In this document: in pieces, positions 1 to 64,000 of the stretch
Layout of the letters: each line of letters opens with the position of its first letter
Position numbering within the stretch: position 1 is the stretch's first letter
Made by a program: the position numbers and the translations under genes
Notes under the pieces: model-generated
What the model saw: only the letters and a program-made list of their open reading frames with translations
What the model was told of the DNA's origin: nothing
Database searches by the model: none
Source: Clostridium sp. BJN0001
GTDB taxonomy: Bacteria; Bacillota; Clostridia; Clostridiales; Clostridiaceae
Length of the DNA: 64,000 nt
Assembly: GCF_022869825.1 (NCBI RefSeq)
Contig: NZ_CP094971.1
Coordinates: forward strand, 993,501 to 1,057,500
Reading direction: 5' to 3'

Positions 1-465
1 AAATCCTATGATAAATTTATTAAAGACATAGATTTTCACAAACTTACTTGTTCCTGCGGAAGGTCCGGGCAGCTTGTAAAGCATGGTTATTACAAGAGAA
101 CTGTTAAAAACAGTGATGGCAAGATATCTATAACAATTCTTAGAGCAAAGTGTACATGTTGCAATAAAACTCATGCTATATTTCCAGAGTGTATTGTACC
201 TTATTCTCAAATTCTTTTATGTGATCATATTTCAATTATTAATGCTTATAATTCCAAAGCTTCTTTTGAACCCATTATGATAGCTAATGAATTTATCGAT
301 GAAAGCAATATTTTTTATATAATAAAACAATATCTAGAGCATTGGAAGGAACGTATTACTTCATTTAAAATTTCATTAGATTTAAGTATTTCAAAGCAAT
401 GTTTAAAAAACTTTAAAAGACAATTTATGCAAATTAAATGCATCAATAATATTTTATTTTCGTAA
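1..465 (+). CDS. DUF6431-like zinc-ribbon protein of a transposition module (5' end outside window)
   Basis: The frame is open from base 1 to the stop at 465 (154 codons visible), so the start lies upstream of the window. The visible part opens with a cysteine-rich segment (CSCG near residue 18, then CTCC about 35 residues later) that looks like a zinc ribbon, followed by a basic helical C-terminus. I recall this arrangement as DUF6431, a family often found in front of DDE transposase plus ExeA-type ATPase genes, and that is the context here: the transposase starts 81 bp downstream on the same strand. Probable role is DNA binding in transposition; this is inferred from context. The family name is from memory and unverified. 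Confidence 0.6.
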   Translation, partial: KSYDKFIKDIDFHKLTCSCGRSGQLVKHGYYKRTVKNSDGKISITILRAKCTCCNKTHAIFPECIVPYSQILLCDHISIINAYNSKASFEPIMIANEFIDESNIFYIIKQYLEHWKERITSFKISLDLSISKQCLKNFKRQFMQIKCINNILFS

Positions 466-546
466 AACCACATAACTTAGTTTTACTGTTAATTTATGTA
501 GATATAAGCTTATATTGTAATAAAACAAAGGAGGCTTTTTCAAAAT

Positions 547-1791
547 ATGGACGAAAAAACTAGAAAAGAAATAGCACTTTTCAGGTACGGAATCTTGGCT
601 CCTCTGATAAGTGGTACTTATGATGAAAATAAAAGTGTTAAACAATTTTTCCGAGATGCCGCAGGCAAAGTATATCAGACTCCAGATGGTGAAGATACTA
701 AGGTAGCTGCTGCTACTCTTGAACGTTGGTATTACAATTACAAGAATAAGGGCTTTGAGGCACTCATACCTGTAAAACGATGCGACACTGGAAGAACACG
801 TAAATTAGATTCTGATATTACAGAACAGATTAAATATTTAAAACAAGAATATCCAAGAATCCCAGCAACACTTATCTATCAAAAGCTTATTAACAATGGA
901 ACTATTGTTAAAGGAGATATTTCACTTTCAACAATTAATAGGTATGTTAATGTTCTTAAGCTTGAGAATAAATATTCTAAAAATAAAGATATGAAAAGAT
1001 ATGAGCGTGCTCATATAAATGAAGTATGGTGTGGTGACAGCAGCGTTGGACCTTATTTGAAGGTAGATGGTAAAAAGAAACGCGTTTACATAATAGCACT
1101 TATTGATGATGCTTCAAGATACATAACAGGAATAGATGTATTTTTTAATGATAATTTTGTAAATCTTATGTCTGTTTTAAAATCTGCTGTTACACGATTC
1201 GGGAAACCTAAAATCTTAAACTTTGATAATGGTGCTTCATATAAGAACAAGCAAATGGAACTTTTAGCAGCTAGAATAGGTACAACTATTAGTTATTGTG
1301 CACCCTATACCCCACAATCAAAAGCTAAAATTGAAAGGTGGTTTCGTACATTAAAAGATCAATGGATGTCCCAGCTTAATATGAATGATTTTAATAATTT
1401 AGATGAACTTAGGATAAGCCTTATTTCATATGTTAATAGCTATAATCAGCATATACATTCTTCTCTAGATGGACTATCTCCACAGGACAGGTTTTTCAAG
1501 GAATCTCACATGATTAAAAGGCTTACAGATGAACAAATTGAAACTTCCTTTTTACTTGAATATGAAAGAAGAGTATCAGCCGATAACGTAGTTATGATAG
1601 ATGAAACAGAATATGAAGTTGATTATAGATACTCAAAACAAAGAATAACCCTAAGATATTCACCTGATTTAAGCAAAATTTATGTAGTTGATAAAAACAC
1701 TTCTGAACTTACAGAAATAAAGCTTTTAAATAAGCATGATAATTCTGTTATAAAAAGGGAAAAAATAAAACTTACTGGAGGTCAAGAATAA
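547..1791 (+). CDS. DDE transposase, IS481/Mu/TnsB-like (rve core)
   Basis: A 414-residue transposase. An N-terminal helix-turn-helix region (about residues 1-140) precedes an rve/RNase-H-like core in which the DDE triad is visible: D164 (WCGDSS), D227 (NFDNG) and E263 (KIERW), with 35 residues between the second D and the E. A beta-rich C-terminal domain follows, as in Mu/TnsB-type enzymes. The start has an AAAGGAGG ribosome site. The stop overlaps the ATG of the AAA ATPase gene, and a GGAGG for that gene lies inside this one, so the two are translationally coupled. The catalytic gene looks intact even though its ATPase partner is broken. Confidence 0.85.
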   Translation: MDEKTRKEIALFRYGILAPLISGTYDENKSVKQFFRDAAGKVYQTPDGEDTKVAAATLERWYYNYKNKGFEALIPVKRCDTGRTRKLDSDITEQIKYLKQEYPRIPATLIYQKLINNGTIVKGDISLSTINRYVNVLKLENKYSKNKDMKRYERAHINEVWCGDSSVGPYLKVDGKKKRVYIIALIDDASRYITGIDVFFNDNFVNLMSVLKSAVTRFGKPKILNFDNGASYKNKQMELLAARIGTTISYCAPYTPQSKAKIERWFRTLKDQWMSQLNMNDFNNLDELRISLISYVNSYNQHIHSSLDGLSPQDRFFKESHMIKRLTDEQIETSFLLEYERRVSADNVVMIDETEYEVDYRYSKQRITLRYSPDLSKIYVVDKNTSELTEIKLLNKHDNSVIKREKIKLTGGQE

Positions 1792-2464
1792 TGGATTATA
1801 TAAGTAGATATGGAATGGATTTTAATCCGTTTATAAAAAATTCTAAGGAAATAGTAGTAGAAACTTCTGACTATAAAGAAGTTATTTGTAGACTTAATTA
1901 TTTACTTAATAATAAAGGTTTCGGAATCCTGACCGGAGGTCCAGGGCGAGGTAAAACTACAATAATAAGAAACTGGTCTAATAGCCTTAATTCATCACTT
2001 TATAAAGTTATTTATAGTTCCCTTTCTACACTTACTGTTGCAGAATTTTATAAAAATATGGCTGCCCAGCTTGGACTAGAGCCAATGTGCAGAAAAATTG
2101 ATAATTTCAAAATTATCCAAAATGAAATAACTAGATATTCAGTTGAAAAACGTATAACTCCTGTAATAATTATTGATGAAGCTAATTATGTAAGTAATGG
2201 AATACTTAATGATTTAAAAATGCTTTTTAATTTTGACATGGATTCAAGAGATCGTGCAATAGTACTTCTTGTGGGGCTTCCTCAGTTAAATAATACCATG
2301 AGGCTAGTTGCTAATGAGCCTTTAAGACAACGTATAACAATGAATTATAATTTAGATAATCTCACAAAATCAGAAACTAAAGACTATATATTAGCAAAGC
2401 TTACTGGTGCTAAATGTAATACTGATATTTTTGATGATACCGCTCTTGAAGCAATTGCTAACGC

Positions 2465-2474
2465 TTCGAACGGA
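2465..2474. repeat. 10-bp target-site duplication, left copy
   Basis: TTCGAACGGA lies directly before the left inverted repeat of the IS4-family element and is repeated exactly at 4008-4017. Nine to twelve bp duplications are usual for IS4-family insertions. Confidence 0.93.
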
Positions 2475-4007
2475 CAATGTCGTCAACTTAGTAGATTAAG
2501 CTATGCAAAAATAAATTGAAAGAAATCATTTTTGATGTCTATTTTAATTTATCTTAAAAAATGGTACACTAAATAAATCCACTGGATAAAGTGAATTTTA
2601 AATATGTATTTATTTATATTTAATATTAAAAACAGGATTTAATATTATGATGGTGCTTTTTTCTTGGATGTTTGTTTTTGCGCTCACAAGATCGGTTGCA
2701 ACGTATTTGTGAGCGTATTTTTATAGCTTTTTCAAGTATTAATTCTAACAGCTTATTTCTTAATCTAGATTTAACTAATAAAGCTATAATTCGTTTGAAT
2801 ACCTGTCCCAAAATAAAATTCCTATTTGATTGATATATTGAATTTAAATCTTTATCCTTATTATCATTTGATATCGCAGCATCGGCATCTTTTTTTATAA
2901 GAGCTGCAATCATCGATAAATAAATAGAAACGTAAAAATCTTGCTTTATGGCAATTGGCTTAGTACCTGAAAATTCTTCGATTTTAAGACTGCATTTTAA
3001 TTCTTTATATTTAGATTCAACGCCCCATCTTAAGAAATAGAGTTCTTTGAATTTTAAAGGCGTAATAGTATCATCATAGATGTTAGTCACTAAAGTTTCT
3101 GTCACCTCATCTGACAGCTTAACTTTTACTACTCTTATTTTTTTTATTTCACCTTTAACTTTATATTTTAAAATAAAGTCAGGGGAATCTATTGATTGTG
3201 CAAGTTTAAAAGATGTTGATACTCGCATTAAAAATAGTAATTCCTTGGAATTTAAATAATCAAACATATCATATGAAGGATAGCCTCTATCAAAAATAAC
3301 AATGCTTTTTCGAGGACAGAATTTATCTCCTATTGACTCTATATGTTGTTTTGCAATATGTCTTTCACTTGTCTTATATTTAGTAATTCTAGCATCTACA
3401 ATAATGTCATTTAATACATCATATAAGGCTGACGCCGTCGCAATAGCAGTTCTTGTCTTATTTTGATTACTGCTTAATCCAAAATATTCACCACATTCTT
3501 TTGTATCTGGCACTTGTAGACTAGTTCCATCTACAGCTAGAATATTAAAACCATTCCAAGTGTTTAAATTTTTATTTATACTATAAAATTTATCAACAAA
3601 AAGTCTGCATAATTCATTAAAGGCTTCTGGTGATATATTTTGTCTTGCCTTAGAAAATGCTTGTTTTGTTATTGACGGAAATTTTAAACATTTATGATCT
3701 TCAATAAAATTATCAATTTCAGAAGAGATGGATTTTCGCAATGCGGAGCAAATAAAATGAACCGTATTTGAAAAGGATAGTTTTCTATTCCTTGAGAATG
3801 AGTTACCTAAGCTGTATGCTTCTTTGTACTCACTTGAAGTAATTAAATCGTTTGTTTCTTTTAAAATTAAAGATAATAATCTAGTATTTTTCATAATGTA
3901 AAACCTCGCTATAAATTTATTTCTCTATAGCGAGGCTGCAAAATTTTCCACTATTGTCAAGTGTTTTTTTTATTAAATTATCATTTTCTCTTAAGTTGAC
4001 GACATTG
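2475..4007 (-). mobile_element. Complete IS4-family insertion sequence
   Basis: A 1533-bp element bounded by perfect 16-bp terminal inverted repeats: CAATGTCGTCAACTTA at 2475-2490 and its complement at 3992-4007. It is flanked by identical 10-bp duplications and carries one intact transposase gene on the minus strand. Perfect ends, exact duplications and an intact transposase point to a recent insertion. It lies inside the AAA ATPase gene of an older transposition module. Confidence 0.93.
2626..3894 (-). CDS. IS4-family transposase
   Basis: A 422-residue transposase. The catalytic residues of the IS4 group are readable: D122 in AVDGTS, D202 in IFDRGYP, and the YREK signature Y286-(2)-R289-(3)-E293-(6)-K300 in YFLRWGVESKYKELK. 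This matches the family spacing exactly. The C-terminus is strongly basic (KNKHPRKKHHH), consistent with end binding. The gene fills most of the element and no frameshift or internal stop is seen, so it may be functional. It is oriented opposite to the interrupted ATPase gene. Confidence 0.93.
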   Translation of the reverse strand: MKNTRLLSLILKETNDLITSSEYKEAYSLGNSFSRNRKLSFSNTVHFICSALRKSISSEIDNFIEDHKCLKFPSITKQAFSKARQNISPEAFNELCRLFVDKFYSINKNLNTWNGFNILAVDGTSLQVPDTKECGEYFGLSSNQNKTRTAIATASALYDVLNDIIVDARITKYKTSERHIAKQHIESIGDKFCPRKSIVIFDRGYPSYDMFDYLNSKELLFLMRVSTSFKLAQSIDSPDFILKYKVKGEIKKIRVVKVKLSDEVTETLVTNIYDDTITPLKFKELYFLRWGVESKYKELKCSLKIEEFSGTKPIAIKQDFYVSIYLSMIAALIKKDADAAISNDNKDKDLNSIYQSNRNFILGQVFKRIIALLVKSRLRNKLLELILEKAIKIRSQIRCNRSCERKNKHPRKKHHHNIKSCF

Positions 4008-4017
4008 TTCGAACGGA
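4008..4017. repeat. 10-bp target-site duplication, right copy
   Basis: Second copy of TTCGAACGGA, immediately after the right inverted repeat. The interrupted ATPase frame resumes at 4018. Confidence 0.93.
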
Positions 4018-4146
4018 GTTCCTAGAATTGTTAATAAAATCTGTGATTCTAGCCTTATGATAGGCAATACAAAAAATATGAATACAATTGATAGTGACAT
4101 AATAATGCTTGCTGTTAATGAAACTGAACTTGGATAAAAGTAAAAT

Positions 4147-4181
4147 CTGCAAATATCAATAAGGTATTTGTGGATTTTTTT
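4147..4181 (+). terminator. Intrinsic terminator after the transposition module
   Basis: An 11-bp stem with three G-U pairs (CTGCAAATATC / GGTATTTGTGG, 5-nt loop) is followed by a run of seven T. It starts 10 bp after the restored stop of the ATPase gene, so it probably ended the original three-gene transcript. Confidence 0.6.
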
Positions 4182-4281
4182 GTAATATTCAGAATATTTA
4201 TCATCATAAACCGTAACGAAGTAGCCTCATTTTCATTGAAGATTTTGAAGAATATATTCATTTTTAGCATCAAATAAAGTT

Positions 4282-5088
4282 ATGATATTAGCATCAAATA
4301 ATTTGACGTTCAATAATTTATACAGTTTAAATTTGGAAAATGAGTATTGTAATAAATTTAATATTAGTGAAATTAATAAATTATTATATGGTTATGATAA
4401 AAAATGCGAAGAACTTCTTATAAATATATTTGAAATTGTTCTTATTAATTCAATAGGAAGGATAATATGTCAGAAGGATTTAAAGAGTCTTAATATTAAT
4501 AAATTAGACAGGCTTTATATAAAAAATAAATTAGAGAAATTATCTTTAGAAGAATTAGAAGAAGAATTGGTAATAGATGCAAAAATATGCTGTGAAAGTT
4601 TAGAAATTAAAAATGAAGATTTAAAAGGTTATATTAAAAAAGCTTTATCGCCTTTGGCTTTACTTATAAATGAAAGGGTAAAGATAGACAAGTTAGATAA
4701 AGTGTTTATATCTTTTGATAGTGATAATAATGAGAGTGTTAAATATGTTGATAGCAGAAAAATGTCAAATTCACAATTTAAAAAGTTGAGTGAGGAAATT
4801 AGAGGGTGTTCTTGTGCAGAAGATAAAATTAAATTGATAAAAGATAATATTAAAAGTTTAGAAGATTTATTTGATATGTTAAATGCAGATTGCTTATTTA
4901 ACGAAGAATATAATATTTATTTTAAAAGTTTATCAAAAATGGAAATAGTACTCTTATCAAAGTATATGGAAGAAAATTATAGTGAAAAAGAGCTAAAGAC
5001 ATTATTTAATGACTATATGTTGAGCCTTAGCAAAGAAGAACAGATTGAAATAAATAAACTTAAAGAAAAAATTACTGATATTTGTTGA
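4282..5088 (+). CDS. DUF6179-like protein, possibly N-terminally truncated
   Basis: A 268-residue, lysine/glutamate/leucine-rich, probably all-helical soluble protein without membrane segments. The stretch FNISEINKLLYGYDKKCEELLINIFEIVL resembles, as I recall it, the C-terminal half of clostridial DUF6179 proteins, which are clearly longer; this is unverified. The ATG has no good ribosome site, and the same frame is open about 33 bp further upstream, into sequence next to the transposition module. The 5' end may therefore have been lost when that module arrived. The first codons lie in a small repeat (see findings). Function unknown. Confidence 0.5.
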   Translation: MILASNNLTFNNLYSLNLENEYCNKFNISEINKLLYGYDKKCEELLINIFEIVLINSIGRIICQKDLKSLNINKLDRLYIKNKLEKLSLEELEEELVIDAKICCESLEIKNEDLKGYIKKALSPLALLINERVKIDKLDKVFISFDSDNNESVKYVDSRKMSNSQFKKLSEEIRGCSCAEDKIKLIKDNIKSLEDLFDMLNADCLFNEEYNIYFKSLSKMEIVLLSKYMEENYSEKELKTLFNDYMLSLSKEEQIEINKLKEKITDIC

Positions 5089-5110
5089 CATAATGATTAT
5101 ATGGATGTAA

Positions 5111-5144
5111 TATGAAGTTAGTTTCACATGAAGCTAACTTCATA
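5111..5144. promoter_or_regulatory. Palindromic operator candidate upstream of the XRE regulator
   Basis: Perfect 11-bp arms TATGAAGTTAG (5111-5121) and CTAACTTCATA (5134-5144) flank a centre that is itself nearly symmetric. It lies just upstream of the ribosome site of the XRE gene at 5164, the usual place for an autoregulatory operator. Confidence 0.55.
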
Positions 5145-5163
5145 TTATTTTGGAGGTGTTTAT

Positions 5164-5382
5164 TTGAAAAATAGAGTGAAAGAATTAAGAAAGAAAGCAA
5201 ATATGACACAACAGCAGCTTGCAGATTTAGTTTTTGTTTCTTCAAGAACAATTATTTCGCTTGAAAAAGGTCAATATAATCCATCAATTATGCTTGCATA
5301 TAAAATAGCTTGTGTTTTTAATACAAGTATTGAAAATTTATATTGTTTAAAGGAGAATTTAGAAAATGAAAAAGATATATAA
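5164..5382 (+). CDS. Small XRE-family transcriptional regulator (YozG/YgzD type)
   Basis: A 72-residue single-domain helix-turn-helix protein (KNRVKELRKKANMTQQQLADLV then SRTIISLEKGQYNPS) of the short Cro/XRE class. I place the start at TTG 5164 because GGAGGTG sits at 5152-5158, 5 bp upstream. The in-frame ATG at 5128 lies inside the palindrome and has no ribosome site. Regulators of this class commonly sit in front of a small membrane protein, and here such a gene overlaps its end by 17 bp. The perfect palindrome just upstream suggests autoregulation. Confidence 0.85.
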   Translation: MKNRVKELRKKANMTQQQLADLVFVSSRTIISLEKGQYNPSIMLAYKIACVFNTSIENLYCLKENLENEKDI

Positions 5383-5611
5383 TAAGAAGAAATTTTTTAG
5401 CGGAATAGTATTTTTAATATTAGCTGTAGTAACTTTTTTTGCAATGAGTATACCATCTATTGATAAAAGCGCTTTTAGAAGTATGGAATCAGTAGTAATT
5501 GGTATACTTTGCTTTTTATTTGGAATAACAGAAGTATATAGGAGTTTAAATAAGAAATGTACAAAAGAAGATAGACAAAATGATGATGAAAGAGAAAAAT
5601 TAATTATTTAG
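5366..5611 (+). CDS. Small two-TM membrane protein paired with the XRE regulator
   Basis: An 81-residue protein with two hydrophobic segments, about residues 10-28 (FFSGIVFLILAVVTFFAM) and 41-58 (SVVIGILCFLFGITEVYR), and a charged C-terminal tail. Its ATG lies inside the end of the XRE gene and is preceded by AGGAG at 5351-5355, so the two genes are co-translated. I do not recognise the family. XRE/membrane-protein pairs of this kind are frequent in clostridia, and the membrane protein is assumed to be the regulated product. Location: cytoplasmic membrane. Confidence 0.7.
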   Translation: MKKIYNKKKFFSGIVFLILAVVTFFAMSIPSIDKSAFRSMESVVIGILCFLFGITEVYRSLNKKCTKEDRQNDDEREKLII

Positions 5612-5633
5612 ATAAGGAAGGTAGGTGAAAATT

Positions 5634-5822
5634 ATGGATAGAGAAAAATTATTATCTATGGATCCATATATGTTATTAAGTCTTGTTAATATGAAATTAA
5701 GAGATGAGTTTATTAATTTAAAGGATTTATGTTCGTACTATGGAATAAAGAATGAAGATCTTAAAGAAAAGCTAAAAAAAGTAGATTATGAATATAACGA
5801 AAAAAATAATCAATTCGTATAA
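5634..5822 (+). CDS. DUF4250 domain protein
   Basis: A 62-residue protein matching the pattern I know as DUF4250: a DPYMLLSLVNMKLRDEF core, a short helix-turn-helix-like middle (LCSYYGIKNEDLKEKL) and an ending of the form Y-x-Y-N-x-x-x-N-Q-F. ATG 5634 is preferred over the in-frame GTG at 5625 because the AAGGTAGG at 5618-5625 is then correctly spaced. It follows the membrane gene by 22 bp and may be in the same transcript. Function of the family is unknown; small size and predicted helical make-up suggest a nucleic-acid or protein-binding role. Confidence 0.75.
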   Translation: MDREKLLSMDPYMLLSLVNMKLRDEFINLKDLCSYYGIKNEDLKEKLKKVDYEYNEKNNQFV

Positions 5823-5855
5823 GTGAATAATTTATTGATATGGGGGTATGAGTTT

Positions 5856-5939
5856 ATGCAGCGATATTTAATACATGATTTAGAACCCAAAAATATTAAA
5901 AAATATTTAAGACAAGTTAAGGATATTACAGTGTTGTGA
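5856..5939 (+). pseudogene. 5' remnant of a flavodoxin/NAD(P)H-oxidoreductase-like gene cut by the IS3 element
   Basis: After a GGGGG ribosome site, an ATG opens the frame MQRYLIHDLEPKNIKKYLRQ, which resembles the first strand of clostridial flavodoxin-fold NAD(P)H-dependent oxidoreductases (typically starting M-x-YLIHDL). After about 25 codons it runs into the left end of the IS3-family element and stops at 5939. Joining the DNA beyond the element at the repeated ACAGTG continues the frame only to a stop near 7219, so the gene was probably already decayed, or lost its 3' part, before or during the insertion. The family guess rests on a short match. Confidence 0.4.
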
Positions 5940-6004
5940 TAAAGTAAAGTTGTAACATGAGTACCTAATAAATTATAATTTTATTAGGAAAAGGGGAATA
6001 GATT

Positions 6005-6286
6005 ATGGTACAACATTTTGAGGAAGAAGTAAAAAGAAAAATAGTAGCTCTTCATGTTGAAGGAAGAACAATTAAAAGTTTAGTTGATGAATATAAAGTA
6101 TCAAAGGCTAGTATTTCAAATTGGGTTAAGCAATACCGCAGCGAATGCCAGACAAACCAGGATTTAAAAAGCGAATATGATTATCTTACTGAAAATAAGA
6201 AGCTTAAGAAACAGCTTCAGGAAATGCAGAAGGAAAATGATTTCTTAAAAAAAGCAGCGGCATTCTTTGCAAAGGAAATCGATTGA
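6005..6286 (+). CDS. IS3-family OrfA (HTH protein)
   Basis: A 93-residue protein with the InsE/OrfA helix-turn-helix (EVKRKIVALHVEGRTIKSLVDEYKVSKASISNWVKQY) followed by a leucine-zipper-like coiled coil (LKKQLQEMQKENDFLKKAAAFF) that mediates multimerisation. Its stop TGA at 6284-6286 overlaps the ATG of orfB. Within its last 15 codons is a run of seven A followed by G, where the ribosome can slip back one base to make the OrfAB fusion transposase. OrfA binds the element ends and represses transposition in this family. Confidence 0.92.
   Translation: MVQHFEEEVKRKIVALHVEGRTIKSLVDEYKVSKASISNWVKQYRSECQTNQDLKSEYDYLTENKKLKKQLQEMQKENDFLKKAAAFFAKEID
6247..6254 (+). other. Programmed -1 frameshift site between IS3 orfA and orfB
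   Basis: AAAAAAAG is the classic slippery heptamer of IS3-family elements. The orfB frame is the -1 frame relative to orfA and is open from this site through to the OrfB coding region, so a fusion can be made. Confidence 0.8.
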
Positions 6287-7176
6287 TGGTTTATCGATTT
6301 ATTGATGATAATAAACAGCACTTCGGTGTACGATGGCTGCTTAGACGATTTAGTATCTATCCTAATGCATATTATAACTACAAAAAAGCAAGAAAACAGG
6401 CTTATAATGATAAGAAGAAGTCTATATATTCTACAATAGAAGAAATCTATCATGAAAATAATGGTGTATTAGGCTATAGAAATATGAAAATATTCTTAGA
6501 ACGTAAGCATATATATTTAAGCTGCCAGATTGTCCATAAATACATGAATACTGACTTGAAGATATATTCTATAGTTCGTAAAAAGAAGCCTTCTTACAGA
6601 CATGGAAAAGCGTACAAGAAATTTCCTAATTTGTTGAATCAAGATTTCGCAGCTGCAAAAATTAATGAAAAATGGTGCACTGATTTCACATATATTACAC
6701 TTGCTAATGGTCAAAAAAGATATAACTGTTCAATCGTAGATCTGCATGACCGCTCAGTTGTTGCATCACTTAATGGTAAAGAAATCACGTCTGATTTGGC
6801 TATAAAAACAGTAAAAAAGGCATTCGCCGCGCAGCATATTACTAATAATGGTAATATATTACTTCATAGTGATCAAGGTACTCAATTCACGTCAAAGGAG
6901 TTTGTTAATTTCTGCAAAGGTAACGGTATAACGCAAAGTATGAGTAAGGCTGGTTATCCCTATGATAATGCACCTATGGAACGATATTTCAACACTCTTA
7001 AGAATGAATTGATAAATCTAAAATATTATCATAATGATAAAGAGCTTAATTCAGATATCGATAACTTTGCATACGTCTGGTACAACCACTTACGTCCACA
7101 TACATTTAATAATGGTCTAACGCCATTTGAAGCAAGATATAAAAAAATTAGGTCAAAGTGTTACAAAAACACTTGA
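6286..7176 (+). CDS. IS3-family OrfB (DDE transposase)
   Basis: A 296-residue catalytic subunit with an N-terminal HTH_21 segment (NNGVLGYRNMKIFL) and an rve integrase core. Counting from the slightly longer frame that opens one codon earlier, the triad is D134 (WCTDFTYI), D197 (LHSDQGTQF) and E233 (NAPMERYFNTLKNE), with 35 residues between the second D and the E. The ATG at 6286 overlaps the orfA stop; the functional transposase is probably the frameshifted OrfAB. No internal stop is seen, so the element may still be active. The C-terminus has the usual YNHLRPH motif. Confidence 0.93.
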   Translation: MVYRFIDDNKQHFGVRWLLRRFSIYPNAYYNYKKARKQAYNDKKKSIYSTIEEIYHENNGVLGYRNMKIFLERKHIYLSCQIVHKYMNTDLKIYSIVRKKKPSYRHGKAYKKFPNLLNQDFAAAKINEKWCTDFTYITLANGQKRYNCSIVDLHDRSVVASLNGKEITSDLAIKTVKKAFAAQHITNNGNILLHSDQGTQFTSKEFVNFCKGNGITQSMSKAGYPYDNAPMERYFNTLKNELINLKYYHNDKELNSDIDNFAYVWYNHLRPHTFNNGLTPFEARYKKIRSKCYKNT

Positions 7177-7257
7177 CCACAACAGTGAAAATAAAAAATT
7201 ATGGTGTAAAAATGGTGTAAAATCAAGATAAGTATTTAAAACTAGGTCGGGAAAACA

Positions 7258-7298
7258 TAAAAAAATACCAGTACTTAAAACTCTTTAAGCACTGGTAT
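7258..7298 (-). terminator. Intrinsic terminator of the tRNA-Glu transcript
   Basis: On the minus strand a long stem (ATACCAGTGCTTAAA against TTTTAAGTACTGGTAT, with one mismatch) is followed by a T run; on the plus strand this reads as A7 at 7258-7264 and a hairpin at 7265-7298. It lies 8 bp beyond the tRNA 3' end. Confidence 0.85.
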
Positions 7299-7306
7299 CA
7301 CTCAAA

Positions 7307-7381
7307 TGGTGACCCATACGGGACTCGAACCCATGATTTCACCGTGAGAGGGTGACGTCTTAACCACTTGACCAATGGGCC
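7307..7381 (-). tRNA. tRNA-Glu (anticodon CTC)
   Basis: A complete 75-nt cloverleaf on the minus strand with encoded CCA. Acceptor GGCCCAT pairs with ATGGGTC, the D arm is GTC/GAC, the anticodon arm is TCACC-CTCTCAC-GGTGA with anticodon CTC, and the T arm is ATGGG-TTCGAGT-CCCGT. The body closely matches the usual Firmicute tRNA-Glu(TTC) apart from the wobble base. It reads GAG codons, which are a minority in this AT-rich genome. It stands alone next to the left mobile-element patch, so it may mark an integration hotspot. Confidence 0.95.
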
Positions 7382-7470
7382 ATAACAATGTTTATTATAA
7401 GACCATTTAGTTTTTTTGTCAACAAAAAAATTAAAAAAGAATAATTTGTAACATCATATTACCTAAAATG

Positions 7471-7499
7471 TTTAAATTAAGGGTATGTTGTATTATAAT
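7471..7499 (+). promoter_or_regulatory. Possible SigA promoter of the cobalamin operon
   Basis: TATAAT at 7494-7499 lies 17 bp after a weak -35 candidate TTTAAA at 7471-7476, giving a leader of only about 40 bases before cbiK. The leader is too short for a cobalamin riboswitch and no B12 box is seen. Confidence 0.45.
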
Positions 7500-7546
7500 T
7501 TAGAAAGAATGATTTTTAAAAATAAATATATAGGCAGGAGCAAATT

Positions 7547-8398
7547 ATGAATAATAAAAAAGCTATTCTTATAGCAGGGTTTGGTACTACCCATATGGAT
7601 GCTCTTAAAAATTCTATTCTTAGAGTTGTTTCTAAAGTTAAAGAAGAATTTAAAGAATATGATGTTTTTATGGCATTTACAGCACATAAAGTAATAAAGG
7701 TATTAAAAAATAAATATGATCTGAATATTTTAACTGTAGAGGAAGCAATTGAGGATCTTTTAAATAGAGGATATGAAGAGGCTATTGTTCAGCCCCTTCA
7801 TATTATTCCAGGGGAAGAATTTGATTATATAAAAGGCGTATGTGATGTTAATAGATATCGATTTAAACGTCTTTTTTTAGGACGTCCAATTTTATATTAT
7901 CAGGGTATTAATGAACTTCCTTCTGACTATTCTCTTTTTATAGATACTATAAAAAAAGAATTTGAAGGAGAAGAAAGCGTTATTTTATTTGGTCATGGAA
8001 CTTTACATCCATCAAATTCTGCATATGGAATGCTTCAGACAGTTCTATTTTATAAAGGATATAATAATGTATACGCAACAACTGTTGAAGGCTATCCTTC
8101 TGTTTCTGATACTTTAAAACTATTTAAAGATAAAAAGATAAAAAAGACTAAACTCATACCTTTATTTTTAGTATGTGGTGATCATGCAAAAAATGATATG
8201 GTATTAAACGAAGATTCATTAAAAAATCGTCTTATAAATGCTGGCGTTGATGTTTCAGTTGATTTATCTGGGCTTGGCGAAAATGATGAATTTGTAAATC
8301 TTTATATAGAAAGAATAAAAGATACTATAAAAGGAAATTATCAAAATGTAGGTAAAACTAAAAAATTCGATTATAGTGATTATTTAATAGAGAAGTAG
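7547..8398 (+). CDS. cbiK: Anaerobic sirohydrochlorin cobaltochelatase CbiK
   Basis: A 283-residue class II chelatase that inserts Co2+ into sirohydrochlorin, the entry step of the anaerobic B12 route. Metal-binding residues expected for CbiK are present: H150 (LFGHGTLH), E181 (TTVEGYP) and H213 (CGDHAKND). The N-terminal AGFGTTHMDAL and the PLHIIPGEEF segment are also typical. No signal peptide is present, so it acts in the cytosol. It is the first gene of the operon, starts after a GGCAGGAG ribosome site, and is followed by cbiA after 7 bp. Length is close to the family norm. Confidence 0.95.
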   Translation: MNNKKAILIAGFGTTHMDALKNSILRVVSKVKEEFKEYDVFMAFTAHKVIKVLKNKYDLNILTVEEAIEDLLNRGYEEAIVQPLHIIPGEEFDYIKGVCDVNRYRFKRLFLGRPILYYQGINELPSDYSLFIDTIKKEFEGEESVILFGHGTLHPSNSAYGMLQTVLFYKGYNNVYATTVEGYPSVSDTLKLFKDKKIKKTKLIPLFLVCGDHAKNDMVLNEDSLKNRLINAGVDVSVDLSGLGENDEFVNLYIERIKDTIKGNYQNVGKTKKFDYSDYLIEK

Positions 8399-8405
8399 GG
8401 ATATA

Positions 8406-9716
8406 ATGGTTAAAAAATCTATTATTATTTCATCTGATGGGAGCAGTAAAGGCAAGACTACATTTACGCTTGGTCTTATGAAAGCATTAAAAGACAGAAA
8501 TTTAGAAGTACAGGGTTATAAATCAGGACCTGATTACATTGACATAAAGTTTCATGAACATGTAACAGGAAGGATGTCTATAAATCTTGATTCATATTTA
8601 ACATCAAAAGAGGGAGTTATTCAAAGCTTTTTAGATGGTGAAGGCGATGTTGGTGTTATTGAAGGTGCTATGGGACTTTATGATGGAATTTCGATATCTG
8701 CTAAAGCTTCTACTTATGAAGTATCTAAGATCCTTAATGATATGCCGATAATTCTTATTCTTTCTCCTAAAGGGCAGAGTCTTACAATATGTGCGCTTAT
8801 AAATGGACTTATATCTTTTAAAAATGCCAATATTTGCGGAGTTGTACTAAATATGGTATCGTACAGATACTATCTTATTTTAAAAGAAGCGATTGAGAAA
8901 AACTGCAATGTAAAAGTATTCGGCTATATTAAAAAAGATGAAGATATTATGCTTAGTAGTAGGTATCTTGGTCTTGTCCAGAGCGATGAAGTTAGTGATA
9001 TTGATGAAAAAGTAGAAAAAATATCATTATCTATTAGAGAAACAGTAGATATTGATGATATTTTAAATTCAATGAAAAGTTTTAAAAGAGAAAAGAAAAT
9101 GCTTAATATAAAAAAGCGTGATATCAAAATAGCAGTAGCTTATGATAAGGCGTTTCAATTTTATTATGCAGAAAATATAAAGATTTTAGAAAAGTTTGGA
9201 AACGTAGTCTTTTTTAGTCCACTTGAAAGTAAGCATTTACCTGAAAATTGTGATTCCCTCTATCTTGGAGGAGGTTATCCTGAACTTTTTAAAGAAGAAT
9301 TATCCCAAAATACTTCGCTTTTAGAAGATATAAATAAGAAACTTAATAATGGTCTTAGATGTTATGCTGAGTGCGGAGGCCTTATGTATCTTATGAAGTC
9401 AATTGAAGGCTATAAAATGGTAAACTTTTTTGATGGAGAGTGTTTTATGACAAAATCTCTTGTTAATTTTGGATACTGCAAAGTTTCTATAAATGAGAAA
9501 TGTTTTAAAGAAAAATTCTTTTTAAATGCACATGAATTTCATAGATCAATAATAAAAAGTTCAATGGAAAATGTTTATACGGTTCAAAAAAAAGATTACG
9601 ATGGAACTATAAAAGAATGGAAATGTGGATACCATAAGAAAAATACTCTTGGAGGATATGCACATATAAGTTTTTTATCTAATATAAAATTTTTAGAGTC
9701 ACTTCTTTTTTTATAA
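8406..9716 (+). CDS. cbiA: Cobyrinate a,c-diamide synthase CbiA
   Basis: A 436-residue glutamine-dependent amidotransferase that amidates the a and c carboxylates of cobyrinate, using ATP and glutamine. The N-terminal dethiobiotin-synthetase-like ATPase domain has the P-loop SSDGSSKGKTTFTLG and the YKSGPDYID motif. The C-terminal class I glutaminase domain has its nucleophile C323 in AECGGLMYL. The gene lies between cbiK and cbiC in the operon. Length and domain order are normal for the family. Confidence 0.95.
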   Translation: MVKKSIIISSDGSSKGKTTFTLGLMKALKDRNLEVQGYKSGPDYIDIKFHEHVTGRMSINLDSYLTSKEGVIQSFLDGEGDVGVIEGAMGLYDGISISAKASTYEVSKILNDMPIILILSPKGQSLTICALINGLISFKNANICGVVLNMVSYRYYLILKEAIEKNCNVKVFGYIKKDEDIMLSSRYLGLVQSDEVSDIDEKVEKISLSIRETVDIDDILNSMKSFKREKKMLNIKKRDIKIAVAYDKAFQFYYAENIKILEKFGNVVFFSPLESKHLPENCDSLYLGGGYPELFKEELSQNTSLLEDINKKLNNGLRCYAECGGLMYLMKSIEGYKMVNFFDGECFMTKSLVNFGYCKVSINEKCFKEKFFLNAHEFHRSIIKSSMENVYTVQKKDYDGTIKEWKCGYHKKNTLGGYAHISFLSNIKFLESLLFL

Positions 9717-9737
9717 AATATATTTTGGAGGGTAAAG

Positions 9738-10364
9738 ATGGAGTATATTAAAAATCCTATGGAAATTGAAAAAAAGAGTTTTGAGATAATAGAGAGTGAA
9801 CTTGGAGAAACTCATTTTAAAGGAGAGGAACTTCTTATTTTAAAGAGAGTTATTCATACAACAGCTGATTTTGATTATAAGAATATCCTTGAGATAAGTC
9901 CGAGTGCTATTGAAACTGCAAAAGAGCTTTTTAAAAAAGGGGCAAAAATATATACAGATACACATATGATTTTAAGCGGCATAAATAAAAAGGCTCTTTC
10001 AGCTACAGAAAGTAGTGCTTTTTGTTTTGTACGTGATAAAGATGTTGAACTTAATGCTAAGAAAAATAATATAACAAGATCTATGGCTGCAATAAAGAAG
10101 GCATCATCAATTAATGCTCAAATATATGCATTTGGAAATGCGCCTACAGCACTTTTTACGCTAAAAGAGATGATTAATAAAAATGAAGTTAAACCAAAAC
10201 TTATAATAGCAGCTCCAGTTGGATTTGTAGGAGCTTCTAAAAGTAAGGAAGATATGGATAAACTTAATATCCCATATATAAGAATAAAGGGCAGAAAAGG
10301 AGGTAGTACAGTTACAGCTGCTATAATAAATGCGCTTATGTATATGGTATATAGGAGAGAATAA
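9738..10364 (+). CDS. cbiC: Cobalt-precorrin-8 methylmutase CbiC
   Basis: A 208-residue enzyme that moves the C-11 methyl group to C-12, turning cobalt-precorrin-8 into cobyrinate. The catalytic-histidine region is recognisable at H40 (RVIHTTADFDY), and H76 lies in DTHMILSGI. The GNAPTALFTL and APVGFVGASKSKE segments are family hallmarks. It has a good GGAGG ribosome site 21 bp after cbiA and is followed by cbiD after only 2 bp. Cytosolic; normal length. Confidence 0.95.
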   Translation: MEYIKNPMEIEKKSFEIIESELGETHFKGEELLILKRVIHTTADFDYKNILEISPSAIETAKELFKKGAKIYTDTHMILSGINKKALSATESSAFCFVRDKDVELNAKKNNITRSMAAIKKASSINAQIYAFGNAPTALFTLKEMINKNEVKPKLIIAAPVGFVGASKSKEDMDKLNIPYIRIKGRKGGSTVTAAIINALMYMVYRRE

Positions 10365-10366
10365 AA

Positions 10367-11476
10367 ATGTTTGATATGTATATAAAAAGTGGTCTTAAAA
10401 TGCTAAGATGCGGATATACAACAGGCTCCTGTGCTTCAGGGGCTTCTAAGGCAGCAGCCTTTATTCTTATGAATAAAAATACTAAGATAGATAATATTAC
10501 AATTACTACTCCTGAAAATGTGAAGATAAATATGGATGTAACAATTGAAGAGATTAAAGATTCTAAAGTTATATGTTCTGTCATAAAAGATTCTGGAGAT
10601 GATCCTGATATAACAAATGGAATAAAGATAACTGCAGAGGTAGAAAAGTGTACATCTAAAGAGAAAATTTTAATTGAAGGTTCAGAAGGCGTAGGAAAAG
10701 TTGTATCTGATGGACTTTTTGCTAAAAAAGGTGAGTGGGCAATAAATCCTGTACCTAGAAAAATGATTTATGATTCTGTTTTATCAGTTTTAGATGATAA
10801 AACTCATGTTAAAGTTACAATTTCTGTGCCAGAGGGAAGAAAGATTGCAGAGAAAACATTTAATAGCCGTCTTGGAATTGAAGGCGGGATTTCTATACTT
10901 GGTACGACAGGAATTGTAAAACCAATGTCATTTGAGGCACTTAAAGAATCTATTGCAATTGAAATTAAACAGAAAGCTTTAAAGACAAAGAAACTTATTC
11001 TTGCATTTGGAAATCTTGGAGAAAAATATGCTGAGAGTTTAGGATATTCTAAGGATAAAATAGTAATCTGTTCAAATTTTATAGGATTTGCACTTGAAAC
11101 ATGCGTTTTATCAGGAGTTACAGATGTTTTAGTTGTAGGTCATATAGGAAAGATGTGCAAAATTGCTTATGGCTGCTTTATGACTCATAGCAGAGTATGT
11201 GGTATAAGACTTGAAGTTTTGGCGTTAGAGCTCGCTCTTCTTGGGAAAGATACTGAATTTATTAAGAAAGTTTTAAATGAAAAAACATGTGAAAGTGCAG
11301 TAAAGCTTTTAGGTGATGGATATTATGAGCTTTATAAAAATATAGGAAGAAAAATTATAGAAAAGATAAATATTTATACTCAAAATAAACTTTCATGTAA
11401 TATTATTATGTATTATGGTTCAAAGAAACAGAAAAAGCTTTATAATTCATTTGAAGATTTAGGAGAAAATTTATGA
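10367..11476 (+). CDS. cbiD: Cobalt-precorrin-5B C1-methyltransferase CbiD
   Basis: A 369-residue protein that methylates C-1 during ring contraction, a step specific to the anaerobic pathway. The N-terminal LRCGYTTGSCASGASKAAA and the later SVPEGRKIAEKTFNSRLGIEGGISILGT are diagnostic. Its presence, with cbiK and cbiG, shows the oxygen-independent route. ATG 10367 has AGGAGA 9 bp upstream; an alternative in-frame ATG ten codons later is less well supported. Its stop overlaps the cbiE start by 4 bp. Confidence 0.95.
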   Translation: MFDMYIKSGLKMLRCGYTTGSCASGASKAAAFILMNKNTKIDNITITTPENVKINMDVTIEEIKDSKVICSVIKDSGDDPDITNGIKITAEVEKCTSKEKILIEGSEGVGKVVSDGLFAKKGEWAINPVPRKMIYDSVLSVLDDKTHVKVTISVPEGRKIAEKTFNSRLGIEGGISILGTTGIVKPMSFEALKESIAIEIKQKALKTKKLILAFGNLGEKYAESLGYSKDKIVICSNFIGFALETCVLSGVTDVLVVGHIGKMCKIAYGCFMTHSRVCGIRLEVLALELALLGKDTEFIKKVLNEKTCESAVKLLGDGYYELYKNIGRKIIEKINIYTQNKLSCNIIMYYGSKKQKKLYNSFEDLGENL

Positions 11477-12075
11477 TATACATAGTAGGTCTTGGACCTG
11501 GAAACCGTGAATATATGCTAAATAAAGCAATATCTGTACTTGAAAAATCAGATATTATTATTGGATTTAAAAGAGGAATTTCATCAGTAGATTTTATACA
11601 TACTAAAAAAGTATGCATAAAGAGTTTTAAGGAACTTAATAAGTATTTAACTGATACTTCAAAAAATATTTCGATTATTGCATCTGGTGATCCATTATTT
11701 TTTGGAATAACAAAATATATTAAAGCTTCATTTGATATATCATTTGAAGTTATTCCAGGTATAAGTTCATTTCAGTATCTTGCATCAAAAACTCATATTT
11801 CATGGGATGGAGCTTATCTTTCAAGTTTGCATGGCAGAAATGAAGATTTTATTTCTGAAATAAAAAATCAAAAAATAAGTATATATTTGACAGATAATAT
11901 TAATAATCCTAAAAAAATATGTGAAAAATTATATAAAGAAAGAGTTAAATGTAATATAATAATTGGTGAAAACCTTTCGTATACAGATGAAAAAATAACA
12001 GAAGGGACTCCGGAAAAATTAAAAAATAACGATTACAGCAATTTGAGTATCATGATTATAGAAAAGTTAAGTTAG
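11473..12075 (+). CDS. cbiE: Cobalt-precorrin-7 C5-methyltransferase CbiE
   Basis: A 200-residue tetrapyrrole (SAM) methylase. The N-terminal IYIVGLGPGNREYML glycine-rich loop and IIASGDPLFFGI are typical of this fold. In many bacteria CbiE is fused to CbiT as CobL; here they are separate, 16 bp apart, and would together methylate C-5 and C-15 and decarboxylate the acetate side chain. The start overlaps the cbiD stop. Cytosolic; normal length. Confidence 0.93.
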   Translation: MIYIVGLGPGNREYMLNKAISVLEKSDIIIGFKRGISSVDFIHTKKVCIKSFKELNKYLTDTSKNISIIASGDPLFFGITKYIKASFDISFEVIPGISSFQYLASKTHISWDGAYLSSLHGRNEDFISEIKNQKISIYLTDNINNPKKICEKLYKERVKCNIIIGENLSYTDEKITEGTPEKLKNNDYSNLSIMIIEKLS

Positions 12076-12091
12076 ATAGGGAGGCATTAAG

Positions 12092-12661
12092 ATGTATTTT
12101 CTAAAAGATGAGAATTTTATACGGGGAAACTGTCCTATGACAAAAGAAGAGGTTAGAATTCTATCTATTGCAAAAATGAATATAGATAGCAGTTCAATTG
12201 TACTTGATATTGGAAGTGGAACAGGAACAATTACAGTACAGTCTTCAAAAGCTGCTAAAAATGGTAAAATTATGGCTATTGAAAAAGATGAAGAAGCATA
12301 TAATGTAACAACAGAAAACATAAAAAAGTTTAAATGCGATAATGTACGTATAATAAAAAATGAAGCATGTTCTATACTCGATAGACTTATAAGCGATAAG
12401 ATAAAATTTGATTCTATTTTTATAGGCGGCAGTAATGGGAAACTTGAGGAAATTGTTTTAAAGGCTAATGCTGTCTTGAAAAAAGGCGGAACTATTGTTA
12501 TGAATTTTATAAGAATTGATAATGCTTGCCGTGCTATTGAGGTATGCAAAAGACTTGAATATAATACAGATATTTCTCTTGTAAACATAAGTAAAAATAA
12601 AGGTAAATCACTTATGCTTATTGCGAATAATCCTATATATATAGTTCAATGCACAAAATAA
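12092..12661 (+). CDS. cbiT: Cobalt-precorrin-6B C15-methyltransferase (decarboxylating) CbiT
   Basis: A 189-residue class I SAM methyltransferase. Motif I is VLDIGSGTGTIT, motif II region IMAIEKDEEA, and the N-terminus FIRGNCPMTKEEVR is characteristic of CbiT. It methylates C-15 and removes the C-12 acetate carboxyl. GGGAGG precedes its ATG. The next gene, cbiL, begins 14 bp after its stop if the ribosome-site-supported start is used. Confidence 0.94.
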   Translation: MYFLKDENFIRGNCPMTKEEVRILSIAKMNIDSSSIVLDIGSGTGTITVQSSKAAKNGKIMAIEKDEEAYNVTTENIKKFKCDNVRIIKNEACSILDRLISDKIKFDSIFIGGSNGKLEEIVLKANAVLKKGGTIVMNFIRIDNACRAIEVCKRLEYNTDISLVNISKNKGKSLMLIANNPIYIVQCTK

Positions 12662-12675
12662 AACTGGAGGAAAGT

Positions 12676-13347
12676 ATGGGAACATTATTTGGAATAGGAG
12701 TAGGTCCTGGAGATAAAGAACTTTTGACTATAAAGGCTTTAAACACCATAAAAAGATGCAAAACTATAGTAGCTCCTGCAGCTAAAGAAGATGGTGGATA
12801 TAGTATAGCTTACGAAACAGCAAAAGATTATATAGATAAAAAAACTACAGTTTATTTAAAACATTTCCCAATGGGGACAGCAGATAAAAAAGAAAAAGTA
12901 TATGAAATATATAAACTTATAGAAAACGAATTAAAAAAAGGAAATGATGTTGCGTTTTTAACAATAGGTGATCCTTATATTTATAGTACATATATTTATC
13001 TTCTTGAGTTTATAAAAAATAGAAATTATAATGTAAAAACTATCCCTGGAATTCCATCTTTCTGTGCAGCAGCTTCAATCTCTGATAGCATTTTAGTTAT
13101 TGGTGATGAAATCTTAACTATAATGCCTGCATCGAAAGTATCTGAGATTAAAGATGAAAAGTATGTAGTTATTATGAAAGTATATAAAAAAGAAAAAGAG
13201 ATTCTTGATATACTTGATAGAAAAAACTTTTCTTATACATACATTTCAAGAGCAGGAAGAGACAATGAGAAAATTTTAAGAAACAGAGAAGATATATTAA
13301 AAAATTGTGATTATATGTCGCTTATAATAGCGCACAGAAAGGAATAG
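12676..13347 (+). CDS. cbiL: Cobalt-factor II C20-methyltransferase CbiL
   Basis: A 223-residue tetrapyrrole methylase that adds the C-20 methyl group. It shows GTLFGIGVGPGDKELLT at the N-terminus, AFLTIGDPYIYSTYIYL and the TIPGIPSFCAAAS loop. I choose ATG 12676 because GGAGG lies at 12666-12670; an in-frame ATG at 12649 would overlap cbiT, lacks a ribosome site and adds residues absent from the family. Only 2 bp separate it from cbiF. Confidence 0.94.
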   Translation: MGTLFGIGVGPGDKELLTIKALNTIKRCKTIVAPAAKEDGGYSIAYETAKDYIDKKTTVYLKHFPMGTADKKEKVYEIYKLIENELKKGNDVAFLTIGDPYIYSTYIYLLEFIKNRNYNVKTIPGIPSFCAAASISDSILVIGDEILTIMPASKVSEIKDEKYVVIMKVYKKEKEILDILDRKNFSYTYISRAGRDNEKILRNREDILKNCDYMSLIIAHRKE

Positions 13348-13349
13348 AT

Positions 13350-14129
13350 ATGGTTTATTTTATTGGGGCAGGTCCTGGAGATGTTGATCTTATAACAGTA
13401 AAGGGAAGAAAAATTTTAGAAAAAGCTGATGTTGTAATATATGCAGGTTCTCTTGTATCAAAAGAGCATCTTTCTTTTTTGAAAAAGAATGCCTATGTTT
13501 TTAATTCAGCTAAAATGACTCTTGAAGAGATTATTGATGTAATAAAAGAAAATGATTTTGATAATAAAATAATAGTAAGACTTCATACAGGAGATCCTTC
13601 TATATATGGTGCAATAAAAGAGCAGATGGATGAACTTTCAAAATTAAATATAAAATATGAAGTTATTCCTGGAGTAAGCTCATTTACTGCTGCAGCTGCT
13701 GCAATAAAGAAGGAATTTACTCTTCCATCAGTTTCACAGACTGTAATTTTAACAAGAATAGGTGGGAAAACAAAAGTACCTAAAAATGAAGACCTTGAAT
13801 CTTTAGCACATATTGGATGCTCTATGGCAATATTTTTATCTGTATCAATGATTGATGATGTTGTTAAAAAGCTAAGAAATGGATATGGACGTAATGTTCC
13901 AGTAGCTGTTATAAAAAGGGCAACATGGGATGATCAAGATATAATACTTGGACATCTTGATGATATAGTAGAGAAGGTAAGAGAGAAAAACATTACAAAA
14001 TGCGCACAGATTTTAGTTGGAGATTTTATTGACTGTGATTATGAGAAAAGTCTTCTTTATGATAAAACTTTTTCTACATGTTACAGAAAAGCTAAATCTT
14101 TCTTAGGTGAAAAAACAAATGAAAAATAG
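13350..14129 (+). CDS. cbiF: Cobalt-precorrin-4 C11-methyltransferase CbiF
   Basis: A 259-residue tetrapyrrole methylase. The start VYFIGAGPGDVDLITVKG, the RLHTGDPSIYGAIKEQ segment and VIPGVSSFTAAAAA are CbiF signatures. It methylates C-11 using SAM. The gene overlaps the ribosome site and start of cbiG at its 3' end by 11 bp, implying coupled translation. Normal length, cytosolic. Confidence 0.95.
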   Translation: MVYFIGAGPGDVDLITVKGRKILEKADVVIYAGSLVSKEHLSFLKKNAYVFNSAKMTLEEIIDVIKENDFDNKIIVRLHTGDPSIYGAIKEQMDELSKLNIKYEVIPGVSSFTAAAAAIKKEFTLPSVSQTVILTRIGGKTKVPKNEDLESLAHIGCSMAIFLSVSMIDDVVKKLRNGYGRNVPVAVIKRATWDDQDIILGHLDDIVEKVREKNITKCAQILVGDFIDCDYEKSLLYDKTFSTCYRKAKSFLGEKTNEK

Positions 14130-15120
14130 AGACATGGCCGTAATATGTCCATCATTAAAGGGAGAGAATATAGCATTAAGTTTAAAGAAAAATTTTGATT
14201 TTGATTTATTTATTAAAAAATCATCTACTTTTAATCTTTTTGAAATATCTAAAAAGTGTATGAATAGATACGATAAAATAGTATTTATATCATCTACAGG
14301 AATTGCAGTTAGGGCAATAGCACCTTTTTTACAAAGTAAGGATAAAGATCCTGCAGTAGTTACTATAGATTTAAATAAAAAATATGCTATAAGCCTTGTA
14401 AGTGGTCACTTAGGAGGAGCAAATTTTTTAGCATCATCTATAGCAGATACTATTAAATGTGAAGCTGTTATTACAACTGCAACGGATAATATGAATATTA
14501 AAGCTCCTGATGTATTCTCATTAGAGAACAATTTAGTAATTGATGATATAAAAAAGATTAAGTATATTTCATCAATGCTCATTTCTGGAAAAAGAGTTGG
14601 ATTTTTTGATGAATTTTCATTTAATTTCCCAGGAAATGGCTATAAAAAAATTGATTCTCTTGAGGAAAACAGCATATGGATAACGAATAAGTGTAGTCCA
14701 GAAATTAAAAACATAGATATGAAAAAAGTACTTAAACTTATAAAAAGAAATGTTGTGTTAGGAATAGGATGCAGAAAAAATACAGACAGCAAAAAGATGT
14801 TTTCTTTTGTTAAGGAGATTTTAGAAAAAAATAATATAGATTTAAGAGCGGTTTTAAAGATAGGATCAATTTATATAAAAAAAGATGAGCGTGCAATAAT
14901 TGATTTATCAAAAAAACTTAATGCAGAGTTTATTACTTTTTCTAAAGAAAAAATACGAACATGTGATTCTCTTTTTGAAAAGAGCGATTTTGTATTTGAT
15001 AAGACAGGAGTTTATTCTGTGTGTGAGCCATGCTGTTATCTTCTTTCGGATAAGATTTTAGTAAAAAAAATAAAGAAAGATGGAATGACACTTTCTGTTG
15101 GAATAATAGGAGGAAATTAA
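14119..15120 (+). CDS. cbiG: Cobalt-precorrin-5A hydrolase CbiG
   Basis: A 333-residue protein that opens the delta-lactone and releases the two-carbon fragment (acetaldehyde) during anaerobic ring contraction. It has an N-terminal CbiG domain (FISSTGIAVRAIAPFL, SLVSGHLGGANFLA) and a C-terminal CbiG_C domain (VLGIGCRKNTDSKKMFSFV). ATG 14119 follows AGGTGA at 14105-14110; the in-frame GTG at 14107 is part of that ribosome site. It overlaps the end of cbiF, and cbiH starts 3 bp after its stop. Confidence 0.94.
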   Translation: MKNRDMAVICPSLKGENIALSLKKNFDFDLFIKKSSTFNLFEISKKCMNRYDKIVFISSTGIAVRAIAPFLQSKDKDPAVVTIDLNKKYAISLVSGHLGGANFLASSIADTIKCEAVITTATDNMNIKAPDVFSLENNLVIDDIKKIKYISSMLISGKRVGFFDEFSFNFPGNGYKKIDSLEENSIWITNKCSPEIKNIDMKKVLKLIKRNVVLGIGCRKNTDSKKMFSFVKEILEKNNIDLRAVLKIGSIYIKKDERAIIDLSKKLNAEFITFSKEKIRTCDSLFEKSDFVFDKTGVYSVCEPCCYLLSDKILVKKIKKDGMTLSVGIIGGN

Positions 15121-15123
15121 GAA

Positions 15124-15861
15124 GTGGGAAAACTTAAAATCGTAGGTATAGGTCCTGGAAGTATAGAAAATATGACGCTTAGGGCGTTTAATGCAATAAA
15201 AAATGCAGATGCTATTGTAGGATATACAAAGTATATAGATATGATAAAAGAATTGACAGATGGAAAAGAAATTTTTTCATCTGGTATGAGACAGGAAACT
15301 GAAAGATGCAAAAAGGCACTTTTAATGGCAAAAGAGAAAAATGTTGCTCTGATAAGTACAGGAGATGCAGGTATATATGCAATGGCTGGGCTTATTTTAG
15401 AGATGAAAGGCGAAGATAGCCCTGAAATAGAAATTATTCCAGGGCTTACTGCATCTATTGGGGCTTCTTCTTTAGTAGGTGCACCTCTTATGAACGATAG
15501 CTGCAGTATAAGTTTAAGCGATCTTATGGTGCCATATGAAAAAATTAAAAAGAGAGTATATCTTGCAGCAGAAGCTGATTTTGTAATATCTTTTTATAAT
15601 CCTAAAAGCAGAAATAGATCAACTTATTTAAAAGAATGTATAGATATAGTTAGAAAATTTAGAGAAGATAAAACTCCTGTAGCACTTGTAAAAAATGGAT
15701 TAAGAGATAATGAGGAAATACGATTATGTACAATTTCTGATATTGATTATGATTTTGTAGATATGATGACTATGGTAATTGTCGGAAATTCAGAAAGCTA
15801 CTATAAAAATAATATTTTTATAACACCAAGAGGGTATGAAAAGGCAGGTAAAATAAAATGA
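15124..15861 (+). CDS. cbiH: Cobalt-precorrin-3 C17-methyltransferase CbiH
   Basis: A 245-residue tetrapyrrole methylase responsible for C-17 methylation and ring contraction. Visible motifs are KLKIVGIGPGSIENMTLRA, ALISTGDAGIYAMAGL and EIIPGLTASIGASSLVGAPLMNDSCSISLSDL (conserved core in the middle). The start is GTG 15124, supported by AGGAGG about 10 bp upstream. This version lacks the C-terminal ferredoxin/nitrite-reductase-like extension seen in some anaerobes. The stop overlaps cbiJ by 4 bp. Confidence 0.94.
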   Translation: MGKLKIVGIGPGSIENMTLRAFNAIKNADAIVGYTKYIDMIKELTDGKEIFSSGMRQETERCKKALLMAKEKNVALISTGDAGIYAMAGLILEMKGEDSPEIEIIPGLTASIGASSLVGAPLMNDSCSISLSDLMVPYEKIKKRVYLAAEADFVISFYNPKSRNRSTYLKECIDIVRKFREDKTPVALVKNGLRDNEEIRLCTISDIDYDFVDMMTMVIVGNSESYYKNNIFITPRGYEKAGKIK

Positions 15862-16631
15862 TATGTCTTATTGCAGGAACAAAAGATGCTGAAAATATAT
15901 TAGATATTTTAAATAAATATACTGATGATATAGCGGTAAGTACAGCAACAGCATATGGTTCATCTCTTATAGAAAATTATAAAGTAAAAGTTATAAATTC
16001 ACACCCTCTAGATGAAGATGATATGAAAAAATGGATTAAGAAAAATAATATAAATCTTTTAATAGATGCATCTCATCCATATGCTAAATCTGTAAGTGAA
16101 AATGCTGAAAATGTATGTGAGTGTTTAAATATAGAATACATAAGATATCAGAGAAAAGGTGTTTTAGAAGATAAAAAGGATGATTTTATAATAAGAACTT
16201 CATCTTATATAGAGGCTTATGAAGCTTCAAAAGGTATGAATGGAAATATTTTAAATACAACAGGAAGTAACAATGCAGAAAAATTTAAAAGTGATGATTT
16301 TAAATATAGAATGATTTTAAGAGTTCTTCCAAATGAACATGTTATAAAGAAAGTAAGAGATGCAGGATATAATGTAGAAGATATAATTGCAATGAAAGGT
16401 CCTGTATCAAAAAAACTTGAAGAAGCTTTTATAGATTTTTATAATGTAAAAGCGCTTATAACTAAAGATAGCGGAATTTATGGCGGTGCTCTTGAAAAAT
16501 ATGAGGCATGCAGAGAAAAAAACATAAAGCTTATTATAATTGAAAGACCATATGTTACTTATAAAAATTATTTTTATGAATATGATGAATTAGAAAAATA
16601 TTTAAAGGAGAAAATAAAAAGTGATTTTTAA
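15858..16631 (+). CDS. cbiJ: Cobalt-precorrin-6A reductase CbiJ
   Basis: A 257-residue NAD(P)H-dependent reductase of the macrocycle. The N-terminus ICLIAGTKDAENIL is the family start, and LIDASHPYAKSVSENA, YIRYQRKG and MKGPVSKKLEEAF are conserved CbiJ/CobK motifs. The C-terminal LITKDSGIYGG segment is also typical. Start and stop both overlap neighbours (4 bp with cbiH, 11 bp with cobT), as expected inside a compact operon. Confidence 0.94.
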   Translation: MICLIAGTKDAENILDILNKYTDDIAVSTATAYGSSLIENYKVKVINSHPLDEDDMKKWIKKNNINLLIDASHPYAKSVSENAENVCECLNIEYIRYQRKGVLEDKKDDFIIRTSSYIEAYEASKGMNGNILNTTGSNNAEKFKSDDFKYRMILRVLPNEHVIKKVRDAGYNVEDIIAMKGPVSKKLEEAFIDFYNVKALITKDSGIYGGALEKYEACREKNIKLIIIERPYVTYKNYFYEYDELEKYLKEKIKSDF

Positions 16632-17721
16632 GACTAAAGAAGATTTATTTAATATATTAGAAAATATAAAGCCTGCATATAAGGATGCTAAAGACAAAGC
16701 TTTAATAAGAGAGGATTCACTTGCAAAGCCTCTAAATAGTCTTGGAAAGCTTGAAAGTATGGCAGTTAAAATGTGTGGAATAACAGGAAAGATGAATAAT
16801 AAAGTCGATAAAAGGCTTGTTATAGTAATGTGTTCTGATAATGGAGTTATAAAAGAGAAAGTATCTTCATCTCCTCAAATTGTAACTTTAAGCCAGACTC
16901 TCAATCTTCCTAAATATATAACTGGAGCAGGAGTTATTGCAAAAGCTAATAATACTGAACTTAAAGTTGTTGATATAGGAGTAAATGCAGATATATCGGA
17001 TGAAAATATATCAAATAGAAAAATAAGAAAATCAACACATAATATAAAACTTAGAAGTGCTATGAGTTATGAAGAGGCAGTAAAATCAATACTTATTGGA
17101 ATTGATGAAGTGCGTCTTGCCAAAGAAAAAGGATATAAAATTATTGGAACAGGAGAGATGGGAATAGGGAATACTACAACAAGTTCAGCTGTACTTATTT
17201 CTTTATGCTCATGTGATTATGAGAAGGTTATAGGAAGAGGCGGCGGACTTACTGATGAAAGCCTTTTAAGAAAGAAGAGTGTTATAAAAGAAGCACTTAA
17301 AGTAAATAATGTAGATAAGTCTGATCCTATAGACATTTTATCTAAGGTTGGCGGTTTTGATATAGGAGGCATGGCAGGAGTATTTATAGGAGCTTCGTAT
17401 TATAGAATTCCTGTAGTTATTGATGGATTTATATCAGCTGTCGCAGCACTTATAGCATATAAACTTAATAAAAATGTACGTGATTTTATTTTTACATCTC
17501 ATATGTCTAAGGAATATGGATATAATGTTGCACTTGAAGAAATGAATTTAAGCCCTATACTTAATCTTGATATGGGACTTGGAGAAGGAAGCGGGTGTCC
17601 TCTTTCTTTTTCAATAATAGAAACTGCATGTGCAGTATTAAACAATATGGCTACATTTAAAGAAGCAAAAATAGATGATAGCTATCTTGATGAGCTTAGA
17701 AAAAATAATTCAAAGGAATGA
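16621..17721 (+). CDS. cobT: Nicotinate-nucleotide:dimethylbenzimidazole phosphoribosyltransferase CobT
   Basis: A 366-residue enzyme that makes alpha-ribazole phosphate from the lower-ligand base and nicotinate mononucleotide. Conserved blocks are DSLAKPLNSLGKLE, MCSDNGVIKE, GTGEMGIGNTTTSSA and LDMGLGEGSGCPLS, with E322 of the last as the catalytic base by family analogy. The start is GTG 16621 with AAAGGAG upstream, inside cbiJ. From here the operon turns to nucleotide-loop assembly. The base used by this organism cannot be told from the sequence. Confidence 0.95.
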   Translation: MIFKTKEDLFNILENIKPAYKDAKDKALIREDSLAKPLNSLGKLESMAVKMCGITGKMNNKVDKRLVIVMCSDNGVIKEKVSSSPQIVTLSQTLNLPKYITGAGVIAKANNTELKVVDIGVNADISDENISNRKIRKSTHNIKLRSAMSYEEAVKSILIGIDEVRLAKEKGYKIIGTGEMGIGNTTTSSAVLISLCSCDYEKVIGRGGGLTDESLLRKKSVIKEALKVNNVDKSDPIDILSKVGGFDIGGMAGVFIGASYYRIPVVIDGFISAVAALIAYKLNKNVRDFIFTSHMSKEYGYNVALEEMNLSPILNLDMGLGEGSGCPLSFSIIETACAVLNNMATFKEAKIDDSYLDELRKNNSKE

Positions 17722-17726
17722 TTTTA

Positions 17727-18254
17727 ATGGAAAAAGGACTTATTGAAGTTTATACAGGAGACGGAAAAGGAAAGACAACAGCAGCAGTAGGACTTGCTGT
17801 AAGAGCAGCAGGTAGAGGATTTAAAGTGCTTATGACTCAATTCTTAAAAGATAATAATACAGGAGAACTTATTTCAATTCAAAAAATTCCTGGATTTTGT
17901 GTATATTCTGGAGAACCTGTAAAAAAGTTTTTTGAATTTATGACTGACTCTGAAAAAAAGGAACTTGTTAATGAACATAGAAAAAGATTTAAAGAAGTTA
18001 TATTAAAAGCTAAAAATGAAAAGTATGATATGCTTATACTTGATGAGATAATAGCGTCTGTTAATCTTAATATTATTGATATAAATGATCTTATGGAATT
18101 TTTAAAAAATAAGCCTGAGTCTCTTGAAGTTGTTTTGACAGGAAGAAATCCTAAAGAAGAAATATTAGAAATAGCAGATTACGTTTCAGAGATTAAAGCT
18201 ATAAAACATCCATATAAAAATGGAATAAGTGCAAGAATAGGAATTGAAAGATAG
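17727..18254 (+). CDS. cobO: Corrinoid adenosyltransferase CobO/BtuR type
   Basis: A 175-residue ATP:co(I)rrinoid adenosyltransferase that attaches the 5'-deoxyadenosyl upper ligand. It has the P-loop YTGDGKGKTTAAVGLAVRA, the KVLMTQFLK strand and the DMLILDEIIASVN Walker-B-like block of the CobA/CobO/BtuR class. I choose ATG 17727, 9 bp after AAGGA; an in-frame ATG at 17718 overlaps cobT and has no space for a ribosome site. cobU follows after 2 bp. Confidence 0.93.
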   Translation: MEKGLIEVYTGDGKGKTTAAVGLAVRAAGRGFKVLMTQFLKDNNTGELISIQKIPGFCVYSGEPVKKFFEFMTDSEKKELVNEHRKRFKEVILKAKNEKYDMLILDEIIASVNLNIIDINDLMEFLKNKPESLEVVLTGRNPKEEILEIADYVSEIKAIKHPYKNGISARIGIER

Positions 18255-18256
18255 AA

Positions 18257-18805
18257 ATGAAAGTTTTAATAATAGGCTCATCAAAAAGTGGAAAATCAGA
18301 GATTGCAGAAAAAATATCATATAAACTAAACAAAAATGGTAATCTTTTTTATTTAGCAACTATGAAACCATATGATAAAGAGGATGAGTTAAGAATAAAA
18401 AATCATAAAAAAAATAGAGAAAAATATAATTTTAAAACATTAGAAATTCAAAGAGATTTTGAAATTTTAAAAGATAATATTTCAGAAAATGATACGATTT
18501 TATTTGAAAGTGTTACATCAGCATTAACAAACAATATGTTTTATAATAATAGAGTAATAAATGATGCTGGAAAAAATGTTATAAGAAGCTTAAAAAAGAA
18601 TATTCTTTCTTTTAAAAATGTTATAATTGTAAGTGATTATATTCATTCTGACAGCATAGCGTATGATGATATTACTGAAAATTATAAAAGTCAATTGGCT
18701 CTTGTAAATACATTTCTTTCAAAGGTATGTGATGTTGTTATTGAGTGTTCATTTTCAAATATAAAAATTCACAAAGGAAAGAGAGAGTATGAAAAAATTA
18801 TTTAG
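18257..18805 (+). CDS. cobU: Adenosylcobinamide kinase / adenosylcobinamide-phosphate guanylyltransferase CobU
   Basis: A 182-residue P-loop enzyme that phosphorylates adenosylcobinamide and loads GMP. The P-loop GSSKSGKSEIAE and the HKKNREKYNFKTLE stretch (family: H-x(n)-R-x-x-W-x-T-x-E) are present, with FYLATMKPYDKEDELRI between them. It is a full-length, apparently functional copy, unlike the degenerate CobU-like domain fused to CobC two genes on. Its end overlaps cobS by 17 bp. Confidence 0.9.
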   Translation: MKVLIIGSSKSGKSEIAEKISYKLNKNGNLFYLATMKPYDKEDELRIKNHKKNREKYNFKTLEIQRDFEILKDNISENDTILFESVTSALTNNMFYNNRVINDAGKNVIRSLKKNILSFKNVIIVSDYIHSDSIAYDDITENYKSQLALVNTFLSKVCDVVIECSFSNIKIHKGKREYEKII

Positions 18806-19595
18806 AAGCTTTATAATAGCTATTTCTATGTTTACGATAATAAAAACACCAAATGTTGAGTGGGATGAAGATGGAAATAAATATATTATGACATTGTATC
18901 CTCTTGTTGGACTTATTGTAGGTTTCTTATGGGCATTACTATATATAGGCATACATTTAATGAATACTACAGAAGTTCTTGAAAGTGTAATTATGATGGT
19001 TTTTCCATTTATAATAACAGGTTTCATACATTTAGATGGCTTCACTGATGTATGTGATGCGATATTATCAAGAAGAGAAAAAGAAGAAAAGCTTAAGATA
19101 CTAAAAGATTCAATGATAGGTGCGTTTGGCTGTATTGCATTAATTATATTATTTTTTGTAAATTTTGGAGCGCTTTATTCTATATTTTTAAAATATAATA
19201 CAGTTTATTATAGTTTTTTAAATATAGGAAAATTATTTGGAATTGGAAGTCCATTTTATGCATTTTTATTTATTCCTGTTATAAGCAGAAGTCTTGCTGC
19301 ATTTTATCTAATGCGTGAAAAGACTATAAAAGAAAGCTCACTTGGTGCATATTTTAAAAAAGAGACAGGAATAAATGAACTTCTTATAATGCTTTCTTAT
19401 ATTTCATTTTCTGTAATGTTTATGGCATTTTTTATAGGATATAAATCAATAGTAATAACACTTTTTATGTACTATTTTTGTTCTGTTTCTGTAAGAAGAT
19501 GTATAAGCAATTTTGGTGGAGTTTCAGGAGATGTTGCAGGATTTTCACTTGTTATAGCAGAGACAGTAGGTCTTTTAACTTTTGCATTATTATAA
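18789..19595 (+). CDS. cobS: Adenosylcobinamide-GDP ribazoletransferase CobS (cobalamin synthase)
   Basis: A 268-residue integral membrane protein that joins adenosylcobinamide-GDP to alpha-ribazole (phosphate). The FIHLDGFTDVCDAILSRREKEEKLKILKDSMIGAFG block contains the Mg-binding acidic motif of the family, and at least five hydrophobic segments follow and precede it. Note the start TPNVEWDEDGNKYIMTLYPLVGLIVG, typical of CobS. Good GAGAG ribosome site inside cobU. Membrane location agrees with the neighbouring CbiB. Confidence 0.94.
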   Translation: MKKLFRSFIIAISMFTIIKTPNVEWDEDGNKYIMTLYPLVGLIVGFLWALLYIGIHLMNTTEVLESVIMMVFPFIITGFIHLDGFTDVCDAILSRREKEEKLKILKDSMIGAFGCIALIILFFVNFGALYSIFLKYNTVYYSFLNIGKLFGIGSPFYAFLFIPVISRSLAAFYLMREKTIKESSLGAYFKKETGINELLIMLSYISFSVMFMAFFIGYKSIVITLFMYYFCSVSVRRCISNFGGVSGDVAGFSLVIAETVGLLTFALL

Positions 19596-19607
19596 GGTGG
19601 TACTTAG

Positions 19608-20594
19608 ATGATATTAATTTTTGGTGGAGCATATAATGGAAAAAAAGAATATGTAAAAGAAAATTTTAATGTTTCAGATAAAGATATTTTAAATTGCAAA
19701 GATGAAAAAATATTTTCATTAATTTCAAATGAGAAGGTAATTAATGGATTCCATATTTTTATAAGAGAGTGTATAAAAAAAGATATTGATGCATTAGATT
19801 TAGTTTTACATAATATAGAAAAGCTTAAAGACAAGATAATAATTTCTGATGAAACTAATTCAGGAGTAGTTCCTATAAAAGCGAAAGAACGCCTTTATAG
19901 AGAGATTTTAGGTAAAGTTCTTCAATATTTATCTAAAAAATCAAATATAGTTATTAGAGTATTTTTTGGGCTTGAAGAGGTTTTAAAGCATAATGTTTCG
20001 ATAACTCTTATACGTCATGGAAAGACTTATTGCAATGAAAAAAGTCTTTATTGTGGAAAAAGTGATGTATCTATAAGTAAAATTGGAGAAGAAGAGCTTT
20101 TAAAGAAAAAGCATTATTTTAATAAAAAATATGATTATTATTTTACAAGTGGACTTAAACGAACTGAAGATACATTTAAAATATATTTTGGAAATATACT
20201 TCACGAAAAAAATCCACTTCTTAAAGAATATAATTTTGGTTTGTATGAGCTTAAATCTTATTATGATATGGAAAAGGATAAACATTTTATAAAATGGCTT
20301 TATGATGAAACTGATGATATAAAGTGTCCTGAAGGTGAGAGCAGAAGAGAATTTAAAGAAAGAATAAAAAAAGGATTTAATATTCTTTTAGAGAAAGCAT
20401 GTAAAGAAAAAATATGCACTATGGCAGGTGTTCTTCATGGAGGCTCTATAGGCATGATTCTTGAACTTCTATATGATAATAAAAAGAAATTTTATAACTG
20501 GCAGCCTGAAAATGGAGAAGGTTATATAATAAAAGCAGATGTATTAAAAAATAAAATAATTAAGGCAGACTTAATTTCAGATAAGAAAGGATGA
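19608..20594 (+). CDS. cobC: Fusion: degenerate CobU-like domain plus CobC-type histidine phosphatase
   Basis: A 328-residue two-domain protein. Residues 1 to about 128 resemble CobU: MILIFGGAYNGKKEYV in the P-loop position, DETNSGVVPIKAKERLYREILGKVLQYL and RVFFGLEEVLK, matching the C-terminal half of CobU. The P-loop ends GKK rather than GK(S/T), so kinase activity is doubtful. From about 130 onward it is a phosphoglycerate-mutase-like phosphatase: H137 in LIRHGKTYCNE, EYNFGLYE, and the second histidine in VLHGGSIG. CobC removes the phosphate from alpha-ribazole phosphate or adenosylcobalamin phosphate. It follows cobS by 12 bp. Confidence 0.88.
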   Translation: MILIFGGAYNGKKEYVKENFNVSDKDILNCKDEKIFSLISNEKVINGFHIFIRECIKKDIDALDLVLHNIEKLKDKIIISDETNSGVVPIKAKERLYREILGKVLQYLSKKSNIVIRVFFGLEEVLKHNVSITLIRHGKTYCNEKSLYCGKSDVSISKIGEEELLKKKHYFNKKYDYYFTSGLKRTEDTFKIYFGNILHEKNPLLKEYNFGLYELKSYYDMEKDKHFIKWLYDETDDIKCPEGESRREFKERIKKGFNILLEKACKEKICTMAGVLHGGSIGMILELLYDNKKKFYNWQPENGEGYIIKADVLKNKIIKADLISDKKG

Positions 20595-20601
20595 ACTTAG
20601 A

Positions 20602-21570
20602 TTGCATATATTTTCGATTATTATAGGATTTATACTAGATATTATTATAGGTGATCCTGATAACCCGTTTCATCCTGTAAGATTTATAGGGAAACTGTGC
20701 AGTATATTTGAAAAAATTACAAGAAAACTATTTAAAAATTCATTAAAGTTTGCAGGGCTTATCACATGGATTTTAGTATCATTAGTTTCAGTTTTACTTT
20801 CATTAAGTATTGTAAAAATTGCATTTATGATAAATTTTGTGTTTGGAATTATAATTGAAGGAGTTATAATTTATTTTTGCATTTCATGCAGAGCATTACA
20901 TAAAGAAGGCAGAAAAGTAATAGAAAGTCTTGAAAAAGGAGACATTAATGAGTCGCGAAAAAGACTTTCATACATAGTTGGACGTGATACTAAAAATCTT
21001 GATGAAAAAGGAATTATAAGAGCTGTAATAGAAACAATAGCTGAAAATATTTCAGATGGAGTTATTGCACCTCTTTTATTTATAGGCATTTTTGGCGCAG
21101 TAGGTGGAGTTTTATATAAAGCTGTAAATACAATGGATTCAATGTTTGGCTATAAAAATGAAAAATATATTGAATTTGGGTATTTTGCGGCTAAGATAGA
21201 TGATATATTTAATTTTATTCCTTCAAGACTTACAGGCTTTTTCGTTATTGTAAGTTCTCTTATATTAAATTATAATTATATTAACAGTTTTAAAATTTTT
21301 AAAAGAGACAGAAAAAAACATTTAAGCCCTAATAGTGCACAGTCTGAATCTGCTGTTGCTGGAGCTTTAGAAGTTCGACTTGGTGGACCTAATTATTATT
21401 TTGGAAAGCTCGTAGAAAAGCCATTTTTAGGTACAGAGCTAAAAACGATAGAAATTTCAGATGTAAAAAGGGCTGTAAAGATACTTTATACAGTATCTTT
21501 TATTGGATTTATTGTTTCAATATCGCTTAGTTTAAGTGTTTTTTTAATTTCTTATTATAGTGTTTTATAA
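20602..21570 (+). CDS. cbiB: Adenosylcobinamide-phosphate synthase CbiB
   Basis: A 322-residue membrane protein that attaches the aminopropanol-phosphate arm to adenosylcobyric acid. The family start DIIIGDPDNPFHPVRFIG is clear, as are RDTKNLDEKGIIRAVIETIAEN and YKAVNTMDSMFGYKNEKY. Several transmembrane helices are evident (about 1-14, 50-90, 275-320). The start is a TTG at 20602, with AAAGGA upstream; the in-frame alternatives are worse. Its substrate arm is supplied by the CobD domain encoded next. Confidence 0.93.
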   Translation: MHIFSIIIGFILDIIIGDPDNPFHPVRFIGKLCSIFEKITRKLFKNSLKFAGLITWILVSLVSVLLSLSIVKIAFMINFVFGIIIEGVIIYFCISCRALHKEGRKVIESLEKGDINESRKRLSYIVGRDTKNLDEKGIIRAVIETIAENISDGVIAPLLFIGIFGAVGGVLYKAVNTMDSMFGYKNEKYIEFGYFAAKIDDIFNFIPSRLTGFFVIVSSLILNYNYINSFKIFKRDRKKHLSPNSAQSESAVAGALEVRLGGPNYYFGKLVEKPFLGTELKTIEISDVKRAVKILYTVSFIGFIVSISLSLSVFLISYYSVL

Positions 21571-21585
21571 GAAAGGATGTGAAAG

Positions 21586-23286
21586 ATGGAAAGTAGAGGA
21601 CATGGAGCAGATGCTCAGATTGTAAAAAGAAAACTTAATTTAAAAGGAAAGATTATAGATTTTTCAGCTAATATTAATCCTTTAGGCCCAAGTAAAAATT
21701 CTATAGAAAAGCTTAAAGAAAATATGAATCTTATTGAAAAATATCCAGATATATCATATTACGATATGAAAAATGCGATAAAAGAATATGAAAGAGAAAA
21801 TTTAGAAATAGATTCTTTCAATATAATACTTGGAAATGGTGCTTCAGAGATTATCTATAAGATATCAGAAGCATTAAAACCAAAGAAAGCACTTATTATA
21901 GAACCATCATTTTCTGAATATGAAGAATCTCTCAGACTTCAAAAATCAGAGATAGATTATTATATATTAAAAGAAGAAAATGATTTTATATTGTGTGACG
22001 ATTTTCTTGATTACATAAAAAATGATATTGATATTATCTTTTTATGTAATCCTAATAATCCTACAGGAAAGCTTGTTTCAGAAGATTTATTAAAAAAAAT
22101 AATGGATAAATCTTTAAAAACAGGTTCGATACTTGTTATTGATGAGTCGTTTATAGACTTTACGCATCAAAAATCATCATCGAAGTATTTAAAAGAATAT
22201 AGCAATTTAATTATTTTAAAATCACTTACTAAGTTTTTTGCATCTCCAGGGATAAGATCAGGTTATGCATTAGTATTTAATAAAGATATTTTTGAAAAAG
22301 TATCTTTATATATGCCATCATGGAATATAAACGCTTTTTCTGACATATATACAAGGTATGCGCTCAAAGATAGGCAGTACATAAAAAATACCAAGGAGTA
22401 TATACAAAATGAAAAAGAGTATTTAGAATTTGAACTTTCAAAAATAAAAAATATTAAAGTTTTTAAGACAGATACAAATTTTATTTTATTTAAAGCTTCA
22501 AAAAATCTTAAAGAAAAACTTATTTTAAAAAACATTTTAATAAGAGATTGCTCAAATTTCAAAGGGCTTAGCTCAGGATTTTTTAGAATTGCTGTAAAAT
22601 CTCATAGTGATAATAAAATTCTTATTGATAATATTAATCTATTAAATAATGCAGTGGTTTCGTTTAGTGGTGGAAAAGACAGTATGCTGTGTTTATATAA
22701 AGCAATAAATAAAGGATATAATATTTCTGCACTTTTAGTAACTTCTGATTGTCAAAATCATTCGAATTTTCATAGAATACCTATGAAGATTTTGGATAAG
22801 GTGTCTAAATCTCTCGGAATTAGAATTATAAACGTTATTGTAAATGATGGCGAAAATTATGAAGAAAAATTTGAAGAGGGTCTTAGAAAAGCAAAAAAAT
22901 TTGGCGCATCTACATGCATTTTTGGAGATATAGATATAGATTCTCATAAAGTATGGGGAGAAGATAGAGCTTTACATGCTTCTATGGATGCAGAATTTCC
23001 ACTTTGGAATAGAAAGCGTGAAGAAGTTACGAATGAATTTATAAAAAGCGGATTTAAGGCAGTAATAAAAAAGGTTAATTTAGATTATTTAAGTTCTGAT
23101 TATTTAAATGAAGAACTTGATTTTAAATTAGTTTCGAAGTTTAAAGATTTAGATATAGATGTGTGTGGTGAAAATGGAGAATATCATACATTTGTTTATG
23201 ATGGACCGTTATTTAAAAATAAAATTGATTTTAAAGTTGTAGCAAAAGAAAAAGATAGACAATATGCCTATTTAAAGATCGAGTAA
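21586..23286 (+). CDS. cobD: Fusion: threonine-phosphate decarboxylase CobD plus DUF71/COG2102 ATP-pyrophosphatase
   Basis: A 566-residue two-domain protein. Residues 1 to about 350 are a PLP aminotransferase-fold L-threonine-O-3-phosphate decarboxylase: start GHGADAQIVKRK, IDFSANINPLGPS, CNPNNPTGKL and K216 in LTKFFASPGIRSGY as PLP lysine. It makes aminopropanol phosphate for CbiB. Residues 356-566 are a separate domain with the PP-loop SFSGGKDSMLCLY and DUF71 blocks GDIDIDSHKVWGEDRALH and CGENGEYHTFVYDGPLF. DUF71 includes diphthine-ammonia ligase, but a bacterial subgroup has been predicted to act in B12 salvage; the fusion supports a corrinoid role. Starts after AAAGGA, 15 bp from cbiB. 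Confidence 0.92.
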   Translation: MESRGHGADAQIVKRKLNLKGKIIDFSANINPLGPSKNSIEKLKENMNLIEKYPDISYYDMKNAIKEYERENLEIDSFNIILGNGASEIIYKISEALKPKKALIIEPSFSEYEESLRLQKSEIDYYILKEENDFILCDDFLDYIKNDIDIIFLCNPNNPTGKLVSEDLLKKIMDKSLKTGSILVIDESFIDFTHQKSSSKYLKEYSNLIILKSLTKFFASPGIRSGYALVFNKDIFEKVSLYMPSWNINAFSDIYTRYALKDRQYIKNTKEYIQNEKEYLEFELSKIKNIKVFKTDTNFILFKASKNLKEKLILKNILIRDCSNFKGLSSGFFRIAVKSHSDNKILIDNINLLNNAVVSFSGGKDSMLCLYKAINKGYNISALLVTSDCQNHSNFHRIPMKILDKVSKSLGIRIINVIVNDGENYEEKFEEGLRKAKKFGASTCIFGDIDIDSHKVWGEDRALHASMDAEFPLWNRKREEVTNEFIKSGFKAVIKKVNLDYLSSDYLNEELDFKLVSKFKDLDIDVCGENGEYHTFVYDGPLFKNKIDFKVVAKEKDRQYAYLKIE

Positions 23287-23304
23287 ATTTTATGAGGTGG
23301 ATTA

Positions 23305-24783
23305 ATGAATAAGTCGAGTATTATGTTTTTAGGAACAGCATCTAGTGTTGGTAAGAGCATGATGGCTGCAGCATTATTAAGAATATTAAAAAATAAAGGA
23401 TTTTCTGTTGCACCATTTAAAGCTCTCAATATCTCACTAAATTCATATGTAACCTATGATGGACTTGAGATTGGAGTGGCACAAAAAGTTCAGGCAGAGG
23501 CAGCTAAAATAGAACCAAGCGTATTAATGAATCCTGTACTTTTAAAGCCAGCTTCAGGAAAAACTCAAGTTATAGTTGAAGGAAAAGTTGTAAAAACAAT
23601 AAATCCTTATGAATATACAGAAATAAATGATAAATTAAAAATTAGAATAAAAAAAGTATATAACAAAATAAGAAAAAATTATGATATAATTGTACTAGAA
23701 GGTTCAGGAAGTTGTGCCGAAATTAATCTAAGGGAGACAGATATAGCCAATATTGAAATGGCTAAAATGTCTAAATCACCAATTATATTAGTATCAGATA
23801 TAGATAGAGGTGGAGTATTTGCATCTATTTATGGAACGCTTTCCCTCATTAGAGAAGATGAGAGGAAAATGGTAAAAGGAGTCATTATAAATAAGTTTAG
23901 AGGGGATAAAAAAAGATTTGAAAAAGCAGTAACACAGCTTGAAGATATCATAAAAATCCCAGTGCTTGGTGTAATGCCATATGAAGAACTTAATATAGAT
24001 GATGAGGATGCAGTTACAGAAAAATTAGTTAATAATAATGATAAAAAATCACTCATTGATATTGTAGTTATAAAATTAAAATCAATGTCAAATTTTACTG
24101 ATTTTAATACTTTTTCAAGATATGAGTTTATAAATGTACGATATGTTGATAAGAGTGAAGATATAGGAAACCCTGACCTTATAATTATACCAGGAACTAA
24201 AAATACGATTAAAGATTTAAGGTTCCTTAAAAAGAAAGGTTTATTTGAAAAAATAATAGAAAAGCATCAAAATGGTACAGTTATTTTAGGAATATGTGGA
24301 GGATACCAGATGCTTGGAAATATTATTGTTGATAGCCTTTCAATAGAAAGTGATATAAGAGAAGAAACTGGATTTTCTCTTCTTAATTTCAAAACAAGAT
24401 TCAGCGAAGAAAAAGTTACAAGAAGAGCAAATTGTACAGCGTTTGATTCAATAAATGTTTCTGGATATGAGATTCATAATGGAATAAGCAAAATTGGTAA
24501 AAATTCAGAGATTTTTATGAAATCAGAAAATGGGAGTATTCTTGGAATATGCAACAAAGAACATAATGTATTTGGAACGTATCTCCATGGAGTATTTGAT
24601 TCAGATGAATTTTTAGATTACTTTTTAGAAAACGTATTAAAAATAAATTTGGATTCATATATGACTAAAAAGAATGAAGCTTACGATGAATTTAAAGATA
24701 GACAGTATGAGAAACTTGCAGATGTATTTGAGAAAAATATAGATGTAGATAAAATAATTACTATAATTAATAATGGGTTATAG
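23305..24783 (+). CDS. cbiP: Cobyric acid synthase CbiP/CobQ
   Basis: A 492-residue glutamine-dependent amidotransferase that amidates the b, d, e and g carboxylates of adenosylcobyrinate a,c-diamide. The N-terminal ATPase domain has FLGTASSVGKSMMAAALLR and FKALNISLNSYVT; the class I glutaminase domain has the nucleophile C331 in GICGGYQMLG and histidine in GTYLHGVFDS. One deviation: the family consensus near the start is usually KPQNMSLNSYVT, here KALNISLNSYVT. GAGGTGG precedes the ATG. It is the last recognisable gene of the operon. Confidence 0.95.
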   Translation: MNKSSIMFLGTASSVGKSMMAAALLRILKNKGFSVAPFKALNISLNSYVTYDGLEIGVAQKVQAEAAKIEPSVLMNPVLLKPASGKTQVIVEGKVVKTINPYEYTEINDKLKIRIKKVYNKIRKNYDIIVLEGSGSCAEINLRETDIANIEMAKMSKSPIILVSDIDRGGVFASIYGTLSLIREDERKMVKGVIINKFRGDKKRFEKAVTQLEDIIKIPVLGVMPYEELNIDDEDAVTEKLVNNNDKKSLIDIVVIKLKSMSNFTDFNTFSRYEFINVRYVDKSEDIGNPDLIIIPGTKNTIKDLRFLKKKGLFEKIIEKHQNGTVILGICGGYQMLGNIIVDSLSIESDIREETGFSLLNFKTRFSEEKVTRRANCTAFDSINVSGYEIHNGISKIGKNSEIFMKSENGSILGICNKEHNVFGTYLHGVFDSDEFLDYFLENVLKINLDSYMTKKNEAYDEFKDRQYEKLADVFEKNIDVDKIITIINNGL

Positions 24784-24824
24784 AGTTATTATTTATATAC
24801 AATATATAAAAGTGAGGGATTGTA

Positions 24825-25340
24825 ATGCTAACAGAAAATGAGGAACTAGGTTTAGAACAAATTGAAAATTTAGCTAGAAAAAATATAAAAGGAAAGCAGT
24901 TTTTTAGAGTCACAGATATTTTAGAAACCGCTTTTTGTCTTTCAGAAGAGCAAGCATATGATGTACTAAAAAATATTATGGGAAGAAAGAGTGTTTCTAA
25001 TTCAACTGAAAGTATAATATATGAATATCTTGATATGCTTGAAAAAGGATACTGTTCAATTAAAGAACAGCTTGAAATTATGAATGGAGATAAACTTTTC
25101 GTTGTCAAAAATACTATCCAGCTAAGAGAGAAAAATTTTACTGGTGGAACATTTTTTGATGCAATGAGAGATGTATATAATATTAAAGAAGAAGAGATTC
25201 CAGCTATATTAATGAAATATTTAAATACAATAGAATCTCCCACTTTTAATTTTATAATAGATGAGGATAGTTTTAATAAATTTATTGAAACAGATATTGA
25301 TGAACTTGAAAATCAGTATAATAGATTTAAAGAAGAATAA
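24825..25340 (+). CDS. Unrecognised 171-residue protein following the cobalamin operon
   Basis: I do not recognise this gene. It encodes an acidic, mostly helical, soluble protein of 171 residues with no signal peptide, membrane segment or metal-binding cluster. Two halves look loosely alike (LARKNIKGKQFFRVTDILETAF near 17 and LREKNFTGGTFFDAMRDVYNI near 98), suggesting an internal duplication of a ~60-80 residue helical unit. GTGAGGG lies before the ATG. It starts 41 bp after cbiP without an intervening terminator and ends before a strong one, so it may be the last cistron of the operon or have its own promoter in the short gap. Confidence 0.7.
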   Translation: MLTENEELGLEQIENLARKNIKGKQFFRVTDILETAFCLSEEQAYDVLKNIMGRKSVSNSTESIIYEYLDMLEKGYCSIKEQLEIMNGDKLFVVKNTIQLREKNFTGGTFFDAMRDVYNIKEEEIPAILMKYLNTIESPTFNFIIDEDSFNKFIETDIDELENQYNRFKEE

Positions 25341-25383
25341 AATTATACTAATTTATATTTCAAAATTTAATAAATAATATAAA

Positions 25384-25418
25384 AAAGACGTGCTTTTTAT
25401 AAAATAGCAGGTCTTTTT
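25384..25418 (+). terminator. Intrinsic terminator ending the cobalamin-operon transcript
   Basis: AAAAGAC-TGCT pairs with AGCA-GTCTTTT around an 11-nt loop and runs into T6. It lies about 45 bp after the stop of the 24825 gene; no terminator is visible between cbiK and here. Confidence 0.8.
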
Positions 25419-25477
25419 TATTGATTTTAAGCTTACTGTAAGGTATTTTGGACATAATATAGTTTAATGAATCAATT

Positions 25478-25493
25478 ATTACAATTTTGTAAT
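25478..25493. promoter_or_regulatory. Palindrome upstream of the ABC-transporter operon
   Basis: ATTACAATTTTGTAAT has ATTACAA/TTTGTAAT-type dyad symmetry, extended by AATC and GATT further out. It lies about 70 bp before the ATP-binding gene, in the promoter region, and could be the binding site of the response regulator encoded downstream. This is inference from position. Confidence 0.4.
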
Positions 25494-25563
25494 GATTAAT
25501 TTAATAAACTAGAAACATTATTACTTTATACTTAAGATGAAATCAAAAAAGGAGAGATGAAAT

Positions 25564-26226
25564 ATGAATATAATTAAAACAGAAAATTTATGTAAAATAT
25601 ATGGTAAAAAAGAAAATAAAGTTGTAGCAATTGATAATATAAATATTGAGGTAAATAAAGGAGAATTTTTAGCAATTATAGGTGAAAGTGGATCAGGAAA
25701 AAGTACACTTCTTCATCAGATTGGAGGAGTTGATAAGCCTACATCTGGAAAAGTAATTATTGATGGAGTAGATATCTATGGTCTAAATGATACAAAACTT
25801 GCAATATTCAGAAGAAGAAAGATAGGATTCATTTTTCAGTCATTTAATCTTATACCAGTTTTATCTGTAGAAGAGAATATAAAGCTTCCAGCTCTTTTAG
25901 ATAGAAAAAAAGTAGATAAAGATTATTTTAATGATATAGTTAAAACTTTAAAAATAGATGATAGGCTTAATCATCTTCCGTCAGAGCTTTCAGGAGGACA
26001 GATGCAAAGAACTGCAATTGCACGTGCACTTATAAATAAACCTGCAATAGTACTTGCTGATGAGCCTACAGGAAATCTTGATAGTGAAACTTCTAGAGAG
26101 ATAGTTGAAATGCTTAAGGTTTCATCTAAAAAATATAATCAGACAATAGTTATAATAACACATGATCTTTCAATTGCAGAAGATGCAGATAGAGTTATAA
26201 AAATTAAAGATGGAAAAGTAATGTAA
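25564..26226 (+). CDS. ABC transporter ATP-binding protein (LolD/MacB/BceA type)
   Basis: A 220-residue ATPase: Walker A GESGSGKSTLLHQIGG, Q-loop FIFQSFNLIPVLSVEENI, signature LSGGQMQRTAIARAL, Walker B IVLADEPTGNLDSE, and switch histidine ITHD. This class partners FtsX-type permeases that extrude or detach peptides and lipids rather than import solutes. AAAGGAGAG precedes the ATG. The permease gene follows after 11 bp, and a two-component pair follows that, a common arrangement in antimicrobial-peptide or cell-envelope-stress modules. Substrate unknown. Confidence 0.93.
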   Translation: MNIIKTENLCKIYGKKENKVVAIDNINIEVNKGEFLAIIGESGSGKSTLLHQIGGVDKPTSGKVIIDGVDIYGLNDTKLAIFRRRKIGFIFQSFNLIPVLSVEENIKLPALLDRKKVDKDYFNDIVKTLKIDDRLNHLPSELSGGQMQRTAIARALINKPAIVLADEPTGNLDSETSREIVEMLKVSSKKYNQTIVIITHDLSIAEDADRVIKIKDGKVM

Positions 26227-26237
26227 GGGGGATAGAT

Positions 26238-28736
26238 ATGAAAAGTTATAGTACATTATCTATAAGATATTTAAAAGAAAATAAAAAGAAAAGTATTCTT
26301 ACAATACTAGGCATAACAATGGCTTCAATACTTATCTCAGCAGTATTTACTTTCGCTTTGAGTTTTGTAGATTCAATGATTTCTTATGAAAGATCAATTA
26401 AGAATTGGGAATTTTCATTAAATAGTATTACAAAAACAAATGCAATAAACGTAAAAAATAATGTAGAGATTAAGGATGTATCTATTCAAGGAAAAACTGA
26501 AAATTTATTTTTGGGTTCAGAAAATAAAAAAACAAATTTAACAAAAAGTGGTGGAGAATATTACAATAACATTTATAGAAATAAAATAATATCTGGAAAA
26601 TATCCGTCAAAGGAAAATGAAGTTGTACTTGATAAAGTCACCGCAGATAAAATGTCAGTTGATGTAGGAGATGAGATAAAACTCAAAGATAATGATGGAA
26701 ATATTTTAGCATATTCTATAAGCGGTTTAACTGAATTTGATAAAGTTTCTGCTAATGAAAATATAACTCTATATGGTTTTTTAGATTATGATAATTTACC
26801 TGAAGATTCTTCGTATAAAGTATATGTCAATTTAAAGAGCAAAAAAAATAAGCAGGATATCATAAAAAATGTAATTGAAGATTCTAAAATAGAAATAACT
26901 GAAGGAACAAAGACAGATAATAGTGAGCTTTTATATTTAACAGGAAATGGAGGCTCAGATGATATTACAGCTAGTATGAAAAAAGTTGCTGCTTTCTTCA
27001 TAATAATAATAATGGTTTGTACAATTACTGTAATCTATAATTCATTTAATATTTCAGTACTTGAAAGAATGAGATATTTTGGAGTATTAAAAGCTATTGG
27101 AGCAACAAAAAGGCAGATAAAGAACTTAATTTTAAAAGAAGGATTTATAATGGGAATCATTGCAATTCCTCTTGGGTATATTATAGGATTCTTAGCTTTA
27201 AAAATTGGTATGAGTATTATTGCTAGTGAAAAATTTATGTTTATCTTTGATGATTTTAAAGTTGGATTTTATCCTATAGTTATTGTTTTTGATGCATTTT
27301 TAATATTTATTACAATATATATTTCACTTCTTATGCCAATAATAAAAGCAAATAGAGTATCTATTATTGAAGCTATAAAAAATGTAGGTGAAATTAAGAT
27401 TGGTAAAATAAAGCATAGAAAAAATAGAATAATAAATTCCTTATTTGGAGTTGAAGGAAGCATTGCATACAAAAATATAAGAAGAACTCCTTTTAGATTT
27501 ATAGTTACGATACTTGCACTTACTGTATCTATTATACTTTTTAATGTTTTCTATGGATTTATTGATTTTTCAAAGCAGACTATATCACAGCAGTATATGA
27601 ATGTTCAATTTGATTCATGTGCTCAAAAATGGAATTATCCGGAATCTTTTACTGATGATGAAATAGCAGAAATAAAGAGTCAGCCTTTTATAAGAACAGT
27701 TTATAGTATATATTCTAATTATTTGAATGAACCAATTGAAAATAAATTTGTTAGTGATAATAATAATAATCAAATAAACGAGTATGAAGATATTGGATAT
27801 GGAGTTCTTAGAACAAACATTTCAGTTTATGATAGTGAAAAAGAAATAGATATTTTAAAAAAATATATAAATTTAAGTAATAAAGATATTGAAAAGCTTA
27901 ATGATGGAGGAGTAATACTTGTTGATGGATATCCTAAAAAGGATAGTAGTTCAGGAAAAAAATATATAAGAAGACAGACAACATTTAATGTATCTGATGT
28001 AATAACTCTTCCAAAAACAAATGTTAATGACAAAGATAAGATAAAAAATGATATAGTATCTAACAATGTTTATAATTCAGAAGTAGTAGGAATTATAAAT
28101 TACTCACCATTAACAGGAACAATGATGAATGGTCAAATTGAACTTATTTATACAAAGCAAGGGTATGAAAAAGTAAATTCTAAAGTTCAAATAAACAAAC
28201 TTGCATTTAAATTTGATGGTGCTGAAGAAGCTAGAGAAGAATGCTTCAAATATTTTGATGAAATTAAAGATTCTAAAGGATATTTTTATGAAGACTTTAC
28301 AAATGTTATAAAGGATACACAAACTATATTCAATCAAGTAGAATTCTTTGTTTACTGTTTCATAATAATAGTTACAATTATATCAATTATTAATATTTTT
28401 AATACGATCTCTACAGGTATAATAACAAGGAAAAGAGAGTTCTCAGTCTTAAAGGCTGTTGGAATGACAGAAAAACAGCTTAGAAAATCAATTATGTTTG
28501 AAGGAAATTTTTATGGAGTTATTTCAGCAATACTTGGTGGAATATCTTCAGCATTACTCTTATTGTTACTTATAAACCTTGGAGGAGGAATTGCGGCAAT
28601 TAATTATCATTTTAACTTTATAGCTTTTACTATTTCAATTGTATCTGCAGTAGTTATAACATATATATCAACAGCTATTTCACTTAGAAAACTTAAAAAA
28701 ATAACAATTGTTCAAGGAATAAGAGATGAAAATTAA
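26238..28736 (+). CDS. FtsX-family ABC transporter permease, two FtsX cores
   Basis: An 832-residue membrane protein with the duplicated layout of FtsX/MacB permeases. A first TM segment near residues 18-45 is followed by a long extracellular domain and three TM helices (about 250-380). A second TM near 420-445, another extracellular domain and three TM helices (about 690-825) follow. The conserved MRYFGVLKAIGATKRQIKN and REFSVLKAVGMTEKQLRKS segments sit at matching positions in both halves. Length is larger than BceB (about 650) and fits the two-core group. Works with the ATPase encoded just upstream. Confidence 0.9.
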   Translation: MKSYSTLSIRYLKENKKKSILTILGITMASILISAVFTFALSFVDSMISYERSIKNWEFSLNSITKTNAINVKNNVEIKDVSIQGKTENLFLGSENKKTNLTKSGGEYYNNIYRNKIISGKYPSKENEVVLDKVTADKMSVDVGDEIKLKDNDGNILAYSISGLTEFDKVSANENITLYGFLDYDNLPEDSSYKVYVNLKSKKNKQDIIKNVIEDSKIEITEGTKTDNSELLYLTGNGGSDDITASMKKVAAFFIIIIMVCTITVIYNSFNISVLERMRYFGVLKAIGATKRQIKNLILKEGFIMGIIAIPLGYIIGFLALKIGMSIIASEKFMFIFDDFKVGFYPIVIVFDAFLIFITIYISLLMPIIKANRVSIIEAIKNVGEIKIGKIKHRKNRIINSLFGVEGSIAYKNIRRTPFRFIVTILALTVSIILFNVFYGFIDFSKQTISQQYMNVQFDSCAQKWNYPESFTDDEIAEIKSQPFIRTVYSIYSNYLNEPIENKFVSDNNNNQINEYEDIGYGVLRTNISVYDSEKEIDILKKYINLSNKDIEKLNDGGVILVDGYPKKDSSSGKKYIRRQTTFNVSDVITLPKTNVNDKDKIKNDIVSNNVYNSEVVGIINYSPLTGTMMNGQIELIYTKQGYEKVNSKVQINKLAFKFDGAEEAREECFKYFDEIKDSKGYFYEDFTNVIKDTQTIFNQVEFFVYCFIIIVTIISIINIFNTISTGIITRKREFSVLKAVGMTEKQLRKSIMFEGNFYGVISAILGGISSALLLLLLINLGGGIAAINYHFNFIAFTISIVSAVVITYISTAISLRKLKKITIVQGIRDEN

Positions 28737-28809
28737 GGAAACATAGAATTTATTCTATAATGTATGATAATATGGTTATATTACAATTTATCATTGGAGG
28801 AATAAAAAT

Positions 28810-29496
28810 ATGGATGTACTACTTGTTGAAGATGATGCTGCACTTTCTATGGGCATTGAGTATTCTTTAAAAAGTGAAGGTTTTAATGTGTATAAAGCTT
28901 CTTCTGTAAAATCTGCAGAGAAGCTTTATGCAGAAAGAAAATATAATATAATACTTTTAGATGTAATGCTTCAAGATGGAAATGGATATGATATATGCAA
29001 AAAAATAAGAAAGAAAGATGATACACCTATAATATTTTTAACAGCATGTGATGAAGAATTTAATGTAGTTATGGGACTTGATATGGGAGCTGATGATTAT
29101 CTTACAAAACCTATAAGGATAAAAGAGCTAATTGCAAGGATTAATGCTGTTATAAGAAGAAAAGGTAAAAGTAATGAAATGGATTCTAAAAAAATTGAAT
29201 CAAGAGATTTTACTATATATCCAATGAAATTTGAAGTCTATAAAAATAGCCAAAAAATAGAACTTACATCAATTGAATATAAGCTTTTAATGCTTCTTAT
29301 AAAAAATCAGTCAATAGTTCTTACGAGAGATAAAATACTTGAAAAATTGTGGGATTATGAAGAAAATTTTATAGAGACAAATACGTTAAATGTTTATATA
29401 AGAAGACTTAGAATAAAACTTAAGGAAAACCCAGATAATAGATATATAGAGACTGTACGTGGGATAGGATATAAATGGATTGGTGATGATAAATGA
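28810..29496 (+). CDS. OmpR-family response regulator
   Basis: A 228-residue regulator. The receiver domain (1 to about 115) has the acidic pocket EDD, phospho-acceptor D51 in ILLDVMLQDG, T in FLTA and K in LTKPI. The winged-helix DNA-binding domain (about 130-228) has LTSIEYKLLMLLIKN and ETNTLNVYIRRLRIKL, VRGIGYKW. GGAGG precedes the ATG. It lies 73 bp after the permease gene and overlaps the kinase gene by 4 bp. It likely controls the transporter operon, but this is inference. Confidence 0.93.
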   Translation: MDVLLVEDDAALSMGIEYSLKSEGFNVYKASSVKSAEKLYAERKYNIILLDVMLQDGNGYDICKKIRKKDDTPIIFLTACDEEFNVVMGLDMGADDYLTKPIRIKELIARINAVIRRKGKSNEMDSKKIESRDFTIYPMKFEVYKNSQKIELTSIEYKLLMLLIKNQSIVLTRDKILEKLWDYEENFIETNTLNVYIRRLRIKLKENPDNRYIETVRGIGYKWIGDDK

Positions 29497-30746
29497 CATA
29501 TATTTTTCAAACATTAAAAAATAATGAAATGAAAAGACTTACTAAAAAATATATTATAATATCTATTATTGGAATTTCAATAATTATATTATTTTCATCA
29601 GTAATATCAAAGGAATTTTCAAAGATATTAATAAAACAGAATACAATTATTTTTTCTGAAATTATAGATGAAAATATAGATTATAAGAAAATAGTTGAAA
29701 ATTTTATAAATAACAATGATATAGATGAGGATAATATACAAAAGAGTAAGGATATACTTAAATCGTATGGATATGATTTAAACATTTCAAATGCAGCAGA
29801 TCCTTTAAAATTTCAAATACAGAAAATGGTTTTAATCTTATTTATTCCAGTATTTCTTTTTATTATTTTGATACTTTATATTATAAATATGTATGAGTTT
29901 GTAAAAATTTATAAGAATATAAATAAGGTTTCTGAAAGCATTTCACAAATAGCAAATGGAAAGATAGTGAAACTTCAAAATGAATACGATGAAGGTGACA
30001 TATCGTTTCTTTTATCATCTGTAAATCTTGTAGCAGATAGAGTAAATAATTCAATATCAAGTTTAAAAAATGAAAAAATTAATTTGAAAGATTTTCTAGC
30101 AGATATATCTCATCAGCTTAAAACACCTCTATCTGCACTTATAATGTTTATAGATATTTTAAGAAATAATAAAAATATAGAAGAAGAAGATAGAAAAAAA
30201 TTTCTATCTGAATGTGATGAGCAGTTAAATAGAATGCAGTGGCTTATAATGAATCTTTTAAAAGTTGGAAGGCTTGAAGCTAATGCTATACAGTTTAATA
30301 TAGAGAAGGAGCAATTAAAAGAGACTATAGATATTTCTGTAGCAGCACTTAAAAATATGGCTGATAGTAAAAATATAAAAATAGATGTAAAATGTGATGA
30401 AAATTGTCTTTTATATCATGATAAAGGATGGCTTGCAGAGGCTATATCAAATCTTATAAAAAATGCAATAGAACATACAAAAGAAGGCGGCAAAGTTGAA
30501 ATAATTGTTTCAAAAGGCCCAATTTTTGTAAAGATATTTATAAAAGATAATGGAAAAGGAATGAGCATAGACACACAAAAAAACATATTTAAAAGATTTT
30601 ATAAAGGTGAAGATAGTACAAATCCTACTAGTATAGGAATAGGACTTTCACTATCTAAAAGTATTATTGAAAAATTAAATGGTAGAATATCTGTAAGAAG
30701 TGAAATAGGAAAAGGAACAACATTTATAATTATTTTTCAATTATAA
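29493..30746 (+). CDS. Sensor histidine kinase
   Basis: A 417-residue membrane kinase. TM1 lies near residues 19-37 and TM2 near 112-136, enclosing a ~75-residue extracytoplasmic loop; a HAMP-like linker follows. The HisKA H-box is DISHQLKTPLSAL with H207; the catalytic domain has NLIKNAIEHTKEGG, DNGKGMS and GIGLSLSKSIIEKLNG. The sizeable external loop sets it apart from the loop-less BceS-type kinases, so it may sense its signal directly. Forms a pair with the preceding regulator (ATGA overlap). Confidence 0.92.
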   Translation: MTYIFQTLKNNEMKRLTKKYIIISIIGISIIILFSSVISKEFSKILIKQNTIIFSEIIDENIDYKKIVENFINNNDIDEDNIQKSKDILKSYGYDLNISNAADPLKFQIQKMVLILFIPVFLFIILILYIINMYEFVKIYKNINKVSESISQIANGKIVKLQNEYDEGDISFLLSSVNLVADRVNNSISSLKNEKINLKDFLADISHQLKTPLSALIMFIDILRNNKNIEEEDRKKFLSECDEQLNRMQWLIMNLLKVGRLEANAIQFNIEKEQLKETIDISVAALKNMADSKNIKIDVKCDENCLLYHDKGWLAEAISNLIKNAIEHTKEGGKVEIIVSKGPIFVKIFIKDNGKGMSIDTQKNIFKRFYKGEDSTNPTSIGIGLSLSKSIIEKLNGRISVRSEIGKGTTFIIIFQL

Positions 30747-30750
30747 TAAT

Positions 30751-30802
30751 AAAAAAAGGAGATGTTACACTAAGCATTTATTTAGTGTAACGTCTCTTTT
30801 TT
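30751..30802. terminator. Bidirectional terminator between the kinase and CotF-like genes
   Basis: A long stem (GGAGATGTTACACTAA against TTTAGTGTAACGTCTC) is flanked by A7 on the left and T6 on the right, so it can stop transcripts from both converging genes. Confidence 0.9.
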
Positions 30803-30808
30803 AATTAA

Positions 30809-31375
30809 TTAGCTATATAATCCATTTGCACTCATATAATTGTAAATTTGTTCACCATGTTCCTGCTCTTCTTTTTGAATGTGGTTAAGTACCTGTCTTG
30901 CGTTAGGATCTCTAAATTCAAAGATCGCTGTATTGTATGTTGAAGAAACGTACTTTTCAGTTGAAAGAGCATCATTACATAAAGTTTTGTCAATATCTTG
31001 TGAAGAAGCAGTATTTCCTGAAGAATATGCATTTGAACTTGAGCTTTGAGATTGCATACTCTGCATAGAATTTGCTTGAGATTGAGCTTGGTTAGTCTGG
31101 CTAGCTTGTTGATTACTTTGATTAGCCTGACTTTGCATAGAACTGCTAGAATTTTGGCTTGAAGATCCAGATGATACACTTGGAACAGTTCCACTTAACA
31201 TTTGATTTATTGTGTTTAAGTGATTTTCTTCATTACTCTTAAGAGTTGTAAATAAACTTTTTAATTTGGGATCACAAGCTTTTTGAGAATATGAGTCGTA
31301 TTTTTTTACACATAATTCTTCATGCTTTTTTTCATCTTGTAAAAACATAGATTCTTTTTGATTTAAATTTAACAT
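30809..31375 (-). CDS. CotF-like spore coat protein with low-complexity linker
   Basis: A 188-residue protein made of two ferritin-like helical halves (LNQKESMFLQDEKKHEELCV at the N-terminus; SQDIDKTLCNDALSTEKYVSS and EFRDPNARQVLNHIQKEEQEH at the C-terminus) joined by a ~60-residue linker of almost only S, Q, N, A and M. The C-terminal half matches the CotF coat-protein pattern. The start is ATG 31375, 5 bp after GAGGTGA at 31381-31387. Expected on or in the spore coat. I see no convincing sporulation promoter upstream. Confidence 0.8.
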   Translation of the reverse strand: MLNLNQKESMFLQDEKKHEELCVKKYDSYSQKACDPKLKSLFTTLKSNEENHLNTINQMLSGTVPSVSSGSSSQNSSSSMQSQANQSNQQASQTNQAQSQANSMQSMQSQSSSSNAYSSGNTASSQDIDKTLCNDALSTEKYVSSTYNTAIFEFRDPNARQVLNHIQKEEQEHGEQIYNYMSANGLYS

Positions 31376-31582
31376 AAATATCACCTCAAAAATAGGATGT
31401 GCAAATAATAAAATTTTATTCTAAAAAGTTGTACTTAAACATATAATCTATATGAATGAATAGAGATAGTGATATGTATAAGTAGAGTATTTCTCTTTAT
31501 AACTGTTTTTATAAAGGAAATGAGTTTATTTTAGCTATATTATAAACTATAGCGGAATCTTTTAGATAAAGGGGGAAATAAA

Positions 31583-32320
31583 ATGAAATTTGGAATAGAT
31601 TTAGGGCATGGAGTTGATGGGGACAGAGGTGCTGTAGGTAGAATTCCAGAGGAAAATATAATAGATGAAATAGGAAAAATTTTAATAAAGAATTTAAAGC
31701 AGGCAGGACATACTGTGGTAGAGCTTCGACCGGATCGCGCAAAGAATGTTCCAGATAGTCTTATGATGAGATATAATAAAGCCAATTACTATAATGTTGA
31801 TATGTGTATTTCAATTCATGCAAATATTGGAGGAGGACGTGGAACTGAAATATATACTTACAACGGAAATGAATTTTTAGAAGCCAAAAATGTATTAGAT
31901 AATTTAATTTCATTAGGTTTTAAAAATAGGGGTATAAAGGATGGTTCACATCTTGCTATGATTAGGAGAACAAAGTCAAAATCAATGCTTATAGAAATAT
32001 GTTTTCTAGATAGCGATGATGTTGATATTTATAAAAATGCAGGATCTAAAAAAATATCAGATGCAATACTAAATGGAATTACAAATTCGAAAGCAGAAAA
32101 GAAACGCTGTTTTGTTGTAACAAATTATTTAAAATCTTCCTATGAAGGATATGATGGAGTTGAGATAAATAAAGTAATGAATTATTTTAAGAATATAAGA
32201 TGTTACTTACGTTTTAATCAGAAAGGTATCTGGATTGAGACGCAGTATCTTAAAGAAGATGAATGTGAAAAATTAAAAGAAAAACTTGGAAATCTATTTT
32301 ATGAAATAAAATATGAATAA
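31583..32320 (+). CDS. N-acetylmuramoyl-L-alanine amidase (Amidase_3)
   Basis: A 245-residue zinc amidase that cuts the bond between muramic acid and the stem peptide. Zinc ligands are visible: H9 (DLGHG), E24 (PEEN) and H79 (SIHAN), with the catalytic E in MLIEICFLD. There is no signal peptide, so it is either an endolysin-like cytosolic protein or released on mother-cell lysis. The C-terminal ~60 residues (YDGVEINKVMNYFKN...) form a small extra domain I do not recognise, perhaps for wall binding. GGGGG precedes the ATG. Divergent from the CotF-like gene. Confidence 0.88.
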   Translation: MKFGIDLGHGVDGDRGAVGRIPEENIIDEIGKILIKNLKQAGHTVVELRPDRAKNVPDSLMMRYNKANYYNVDMCISIHANIGGGRGTEIYTYNGNEFLEAKNVLDNLISLGFKNRGIKDGSHLAMIRRTKSKSMLIEICFLDSDDVDIYKNAGSKKISDAILNGITNSKAEKKRCFVVTNYLKSSYEGYDGVEINKVMNYFKNIRCYLRFNQKGIWIETQYLKEDECEKLKEKLGNLFYEIKYE

Positions 32321-32400
32321 AATTTAATTAAAAAAATGAATATGTTATAATTAATATATGAAAATATTATAAATTTTATTTTGCATAAGTCGGAGGAAAT

Positions 32401-32742
32401 ATGAGCATTCAGATTTTTGGAACAAAAAAATGCTTTGATACTAAAAAAGCACAGAGATTTTTTAAAGAAAGAAGAGTTAAATTTCAGTTTATCGATTTAA
32501 AAGAAAAAGAGATGAGCAAGGGAGAATTTTTAAGTGTTGTTAAATCATGTGGAATAAATGACCTTATAAATGATAAAGCTAAAGATTATAAAAAAAGCAA
32601 TCTCGATAAAATAAGAAGTGCTGAAACTAAAATGGAAATTGTATTTAAAAATCAGCTTCTTTTAAAAACACCTATTGTAAGAAGTGGACCAAAAGCAGCA
32701 GCAGGGTTTGATGAAGATAAATGGACAAAGCTTATAGAGTGA
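32401..32742 (+). CDS. ArsC/Spx-superfamily protein (YffB-like)
   Basis: A 113-residue thioredoxin-fold protein. The start QIFGTKKCFDTKKAQRFFKERRVKFQFIDL is the ArsC/Spx signature with a single cysteine at residue 11 (no CxxC), and the LLLKTPIVRSGPKAAAGFDEDKW end is typical. It is more like the uncharacterised YffB/ArsC-like branch than Spx or true arsenate reductase, and no ars genes are nearby. CGGAGG precedes the ATG. A terminator follows, so it is probably a single-gene or two-gene unit with the amidase. Confidence 0.85.
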   Translation: MSIQIFGTKKCFDTKKAQRFFKERRVKFQFIDLKEKEMSKGEFLSVVKSCGINDLINDKAKDYKKSNLDKIRSAETKMEIVFKNQLLLKTPIVRSGPKAAAGFDEDKWTKLIE

Positions 32743-33067
32743 TTTTGAGTATTTTTATATAATTTAATTTCTAAATTTAATGGATAAAAATAAAGCTAGA
32801 GTTTATTTTATGACTCTAGTTTTATTTTTTTACTATATTATCTAAAATGACATAAAAAAAGGATTATTTTATAAATATTTAATATCTAATAAGAATTAAC
32901 TGTAAAAAATTGTTGTAAAAAAGAATATACAATGTTAAAATATTTTTGGATAGTATCTTATAGAACTATACCAGACATTTTTTTATTAGAATGTATAAGC
33001 AACTCATATCTATGTGAATGAGATTGAAATTAGGATGTTGTATCACTTTAAATGGAGGTGATACTTT
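32743..33067 (+). other. 325-bp intergenic region: terminator, then leader of the pan operon
   Basis: It holds the terminator of the ArsC-like gene (32788-32830), then about 230 bp of AT-rich leader, and GGAGGTG (33054-33060) for the DUF2520 gene. A modest hairpin (CAACTCAT with ATGAGATTG, 33000-33026, one bulge) lies in the leader. No known riboswitch is recognised; nothing else stands out. Confidence 0.6.
32788..32830 (+). terminator. Intrinsic terminator after the ArsC-like gene
   Basis: GCTAGAGT pairs with ACTCTAGT around a 10-nt loop, extended by AT pairs, and ends in a T-rich run (TTTATTTTTTT). Confidence 0.88.
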
Positions 33068-34015
33068 ATAAAAATCGGGTTTATTGGTCCTGGGAAGGTA
33101 GGCGTTAATTTAGGACGCTACTTTACTCATAAAGGGATAAAGATAAATGGCTTTTATGGAAAAAATATAAATAGTTCCAGAAAAGCTTCAAAGATAACAA
33201 ATTCAAAAGTATATAATAATTACAAAGAAATTATTAACGATAGTGAAATATTATTTATAACAACACCTGACGATATCATTTCAATTATAGATAGAGAAAT
33301 TTGCAAGTTTGATTTAAAAAACAAATCTATATGCCATACAAGTGGCTCATTAAAATCAACTGTTTTATCTAATTCTAAATTATCTGGGGCATTAGTCTAT
33401 TCTATACATCCCATGTTTGCATTTTCCAATAAAAATATACCAATAAAAAAATTAGAACAAATTTATTTTTCCATTGAAGGAGATTTAGAGACTAAAAATA
33501 CTGATACTTTGCCTATTATTAATCTTTTAAAAACTATTAAAAACAAGTATTTTATAAGAAAAATAGAAGATAGTGCAAAATATCATTTATCTAATGTTTT
33601 TGCATCAAATCTCGTTCTTTCTCTTCTTGATATTTCTGCAAGATATCTAGAAAGTCTTGGTCTTAATGAAAATGATGCATTAGATGCACTTTTTCCATTA
33701 ATAGAAGGAAATATAGAAAGCATTCATAAAAATGGCTTTGTAAACTCACTTACAGGTCCAGTTGCAAGAGGAGATATTGAGACAGTAAAAAAACATATTG
33801 AAGTTTTAAATAATGAGGATAAATGTTTATATAATTTATTATCACTTAATTTATTAAAGCTTGTAGAAAAGCGTGATTCTAATATTAAAATGGAAGAAAC
33901 TTGTTCTTTTGAAGGTATGGATATTAGTAGAGATAAGAACTTAAAAAAGGAAAATGCACTTAATATATCAGAAAAATATAAGGACTTATTTAAATTATTA
34001 GGGGGAGAAGAATAG
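33068..34015 (+). CDS. Rossmann-fold/DUF2520 protein, apparent ATA start codon
   Basis: A 315-residue protein with an N-terminal dinucleotide-binding motif [15 protein letters not shown] and a C-terminal DUF2520 region (about 160-290, [14 protein letters not shown]). It resembles ketopantoate-reductase-like proteins found beside panB in clostridia and may supply or support that step of pantothenate synthesis. The frame is open from 33062, and the only position fitting GGAGGTG at 33054-33060 (7-bp spacing) and the family start is ATA 33068. An internal ATG at 33413 would delete the whole nucleotide-binding fold. The stop overlaps the GTG of panB. Confidence 0.85.
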
Positions 34016-34842
34016 TGAAAAATACAGTTTTAACATTTCAAAAGGCTAAAGAAAATGGAGATAAATTATCTATGCTTACAGCCTACGATTATTCAATGGC
34101 AAAAATTATAGATGAAAGTGGCGTAAATGGAATCTTAATTGGTGATTCATTAGGAATGGTAGTTAAAGGCGATGAAAATACATTAGGCGTAACAGTAGAT
34201 GATATAATCTATCATACTAAAGCTGTTAAAAAAGGTGCTAAAAACGCTCTTATAGTAGGCGACATGCCATTTATGTCATATCATATATCAGAAAAACAGG
34301 CTGTTATGAATGCTGGAAGAATCATGAAAGAAGGAGGAGCAAATGCCGTTAAACTTGAAGGCGGCTCTAACATTACAAAACAGATTAAAGCTATTGTAAA
34401 TGCTCAGATTCCAGTAATGGGACATTTAGGATTAACTCCTCAGTCTATAAATGCATTTGGAGGATTTAGAGTTCAAGGTAAAAGCGAAGAAGCTGCAAAA
34501 AAATTAATAGATGATGCTAAAGCTTTAGAAGAAGCAGGAGTGTTTGCAATTACACTTGAAGGTATTCCAGAGGTAGTTGCTAAAATCATTACAAAAACTG
34601 TAAATGTTCCTACAATAGGAATTGGTGCAGGAAAAGAATGTGATGGTCAGATACTTGTTTATCAGGACATGCTTGGTATGTTCAATGATTTTGTCCCTAA
34701 ATTTGTAAAACAATATGCTAATATAGGTTCAATTATGACAGAAGCAATAAAATCATATGTAAAGGAAGTTAAAGATGGAAGTTTCCCAGAAAAAAAGCAT
34801 ACTTACGAAATTAATGAAGAAGTATTAAAAAAATTATATTAA
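34015..34842 (+). CDS. panB: 3-methyl-2-oxobutanoate hydroxymethyltransferase PanB
   Basis: A 275-residue enzyme that forms ketopantoate from ketoisovalerate and methylenetetrahydrofolate, the first committed step to pantothenate. Conserved blocks are [59 protein letters not shown] and [22 protein letters not shown]. The start is GTG 34015 with GGGGGAG upstream, overlapping the preceding stop by one base. It is the second gene of the DUF2520-panB-panC-panD operon. Cytosolic. Confidence 0.96.
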
Positions 34843-34906
34843 TATTGATTTTAAAGTGAGAAAAGTAGTAAATAGCTTAAATCTATATTAGAAAAGGATG
34901 GAAAAT

Positions 34907-35752
34907 ATGTTATTAAAGAAAATCGAAGAAGTAAGAAAATTAGTTAAGGACTTTAAAAAACAAGGTCTTAGTGTTGGGTATGTGCCTACTATGGGAGCTC
35001 TTCATGAAGGTCATGAAAGTCTTATTAAAAGAGCAGTAAAAGAAAATGATAGAGTTATTGTAAGTGTATTTGTAAATCCAACACAGTTTGGAGAAAATGA
35101 AGACTATGATTCTTACCCAAGAAACATAGAAAAGGATATGGAAATATGTGAAAAATGTGGAGCGTTTGCCATATTTAATCCAGATCCAAGTGAAATGTAT
35201 TTTGAAAATAGATCTACAAGTGTAAAAGTATCAGGACTTACAGATGTTTTATGTGGAAGTAAAAGGCCTGGACATTTTGATGGAGTATGCCTTGTAGTTT
35301 CAAAGTTCTTTAACATAATAAAACCAGATAGAGCGTATTTTGGACAAAAGGATGCTCAGCAAGTTGCTGTTTTAAAAAGAATGGTGAGAGATTTAAATAT
35401 TGATGTTTTAATAGTACCATGTCCAATAATAAGAGAAGAGGATGGTCTTGCAAAAAGCTCAAGAAATGCTTATTTAAACGCATCTGAAAGAAAAGCAGCT
35501 GTAGTATTAAATAGAAGCTTAAAATATGCTAAAGAATTATTAGACAAAGGTGAAAGAGATGGAAGTAAAATAAAAGAGGAAATTATAAATAAAATAAATG
35601 AAGAACCTCTTGCTAAAATTGATTATGCTGAGTTAGTTGATAGTGAAGACTTAATAAATGTATCAACTACTATTAATAAAAGTATTCTTGTTGCAATAGC
35701 TGTTTATATCGGTAAAACAAGATTAATAGATAATTTCACATATGAAATATAA
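34907..35752 (+). CDS. panC: Pantothenate synthetase PanC
   Basis: A 281-residue ATP-dependent ligase joining pantoate and beta-alanine. The HIGH-type motif is in VGYVPTMGALHEGHESLI, with FVNPTQFGENEDYDSYPRN, YFGQKDAQQ and the KMSKS-like region EDGLAKSSRN. ATG 34907 fits AAAGGATGG at 34893-34901 better than the in-frame ATG at 34898, which is too close. It lies 64 bp after panB without a terminator. Normal length. Confidence 0.96.
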   Translation: MLLKKIEEVRKLVKDFKKQGLSVGYVPTMGALHEGHESLIKRAVKENDRVIVSVFVNPTQFGENEDYDSYPRNIEKDMEICEKCGAFAIFNPDPSEMYFENRSTSVKVSGLTDVLCGSKRPGHFDGVCLVVSKFFNIIKPDRAYFGQKDAQQVAVLKRMVRDLNIDVLIVPCPIIREEDGLAKSSRNAYLNASERKAAVVLNRSLKYAKELLDKGERDGSKIKEEIINKINEEPLAKIDYAELVDSEDLINVSTTINKSILVAIAVYIGKTRLIDNFTYEI

Positions 35753-35795
35753 TGTAATATATAATATTTAGGCACATCTTTTAGGAGGAAAAAAC

Positions 35796-36170
35796 ATGAT
35801 ATTAACAATGTTAAAAGGGAAAATACACAGAGCAACAGTTACTCAGGCTGAACTTAATTATATGGGAAGCATAACAATTGATAAAGTATTAATGGATGCT
35901 TCGGGCATAATTGAAAATGAAAAAGTTCAAATAGTTAATAATAATAATGGTGCAAGACTTGAAACATATGTTATACCTGGAAAAAGAAATTCTGGAATAA
36001 TATGCTTAAATGGTGCAGCAGCAAGACTTGTTCAAACAGGAGATAAAGTTATTATAATATCTTATAGTCAGATGGATGAAAAAGAGGCAAAAGAATATAA
36101 ACCTAAAGTTGTTTTCGTTAATGATGATAATTCAATAAAAGAAATTACAAACTATGAATATAATGATTAA
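35796..36170 (+). CDS. panD: Aspartate 1-decarboxylase PanD
   Basis: A 124-residue pyruvoyl enzyme making beta-alanine for PanC. The self-cleavage site G24-S25 is visible in [10 protein letters not shown], with the start [16 protein letters not shown] and the [24 protein letters not shown] core. AGGAGG precedes the ATG. It ends the pan operon, which is followed by a terminator, so the cell can make pantothenate from ketopantoate precursors and aspartate. Confidence 0.96.
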
Positions 36171-36192
36171 TCTAAAATAATAATAAGTAAAG

Positions 36193-36230
36193 ATCTCACA
36201 GAATATCAAATATATTTTGTGGGATTTTTT
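36193..36230 (+). terminator. Intrinsic terminator of the pan operon
   Basis: A 14-bp stem with two G-U pairs (ATCTCACAGAATAT / ATATTTTGTGGGAT) followed by T6, 23 bp after the panD stop. Confidence 0.85.
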
Positions 36231-36424
36231 ATTTAAAAATATATACAATATTTATATGATAATTTTGTAATAAACCAGAACTATATGTAGAAGTTAAAGG
36301 AATAATATGTTAACATTGTAGTATACTAAGATATATTAATCTGCTTACATTTCTTTTCTTGGAAATGTAAATGTTTTTATATACAATGTTATAACTACAT
36401 TATATAGGGGGATGAAAATAAAAA

Positions 36425-36718
36425 ATGAATCAAAATGTATTAAAGAGTGCTGAATTTTTAAATAATATGCTTAAGGAATTTAGTAAATCCATTCAAAAAT
36501 ACATAAATGAATTTAATAAGGAAACTACTACACCTCATATGCTTTATAAGTATGTTGATAAGGGATATTATAAGCTCAATATTATGAATGTTGAGATGCA
36601 CGTAACTTTAAAAGATGTACTTAACAATAAAAAAGAAACATTAAATAGTATGGATGAAAAAGTTTATGATTATTTAGATAATCTAATTATTGAAAATATT
36701 AAAAGTATAGTTAAGTAA
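36425..36718 (+). CDS. Unrecognised 97-residue protein
   Basis: I do not recognise it. The 97 residues are predicted mainly helical, highly charged (many K, N, E), without cysteine, signal peptide or membrane segments. A weak GGGGG lies about 15 bp before ATG 36425. A small hairpin (TTACATTTC...GAAATGTAA, 36345-36370) lies upstream in its leader. It is a single-gene unit between the pan terminator and a shared terminator with the CobW-type gene. Confidence 0.65.
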   Translation: MNQNVLKSAEFLNNMLKEFSKSIQKYINEFNKETTTPHMLYKYVDKGYYKLNIMNVEMHVTLKDVLNNKKETLNSMDEKVYDYLDNLIIENIKSIVK

Positions 36719-36720
36719 AT

Positions 36721-36753
36721 AAAGACTGATGCAAATTTATCGCATCAGTCTTT
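36721..36753. terminator. Bidirectional terminator
   Basis: Perfect 12-bp arms AAAGACTGATGC / GCATCAGTCTTT around a 9-nt loop, ending in T on the plus strand and preceded by A on the left. It separates the converging 36425 gene and the CobW-type gene. Confidence 0.88.
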
Positions 36754-36759
36754 AATTTT

Positions 36760-37884
36760 CTATTTAACAAGACATGTATCAAGCATTTCACATATTTTTG
36801 ACTTATCTAAGTTTTGACCTATGAATACAAGTTTTTCTATTCTGTCTCCATAAGTATCATCCCAGTCATCTTTTATTGTAGGATCTTCTGCTACAAGGTC
36901 AGAGAGTTCTTCTTTAGAAGCTGATGCATACCATTGTCCAGTAGGGGTTGCATCTGTAAGCTTTCCAGCCTGTTCAAATATGTATGCCATTTCTCTTTCA
37001 TCTGAAAACCATACAAGACCTTTACATCTTATAATGTTTTTTTCAAATTTATTTGTTATGTCTTTAAATTTATTTCTATCAAAAGGCTGTCTTTTCTTAT
37101 ATACAAATGATGAAATACCATATTCATCAGTTTCAGGTTCTTCTTCTTCAGGATTTTCAAGTTCTTCTATCCATGCTGCTGATGAACATGCATCTTCAAA
37201 ATCAAAATTATTAGTGTTCATAATTTTAGAAACATCTACTTTTGAGTAGTTTGTTTCTATTATTTCAGCTTTAGGCTGAAGTGCACGAACAACTGCTTTA
37301 ACTCTGTTAAGATCTTCTTTTTTAACTTCGTCAATTTTATTTAAAATTATAGTGTTACAGAATTCTATCTGCTGAATAAGAAGATTCTCAACATCTTCAT
37401 CATCAATTGAATCTTTCTTTAAAAGATTGTTTCCACATCCAAATTCAGATACAAGTCTTGCTGCATCAATTACTGATACTACATTATCAAGTCTGCATAT
37501 CTTAGGAATTTGTTGCTCAGCTAATAAATCATCCATAGCTGTTATTGTTTGAGCTATTGGAACAGGTTCACATATTCCACTTGCTTCTATTAATATGTAA
37601 TCAAATTTTCCGCTTGTGCATAAATCTATAATTTGTTTTATTAGATCAGTTTTTAATGTACAGCATATGCATCCGTTTGATAAAGGAACAAGGTTATTAT
37701 CCTGTTCTTTAACTATGCCTCCTTTTGAAATTAAGTCAGCATCAATATTTACTTCACCGATATCATTTACTATTACGGCTACTTTAAATCCTTCTTGGTT
37801 GTTTAAGATATGATTCATAAGAGTTGTTTTGCCAGCTCCAAGATAACCTGTAAGTAGTGTTATAGGTACTATTTTTCTTGGCAT
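36760..37884 (-). CDS. CobW/COG0523-family GTPase (G3E metallochaperone type)
   Basis: A ~374-residue P-loop GTPase. Walker A LTGYLGAGKTTLMNH, the metal-binding CxCC motif in NGCICCTLKTDLI, the LIEASGICEP switch and the LNKIDEV base-recognition motif are present; a CobW_C domain follows (about 270-374). Members insert or deliver Zn, Co or Ni. Despite the name it lies 12 kb from the cob genes and is transcribed the other way, so a direct role in B12 synthesis is not shown. Start chosen as ATG 37884, with AAAGGA upstream; in-frame ATG 37893 is possible. Acidic insert EEEEPETDE near 250. Confidence 0.88.
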   Translation of the reverse strand: MPRKIVPITLLTGYLGAGKTTLMNHILNNQEGFKVAVIVNDIGEVNIDADLISKGGIVKEQDNNLVPLSNGCICCTLKTDLIKQIIDLCTSGKFDYILIEASGICEPVPIAQTITAMDDLLAEQQIPKICRLDNVVSVIDAARLVSEFGCGNNLLKKDSIDDEDVENLLIQQIEFCNTIILNKIDEVKKEDLNRVKAVVRALQPKAEIIETNYSKVDVSKIMNTNNFDFEDACSSAAWIEELENPEEEEPETDEYGISSFVYKKRQPFDRNKFKDITNKFEKNIIRCKGLVWFSDEREMAYIFEQAGKLTDATPTGQWYASASKEELSDLVAEDPTIKDDWDDTYGDRIEKLVFIGQNLDKSKICEMLDTCLVK

Positions 37885-38008
37885 AAAATTCATTCCTTTC
37901 AAAATATGTATAATTTATTTTTATATCTACATTAAAATTTTACTACTGCAGTTTCATTTGTCAACGATAGATAATATTGATAATAATGGAATAATAAATA
38001 ATTTTTTC

Positions 38009-38036
38009 TTGGAAAAGGTTTTCAGGAACGTATAAA
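38009..38036 (+). promoter_or_regulatory. Promoter of the cstA-like gene with an overlapping inverted repeat
   Basis: TTGGAA (38009-38014) and TATAAA (38031-38036) are 16 bp apart. The dyad TGGAAAAGGTTTTCA (38010-38024) overlaps the -35 element and resembles a carbon-catabolite (CcpA) site, which would suit a carbon-starvation gene. The promoter call is moderate; the CcpA reading is weaker. Confidence 0.5.
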
Positions 38037-38095
38037 AGTGGTACAATAATAATTGAAAAATAAACATACCAAAGAGAGTGAAAGAGGCGATTATT

Positions 38096-39532
38096 ATGGT
38101 AAGTTTTTTTGTATGTTTAATAGGACTAATTGTTGGTTATATATTGTATAGTAAGTTTATTGAAAAAGTGTTTGGGCTTGATATTGAGAGAGCCACACCA
38201 GCAATGGAACATCCGGATGGTGTCGATTATATGCCTATGCCGACATGGAAGGCATTTTTGATTCAGCTTCTTAATATAGCTGGACTTGGACCAATATTTG
38301 GTGCTTTATCAGGAGCAATATGGGGACCAAGCGTATACTTATGGATAGTTTTTGGAACAATATTTGCAGGTGGTGTTCATGATTTCTTAAGTGGTATGTT
38401 ATCAGTAAGAAATGATGGAGCTAGTATTTCAGAAATAGTTGGTATGTATTTAGGAAATACTATGAAAAATGTAATGAGAGTATTTTCAGTAATTCTTCTT
38501 GTTATGGTTGGAGTTGTATTTATGGTAGGACCTGCTGGACTTTTAGCAAGAATTAGTCCAACATGGATGAATATCACATTTTGGACAATAGTAGTACTTA
38601 TTTATTATTTCTTAGCAACATTACTTCCTATAGACAAAATCATTGGAAAATTATATCCGTTTTTTGGAGTTTGTCTTATAGTTATGGCACTTGGCATTGG
38701 AGGAGCAACAATATTTAATAGTGGGACAAACCCTATGCCAGAGATTACATTTTCTAACATGCATCCTGATGGAAAGCCAATATGGCCTCTTATGTTTATA
38801 ACAGTAGCATGTGGTGCTATATCAGGATTCCATTCAACACAGTCACCAATGGTAGCAAGATGCATAAAAAGTGAAAAATATGGAAGAAGTGTATTTTATG
38901 GTGCGATGGTAGCAGAAGGTGTAATTGCACTTATCTGGGCATCAGCTGGTGTATCATTTTATAATGGTACTCAAGGACTTTTAGACGCAGGAGGAGGATG
39001 CTCATCTACAGTATATGATATGTCTATGAAACTTCTTGGATCTGTTGGAGGTATACTTGCTATGATAGGTGTTATAGCATGCCCTATAACATCAGGAGAC
39101 ACAGCATTTAGAAGTGCAAGACTTACAATATCAGACTGGTTTAAGATTGATCAGAAAGTTATTAAAAATAGACTTATGTTAGCAGTTCCTTTACTTTTAT
39201 CTGGTTATTTAATTTCACTTATAGATTATCAAGTTGTCTGGAGATATTTTTCATGGTCAAACCAGACACTTGCAATGATGGTATTATGGGCAGGAGCTGT
39301 ATATCTTGCAAAATATGCAGGATTTGCTAAACCAATATCATCAATTGTTGCAGCAATTCCAGCAACATTTATGTCAGCAGTAAGCTGCACATATATTTTA
39401 TATGCAGATGAAGGATTAAAATTATCAGCTTCAATATCATATCCAATAGGAATTCTATTTGCAATTGTATGTGCAGGATTATTCTTATTTAGAACACTTA
39501 TACCATCATTAAAAGCTGAAAAGGAAAGTTAG
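38096..39532 (+). CDS. cstA: Carbon starvation protein A (CstA-type pyruvate/peptide transporter)
   Basis: A 478-residue membrane protein with about a dozen or more hydrophobic helices. Family motifs are GVDYMPMPTWKAFLIQLLNIAGLGPIFGA, AGGVHDFLSGMLSVRN and GAISGFHSTQSPM, plus CPITSGDTAFRSARL. It is the shorter form, without the extra helices of E. coli CstA (about 700 residues). ATG 38096 is preferred over GTG 38078 because of the AAGAGG at 38083-38088. Likely transports pyruvate or small peptides. Single-gene unit with its own terminator. Confidence 0.92.
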   Translation: MVSFFVCLIGLIVGYILYSKFIEKVFGLDIERATPAMEHPDGVDYMPMPTWKAFLIQLLNIAGLGPIFGALSGAIWGPSVYLWIVFGTIFAGGVHDFLSGMLSVRNDGASISEIVGMYLGNTMKNVMRVFSVILLVMVGVVFMVGPAGLLARISPTWMNITFWTIVVLIYYFLATLLPIDKIIGKLYPFFGVCLIVMALGIGGATIFNSGTNPMPEITFSNMHPDGKPIWPLMFITVACGAISGFHSTQSPMVARCIKSEKYGRSVFYGAMVAEGVIALIWASAGVSFYNGTQGLLDAGGGCSSTVYDMSMKLLGSVGGILAMIGVIACPITSGDTAFRSARLTISDWFKIDQKVIKNRLMLAVPLLLSGYLISLIDYQVVWRYFSWSNQTLAMMVLWAGAVYLAKYAGFAKPISSIVAAIPATFMSAVSCTYILYADEGLKLSASISYPIGILFAIVCAGLFLFRTLIPSLKAEKES

Positions 39533-39583
39533 ATTTTAAATTGAAAATATAAAATATGTGAGAGAGTTTTATTTTATTAAATT

Positions 39584-39630
39584 AAGCCTATTGATTCACA
39601 ATTAACAACTTGTGAATCAATAGGCTTTTT
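39584..39630. terminator. Bidirectional terminator between cstA and the DUF4317 gene
   Basis: Perfect 17-bp arms (AAGCCTATTGATTCACA / TGTGAATCAATAGGCTT) with a 10-nt loop, followed by T-rich sequence on the plus strand. Confidence 0.92.
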
Positions 39631-39640
39631 ATTATTAGAA

Positions 39641-40894
39641 TTAATTTAGTTTATCTAACATAACTCCATTTAATTTAATATGTTCATCATCTTCTAAAGG
39701 AATTACTATACATTTACGCCCATCAATTACATCTGATTTTATATCAGGCACTTTTTCAGGCTTTACGCTTAATACTACATCATAATCTGAAATATCGTCT
39801 GTTGAATTTTCATCTTCTATAGTTTGTTTTGTTTTTTGAAGTTCTTCTTTAAGGACTTGAACTTTTTTATTTAGTTCATGTTCTTTCTTCTTTTTTATGT
39901 TTTCTTTTACTGCTTTTTTATCAATTAGGTTTTCTGCAAGAGGAAGTTCATCTGAAAATTTTTCTTCAAATGATTTCTGAATCTTTTCAGATAAATCTTC
40001 GGATACTCCAGAATCAGATAATATGTTTGAAAATTTATCACTAGTTAAAATTTCAGGATTTTCTTCAGTTACATCATCATTTTCTTCAACAGCTGAATTT
40101 ATATTTTCTTGAATTTCCATAAGCATCTTATTTGTTTCTTTATCTTCAGTTCCACCAGCTGCAGAGCATATAAGAGAATGAAATGTTTCTTTTTGAAGCG
40201 CCGCGGTCTGTTTTGAAGGACAGCTTAAAGCACCTTCCATAAATTCTTCATGAGGATCTTTTGGATTTTTAGTATAGTATATAACTGAATCGAAATTACT
40301 GCTTCTATCTGTAAAAGCGGGGAACACAAAGCCAATATCAGGTTTTGAAACAACCCAGTCACGCATAAGAGAACCAATTCTATTTTCATCTTGCAGATAT
40401 CCAAGACCAGGTTTTGAAAGCTCAACAGGACAAACAGCACAGAGAATATATTCATATACTTCTTCAGATTCATCAAGATTTGAGTTATCTGTAGTTTTTT
40501 TCATAACGTCATAAGCATCATGAAAGACGAGTATTAAAAAGTTTCCCTCATAATCATAATTATCTATAACTGATTTATAGAAATTTTCAAGAAGATTATC
40601 ATCTTTTAATGCACTTTTTTTAAGTGCAATTAAAGACTGTCTTGTTGAATCTATATCTTCACCTTCAAGAGGGAAGTCAAGCTGAAGCAGATTATTTCCT
40701 ATTGTACCTGATAATACTTTTTTGGCAATTTCTAAATATTTAAAAAATTCTTCATCATCAAGGTTTAAAAATGTTTCTTTGATATGAAGAATAATATTCT
40801 TTTGTGAATTTACGTAACATCCGCATAGTTTAGTAAATGTGCATTTATCTTTTTTAAAACGTTTTTTTAATTCTGCTATATCTTTTTTTTTCAT
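39641..40894 (-). CDS. DUF4317 family protein
   Basis: A 417-residue soluble protein of the DUF4317 family common in clostridia: start MKKKDIAELKKRFKKDKCTFTKLCGCYVN, middle PVELSKPGLGYLQDENRIGSLMRDWVV and FVFPAFTDRSSNF. The C-terminal ~150 residues are strongly charged and likely coiled-coil (KKEHELNKKVQVLKEELQKTKQ). Function unknown to me. It is transcribed alone on the minus strand. Confidence 0.85.
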   Translation of the reverse strand: MKKKDIAELKKRFKKDKCTFTKLCGCYVNSQKNIILHIKETFLNLDDEEFFKYLEIAKKVLSGTIGNNLLQLDFPLEGEDIDSTRQSLIALKKSALKDDNLLENFYKSVIDNYDYEGNFLILVFHDAYDVMKKTTDNSNLDESEEVYEYILCAVCPVELSKPGLGYLQDENRIGSLMRDWVVSKPDIGFVFPAFTDRSSNFDSVIYYTKNPKDPHEEFMEGALSCPSKQTAALQKETFHSLICSAAGGTEDKETNKMLMEIQENINSAVEENDDVTEENPEILTSDKFSNILSDSGVSEDLSEKIQKSFEEKFSDELPLAENLIDKKAVKENIKKKKEHELNKKVQVLKEELQKTKQTIEDENSTDDISDYDVVLSVKPEKVPDIKSDVIDGRKCIVIPLEDDEHIKLNGVMLDKLN

Positions 40895-40993
40895 AATTTT
40901 AATCTTTACCTCTCCATATAGTTTTTAGCATAAAGCCTTTTATTTTAGTATAGTTTTGATTTTATTTATGTGCAAGACATATATTTTATTTAT

Positions 40994-41033
40994 AAAAAAT
41001 AATCGGCTATCAATTTAAATATAATTGATAGCC
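40994..41033 (-). terminator. Terminator of the cysteine-rich paralogue 1 transcript
   Basis: On the minus strand the perfect 11-bp arms GGCTATCAATT / AATTGATAGCC (7-nt loop) are followed by a T-rich stretch (T6, seen as A6 at 40994-40999). It lies 45 bp beyond the stop of the gene at 41078. Confidence 0.85.
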
Positions 41034-41077
41034 AATTCATTAATTAAATTTAATATATAATTTTAAATTCATATTTG

Positions 41078-41983
41078 TTAGATATTGCAGTCATCAGTTG
41101 GACACTGAGGAATATTGTCAGTTCCTTGAACACAATTTAATTGTGATGATTGAGGAACAAAGACTGCGAGTTCTTCTCTGTTTGTGAAGAACATTTTTTT
41201 ATTTACTTTAAGTCCTAATTCTATAGATGCAGGAAATGTGTCAGTAGCATCATCAAAAGTTCCATCAGAAGTTACACTAAAGACATCTAAACAAGGAGTA
41301 AATTGATCATATATTGTAAGAGTAGTATCTCTTGGAAGGCATAATGCACCTGAGAATGTGAAATCACTAATTCCTAAACCTGAAGCGTCAATTGGACTTG
41401 CGAAAGAAAAAGATCCTGTAAAATCTTCACATCCAATTTTACCTTTTACTAATACTTCTAAAGTACATATAGTAAATGTTATCTGACTTTGTATAATTCT
41501 ATAAGATACTCCGTTTAAATCGTCATCTCCATAGCAGCATCTATCAGTTGCTAATGTTCCTGTGAAGTTATTATATAAAGTGATAGCACCACATACAAAT
41601 GAAGGATCCACTGCTGTTAAGGGTAGAACTGCTCCGTTTGCATATACTTCTAAAGGGTTATTACCGTCATCAATTCCTATTGCACTATATGAAATACCTA
41701 TTTTTGTGATACATACAGGAGCACCATCAGTATAAGTTACACCTGCTGGTGGAGCATCTACAGTAAATGCTACTGGTGTATAAAATGCGGATTCTATTTT
41801 TTCAAAAGTCATGCAGTTTAGTATTCTTTCTGTTAATATTGGAGTACATACTGCGTTTGTTATTGAGCTGCATGTAACTGGTGAAGTTACAGTACAGCAT
41901 TCTGGTTGTGAGTTATCTTTAAATAAAGGGCTGCTGCAATTAGCTTGACAGCAACCAGTATCTTTACATATTTGGTTTGCCAT
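41078..41983 (-). CDS. Cysteine-rich spore-surface-type protein, paralogue 1
   Basis: A 301-residue protein, one of four tandem paralogues. All share a nearly identical first 48 residues (CKDTGCCQANCSS, then CCTVTSPVTCSS), a central TDRCCYGDDDL block, GALCLPRDTTLTIYD and an end in CPxDDCNI or similar. About 20 cysteines, many in CC pairs, suggest heavy disulfide cross-linking. No signal peptide or membrane segment. CCTCC complement (GGAGGGG) precedes the ATG. A SigK-like promoter lies at 42032-42058. I do not recognise the family; a spore coat or exosporium role is inferred from cysteines, promoter and lack of export signal. Confidence 0.75.
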   Translation of the reverse strand: MANQICKDTGCCQANCSSPLFKDNSQPECCTVTSPVTCSSITNAVCTPILTERILNCMTFEKIESAFYTPVAFTVDAPPAGVTYTDGAPVCITKIGISYSAIGIDDGNNPLEVYANGAVLPLTAVDPSFVCGAITLYNNFTGTLATDRCCYGDDDLNGVSYRIIQSQITFTICTLEVLVKGKIGCEDFTGSFSFASPIDASGLGISDFTFSGALCLPRDTTLTIYDQFTPCLDVFSVTSDGTFDDATDTFPASIELGLKVNKKMFFTNREELAVFVPQSSQLNCVQGTDNIPQCPTDDCNI

Positions 41984-42031
41984 GTAGGTCCCCTCCTAAG
42001 TTTGTTTATAATTTTTTATCCTACCTGTTAA

Positions 42032-42058
42032 TATAGTATGATATTTAATTATTGTTGT
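42032..42058 (-). promoter_or_regulatory. SigK-like promoter of paralogue 1
   Basis: Minus strand: AC (42058-42057), 16-bp spacer, CATACTATA (42040-42032). This fits the late mother-cell sigma factor consensus AC-N16/17-CATAnnnTA, about 50 bp before the ATG. Confidence 0.65.
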
Positions 42059-42133
42059 TACATAAGAGGATGGCATAAAATTTTTTTATTTTAATATATT
42101 ATAATCATTGCTAATATAGATGTTTATTATTTT

Positions 42134-43033
42134 TTAGATATTGCAATCATCATTTGGACATTCTGGAATGTTACCAGTTCCTTCAACACAATTTAATTGT
42201 GATGATTGAGGAACAAAAACTGCGAGTTCTTCTCTGTCTGTAAAGAGCATTTTTTTATCTATTTTAAGTCCTAATTCCACTGATGTAGCAAATTGATTGT
42301 TAGCAGCATATACAGCATTAGTAGTTACACTAAAGATATCTAAGCATGGATTAAATCTATCATATATTGTAAGAGTTTTATCTCGTGGAAGGCATAATGC
42401 ACCTGAGAATGTGAAATCGCTAAAGTTTAAATCTGCAGCTTCATACATAGGTGGGTAAGAATAAGATGCTGTAAAATCTTCGCATCCAATTTTACCTTTT
42501 ACTAATAGTTTTAAAGAACATATATTAAATATTAACTGGCTTTGTATAAATCTATAAGATACACCAGTTAAATCATCATCTCCATAGCAGCATCTATCAG
42601 TTGATAATGTTCCTGTAAATTCTTTATATAACTCAGTACCATTACAGTTAAATACAGGACCTGAGGCTGTAAATGGGATAGATGTTCCATTTGCATATAC
42701 AGTTGGAGCATCACCAACGGTAATTCCTATTGCACTATATGAAATACCTATTTTTGTAATGCATATAGCATCACCAACAGTATAAGTTACACCATCTGGT
42801 GGAGTATCTATAAGAAATGTTACTGGTGATACTAATGAAGTTTCTGTTTTTTGAAAAGTCATACAGTTTATTATTCTCTCTGTGATTATTGGAGTACATA
42901 CTGCGTTTGTTATAGAACTGCATGTAACTGGTGAAGTTACAGTGCAGCATTCTGGCTGTGAGTTATCTTTAAATAAAGGGCTACTGCAATTAGCTTGACA
43001 GCAACCAGTGTCTTTACATATTTGGTTTGCCAT
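42134..43033 (-). CDS. Cysteine-rich spore-surface-type protein, paralogue 2
   Basis: A 299-residue member of the tandem family, transcribed like the others. The first 48 residues are identical to paralogue 1; the region from about 50 to 130 is the most diverged, while TDRCCYGDDDLTGVSYRFIQSQ, GKIGCEDFTASYS and ALCLPRDKTLTIYDRFNPC are kept. This pattern of a fixed N-terminus and a variable middle suggests a common assembly end and diverging surface. GGGAGGG precedes the ATG. Its own SigK-like promoter lies at 43082-43108. No terminator is seen before paralogue 1, so some readthrough is possible. Confidence 0.75.
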   Translation of the reverse strand: MANQICKDTGCCQANCSSPLFKDNSQPECCTVTSPVTCSSITNAVCTPIITERIINCMTFQKTETSLVSPVTFLIDTPPDGVTYTVGDAICITKIGISYSAIGITVGDAPTVYANGTSIPFTASGPVFNCNGTELYKEFTGTLSTDRCCYGDDDLTGVSYRFIQSQLIFNICSLKLLVKGKIGCEDFTASYSYPPMYEAADLNFSDFTFSGALCLPRDKTLTIYDRFNPCLDIFSVTTNAVYAANNQFATSVELGLKIDKKMLFTDREELAVFVPQSSQLNCVEGTGNIPECPNDDCNI

Positions 43034-43081
43034 TTAGGTTCCCTCCCGATTTTGTTTATAATTTTTTATTCTATCTGTTAA

Positions 43082-43108
43082 TATAATATGAAATTTAGTT
43101 ATTACAGT
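43082..43108 (-). promoter_or_regulatory. SigK-like promoter of paralogue 2
   Basis: Minus strand: AC (43108-43107), 16-bp spacer, CATATTATA (43090-43082), with the same spacing as the other three paralogues although the spacer sequence differs. Confidence 0.65.
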
Positions 43109-43127
43109 TATCTAATTTTATTATTTT

Positions 43128-44030
43128 TTAGATATTACAATCATCATTTGGACATTCTGGAACGTTGCCAGTTCCTTCAGTGCAATTTAATTGATATGAT
43201 TCAGGCACAAAGACTGTAAGATTTTCTATATCTGTAAAGAGCATTTTTTTATCTATTTTAAGTCCTAATTCTAATGATGCGCTAAATTCGTCATCAGTTG
43301 TATATGAGGCATCAGTAATTACGCTAAAGATATCTAAGCATGGATTAAATCTATCATATATTGTAAGAGTAGTATCTCTTGGAAGACATACTGAACCCGA
43401 GAATGTGAAATCATTAATTCCTAAATCTGAAGCTAGAATTGGATTATTAGCAGGAGAATAAGATGCTGTAAAATCTTCACATCCGATTTTACCTTTTACA
43501 AATACTTTTAAAGCACATATATGAAATTTTATTTGGCTCTGTATAAATCTATAAGATACACCATTTAAATCATCATCTCCATAGCAGCATCTATCAGTTG
43601 ATAATGTTCCACTAAATTCTTTAAATAAATTAAGAGAATTACAGTTAAATGCAGGTAATACTGGGTCTACTGTTATGAGTGATCCATTTGCATATATTGT
43701 TGGTTTATTAGCAAATGCAATTCCTATTGTGCTATATGAAATACCTATTTTTGTAATGCATATAGCATCTCCAGCAGTATAAGTTACACCATCTGGTGGA
43801 GGATCTATAACGAATGTTACTGGTGTAGAAAATGAGGATTCTGTTTTCTCAAAAGTCATACAGTTTACTATTTTTTCTGTTATTATTGAAGCACATACTG
43901 CGTCTGCTGCTGAGCTACATGTAACTGGTGAAGTTACAGTGCAGCAGTCTGGCTGTGAGTTATCTTTAAATAAAGGGCTGCTGCAATTAGCTTGACAGCA
44001 CCCAGTGTCTTTACATATTTGGTTTGCCAT
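43128..44030 (-). CDS. Cysteine-rich spore-surface-type protein, paralogue 3
   Basis: A 300-residue member of the tandem family. It is the most diverged at residues 39-46 (SSAADAVCASI instead of SSITNAVCTPI) and near the end (VPESYQLNCTEGTGN), but keeps all CC pairs, the TDRCCYGDDDL block and the CPNDDCNI end. Only 94 bp separate it from paralogue 2. GGAGGGA precedes the ATG, and a SigK-like promoter lies at 44080-44106. Cytosolic mother-cell synthesis and deposition on the spore is my inference; nothing in the sequence gives a biochemical activity. Confidence 0.75.
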   Translation of the reverse strand: MANQICKDTGCCQANCSSPLFKDNSQPDCCTVTSPVTCSSAADAVCASIITEKIVNCMTFEKTESSFSTPVTFVIDPPPDGVTYTAGDAICITKIGISYSTIGIAFANKPTIYANGSLITVDPVLPAFNCNSLNLFKEFSGTLSTDRCCYGDDDLNGVSYRFIQSQIKFHICALKVFVKGKIGCEDFTASYSPANNPILASDLGINDFTFSGSVCLPRDTTLTIYDRFNPCLDIFSVITDASYTTDDEFSASLELGLKIDKKMLFTDIENLTVFVPESYQLNCTEGTGNVPECPNDDCNI

Positions 44031-44079
44031 TTAGGTTCCCTCCTGAGTTTGTTTATAATTTTTTTATTCTACCTATTAA

Positions 44080-44106
44080 TATAATATGAAATTCAATTAT
44101 TAATGT
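44080..44106 (-). promoter_or_regulatory. SigK-like promoter of paralogue 3
   Basis: Minus strand: AC (44106-44105), 16-bp spacer, CATATTATA (44088-44080). The upstream side overlaps the transposase-like small ORF remnant at 44092-44217. Confidence 0.65.
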
Positions 44107-44217
44107 TACATAATTGGATATTATATTTAGCTGATATTAATGAATTACTTCCACATTCTAGTACTTCTTGGACTATTTTCACCCTATTTTCTTCAGTAAA
44201 TTTTTTAATAAATCGCA
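44092..44217 (-). pseudogene. Short HTH/OrfA-like remnant between paralogues 3 and 4
   Basis: A 41-codon frame after GGGGG: MRFIKKFTEENRVKIVQEVL, then ECGSNSLISAKYNIQL. It looks like the first helix-turn-helix of IS3-type OrfA proteins (consensus E-x-K-x-K-I-V-x-E-V-L-E-G-x-S-I-x-x-x-A-x-K-Y-N-I) and then breaks off at the promoter of paralogue 3. Probably a leftover of an insertion sequence, perhaps linked with how the array was duplicated. The match is short, so the call is tentative. Confidence 0.45.
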
Positions 44218-44226
44218 TTAAAAATA

Positions 44227-44282
44227 CCCCCTCAAAATATTATAAAATACATTAAATGTATTAGTATAATATTTTGAGGGGG
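44227..44282. repeat. 56-bp near-perfect palindrome
   Basis: Perfect 18-bp arms CCCCCTCAAAATATTATA (44227-44244) and TATAATATTTTGAGGGGG (44265-44282) enclose a loop that is itself symmetric (AATACAT...ATGTATT). It lies 9 bp past the stop of paralogue 4 and just before the OrfA-like remnant. It could act as a transcript-ending hairpin for paralogue 4 or be the end of a miniature or decayed mobile element. Confidence 0.75.
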
Positions 44283-44291
44283 CCTATGAGT

Positions 44292-45203
44292 TTAGATGTT
44301 GCAATTATTATGTGGACATTCTGGAATATTATCAGTTCCTTGAATGCAATTTAATTGTGATGATTGAGGAACAAAAACTGCAAGTTCTTCTCTATCTGTG
44401 AAAAGCATTTTTTTATCTACTTTAAGTCCTAATTCTACTGATGCAGTAAATTGATTAGTAGCAGCATATACAGCATTAGTAGTTACACTAAAGATATCTA
44501 AGCATGGAGTAAATTTATCATATATTGTAAGAGTTTTATCTCTTGGAAGACATAATGAACCTGAGAATGTGAAATCACTAATTCCTAAATTAGAAGTGTG
44601 ATATAAAACTGGGTAAAAATAAGATGCTGAAAAATCGTTGCATCCAATTTTTCCTTTTACTAATAGTTCTAAAGAACATATATCAAAGCTTATCTCGCTT
44701 TGTATAAATCTATAAGATACACCAGTTAAATCATCATCGCCATAGCAGCATCTATCAGTTGATAATGTCCCTGTAAATTCATTATATAATGAAGTGGAAG
44801 TTGGAACAGTAGGACAGACAAATGCAGGGCCTGAGGTTGCTAAAGAGATAGGTGTTCCATTTGCATGTACAGTTGGATCACCAACACCAACGGTAAGTCC
44901 TATTGCATTATATGAAACACCTATTTTTGTAATGCATATTGGATCTCCAACGGTATAAACTACACTTGGTGGAGTATCTATAGAAAATGTTGCTGAAGTT
45001 TCAAATGCAGTTTTTGTTTTCTGGAAAGTCATGCAGTTTATTATTTTTTCTGTTAGTATTGGAGTACATACTGCGTTTGTTATAGAGCTGCATGTAACTG
45101 GTGGAGTTACAGTGCAGCATTCTGGTTTTGAGTTATCTTTATATAAAGGGCTGCTGCAATTAGCTTGACAGCACCCGGTATCTTTACATATTTGGTTTGC
45201 CAT
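44292..45203 (-). CDS. Cysteine-rich spore-surface-type protein, paralogue 4
   Basis: A 303-residue member of the tandem family and the first of the array in transcription order. Small N-terminal changes (PLYKDNSKPECCTVTPPV) distinguish it; it has an insertion FVCPTVPTSTSLYNEF giving an extra cysteine and ends CPHNNCNI. GGAGGGAAA precedes the ATG, and a SigK-like promoter lies at 45253-45279. It is divergent to the gene at 45351, so the 147-bp region between them serves both. Function unknown; spore-surface role inferred as for the paralogues. Confidence 0.75.
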   Translation of the reverse strand: MANQICKDTGCCQANCSSPLYKDNSKPECCTVTPPVTCSSITNAVCTPILTEKIINCMTFQKTKTAFETSATFSIDTPPSVVYTVGDPICITKIGVSYNAIGLTVGVGDPTVHANGTPISLATSGPAFVCPTVPTSTSLYNEFTGTLSTDRCCYGDDDLTGVSYRFIQSEISFDICSLELLVKGKIGCNDFSASYFYPVLYHTSNLGISDFTFSGSLCLPRDKTLTIYDKFTPCLDIFSVTTNAVYAATNQFTASVELGLKVDKKMLFTDREELAVFVPQSSQLNCIQGTDNIPECPHNNCNI

Positions 45204-45252
45204 TTGGTTTCCCTCCTGAGTTTATTTATAATTTTTTTATCTTATCTGTTAA

Positions 45253-45279
45253 TATAATATGAAGTTTAATTATTGCTGT
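45253..45279 (-). promoter_or_regulatory. SigK-like promoter of paralogue 4
   Basis: Minus strand: AC (45279-45278), 16-bp spacer, CATATTATA (45261-45253), about 50 bp before the ATG of the gene ending at 45203. Confidence 0.65.
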
Positions 45280-45350
45280 TACATAAGCGAATAGCATAAA
45301 AATTTTTTATTTTAATATATTATAATAATCATGAATATTGGAGAAAACGT

Positions 45351-46340
45351 ATGCCATTTCTTAATAAATTCAATATTGAAATTTCTATATCTAAGAAAAT
45401 TTTAATTAAAATAAGGCTTGATCAGAATATATATTTAGATAAATATGATAAAAATAATGTTTTACTTTCAACATATAAAATAGAAAATGGATCATATTTA
45501 TATGATAAGGTGTGGTTTTCGAAGATGAGTGATTTTTCTATATGTGGACTTTTATTAAAAAACAGTAATAAATTAATTTATATTTATATAAACTTAAAGA
45601 AAAATTTTATCATAAAAGAATGTATATCAAATAAGATTTCAGGGTATCAAACAATAGAATTCCCATATATTTATAAGAATAAAGATAGTACACATATTTT
45701 TTTCTATATAAATTATAATAAAAATCCTAGAAGATATTATTTAGTACATTATTATTATAATAAACATAAATGGAATAAAAATATAATATGTAATTCGTTA
45801 TGTGCTATATTAACTAATTATGTATCATTTGTAAAAGAAAATGAATGTAGTGTATTTTATTTAAAAGGTGAACAATATTTTGAAGAAATATATTACAGAT
45901 ATTTTGATTTTAATACATTAAAATGGTCAGATGAAGAAAAAATTACGGATAATAAAAAGAGAAAAGTATATTTGGCTGTAGTTAAGGATAAAAAAAAGAA
46001 TTATCATATAGCTTATTCAGAAAGTAATGGGAGAGTTTATAATATTTCATATATACATTTATCATATATAAATGAAAACAAATATGTTGAAAAGTATAAT
46101 AATACTGTTTCAAAAACTATTGCTCCTATGTATCCAAATATAATTTTAACTAATTCTGTTATTTATGTGCAGTGGATAGAATATAGCTCTTTATATTATT
46201 TAAAAATAAATAGTGAAAATTTTCACACTGAAAGTCCAATGGTTATTGGAGAGAGTATGGGAAGCATATTTTTAGGATGCATAAATAATGATGAACAAAA
46301 TTTCGTTTCATTTATTAATAAAAATGGTAAAAGAATATAA
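45351..46340 (+). CDS. Unrecognised 329-residue protein, possibly beta-propeller
   Basis: I do not recognise it. It is rich in Y, N, K and I with repeated short beta-type blocks of the form (F/Y)-x-x-x-K-W-(N/S) and a hydrophobic strand (for example YYNKHKWNKNIICNS, FDFNTLKWSDEEKI), which suggests a beta-propeller of several blades. No signal peptide or membrane helix. GGAG lies before the ATG. It is divergent to the cysteine-rich array and directly upstream of a gene with a strong ribosome site, so the pair probably belongs to the same spore-related locus. The promoter is not clear. Confidence 0.65.
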   Translation: MPFLNKFNIEISISKKILIKIRLDQNIYLDKYDKNNVLLSTYKIENGSYLYDKVWFSKMSDFSICGLLLKNSNKLIYIYINLKKNFIIKECISNKISGYQTIEFPYIYKNKDSTHIFFYINYNKNPRRYYLVHYYYNKHKWNKNIICNSLCAILTNYVSFVKENECSVFYLKGEQYFEEIYYRYFDFNTLKWSDEEKITDNKKRKVYLAVVKDKKKNYHIAYSESNGRVYNISYIHLSYINENKYVEKYNNTVSKTIAPMYPNIILTNSVIYVQWIEYSSLYYLKINSENFHTESPMVIGESMGSIFLGCINNDEQNFVSFINKNGKRI

Positions 46341-46356
46341 TATCAAGGAGGTTAAC

Positions 46357-47091
46357 ATGGATTTGGTAAAATTTAGTGATACAGTATATGTTAGTGATGA
46401 AAAATTTGTTCCATATAAGAATGAAAATTTAGTTGTAGGAAATATTAATGAAATAAATAAATCTAGCAATAGTGCTATTTTGAATTTTAATCTTCAAAAT
46501 ATTGAGATAGAAAATATAAAGGCGTTATATTTTTATATATATCTTCAAAGTATAAGTATTTATCTAAGCCCTAAAGCTGATATAAATATAATAATACAAA
46601 AATATATAGATAGTGAATATGAAGATTTAAGTAGTACAATTTTATCTATACCAGTTTCAACACGAAAAAAATATATAAAGATAGATTTAAAAAATTTAAT
46701 TGATATAAATGATAATAAGAATCTTCAATATAAGATTATAATTAGAAGTGGAATGGAAAATTTGAGATTAAGGTTTTCTTCAAATTCTTCAAAAAATCCT
46801 CCTTATCTTGAGGCATTTTTTAAAGATGCAGATAAAAAAAATATGGATAATGAAAAAAAGATAAAGGCAGCAGATAAAGATGAGTATATAGAACTTAAAG
46901 AATTACTAAAAAAGAATATTGAGAAAACAGAAAAACTAGAAGCTTCTTCAAAAGAAATAGAAAAAAAATTAGAGGAGCTTAATCTTGAGATACATTCAAA
47001 AATGGATGATAAATTTTATGAAGAATTAAAAGAAAATATAAAAAAAATATCAGATAAGCTTAATATTATTACAATTGAACCTCTTGAATAA
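46357..47091 (+). CDS. Unrecognised protein: beta-rich (DNRLRE-like) domain plus coiled coil
   Basis: A 244-residue protein. Residues 1 to about 155 look like a beta-sandwich with the layout of DNRLRE/TGF-beta-propeptide-type domains (alternating strands, SAILNFNLQNI, LKNLIDINDNKNLQYKIIIRSG, PPYLEAFF). Residues about 165-244 are a charged coiled coil (KKNIEKTEKLEASSKEIEKKLEELN). ATG 46357 has AAGGAGG at 46345-46351; earlier in-frame starts overlap the preceding gene and lack a ribosome site. It lies 16 bp after the 45351 gene. The coiled coil may mediate assembly. Function unknown. Confidence 0.65.
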   Translation: MDLVKFSDTVYVSDEKFVPYKNENLVVGNINEINKSSNSAILNFNLQNIEIENIKALYFYIYLQSISIYLSPKADINIIIQKYIDSEYEDLSSTILSIPVSTRKKYIKIDLKNLIDINDNKNLQYKIIIRSGMENLRLRFSSNSSKNPPYLEAFFKDADKKNMDNEKKIKAADKDEYIELKELLKKNIEKTEKLEASSKEIEKKLEELNLEIHSKMDDKFYEELKENIKKISDKLNIITIEPLE

Positions 47092-47446
47092 AATTTTCAC
47101 AATTTGAATACCTAAAGTTAAGAAAAAAGTAGAAATAATAGAAAAACATGATAAAACATATTGTAAAAAACCGTTTTCAATGATATCATAAATTTATGAA
47201 ATAAAAGTTTATTTTATAAACTACTTTAATTAAACGATTTCAAAAAATAATTCTGGAGGTGGTATTTAACTAAAAAAATATTAAATAATATTCCAAAAAT
47301 TTAACATCTAATTTTTTAGAAGATAATTTTTTGAAATAATATTTAATTGACACTTAAAGTGTACTAAAGAAAAAATTAATAAAAACGAAAGGAAGATGTC
47401 AAAACTAAAAAAGTAAATAGGAAGGTTTTGACAAAGGGGAAAAGTG
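47092..47446 (+). other. 355-bp AT-rich intergenic region upstream of the metallophosphoesterase
   Basis: No gene is supported. It holds an orphan GGAGGTGG at 47254 without a usable start, several AT-rich dyads, a TTGACA at 47347 that could be a -35 element, and a cre-like sequence on the minus strand at 47163-47180 (TGAAAACGGTTT core). The leader also holds a seven-codon ORF starting at 47396 with GAAAGGA in front. Confidence 0.5.
47163..47180. promoter_or_regulatory. Weak cre-like (CcpA) site
   Basis: The minus-strand core TGAAAACGGTTTTT matches most positions of the TGnAAnCGnWnnCA consensus, but not its last two. It is 280 bp before the metallophosphoesterase start, so the call is weak. 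Confidence 0.25.
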
Positions 47447-49108
47447 ATGAAAGTATTAAAATACGCAAAGAAAATGATTGGATTTTTAATAACAGTATGT
47501 ATGGTATTAACATTAAATTTAGTTATATCATCAACAGAAGTTTCAGCACAGACAAATGATGTTTTAACTTATGTATTTAAAGATAGTGAATCTGGTTTCG
47601 CTGAGGGAACGATAACTCTTAAATCAGAAGAAGGCGGCACATATTATATTTATTGGGCAGATAATGAAAAAGCATTAGATGGATATTATGAAATTACAAA
47701 AAGCAAAATAGAAAAAGGACAAAGCTATGAATTTTCATTTGAAAGTAATGTAGCAATTCCTTCTGGAGCTTCAAAAATTATAGCATTTAAGTCAGATGAT
47801 GAACCTACAGATAAAAGCATAAAAAATGCAGCAGCAATTTTTGATATTCCAGCTGAAAAGAAGATGATTAAGTCATCAGAAAGTCCATTATATACATTTA
47901 ATTCATATTCAGACATACATATAGACGAAGAACATTTTGGACAAACACCAGCAAATTATTGGCAGTATTCAGAAAAACACTTAGAGGATGCTTTAAAATA
48001 TGCTAAAGAAAAGAATTCTGATTTTATAATTTCAAGCGGAGATCAAGTTACTAATGCTTCATGGGATAATATAGATAAAGAATATAAAGCTTATCAGAAC
48101 ATATTATCAAAATCTGATTATACAAATCATATCTATGAATGTTCAGGAAATCATGAAGTAAGACAGGATACACATGTACAAGAGGGACTTGATGCATTTA
48201 TAAAAGGTACAGGCCTTGACAGTAAAATAGATACATTAAGTATGAATAAGCCTTATTTTACTGTAGAAGAACCCACAACTAATGATTTATTTATTTTTAT
48301 GGCACTTGAAAAAGGATATAGACCAGCTAAGTATGATGAGTTTACAGATGAGCAGCTTAATTTTCTTGAAACAACTTTAGCTGATAATTATGGAAAAGGC
48401 AAAAATATTTTCTTAATTCAGCATGCATTAATTTCAGGATATGGTGCTGGAGATGATGTAAATACACCTTACTATGGTGGATCAATTAATAAAGATTTAG
48501 AGAGTGCAAAGAAGTTTGAAAAAATAATAGAGAAATATCCTAATATAGTTTGGATTTCAGGACATACTCATGAAGATTTTAGAATGGGATATAATTTTAG
48601 TAATAATAATGGAACTTCATGTTATATGATTCATAATAGTTCTGTATCAAATCCTACACACTTAAAAGAGCAGGATGGTAAAAAGAGTCTTGATTATGGA
48701 TTTATTGAAAATAGTTCACAAGGATATTATGTTGAAGTTTATAAAAATGCTATGATCTTTTATGGTGCAAATTTAGTAGATGAAAAGATATATCCTTCAT
48801 ATTCATATATTATTAAGAATAATACATCAGTACAAAATGGAGTAAAAGAAGATAAATATGAATTAGTTGATTCTGATATCACAGCAGGTAATGTTGATTC
48901 TATATTAGAAAATGTAAAAACATATCTTGATATTAATTATGAATATGCATCATATGATAAGTATCAGGATTTAAAGAAAGTTTATTATGAAAACAAAGAC
49001 CTTAATACTAAAGAATTAACTTCATCAAAGCTTAAGAATATTTATAGTAATCTTAAGAGTAAACTTTCTGATCTTTCTACTATTATTAATTATGTAGATA
49101 AAAAGTAA
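47447..49108 (+). CDS. Secreted calcineurin-like metallophosphoesterase
   Basis: A 553-residue exported protein. The signal peptide is MKVLKYAKKMIGFLITVCMV and a following hydrophobic core ending STEVSAQ (cleavage likely after VSA). The phosphoesterase core has all metal motifs: SDIHID, SSGDQVTNASWDN, CSGNHEVR, QHALISGYG and ISGHTHEDFRMGY. An N-terminal beta domain (about 35-140) precedes the catalytic domain, and a helical C-terminal tail (about 470-553) resembles wall- or partner-binding helices. AAAGGGG precedes ATG 47447. Substrate not predictable; likely an extracellular phosphate ester. Confidence 0.9.
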   Translation: MKVLKYAKKMIGFLITVCMVLTLNLVISSTEVSAQTNDVLTYVFKDSESGFAEGTITLKSEEGGTYYIYWADNEKALDGYYEITKSKIEKGQSYEFSFESNVAIPSGASKIIAFKSDDEPTDKSIKNAAAIFDIPAEKKMIKSSESPLYTFNSYSDIHIDEEHFGQTPANYWQYSEKHLEDALKYAKEKNSDFIISSGDQVTNASWDNIDKEYKAYQNILSKSDYTNHIYECSGNHEVRQDTHVQEGLDAFIKGTGLDSKIDTLSMNKPYFTVEEPTTNDLFIFMALEKGYRPAKYDEFTDEQLNFLETTLADNYGKGKNIFLIQHALISGYGAGDDVNTPYYGGSINKDLESAKKFEKIIEKYPNIVWISGHTHEDFRMGYNFSNNNGTSCYMIHNSSVSNPTHLKEQDGKKSLDYGFIENSSQGYYVEVYKNAMIFYGANLVDEKIYPSYSYIIKNNTSVQNGVKEDKYELVDSDITAGNVDSILENVKTYLDINYEYASYDKYQDLKKVYYENKDLNTKELTSSKLKNIYSNLKSKLSDLSTIINYVDKK

Positions 49109-49133
49109 AATACAACTAAAAGCTTTTTATAAG

Positions 49134-49159
49134 GGCTACTGCTATATTTTGCAGTAGCT
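49134..49159 (+). terminator. Probable terminator of the metallophosphoesterase gene
   Basis: Perfect 8-bp arms GCTACTGC / GCAGTAGC around an 8-nt loop. The tail (TACTTTAATGT) is only moderately T-rich. Confidence 0.5.
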
Positions 49160-49219
49160 ACTTTAATGTAAATAAATTTTTGATATAATTAAAATATTAT
49201 ATTAAAAGTTTATTATTAT

Positions 49220-50584
49220 ATGAAATGGATGAAAAATATGATTAATTTAAACACAAATTTATTAAAAGGAAATATAGTAAAAACATTAATTATTTTTGCA
49301 ATACCTATTTTTATATCAAATGTATTTCAGCAGTTATATAATACTGTTGATACTATGATAGTTGGAAATTTTCTTAAAGATACATCACTTGCTGCAATTG
49401 GTGCATGTGCAGCTATTTTCGAACTTATGGTAGGATTTACAGTAGGAGTTGGAAGTGGAATGAGCATTGTAGCCGCAAGATTTTTTGGAGCAGGGGATAC
49501 GGAAAATTTAAAAAAATCTGTTACAGCATCAATAATTATAGGAGTTTTAATTTCTCTTTTTATAATGATTATTTCAAAGATATGTCTTATGCCTCTTTTG
49601 AGAATTCTTGATACTCCTTCTGAAATAATAAATGAATCTTATTCTTATATTTCTACAGTAACTATGTTTGTAGGAGTAATGTTTTTATACAATTTAGCCT
49701 CTGGCCTTTTAAGAGCTATAGGCAATAGCGTTATGCCTCTTGTATTTTTAATTATTTCTTCTATTTTAAATATAGTTCTAGATTTATTATTTATAACAAA
49801 ACTTAATATGGGCATACGTGGAACCGCTATCGCAACAGTAATATCTCAAGCAGTATCTGGAATACTTTGCATATTATATATATTAAAAAGGACAAAAGTT
49901 CTTGTCCCATCAAAAAAACATTTTAAATTTGATAAAAATATTTATAAAGAAATTTTAAGTCAAGGCTTGTCTATGGGATTTATGCTTTCAATAGTATCTA
50001 CTGGAACTGTTATTTTGCAGTCATCTATTAATAAGCTTGGATATTTAATTATAGCAGGACATACTGCTGCAAGAAGATTAAGCAGCCTCTGCACAATGCC
50101 TATAGGAACACTTGCTGTTTCTCTTGCAACCTTTATTTCACAAAATAAAGGAGCAGATAAGAAAGAAAGAATAGTAAAAGCTGTACGCTTTGCAAATATT
50201 ATGGCAATAATTTACGCGGCTATTATATCTGTTATTTTACTATTCTCTGCATCATTTTTGGTTCAATTACTATCAGGTTCTAAAGAGCATGATGTAATTT
50301 ATAATGGAGCGAGATATCTTATGATAAATGCACCTTTTTATTCTGTTTTAGGCATACTTTTAAATTTAAGGAATGCACTTCAAGGACTTGGAGAAAAAGT
50401 TATTCCGCTTGTTTCAAGTATAATTGAATTTACTGGAAAAGTTATTTTCGTTATTTTATTTATTCCATATTTAAAATACTTTGGAGTAATAATATGCGAA
50501 CCTGTAGTCTGGTGTTTTATGTGTCTACAGTTATGGTTTTCATTTTATAAAAACCCATATATTAAAAGTCTTGTTTTGAATTAA
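49220..50584 (+). CDS. MATE-family efflux transporter
   Basis: A 454-residue membrane protein with about 12 helices. The N-terminal IFAIPIFISNVFQQLYNTVDTMIVGNFL and the repeated RAIGNSVMPL / NALQGLGEKVIPL in the two halves are MATE signatures. Exports cationic drugs or metabolites with Na+ or H+ in known members. The ribosome site is poor; ATG 49238 (MINLNTNLLKGN) is an alternative six codons on. It converges on the lysR gene with a 23-bp overlap of coding ends. Confidence 0.9.
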   Translation: MKWMKNMINLNTNLLKGNIVKTLIIFAIPIFISNVFQQLYNTVDTMIVGNFLKDTSLAAIGACAAIFELMVGFTVGVGSGMSIVAARFFGAGDTENLKKSVTASIIIGVLISLFIMIISKICLMPLLRILDTPSEIINESYSYISTVTMFVGVMFLYNLASGLLRAIGNSVMPLVFLIISSILNIVLDLLFITKLNMGIRGTAIATVISQAVSGILCILYILKRTKVLVPSKKHFKFDKNIYKEILSQGLSMGFMLSIVSTGTVILQSSINKLGYLIIAGHTAARRLSSLCTMPIGTLAVSLATFISQNKGADKKERIVKAVRFANIMAIIYAAIISVILLFSASFLVQLLSGSKEHDVIYNGARYLMINAPFYSVLGILLNLRNALQGLGEKVIPLVSSIIEFTGKVIFVILFIPYLKYFGVIICEPVVWCFMCLQLWFSFYKNPYIKSLVLN

Positions 50585-51443
50585 ATTCATTTATTATAAA
50601 GTTTATAAAATATCTTCCCGCAATAGGGAGGATATTTTTATTTTTATATACGAGTCCTATTGTACGTACAACTTTGGGGCTTATGCTTTTGGTTATAATT
50701 TTTTGATGGTGATTTTTAAGCACAAGATTAGATAAAATAGATACACCAAGTCCATTTTCAACCATAGACATTATTGTATAATCATCATAAACTTTATATT
50801 CAATGTTAGGAGAAAGATTTTTTTCCTTAAAAACTTGAAGAGGTTCACTTATATCGCCTTCATCTAATAATATATAAGGCTCTTTTGAAATGTCGTCTAA
50901 AGTTATTTTTCTCTTTTTACACAGCTTGTGTTCTTTAGGAAGTACAGCAAGCATTTCGTCATCTCTAAGATTAATTACAGTTAAATCTTTGGATGCTGCA
51001 GATGGATTTATAAATCCAAAATCAACACTTCCGTCTTTTACCCAGTTATCAACGTTTGTATATTCTCCTTGCATCAAGTGAAAATGGACATAAGGATATT
51101 TTTTCTTGAATTTTTTAATAAGAAGAGGAAGCCAGTTGCATGATACGCTTGAAAATGTTCCAATTCTTATAATTCCACTTTGAAGTCCCTGCATTTCTTT
51201 TTTCTTTTCAAGTAGTTCAAGTTCAGCGTTTCTGATATTTTTTATAAATGGAAGATATTCTTTTCCATCTGGAGTAAGAATTATACTTTTTTTAGTTCTT
51301 GATATAAGTTTTGTATTAAGTGTGCTTTCAAGAGATGATATCATTTGGCTTACAGCCGATTGGGTATATCCAATTTGATCAGCTGCTTTTGTAAAGCTTC
51401 CTGTTTCAATTACTTTTATAAATGCATCATATTTAGTTAACAT
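50562..51443 (-). CDS. LysR-family transcriptional regulator
   Basis: A 293-residue regulator. The N-terminal winged helix (FIKVIETGSFTKAADQIGYTQSAVSQMISSLES) and the periplasmic-binding-like effector domain (GIIRIGTFSSVSCNWLPLLIKKFKKKYP) are clear. It is divergent from azlCD with a 135-bp gap, and LysR proteins usually control the divergent neighbour, so it probably regulates branched-chain amino-acid export or azaleucine resistance. Its 3' end overlaps the end of the MATE gene and contains that gene's terminator. Confidence 0.92.
   Translation of the reverse strand: MLTKYDAFIKVIETGSFTKAADQIGYTQSAVSQMISSLESTLNTKLISRTKKSIILTPDGKEYLPFIKNIRNAELELLEKKKEMQGLQSGIIRIGTFSSVSCNWLPLLIKKFKKKYPYVHFHLMQGEYTNVDNWVKDGSVDFGFINPSAASKDLTVINLRDDEMLAVLPKEHKLCKKRKITLDDISKEPYILLDEGDISEPLQVFKEKNLSPNIEYKVYDDYTIMSMVENGLGVSILSNLVLKNHHQKIITKSISPKVVRTIGLVYKNKNILPIAGRYFINFIINEFNSKQDF
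50611..50646 (+). terminator. Terminator of the MATE gene, located inside lysR
   Basis: TATCTTCCC / GGGAGGATA with a 6-nt loop (one G-U pair), followed by TTTTTATTTTT on the plus strand. It lies about 30 bp past the MATE stop and within the last codons of lysR. Confidence 0.75.
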
Positions 51444-51578
51444 AATTATTTCACAATCCTTTAAGTATAATAAGATAATCTAATAAAAGCATTATAAGAA
51501 TTAATTTAACTAATGTCAATTTAGATGATAAAATAAGACGTAAATAATTTATTTTTATTAATGAAATGAGGTTAAAAT

Positions 51579-52331
51579 ATGAAAAGTAATAAGAATAATT
51601 TTCTTGAAGGACTTCATGATGCGGTTCCTATAGCAATGGGATATTTTGCAGTGTCATTTACGCTTGGAATAGCTTTAAAAAAAGCAGGAATTACAGTATT
51701 TGAATCTGGAATAATGTCCGCATCTAACTGTACTTCAGCAGGCGAATTCGCAGCAATTGATATTATTAAGAATAATTCTTCATATATGGAAATTGCATTT
51801 ATAGAACTTATTATTAATATAAGATATCTTTTAATGTCATGTGCATTATCTCAAAAATTAGAGAAAGGAATTGCATCTATTCATAGAATTTTTCTTCCAT
51901 TTTGTATAACAGATGAGATATTTGGGATCTCAATTTTAAGAAATGGACGATTAAGTCCTTTTTATAGTTATGGAGCAATATCAATAGCTCTTCCAGCATG
52001 GACACTTGGGACAACCTCAGGGGTAATATGTGGACAGATTCTCCCACTTAGAGTAGTAAGCTGTTTAAGTATTGCACTATATGGAATGTTTATAGCAGTT
52101 ATAATACCGACTGCAAAAAGAGAAAAGTCAGTATTGTATGTTGTAATAGTTTCAATGGTCTTAAGTTTTCTATTTGCATATATGCCATATGTAAAAAATA
52201 TTTCATCAGGCACTAGAATTTTAGCTTTAACTATAATAATATCATTTGCTGCAGCAATTATACATCCTATAGCAGATAAAGAAAAAGACGAAGAAAAGTA
52301 TGAAAAAGGGGAAATATTAAATGAAGCATAA
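51579..52331 (+). CDS. azlC: AzlC-type branched-chain amino acid exporter, large subunit
   Basis: A 250-residue membrane protein. GLHDAVPIAMGYFAVSFTLGIALKKAGI and SASNCTSAGEFAAIDII are the AzlC family signature, with five or more helices. Works with AzlD to export branched-chain amino acids and their analogues. AATGAGG precedes the ATG. The last codons overlap the azlD start by 11 bp. Confidence 0.92.
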   Translation: MKSNKNNFLEGLHDAVPIAMGYFAVSFTLGIALKKAGITVFESGIMSASNCTSAGEFAAIDIIKNNSSYMEIAFIELIINIRYLLMSCALSQKLEKGIASIHRIFLPFCITDEIFGISILRNGRLSPFYSYGAISIALPAWTLGTTSGVICGQILPLRVVSCLSIALYGMFIAVIIPTAKREKSVLYVVIVSMVLSFLFAYMPYVKNISSGTRILALTIIISFAAAIIHPIADKEKDEEKYEKGEILNEA

Positions 52332-52626
52332 TATTTACATATATATTTTTATAATGGCACTAGTTACATACATTATAAGAGCACTTCCGTTAACACTTAT
52401 TAGGAAAGATATAAATAATAAGACTTTTAGATCATTTTTGTATTATGTTCCGTATGTAACACTTTCAGTAATGACTTTTCCAGCAATACTTTCTGCAACA
52501 AATAGTATGATTTCTGGATTTTGTGGATTTATTTGTGCGCTTATTTTAGCCTTTAGAGGAAAAAGTTTATTTCAAATATCTTTAGGTGCATGTATATGTG
52601 TATTTTTTATAGAACTTTTTATATAA
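52321..52626 (+). CDS. azlD: AzlD-type branched-chain amino acid exporter, small subunit
   Basis: A 101-residue protein with three hydrophobic helices. The AzlD pattern YIIRALPLTLIRKDINNKTFRSFLYYVPYVTLSVMTFPAIL is visible in the first half. AAAAGGGG inside azlC precedes its ATG. Forms the second half of the AzlCD exporter; control by the divergent LysR protein is likely. No terminator is seen in the 120 bp before the next gene. Confidence 0.9.
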   Translation: MKHNIYIYIFIMALVTYIIRALPLTLIRKDINNKTFRSFLYYVPYVTLSVMTFPAILSATNSMISGFCGFICALILAFRGKSLFQISLGACICVFFIELFI

Positions 52627-52747
52627 AAATATAATTTACGCAAATAAGTTAATATAATTGGATAAAATAATTAATAGTATATTTTAGGACTTTTATTTTA
52701 GTGTGAGTCTTTTTAAGTATTATATTTAAATTTTAGAAGGTGCATAT

Positions 52748-53602
52748 ATGGAATTTTATGATATGATTGACGAGATTAATGAATCTTTAAAAAATGAAAA
52801 ACTTGTAATTTTTGTAGGAGCAGGTGTTTCAAAGAATTCAGGTATACCAACATGGGGACAGATGGTTAGGACATTTGCAAAAAAGATAGGATATCCTGAT
52901 ATAAAACTTACAACAAATGACTACATAAAAATACCACAGTATTTTTATGTAGTTGATAAATCAGAAAATCACACAGAATATTATAAGACTTTAAAGGAAA
53001 TCGTTGATATCAATTGTGAACCTAATATTATTAATAAGCTAATATACAAAATTCATCCAAAGTATATAGTTACAACTAATTATGATAAACTTATGGATAA
53101 AGTTTCAACTGATTATGAAATAATAAAAAAAGATAAAGATCTTTTAAAGACTAAAGGAAATAATTATCTTATAAAAATGCATGGAGATGTGGATTATATA
53201 AGAGAAATAGTTTTTAAGGAAGACGACTATCTTCAATATTCAGAAACGCATAGACTTATGGAGATATTTATAAAATCACTTTTAATTGATCATATATTTT
53301 TATTTATTGGGTATTCATTAAATGATTATAATTTAAATACTTTTGTAAGCTGGATAGATTTTATAGCTAAAGAAATGAAAGTAAAAGAATCTATGCATAA
53401 AAATTTCTTTTTATCAAGTAGTATTCAAGCGGGAAAAGAATATTTAAAAACTTATTATGAGAGTAAAGGACTTCAAGTAATCGATATGTTCAATCTTCCA
53501 AAGAATGTGGAAAATGAAGTAAAAAAAATAAAACTTAAAGATGAGATAGGAAGAAGAACGTTTGCAGTCCTTAAGCTTTTAGATATAAAAAATAATTTAT
53601 AG
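52748..53602 (+). CDS. Stand-alone SIR2-domain protein (candidate NADase/defence gene)
   Basis: A 284-residue protein consisting of one SIR2-like domain. NAD-binding and catalytic motifs are present: FVGAGVSKNSGIPTWGQ (residues 22-38), TTNYDKLMD with N111 and D113, and H145 in LIKMHGDVD; the KEDDYLQYSE and FIGYSLNDYN segments are typical of the defence-type (SIR2_2) branch. It lacks the zinc-binding cysteines of true deacetylases. Such domains often act as NAD+-depleting effectors in phage defence, but no partner gene (for example Argonaute, STING or HerA) lies beside it. GAAGG precedes the ATG. Confidence 0.85.
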   Translation: MEFYDMIDEINESLKNEKLVIFVGAGVSKNSGIPTWGQMVRTFAKKIGYPDIKLTTNDYIKIPQYFYVVDKSENHTEYYKTLKEIVDINCEPNIINKLIYKIHPKYIVTTNYDKLMDKVSTDYEIIKKDKDLLKTKGNNYLIKMHGDVDYIREIVFKEDDYLQYSETHRLMEIFIKSLLIDHIFLFIGYSLNDYNLNTFVSWIDFIAKEMKVKESMHKNFFLSSSIQAGKEYLKTYYESKGLQVIDMFNLPKNVENEVKKIKLKDEIGRRTFAVLKLLDIKNNL

Positions 53603-53861
53603 AAGCTTTTTATTATATAAATAAAATTAATAAAAATGCATATATTAGTTATGAGGATAATATGATTCATATTTTATTAATAAATGTTCCTATATTAGAA
53701 TAAAAGACAAATTTTTTTGTTTAATTTTATATATTTTAGAATTTACCCTTTATTTTTAGTGTGAAAATGAATTATAATAGATTATGTTAGAGTGTATGCA
53801 TTTTGTATATTTGTATATCTTATCTTATTAAAATAAATTGTACGGAGAGATGAAGAATATT

Positions 53862-54425
53862 ATGAAAAGATTAATTTTAGTTACATCACCACCAGCTTGT
53901 GGTAAAACTTTTATATCAAAAGAAATATCTAAAGCACTTAAACCTATTGTATATCTTGATAAAGATACCTTAATTGGTTTATCTAATCAAGTTTTTAAAG
54001 TCGCAGGAGAAGAAAACAATAGAAGTTCTGATTTCTTTGAAAAATATATAAGAAATACTGAATATGAAGTAGTTATTGCTCTTGCAATGGAAGCGCTTGA
54101 CTATTGTGATACAGTACTTATAAATGCACCATTTACAAGAGAAATAAGAGATCTTGATTATATGGATAAATTCAAAAAGAAATTAGCAGAAAAAGACTGT
54201 AAGCTTGTTTTAATTTGGGTTGAAACAGATAAAGAAGTATGTCATCAGAGAATGATTGAACGTAATTCATCAAGAGATACTTGGAAACTTGCAAACTGGG
54301 ATGAATATATATCAAAATGTAATTTTGAAAAACCAGTTGGAATTCCAGAACTTAGAGTATTCAAGAATTCATCTATGGAAGAGTTTAATGAATCTATGGC
54401 TCAGCTTGTTAAAGACTTTAAATAA
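53862..54425 (+). CDS. AAA_33-type P-loop kinase-like protein
   Basis: A 187-residue P-loop protein. Walker A is TSPPACGKTFISKE near the start; DKDTLIGL resembles a second nucleotide-monophosphate-kinase motif and VLIWVETDKEVCHQRMIERNSSRD is a lid-like arginine-rich segment. It belongs to the loose AAA_33/zeta-toxin-like kinase group; substrate unknown. ATG 53862 fits GGAGAG at 53844-53849; an upstream ATG at 53850 directly abuts that site. Single-gene unit with terminator. Confidence 0.75.
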   Translation: MKRLILVTSPPACGKTFISKEISKALKPIVYLDKDTLIGLSNQVFKVAGEENNRSSDFFEKYIRNTEYEVVIALAMEALDYCDTVLINAPFTREIRDLDYMDKFKKKLAEKDCKLVLIWVETDKEVCHQRMIERNSSRDTWKLANWDEYISKCNFEKPVGIPELRVFKNSSMEEFNESMAQLVKDFK

Positions 54426-54430
54426 TAAAA

Positions 54431-54463
54431 AAAGACTTGCGTTAAAATGCAGGTCTTTTTTTA
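54431..54463 (+). terminator. Intrinsic terminator of the P-loop kinase-like gene
   Basis: AAAGAC-TGC pairs with GCA-GTCTTT around an 8-nt loop and is followed by T7. It lies about 5 bp after the stop. Confidence 0.85.
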
Positions 54464-54481
54464 TTTACGTTACAAATAGTA

Positions 54482-54519
54482 TCGATACAATTGCTATAAA
54501 ATGTATCGAATGATATAAT
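54482..54519 (+). promoter_or_regulatory. Promoter of the ECF S-component gene with an overlapping palindrome
   Basis: TTGCTA (54491-54496) and TATAAT (54514-54519) are 17 bp apart. The arms TCGATACA (54482-54489) and TGTATCGA (54502-54509) straddle the -35 element, an arrangement expected of a repressor operator. Confidence 0.6.
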
Positions 54520-54556
54520 AATCCTCGTTATAATAATTAAGGGGGTTATTTATTAA

Positions 54557-55153
54557 ATGAATAATATGAATATTAAACTTAAAAAAATAGTTTTAACTGG
54601 TCTTTTTGCAGCACTTGCATTTGTATCATTTACTTTTTTTCAAATAAAGATACCAGTTCCTGGAGGAGATGCTACATCGATTCATATAGGAAATGCATTT
54701 TGTGTTTTAGCTGCACTTATTCTTGGAGGATTCTATGGGGGACTTTCAGGAGCTATAGGACTTACAATATCTGATATGCTTGATCCTGTATACATACTTG
54801 GAGCACCTAAAACATTTGTTTTAAAATTTTGTATAGGACTTATTACAGGAATTGTTGCCCATAAGATAGCTAAAATAAATGAAAGTAGTGATAAAAATTA
54901 TATTTTTAAATGGAGTGTTATAGCATCAATAAGTGGACTTGCATTTAACGTTATTTTTGATCCACTTGTTGGATATTTTTACAAGCAGTATGTATTAGGA
55001 CAGCCTCAAAATGCTGCAAAGATACTTGCTAAGATAAATGGAATTGCGACATTAATAAATGCTATTATTTCAGTAATTCTTGTTGCAATTATTTATAATG
55101 TGTTAAGACCAACACTTGAAAAAGTAGGTATGATATTAAAAGATAACAAGTAG
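54557..55153 (+). CDS. ECF transporter S-component (substrate unknown)
   Basis: A 198-residue membrane protein with about six helices. The N-terminal LTGLFAALAFVSFTFFQIKIPVPGG and the NAFCVLAALILGGFYGGLSGAIGLTISDML segment, containing the small-residue helix that docks to the ECF T-component, are typical of vitamin S-components. The shared energising module (EcfAA'T) is not in the window. GGGGG precedes the ATG. The palindrome in its promoter should reflect the regulator of its vitamin, which I cannot name. BioY at 60533 is a separate S-component. Confidence 0.85.
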   Translation: MNNMNIKLKKIVLTGLFAALAFVSFTFFQIKIPVPGGDATSIHIGNAFCVLAALILGGFYGGLSGAIGLTISDMLDPVYILGAPKTFVLKFCIGLITGIVAHKIAKINESSDKNYIFKWSVIASISGLAFNVIFDPLVGYFYKQYVLGQPQNAAKILAKINGIATLINAIISVILVAIIYNVLRPTLEKVGMILKDNK

Positions 55154-55167
55154 ATTTGAGATCTAAT

Positions 55168-55205
55168 AAAAGGACAATTAGCGTTTATGTTAATTGTCCT
55201 TTTTC
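55168..55205 (+). terminator. Intrinsic terminator of the ECF S-component gene
   Basis: AAAAGGACAATTA / TAATTGTCCTTTTT with a 10-nt loop and T tail, 15 bp after the stop. Confidence 0.88.
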
Positions 55206-55328
55206 CATATAAATATACAAAATTTATTAATAAACAAAGAAAAATATGTTAAAATATCATTGATTTAATGAAATGTATTATACGCAAAATTATTAAATAT
55301 AATTAATAACTAAAGAGGTGCTAAAATT

Positions 55329-56534
55329 TTGAAGAAGGTAATAGAATACCCTGAATATGTTGAAAAATTTAAATGTATAGGAGGCAGCTGTGAAGACAGT
55401 TGTTGTATTGGCTGGGATGTTGATATAGATAAAAGCACATTTAAAAGCTATTTTAAAGTAAAAAATGAAGAAATGAAAAATAAGTTCTGTAAGTATGTTC
55501 ATAATAATACTGAGTTTGAAAATAAAGACATTGATTATGGAAAGATGAAATTACTAAAAGGAAAAAGATGTCCTTTTTTAGACGACAATAATTACTGCAT
55601 TATATTTTCTAAAGTAGGAGAAGAATACTTATCAAATGTATGTACATTTTTTCCAAGAACATTAAATAAAATAGAAGAAAATTATGAAATAAGTCTAGAC
55701 GTCTCATGCCCTGAAGCATCAAGACTCGTACTTTTAAATGAAGATGGAATAAAATTTAAAAAAGAAAAGATGAATCTTAATAAATATATTTTATCGTGTG
55801 ATATAAACTTTAATGGAAAAAAAGATACAAATATAGAATACTTAATGAAAGCTAGAAAAAAGAGCATTGAAATAATACAAAAAAGGGAATTTACTTTAAG
55901 AGAAAGACTCATATTTTTAGGTGATTTTTTAGAAAAACTTGAAGATACATTAGAAAATAATATATTAAATACTGATAATTTCATTGATACATATAGTATA
56001 AAAAATATTAAAGGATATAGTTTAAATGATAAAAATTATATAATGCAAGTAGTCTTTTATAAAAATTTAATAGAATTTTTAGATGTAGATAATGAAGTTG
56101 ACAGCAAGAAATTTATAGAAAATACTGAAAATGCATTAAAAGGATTTAAAATAAATAAAGATAGTAATATAACTAAGGATTCTGTAGAGTATGTAGAATA
56201 TTTTAAAGAATATCAAAAGAATTTTCTCTGCAGTAGAGAATATATATTTGAAAACTATATAGTTAATTTTATGTATCAGAATTTATTCCCATTTTCTGAG
56301 ACAGAGTCTCCGCTTGATGGTTATGTAATGCTTATATTAAGAGTATCTCTTATGAGATTTTATCTTACAGGGTTATTCTTATATAATAAACAGGAATCAG
56401 ACGATAATATCGTTAAATTTATTCAAAACTTTTCAAAAACTTTGGAACATCATAAAACATATTTAATAGATATTTTAACTTACATAAAGGATAAAGAGTT
56501 TGATAATATAGAATTTATAAAGAGCTTAATTTAA
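55329..56534 (+). CDS. fliB: FliB-like protein (flagellin lysine-N-methylase family)
   Basis: A 401-residue cytosolic protein. The N-terminal cysteine pattern FKCIGGSCEDSCCIGWDV, then CPFLDDNNYCIIF and LSNVCTFFPRTL, is the signature of the FliB family, annotated as flagellin lysine-N-methylases and containing a cysteine-ligated metal or Fe-S site. The start is a TTG at 55329, 8 bp after AGAGGTG. No flagellin or other flagellar gene is in the window, so the target is uncertain; the next genes are chemotaxis and c-di-GMP related. Moderate confidence in function, high in family. Confidence 0.82.
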   Translation: MKKVIEYPEYVEKFKCIGGSCEDSCCIGWDVDIDKSTFKSYFKVKNEEMKNKFCKYVHNNTEFENKDIDYGKMKLLKGKRCPFLDDNNYCIIFSKVGEEYLSNVCTFFPRTLNKIEENYEISLDVSCPEASRLVLLNEDGIKFKKEKMNLNKYILSCDINFNGKKDTNIEYLMKARKKSIEIIQKREFTLRERLIFLGDFLEKLEDTLENNILNTDNFIDTYSIKNIKGYSLNDKNYIMQVVFYKNLIEFLDVDNEVDSKKFIENTENALKGFKINKDSNITKDSVEYVEYFKEYQKNFLCSREYIFENYIVNFMYQNLFPFSETESPLDGYVMLILRVSLMRFYLTGLFLYNKQESDDNIVKFIQNFSKTLEHHKTYLIDILTYIKDKEFDNIEFIKSLI

Positions 56535-56568
56535 AATGTTTTTTTATGATATATATAACATTTAAAAT

Positions 56569-56594
56569 AGGGAAGCGTATTTTTCGCTATCCCT
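56569..56594. other. Stable hairpin in the intergenic region before cheV
   Basis: AGGGAAGCG pairs with CGCTATCCCT (one bulge) around a 7-nt loop, 35 bp after the FliB-like stop. No T run follows, so it is not a standard terminator; the rest of the 270-bp gap is AT-rich with no gene. Confidence 0.4.
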
Positions 56595-56808
56595 TACATA
56601 AGGATAATAAATTTTAACAGCATAGTATACAATATAATTAAATAGTATAGAAAATATTACTAAAAAATGATATAATATATATATGATATATATAGGTTTT
56701 ATAATATCATTTAAAATATTAATGAAATCTGAAAACAATTACATATAAAATTTAAATAAAAAAATATATAATTTAATTAGGACGATGAATATACTAGGGG
56801 GAGATAAA

Positions 56809-57717
56809 ATGGAGAATGAAATACTATTAGAATCTGGAACTGGAGAGTTAGAAATAATAGATTTTTTAGTGAATGGTAACAGATATTCAATAAATGTTGT
56901 AAAAGTAAAAGAAGTTATTGAGATGCCTTATGATACTTTAACAAGACTTCCTGATCCAAAGCCTGAAATTGCAGGACTAATTTTATGCAGAGATCAGATC
57001 CTTACATTAATTGATTTAAAGTATATTTTATCAAAGAAACATACAGAAAAATTAGGTGCAAAGGTAATTATATGTGAATTTAACAGGGTAAAGGTAGCAT
57101 TTAATATTGATGATATAGTTGCAGTAAATAGAATTAAGTGTGAAGAAATAAGAAAACCAGATGATTTATCAGAAAACAGTCTTGCTGTTGGGAATATATT
57201 AATTGATGGTAAGGTATCTATAATGCTTGACTTTGAAAAAATTGTCACTGATATTTGTCCATCTTCTGGAATTAGTGAAGACAGACTTGTAAAAGTAGAG
57301 TATAAAGATAGATCAAATATAAAATTATTGTTAGCTGATGATTCTGCACTAATACGTAAATTATTAAAAGATACTTTAATAAAAGCTGGATTTAAAAATA
57401 TGACAGTTTTTGATGATGGTAAGCAGGCTTATAATTATTTATTAGAGCTTAAAGAAAATAAAAAAGAAAACTTTACAGATGATGCTGAGCTTTTAATTAC
57501 TGATATTGAAATGCCTCAGATGGATGGACTTACATTAACAAGAAAGATAAAGGAAGATCCTATTTTAGGAAAACTTCCAGTTGTTATATTCTCATCTCTT
57601 ATTACTGATGAGCTAAGACATAAAGGTGAATCAGTTAAGGCTGATGCACAGTTAAGTAAGCCAGATGTAGAAAAGCTTGTTAATGTAATTGATAAATTAC
57701 TTGAGAATAAAAGATGA
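56809..57717 (+). CDS. cheV: CheV-type chemotaxis adaptor (CheW domain plus receiver)
   Basis: A 302-residue two-domain protein. Residues about 10-150 form a CheW domain (FLVNGNRYSINVVKVKEVIEMP, RLPDPKPEIAGLILCRDQILTLIDLKYIL); about 170-300 form a response-regulator receiver with LLADDSALIRKLL, the phospho-acceptor D in LLITDIEMPQMDG, FSS and the K in LSKPDV. CheV couples chemoreceptors to CheA and tunes adaptation. ATG 56809 follows GGGGGAGA; the in-frame ATG at 56785 lacks a good site. The next gene starts 31 bp on. Confidence 0.92.
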   Translation: MENEILLESGTGELEIIDFLVNGNRYSINVVKVKEVIEMPYDTLTRLPDPKPEIAGLILCRDQILTLIDLKYILSKKHTEKLGAKVIICEFNRVKVAFNIDDIVAVNRIKCEEIRKPDDLSENSLAVGNILIDGKVSIMLDFEKIVTDICPSSGISEDRLVKVEYKDRSNIKLLLADDSALIRKLLKDTLIKAGFKNMTVFDDGKQAYNYLLELKENKKENFTDDAELLITDIEMPQMDGLTLTRKIKEDPILGKLPVVIFSSLITDELRHKGESVKADAQLSKPDVEKLVNVIDKLLENKR

Positions 57718-57748
57718 ATTTAAAGCTTGTTTAGGGGAAGTATGCTTT

Positions 57749-60295
57749 ATGGATAAAAATCGTGGTAAAGAAAAAATTGAGAATCTTCTTTCACAATTTA
57801 GTAATAAAAATTTAATGATTAAGTTAATGAATACATATGATATAATATATGAACTTAACATAAATGAAGATAAGTATAGATTATTTAAAATTAATCCTGA
57901 GAATAACTTAAGAATCAGACAAAATGGTTCATATAATGAATTTATTTTACGTTTGATTAAAAGAGCATCAGAAGATTGTGATAAAAAGGTAATAAAAGAT
58001 AATCTTTCATTTGAACATTTAAAATATAAACTTGAGATGAATAATTACTCTTATTGTGAAGCACATATATCAAATAGGGATACAAAAAAATGCTTTTTGT
58101 ATTCATTTTTAAACATAAGATTATTAAATAATGGTCATATAACTTCTATATGTTTTGTAAAAAACTTAAGCAGTGTAAAAGAAAATAGCGATAGTATTTT
58201 GAGTTATTCAAAACAGCTGAATTTTATTTTAAAAAAATCATATTCATTTATTTTATCTGTAGATATAAATAAAAAAACATATTATTATCAAAATTTTGAT
58301 AACAATATCAACATAGATAGTGTTAAAAATAAATTGGCTTACGATGATTTTATTATTTATATGGCTGAAAAGACAGTTTATGCAGATGATAGAGACATAT
58401 TTTATGATACATTAAAAATGAAAAATATAGAGATGCATTTTTCAAATACTAAAAATGAGATGAATTTTAATTATAGAGCTATTAAAGGTAAAAGCGGATA
58501 TATATGGAAAACTGCAACGTGCATTTTAATTCCAAGTTCTTCTAAAGATAAGAAAATTATATTTATATTAAGCAAAAATATCGATGATATATATACAAAA
58601 AACTTTTTAAATAACTGTATAGATGAAAATAGAAAAGATGATATTTTTGTAGAAAATAAAGATTTGGTTATTTTTGAACAGGATTATGTTGAAAATAAAG
58701 GATATATAATTCAGCAGGGAAATAATAGGTTCCCTATAAAACAAACAAGCAATAATATAATTTATGATATATTAAATTCAGGTGTTATATGCGAAGCAGA
58801 TCTTGATAATTTTACTAGAGTTTTAAGAGGAAGTTTAACTGATAATAATGATAATCAAGTAATCTGTAGAATAAGAAATGTATTTGGAATTTATGAATGG
58901 TGCATGGTATGCTTTATTTATGTTAAAGATATGGACGGAAAAATATTAAAACTCATTGGAACATTAAAAGACATGCATGAATCTATGGACAGATATAGAG
59001 GTCTTAAATTTAAAACAGAATGTGATTTATTAACTGGTCTTGCAAATTCAGAGCAGTTTACAACAAAAGTTAAAGAAGTTTTGAGGAAAAGACTTCCTGA
59101 GACATATGCTATAATTTCCTTTGACATTAATAATTTTAAAGTTATTAATGAGTTATATGGAATGGAAATGGGAAATCAAGTACTTATCTTTGTGGCAAAG
59201 ATTTTAGATGATATTTTAGGTGATGATAAAATAGTAGCAAGATTTTCAAATGATTTCTTCTATATATTTACAGACTATGATAAAGAGGATGAACTCGTAA
59301 ATTTAGTAGAAACAATTGCAAAAAGACTTCATGACTTTAGCAGCAAATTTACTATAACAGTTTCTTTTGGAATTTATAAGATTACTAATTTGAAACATGA
59401 AATAAGTGGAATGTGCGACAGAGCTAATCTTGCCAAAAAAGAAATTAAAGGTAATATAGTTCATTTATACTCGTTTTATGATGCAACAATAAGAACAAAA
59501 ATATTAGAAGATAGAGATATAGAAAATAAAATGGAGAATGCTTTAAAAAGTAATCAATTTTTAATGTATCTTCAGCCTAAATATAATATTGAAAGTTCAG
59601 AAATAATTGGAGCAGAAGCATTAGTACGATGGAATGATCCTGAAAAAGGATTAGTATATCCATATAAATTCATACCATTATTTGAGAAAAATGGTTTTGT
59701 AGTAAATGTAGATAGATTTATATGGGAACAGGCATGTAAAACAATAAGAAATTGGATTGATATGGGATATAAGCCTGTTCCTATTTCGGTTAATGTATCA
59801 AGGCTTCATATATACAATACAAAATTTATTGCATTTGTTAAAGGATTGCTTAAAAAGTATGATATATCTACAAATCTTTTAGAACTTGAAGTTACTGAGA
59901 GTGCTCTTTTTGAGAAACAGGATGAATTTAACAAAGTTCTTTCAAAATTGAAAGAAGAAGGATTTGTTCTTGAAATGGACGATTTTGGATCTGGTTATTC
60001 GTCACTTAATATGCTTAAAGACTCACCTGTTGATGTTGTAAAGATTGATAGAGAGTTCTTAAATGAAGTCATGGAAAGCAAAAGAGGAAAGAGTATAATA
60101 TCACACACAATATCTATGATAAATGATATAGGGCTTAGAGTAGTTGCTGAAGGGGTAGAAAATAAATTACAGGCAGACTTCTTACTAAATTGTGGATGCA
60201 ATATTGCACAAGGGTATTATTATTCAAAGCCTATTACGGTATCAGAATTTGAAAAGAAGCTTAAAAAAACAAAAAATAATGCTACATTTTTGTAG
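57749..60295 (+). CDS. Degenerate GGDEF / EAL protein (probable c-di-GMP phosphodiesterase)
   Basis: An 848-residue protein. The N-terminal ~430 residues are poorly recognisable, with a PAS-like segment just before the GGDEF domain (VICEADLDNFTRVLRG to LIGTLKDMHE). The GGDEF domain begins DLLTGLANSEQF but its signature is SNDFF at 500-504 instead of GGDEF, so cyclase activity is unlikely. The EAL domain is intact: E623-A-L, NVSRLH, ELEVTESALFE, DDFGSGYSSL, VKIDREFL, VAEGVE, QGYYYSKP. It should degrade c-di-GMP. ATG 57749 follows AGGGGAAG. Cytosolic; it follows cheV closely, so motility control is likely. Confidence 0.9.
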   Translation: MDKNRGKEKIENLLSQFSNKNLMIKLMNTYDIIYELNINEDKYRLFKINPENNLRIRQNGSYNEFILRLIKRASEDCDKKVIKDNLSFEHLKYKLEMNNYSYCEAHISNRDTKKCFLYSFLNIRLLNNGHITSICFVKNLSSVKENSDSILSYSKQLNFILKKSYSFILSVDINKKTYYYQNFDNNINIDSVKNKLAYDDFIIYMAEKTVYADDRDIFYDTLKMKNIEMHFSNTKNEMNFNYRAIKGKSGYIWKTATCILIPSSSKDKKIIFILSKNIDDIYTKNFLNNCIDENRKDDIFVENKDLVIFEQDYVENKGYIIQQGNNRFPIKQTSNNIIYDILNSGVICEADLDNFTRVLRGSLTDNNDNQVICRIRNVFGIYEWCMVCFIYVKDMDGKILKLIGTLKDMHESMDRYRGLKFKTECDLLTGLANSEQFTTKVKEVLRKRLPETYAIISFDINNFKVINELYGMEMGNQVLIFVAKILDDILGDDKIVARFSNDFFYIFTDYDKEDELVNLVETIAKRLHDFSSKFTITVSFGIYKITNLKHEISGMCDRANLAKKEIKGNIVHLYSFYDATIRTKILEDRDIENKMENALKSNQFLMYLQPKYNIESSEIIGAEALVRWNDPEKGLVYPYKFIPLFEKNGFVVNVDRFIWEQACKTIRNWIDMGYKPVPISVNVSRLHIYNTKFIAFVKGLLKKYDISTNLLELEVTESALFEKQDEFNKVLSKLKEEGFVLEMDDFGSGYSSLNMLKDSPVDVVKIDREFLNEVMESKRGKSIISHTISMINDIGLRVVAEGVENKLQADFLLNCGCNIAQGYYYSKPITVSEFEKKLKKTKNNATFL

Positions 60296-60306
60296 CATTA
60301 TTTTTC
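60272..60306. terminator. Bidirectional terminator after the GGDEF/EAL gene
   Basis: Perfect 14-bp arms AAAAATAATGCTAC / GTAGCATTATTTTT with a 6-nt loop. The stop codon of the EAL gene lies inside the right arm and the small minus-strand gene at 60306 abuts it. Confidence 0.88.
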
Positions 60307-60482
60307 TACTCATTTAAAAGTTTTTTTAATTTATTTTGAGTAAGCCATAATTTTTTTTGTTTCCTATTTAATGATACCATTTTATTTTTTATGTTTTTAT
60401 TTTTATCTATCATATCTTTGTAATATGAATCTGCAATATTTAATGCGTCTTGTATAACAATAAGCTCGTCATTTGTAAACAT
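60306..60482 (-). CDS. Small unrecognised protein (58 residues)
   Basis: A short frame that is easily missed: AAAGGAG lies 8 bp before ATG 60482, and it is read to a TAG next to the shared terminator. The product begins MFTNDELIVIQDALNIADSYY and ends in a lysine-rich, probably helical tail (KMVSLNRKQKKLWLTQNKLKKLLNE in pieces). It is a single helical hairpin in appearance, soluble, with no cysteine. It is separated from bioY by 50 bp and could be cotranscribed with bioB-bioY. Function unknown. Confidence 0.7.
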   Translation of the reverse strand: MFTNDELIVIQDALNIADSYYKDMIDKNKNIKNKMVSLNRKQKKLWLTQNKLKKLLNE

Positions 60483-60532
60483 AACTGCATCTCCTTTAAA
60501 GTAATGTTATATTTACTTTATTTTAACACATC

Positions 60533-61078
60533 TTATATTAAATTTAAAAGTTCTAATCTTTTTCTTACTTTAATTCCTACAATTGATGCGACAATGATTT
60601 TTATTAAATCGCCTGGAATAAATGGAAATACACCCATAACAAGAGCTTTATTAAAAGACAGTTTAAGCTGCATAGAAAGCCATGCTGTACCAAATAAATA
60701 GCATACTGCAGTACCAAGAATCATTCCAATAATACAAATATAAATTTTATTTTCAAATTTTTCAATAAATAGTCCTGATATAAATGCCATAAATAAGAAT
60801 CCAATAAGATATCCACCTGTTGGTCCAGCTATGCCTGAAAGTCCACCTGAGAAACCTGCGAATACAGGAAGTCCTATAGACCCAATTAAAAGGTAAATAA
60901 GAACACTTAGAGTACTTTTTTTTGCACCTAAAATACATGCACTAAAATATATTGCAAGATTTGCAAATGAAATTGGTGTAGGGGTAAAGGGAAGAGGTAT
61001 TGAGAAAGGTGCTGCTACACATATTAAAGCAGTTAAAACACCTATAATTGTAATGTTTTTTACTTTTGAATCGTTCAT
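60533..61078 (-). CDS. bioY: Biotin ECF transporter S-component BioY
   Basis: A 181-residue membrane protein with about six helices. The BioY pattern PFSIPLPFTPTPISFANLAIYFSACILG and GPTGGYLIGFLFMAF are clear. Takes up biotin with the general ECF module. ATG 61078 fits the AAGGAGA at 61090-61096; the ATG at 61102 lies upstream of that site. It follows bioB in the same minus-strand operon, which has a BirA operator. Confidence 0.94.
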   Translation of the reverse strand: MNDSKVKNITIIGVLTALICVAAPFSIPLPFTPTPISFANLAIYFSACILGAKKSTLSVLIYLLIGSIGLPVFAGFSGGLSGIAGPTGGYLIGFLFMAFISGLFIEKFENKIYICIIGMILGTAVCYLFGTAWLSMQLKLSFNKALVMGVFPFIPGDLIKIIVASIVGIKVRKRLELLNLI

Positions 61079-61102
61079 AATAATATAAATCTCCTTTTTC
61101 AT

Positions 61103-62053
61103 TTAATAATTTTCTAAATCTTTAAACATTTTTTTATCATCTTGAATTTTATTTCCTGATGCAGTCAGCATATCTCCAACTATTGCAGCATTTGCCCCAG
61201 ATAAAAATGCCATTTTGCCATTCTTTTTCATAGTATTTCTTCCAGCTGCAAGTCTTATTTCGCTTTCAGGGTTTATAAATCGTATTATTGCAATAGAACG
61301 TATAATTTCTTCATCACTTAATACTTTTTGGTTTTGAAGAGGAGTTCCTTTAACTGGAATGAGTGCGTTTATAGGGATAGAATTAACTTTAAGCTCTGAT
61401 AGACAAAGAGCCATGTCAATTCTGTCCTCAATTGTTTCACCCATACCAATTATTCCTCCACAGCATACTTCAAGACCGGCTTTCTTAGCATTTTTTATAG
61501 TTTGCAGCTTGTCTTTAAAAGAATGGGTTGTACATATTTTGCTGAAAAAATTTTCTGATGTTTCTATATTTTCATGAATTCTTTTTACACCACATTCTTT
61601 TAGTTTTAAAAATTGCTCATATGATAGTAAACCATGAGAGGCACATAGATTAATAGAACAGTTTTTATGTAAATAGGTATATGTTTCTAAAGCTTTTTTA
61701 AAATCACTATAATTTAATGTTTTGCCAGAAGTAACAATTGAATACCAATTGATCCCAATATTAGCTTTAGCTTTACAGTCTTTAAGTATCATTTCTTTAT
61801 CAATAAATGAAGAAACTTTTACATTTGTATGGTTAAAAGCTGATTGAGAACAGTATTTGCAGTCTTCACTACATCCTCCACTTTTTCCACTTATAATAGA
61901 ACATAAATCTATTTTATTACCACAAAAATGCTTTCTTAATTCATTAGCTGCACAAATGAGCTCTTCTGTATTTGAATTTACTAGTATTTTAAAATCATCT
62001 CCACGCTTTAACCTATATCCATCTATGATTTTTTTTGAAAGAGTACTAAGCAC
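61103..62053 (-). CDS. bioB: Biotin synthase BioB
   Basis: A radical-SAM enzyme (about 316 residues) that inserts sulfur into dethiobiotin. The cluster motif is in SGKSGGCSEDCKYCSQS (CxxxCxxC), with CCGGIIGMGET and the conserved INALIPVKGTPL and LAAGRNT segments. The start is uncertain: AGGTGG at 62065-62070 supports GTG 62053; a GTG at 62068 overlaps that site. No bioA, bioD or bioF is present here, so the cell may use imported dethiobiotin or have these elsewhere. Followed by bioY. Confidence 0.94.
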   Translation of the reverse strand: MLSTLSKKIIDGYRLKRGDDFKILVNSNTEELICAANELRKHFCGNKIDLCSIISGKSGGCSEDCKYCSQSAFNHTNVKVSSFIDKEMILKDCKAKANIGINWYSIVTSGKTLNYSDFKKALETYTYLHKNCSINLCASHGLLSYEQFLKLKECGVKRIHENIETSENFFSKICTTHSFKDKLQTIKNAKKAGLEVCCGGIIGMGETIEDRIDMALCLSELKVNSIPINALIPVKGTPLQNQKVLSDEEIIRSIAIIRFINPESEIRLAAGRNTMKKNGKMAFLSGANAAIVGDMLTASGNKIQDDKKMFKDLENY

Positions 62054-62094
62054 AATAAAATTCACCACCTAAAATTAAATTATTTCCAAGATGT

Positions 62095-62123
62095 AGTATA
62101 AAGTAATATAAGAATATTGTCAA
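62095..62123 (-). promoter_or_regulatory. Promoter of bioB-bioY
   Basis: On the minus strand TTGACA (62123-62118) and TATACT (62100-62095) are 17 bp apart, a near-consensus SigA promoter. The -35 element lies inside the BirA operator. Confidence 0.85.
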
Positions 62124-62149
62124 CTCTGATATAAAAATAAGTTTACAAT
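62116..62149. promoter_or_regulatory. BirA (biotin repressor) operator
   Basis: Half-sites ATTGTCAACT (62116-62125) and AGTTTACAAT (62140-62149) form an inverted repeat matching at 9 of 10 positions with a 14-bp spacer, the arrangement of Firmicute BirA boxes. It overlaps the -35 of the bioB promoter. Confidence 0.85.
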
Positions 62150-62269
62150 AAGGGCTAATTTTAATGGTTAGCATAATTGTGTTAGTATATGCCCAAATTA
62201 TAGTAGAAAAAAAGTTATAAAGTTTTATAATAAAAATATAATTAACTTTACTTTATGGAGGAGAGATAT

Positions 62270-64000
62270 ATGAAAAATTGGTTAAATAGCTTATATTCAG
62301 ATGGTTCTAAATATTTTGTAAGTAATCCTTTACCTAAAAAAGGTGAAGAAATTACTATAAAAATTAGAACTTTTAGTGATGCACCTATAGATGGAATATT
62401 TTTAAGAACAAAACTAAATGGTGTTGAACGATTATTTGAAATGAAGGACAAAGAAATTAAAGATGGGTTATGTTATTATTCATGTAAAGTAACATGCTAT
62501 GAAGATATGCTTCATTATCATTTTTATATACTTACAAAAGATAAAATTTATTATTACACACAGATGAATATAACTGATTATATGCCAGATGAAACATATG
62601 ATTTTAAGATTTTATATAATTATGATCAGCCACAGTGGGTAAAAAATGCAGTATTTTATCAAATTTTTCCAGAAAGATTTTGCAATGGAAATAAAGAAAA
62701 TGATGTAAAAACAGGAGAATATAAATTTGATGGATACGAGGCAACTAAAGTAGATGATTGGGATAAAGCTCCAGAAAATTATGAAAAAGCACATTGCCTT
62801 GATTTTTATGGAGGAGATCTTGAAGGAATAATACAGAAGATACCTTATCTTAAAGAGCTTGGAGTAACTGCTTTATATTTAAATCCTATATTCTATGCGG
62901 CAACTGTTCATAAGTATGATTGTCTTGATTATTTTCATGTAGATCCACATTTTGGAGGAGATGAAGCTTTAGCTGAACTTTCAAAAAAACTTCATGAAAA
63001 TGGAATGAAACTTATTATTGATGTTTCAATAAATCATACAGGAACTGCAAATAAATGGTTTAATAAAGAAGGCATTTTCTTCGATAAAAGCGTAGGAGCA
63101 TATAATAACAAAGATTCAAAAGAAAGAAAATACTATTTCTTTAATAATGATAATACTTATAAAGCATGGTTTGATGTAGAAACTCTGCCAACTTTAAATT
63201 ATACATCACAGGAACTTAGAGATGTAATTTTTGCATCAGAGGATTCTTTAGTAAAGAAGTGGCTAAAACCTCCATATAATATAGATGGATGGAGATTTGA
63301 TGTTGCGGATATAATGGCAAGAAATGATGAAATTCAGCTTCATCATGTTATTTGGCCAAAAATCAGAAAAAGTATAAAAGAAGTTAATAAAGATGCATAT
63401 GTTTTAGCAGAAGATTGGTGCGATCAGGCGGAATTTTTAAAAGGAAACGAATGGGATTCTGCAATGAATTACTATGGATTTGGAAGACCAGTTAGATGTT
63501 TTGTTGGTGAAAGCGATCTTCATCAGAGAAATAATGAAAAACTTTTAAAACATGCTAAAAAAGATAATGCAAGAATGTTTTCTTCAAGAATTAAAGAACA
63601 TTTATTTAAACTTCCATTTACAATTTGGCAGAATCAATTCAATTTATTTGATAGCCACGATACACCAAGACTTCATAATAATAAAGATATAAGCTTTAAT
63701 GACTATAGAGCAGCTGTTATTATGCTATTTACAATGGTTGGAGCAGCAGATATGTATTATGGAGATGAAGCTTCAATAGATGGAAGAATAGATGAAACAG
63801 AGGGATGCAGATATCCTATGCCATGGAGTAAAAATTATACTGATTCTGAGACATTTAAACTTTATAAAAATCTTGCACATCTTAAAACATCAGAAGAAGC
63901 ATTATCTGATGGAGGATTTAAAATACTTTCTGATGATGATTATGTTTTCTCTTTCGCAAGATTTACCCAAGAGGATTTATTCATTGTAATATGTTCTACA
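62270..64000 (+). CDS. GH13 neopullulanase/cyclomaltodextrinase-type amylase (3' end outside window)
   Basis: The first 577 codons are open to the window edge. Residues 1 to about 120 form a CBM34-like beta domain typical of GH13_20 enzymes; the barrel follows with AVFYQIFPERFCNG, LYLNPIF and VSINHTG. Catalytic residues are the D in GWRFDVAD, the E in LAEDW and the third acidic in FDSHDTPR. There is no signal peptide, so it would act on imported maltodextrins, cyclodextrins or pullulan fragments in the cytosol. GGAGGAG precedes ATG 62270. Only the very C-terminal beta domain is cut off. Confidence 0.9.
   Translation, partial: MKNWLNSLYSDGSKYFVSNPLPKKGEEITIKIRTFSDAPIDGIFLRTKLNGVERLFEMKDKEIKDGLCYYSCKVTCYEDMLHYHFYILTKDKIYYYTQMNITDYMPDETYDFKILYNYDQPQWVKNAVFYQIFPERFCNGNKENDVKTGEYKFDGYEATKVDDWDKAPENYEKAHCLDFYGGDLEGIIQKIPYLKELGVTALYLNPIFYAATVHKYDCLDYFHVDPHFGGDEALAELSKKLHENGMKLIIDVSINHTGTANKWFNKEGIFFDKSVGAYNNKDSKERKYYFFNNDNTYKAWFDVETLPTLNYTSQELRDVIFASEDSLVKKWLKPPYNIDGWRFDVADIMARNDEIQLHHVIWPKIRKSIKEVNKDAYVLAEDWCDQAEFLKGNEWDSAMNYYGFGRPVRCFVGESDLHQRNNEKLLKHAKKDNARMFSSRIKEHLFKLPFTIWQNQFNLFDSHDTPRLHNNKDISFNDYRAAVIMLFTMVGAADMYYGDEASIDGRIDETEGCRYPMPWSKNYTDSETFKLYKNLAHLKTSEEALSDGGFKILSDDDYVFSFARFTQEDLFIVICST

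Follow-up and report, generated by a model that had tools for sequence, protein, structure and literature searches.

Four tandem CdeC-like cysteine-rich proteins are probable SigmaK-controlled building blocks of a clostridial spore shell, encoded at a locus shared with CsxA-type genes

Two cysteine-rich proteins of the clostridial exosporium are the closest described systems to the locus analysed here. CdeC of C. difficile is described as an exosporium morphogenetic protein (PMC6101409, PMC7677010), and is reported to form lamella-like structures (PMC7677010). CsxA, the exosporium lattice protein of C. sporogenes, is given as 299 residues with 25 cysteines (PMC4942563); as described in PMC7333573, it forms two-dimensional crystals, and its gene lies in a pheT/U32 peptidase context. 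In Bacillus, the cysteine-rich proteins ExsY and CotY are described as forming a disulfide-locked sheet (PMC7333573). CdeC and CsxA have been studied separately; the comparison below ties them to one locus plan.

We analysed a window of 64,000 nucleotides from Clostridium sp. BJN0001. An earlier note, made from these letters without database searches, had described four cysteine-rich paralogues of about 300 residues with an almost fixed 48-residue N-terminus, and both descriptions hold. The window has four minus-strand open reading frames, W1 to W4 (Table 1), whose 20 cysteines apiece (6.6-6.7% of residues) align at every position across the copies, and which are near-identical over alignment columns 1-48. 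No fifth copy was found in the whole host genome beyond W1-W4 in a search at E <= 1. In pairwise comparisons of the four genes, columns 1-48 show 0-10 nonsynonymous changes per ~114 sites (dN 0-0.093) at a dS of 0.15-0.23. Since dN is low there relative to dS, the N-terminus is under selection at the protein level; the lower dS in this segment would also allow gene conversion as part of the explanation. Outside these columns dN is 0.10-0.27, with a dN of 0.207 and a dS of 0.200 for W1/W2 in columns 49-100, and 0.139 and 0.124, respectively, for W2/W4 in columns 101-200.

Table 1. Positions of the genes and putative promoters in the window
Feature	Position	Strand	Description
W1	41078..41983	-	301 aa, 20 Cys; CdeC-like cysteine-rich protein
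W2	42134..43033	-	299 aa, 20 Cys; copy used for structure model
W3	43128..44030	-	300 aa, 20 Cys
W4	44292..45203	-	303 aa, 20 Cys
Putative SigmaK-type promoter of W1	42032..42058	-	AC-N16-CATACTATA
Putative SigmaK-type promoter of W2	43082..43108	-	AC-N16-CATATTATA
Putative SigmaK-type promoter of W3	44080..44106	-	AC-N16-CATATTATA
Putative SigmaK-type promoter of W4	45253..45279	-	AC-N16-CATATTATA
Divergent partner gene	45351..46340	+	329 aa; homologue of CsxA-type genes' divergent neighbour
CBM96-like domain + coiled-coil gene	46288..47091	+	267 aa

The proteins had earlier been matched to no known family. That view must be corrected: the family is distantly related to CdeC, and it lies at the counterpart of the csxA locus. 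The NCBIfam model for CdeC (NF052417) matches W2 at 5e-8 with 32.2 bits, far short of the equivalog cut-off of 350 bits, and matches none of W1, W3 and W4 at E <= 1. Tested on two family alignments that have some rows in common, the CdeC profile matched 9 of 18 rows in the first (A2) and 12 of 17 in the second (A4) at E <= 0.01 (best 5.5e-17 and 1.4e-17, respectively). None of seven other cysteine-rich proteins from such loci, used as controls (two CsxA-type orthologues, four of DUF4489 type and one other), matched the profile; neither did P0005, the closest outside relative. Pfam has no family for W1-W3 at E <= 1, and for W4 only an unrelated match at 0.2; W2 as query found no relative among the named genomes scanned. 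The differences from CdeC are considerable. CdeC is given as 405 residues long with 9% cysteine (PMC6101409), against 299-303 residues and 6.6-6.7% in the window. Of its reported signature motifs, KKNKRR, HHH, six NPC repeats, CCRQGKGK and CNECC (PMC7677010), W1-W4 have none, save a single NPC in W2 and in W3. The gene neighbourhood described for C. difficile (PMC6101409) is unlike that of the window, and the window genome has four tandem copies. Judged from sequence profiles, which are similar over most of the domain (~240 residues of W2 and its relatives), the window family is nevertheless assigned to a CdeC-like superfamily. The four genes would then be best explained as copies of a gene for a cysteine-rich, CdeC-like protein of the spore surface, expanded in tandem in this lineage.

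The sequence AC-N16/17-CATANNATA at promoter distance is what we take to be the SigmaK consensus. As the earlier note had claimed, a matching motif precedes every copy at near-constant spacing: AC-N16-CATANNATA ends 48, 48, 49 and 49 nt before the ATGs of W1, W2, W3 and W4. These four copies are paralogous, and independent support comes from the motif upstream of family genes in relatives. It precedes 17 of 20 family genes tested, where Markov sequences would lead one to expect 0.12; the 20 include some genes that are close orthologues of each other, and the diverged relatives among them are about 21-33% identical. In the window and nine relatives' loci (L072-L080), the motif lies upstream of 20 of 158 open reading frames, namely 14 family genes, three DUF4489 genes and one each of CBM96-coil type, glycosyltransferase and ABC transporter. 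The strict motif is absent from 8 of the 22 family open reading frames in these loci, and was not found upstream of the window's divergent partner gene or CBM96-coil gene. Genome-wide we had expected enrichment; the string occurs 64 times, compared with 55 for a reversed control, and is therefore weak evidence when taken alone. The host genome has sigK, found above its cut-off, with the same motif just upstream of it. Taken over the family genes and sigK, the comparative evidence supports well the late mother-cell, SigmaK-type control that the earlier note had predicted.

The locus itself resembles that of another family. We recognised CsxA-type genes by their first ten residues, taken from a primer published in PMC7333573, together with the pheT/U32 context: two of their loci (L135 and L139) lie between the pheT and U32 peptidase genes, and two others (L136 and L147) adjoin the U32 gene. 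Another candidate for CsxA, the C. beijerinckii-type relatives (L005), was dropped, the N-terminus and the pheT/U32 context having fixed the CsxA-type family. A homologue of the window's divergent partner is present in 19 of the 20 CsxA-type loci examined; the window-type partner profile directly matches 9 of these 19, and comparison of the two partner profiles gives a probability of 97.9-98.5%. The window family has the partner alongside in 14 of 17 genomes and the CBM96-coil gene in 12 of 17. The CBM96-like domain scores below the cut-off in the window gene and above it in three relatives; the true start of the window gene may be further in, because its reading frame opens before the partner gene ends. 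The partner gene has no significant match to a solved structure by sequence, and SipL/SPOCS-like neighbours show no homology to the family.

The proteins next to these partners are similar in kind and unrelated in sequence. CsxA is comparable to W1-W4 in size and cysteine-richness, and CsxA-type genes have the same locus plan and in some cases the SigmaK-type motif too (11 of 30, versus 9 of 198 other open reading frames in CsxA-type loci). The N-termini, however, are unlike, and profile comparison at three growing depths detected no homology between the families (probability 0.0-0.2%). At the deepest (hhalign, 0.04-0.21%), 33 CsxA-type and 41 window-family sequences were compared, the CsxA-type family standing in for CsxA itself. 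A structure model of a CsxA-type protein from two sequences was of a quality too low for use (mean pLDDT 42.5). Across 206 genomes, 17 have the window family, 76 have the CsxA type and none has both, where 6.3 would be expected (P = 2.6e-4). The exclusion is also seen, less strongly, when the CsxA-type set is limited to its 56 strong genomes (P = 0.0035) and within the genus (P = 0.007), and may come partly from common descent. There is an even chance, in our estimate, that at this partner-marked locus a CdeC-like protein has taken over from a CsxA-type protein, unrelated in sequence, as the chief structural component of the clostridial exosporium. Clostridia would then differ in the protein from which they make the same shell, on one conserved assembly partner, and the present host would build a mixed shell from four copies. 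We found no report of such an exchange in those parts of the exosporium literature covered by searches that were not aimed at the exchange alone. The common locus plan predicts a general role for the divergent partner, itself uncharacterised, in the assembly or docking of spore shells in clostridia. Two sequence-unrelated lattice proteins with one partner family also amount to a natural experiment.

In the structure model of W2 the core is confident and the ends are disordered, with pLDDT below 50 for residues 1-40. The first 44 residues hold seven cysteines, including two CC pairs, and four cysteine-poor paralogues have no N-terminal arm; cysteine numbers in arm and core are not correlated. 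These features fit the N-terminal arm of the earlier note, whose suggested role as an assembly connector stays a proposal. Sequence searches with W2, A2 and A4 gave no significant solved structure, and the W2 model has no confident fold match in PDB (Foldseek), VIA-align 2 or BFVD.

With the gene anatomy, promoter conservation, family, locus and mutual exclusion computed here, we think it probable that W1-W4 are CdeC-like proteins under SigmaK control that are joined by disulfides to build the exosporium (or outer coat), and that they replace CsxA at the shared locus. SigmaK would transcribe the four genes late in the mother cell. Each protein would consist of a disordered N-terminal arm with seven cysteines, a folded beta-rich core (~residues 45-275) and, at the C-terminus, a short disordered tail carrying three cysteines. 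The cores would most likely self-assemble as a sheet around the forespore, and, once a lattice exists, arms and tails would lock neighbours through disulfides, in the manner proposed for assemblies of CsxA and of CdeC. A near-identical arm could admit all four copies to one lattice, on which the variable cores would create a mixed surface. In these genomes the family would stand, beside a homologous divergent partner, where many related clostridia have the CsxA-type lattice protein. If this explanation holds, W1-W4 would work in the same way as ExsY and CotY, from which they differ in that they match no such Pfam or NCBIfam model.

The sheet might instead belong to the spore coat, with W1-W4 as structural or crosslinking proteins of the outer coat under the same SigmaK control and with the same disulfides. 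C. difficile cdeC mutants are reported to be defective in coat assembly as well (PMC6101409), and no collagen-like protein was seen in the host genome, so that a typical nap may be absent. We nevertheless regard a coat location as rather unlikely, given that the locus matches the csxA locus and that the family genes in L072 and L078 adjoin genes for collagen-like proteins and glycosyltransferases.

That dN comes near dS in parts of the core is what would be expected of four functionally separate spore-surface proteins, such as adhesins or surface variants, that do not co-assemble. Such separation seems improbable to us, as all four copies keep the 20 cysteines, the arm and an equivalent promoter, which fits joint expression and assembly.

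In the Ena fibres of Bacillus, the N-terminal arm is the covalent connector between stacked subunits, and DUF3992 is the Ena-type Pfam domain. W1-W4 could by analogy build a spore fibre or appendage linked through cysteines, since in them a disordered cysteine-rich arm with CC pairs precedes a beta-rich core. F-ENA subunits (PMC11952670), like those of Ena, have a flexible cysteine-containing N-terminal arm before such a core. However, W1-W4 match neither DUF3992 nor the F-ENA-type domain DUF4183 (PMC11952670), and no Ena-type Pfam family reaches them at E <= 1. Ena, F-ENA and SipL folds, or any fibre subunit, are missing from the fold matches listed for the W2 model, which is weak evidence. 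A fibre is very doubtful: the proteins are homologous to the lamella-forming CdeC, and their partner gene is the one found with CsxA, a protein that makes two-dimensional crystals. Of the disulfide-linked spore component in the earlier note, the cysteine-rich spore-surface role is well supported by comparative evidence, and we found nothing that favours an appendage or fibre over a sheet-like exosporium or coat layer.

That W1-W4 are non-spore proteins, with promoters resembling SigmaK sites by accident of AT-rich DNA, is scarcely credible: the genome-wide motif count is hardly above its control, but the motif's frequency before family genes, the CdeC homology with clean controls and the spore-surface-type neighbours in relatives all speak against it.

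A family relative, P0007, comes from C. beijerinckii (so named by its source), which is not known as a pathogen. The family genes nearest to P0007 in this comparison are those of two genomes, G008 and G034, and no partner was found in the stretches examined there; the partner hypothesis therefore needs species other than C. beijerinckii. The lattice and disulfide hypotheses are opened to testing by P0007 in this solvent producer.

The four genes W1–W4 are read as ORFs in a genome of 2.69 Mb in one contig (see table), and a search of that whole genome with W2 matched nothing else at E <= 1. W1, W3 and W4 are 73–79% identical to W2, and each of the four proteins has exactly 20 cysteines, all at aligned positions. 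Over alignment columns 1–48, pairs of W1–W4 differ by 0–10 nonsynonymous changes on about 114 sites (dN 0–0.093), with dS of 0.15–0.23; in the remaining columns dN is 0.10–0.27 and dS 0.12–0.50. The low dN relative to dS indicates constraint on the N-terminus, the 'arm', at the protein level, and the somewhat lower dS there suggests that some gene conversion is possible. No hydrophobic signal peptide was visible on inspection of the sequences (MANQICKDTGCCQANCSSPL...). The original observation was thus sound: the earlier note had described an array of cysteine-rich paralogues with a nearly fixed 48-residue N-terminus and no signal peptide.

Features of the window discussed in the text
Feature	Coordinates	Strand	Remarks
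W1	41078-41983	-	301 aa
W2	42134-43033	-	299 aa
W3	43128-44030	-	300 aa
W4	44292-45203	-	303 aa
Partner gene	45351-46340	+	329 aa; divergent from W4; relatives in other family loci, 26–34% identity
CBM96-like coiled-coil protein gene	46288-47091		after partner; CBM96 0.0075 here, above cut-off in three relatives
Hairpin	44226-44282	-	between W4 and W3
41-aa ORF	44093-44218	-	after the hairpin; overlaps W3 promoter
SigmaK-type motif	25435-25461		102 nt upstream of ABC transporter gene
ABC transporter gene	25564-26226
SIR2_2-domain protein gene	52748-53602		284 aa
GGDEF-EAL protein gene	57689-60295		868 aa

In a quick tree W1–W4 form one group (SH-aLRT 83), with P0005, the closest outside relative, as sister (100), which suggests that the array arose by local expansion. 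Separate tandem sets occur in other genomes, and some of these include cysteine-poor copies; 4 of the 41 aligned family sequences have no arm cysteines, only 8–16 residues before the core and 2–5 cysteines in total. Such arm-less paralogues directly adjoin cysteine-rich ones at four loci (L073, L151, L152, L080), as if two subunit types were co-produced. Between W4 and W3 lies a very stable hairpin (44220-44295 as RNA folds at -33.5 kcal/mol, z about -9), followed by a short ORF (MRFIKKFTEENRVKIVQEVL...) without a Pfam match, which looks like a remnant of a transposase helix-turn-helix.

Pfam has no model for the W1–W4 proteins. However, the earlier note's view that they could not be matched to a known family did not hold, as the NCBIfam model of CdeC, the C. 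difficile exosporium morphogenetic protein, matched W2 at 5e-8 (32 bits; cut-off 350) and relatives at up to 1.4e-17. In two sets of relatives with some shared entries, 9 of 18 and 12 of 17 matched at E <= 0.01; W1, W3 and W4 were unmatched at E <= 1, and P0005 had no match. Cysteine content alone fails to explain the similarity, because seven other cysteine-rich proteins from window-type or CsxA-type loci gave no CdeC match. The CdeC signature motifs are missing from W1–W4, except for one NPC each in W2 and W3. By sequence, therefore, the family is CdeC-like at the superfamily level but is not CdeC. An AlphaFold2 model of W2 (17 sequences; mean pLDDT 74.6, 137 of 299 residues >= 90) has a beta-rich core at about residues 45–275, mostly confident and weaker around 141–160. 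The ends (1–40 and 275–299) have pLDDT < 50 and are predicted to be flexible; they contain the seven arm and three tail cysteines. Fold searches with the model gave no confident match.

The motif AC-N16-CATANNATA ends 48, 48, 49 and 49 nt before the four ATGs, in agreement with the promoter claimed at a constant distance. The window motifs alone prove little, since the four copies are paralogous and the string is hardly enriched genome-wide (64 places versus 55 for a reversed control); many of the first 30 places, those with loci given, are inside ORFs. The main weight comes from the relatives. AC-N16/17-CATANNATA was found within 200 nt upstream of 17 of 20 family genes (0.12 expected in first-order Markov sequences), many of them only about 21–33% identical to W2 and some mutual close orthologues; it was absent from L007, L008a and L012_0. 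Across the window and nine relatives' loci (L072–L080) the motif precedes 20 of 158 ORFs, 14 of these being among the 22 family ORFs; the other six are three DUF4489 genes, one CBM96-coil-type gene, a glycosyltransferase gene adjoining a family gene, and the window's ABC transporter gene, where the motif is possibly due to chance. The genome encodes sigK (score above cut-off); about 28 nt separate its probable GTG start from a SigmaK-type motif upstream. Control of W1–W4 by SigmaK is the best reading of these sequences. Elsewhere in the genome (L086, C1:86909-86935) such a motif is found 31 nt ahead of a 434-aa gene whose SpoIID/SleB matches are weak and below the cut-off; the gene is possibly SleC-like.

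The window family occurs in 17 of 206 genomes. Within the stretches fetched from these 17, the partner, the gene divergent from W4, was found in 14 (not in G008, G034 or G024), and the CBM96-coil gene in 12. The G035 partner is only a shorter ORF, and that of G047 lies inside the cluster, not immediately divergent. Collagen-like proteins that carry an N-terminal CBM96 domain are encoded at L072 and L078, along with glycosyltransferases; no collagen repeats were found in the window's own genome. L073 has SipL/DUF11 genes.

A divergent gene is also conserved opposite csxA of C. sporogenes, according to PMC7333573, which places csxA in a stretch starting at pheT, with zapA and a U32 peptidase gene on either side, and reports that CsxA self-assembles into the exosporium lattice; CsxA has 299 residues and 25 cysteines (PMC4942563). 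Using as query the first csxA codons, printed as a primer (PMC7333573), rather than full CsxA, we found a cysteine-rich family with a matching ten-residue N-terminus (10 of 10 at L070), initially in G212–G214, two of which correspond to contigs labelled Clostridium sp. KNHs214 and Haloimpatiens lingqiaonensis. Its profile has matches in 76 of the 206 genomes from the bacterial family, including 20 where the match is only weak. Among 20 loci fetched (one per genome, strong matches, hand-picked), 19 have the partner gene (profile from L069 and L071), the exception being L128; pheT and U32 peptidase genes flank L135 and L139, and a U32 gene adjoins each of L136 and L147. Its N-terminus, partner and gene context are the grounds on which we call the family CsxA-type.

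The partners of the two locus kinds are homologous: their profiles match by hhalign at 97.9 and 98.5% (E 4e-13 and 3e-15), against 0.0–0.4% in four control comparisons, and the window-type profile directly matches 9 of the 19 CsxA-type partners. In contrast, the cysteine-rich proteins themselves (41 versus 33 sequences) do not match (0.04 and 0.21%). None of the 206 genomes holds both families (17 and 76; 6.3 expected, hypergeometric P 2.6e-4). The overlap is also zero when the CsxA-type set is cut to its 56 strong matches (P 0.0035) or the count is confined to the genus, where each family occurs in 16 of 68 genomes (P 0.007). These P values ignore genome relatedness, and diverged copies may escape the searches. 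SigmaK-type motifs precede 11 of 30 CsxA-type genes, versus 9 of 198 other ORFs in the same loci. W1–W4 belong with a known kind, the cysteine-rich clostridial exosporium proteins, and a role at the spore surface is likely; the unexpected element is an apparent exchange of the lattice protein at one conserved locus.

SigmaK would transcribe W1–W4 from these promoters late in the mother cell, and the beta cores, by analogy with CdeC and CsxA, may pack as a sheet on the forespore, in which arm and tail cysteines would form intermolecular disulfides. The common arm would let the copies mix, while the variable cores would diversify the surface. The partner and CBM96-coil protein, judging by their conservation, may help to anchor or decorate the sheet.

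Small cysteine-rich DUF4489 proteins adjoin both window-type (L076, L079, L080) and CsxA-type loci (L129, L131, L135, L138), and so may be a common exosporium component. The window also encodes a GGDEF-EAL protein and a SIR2_2-domain protein, the latter possibly a defence-type gene.
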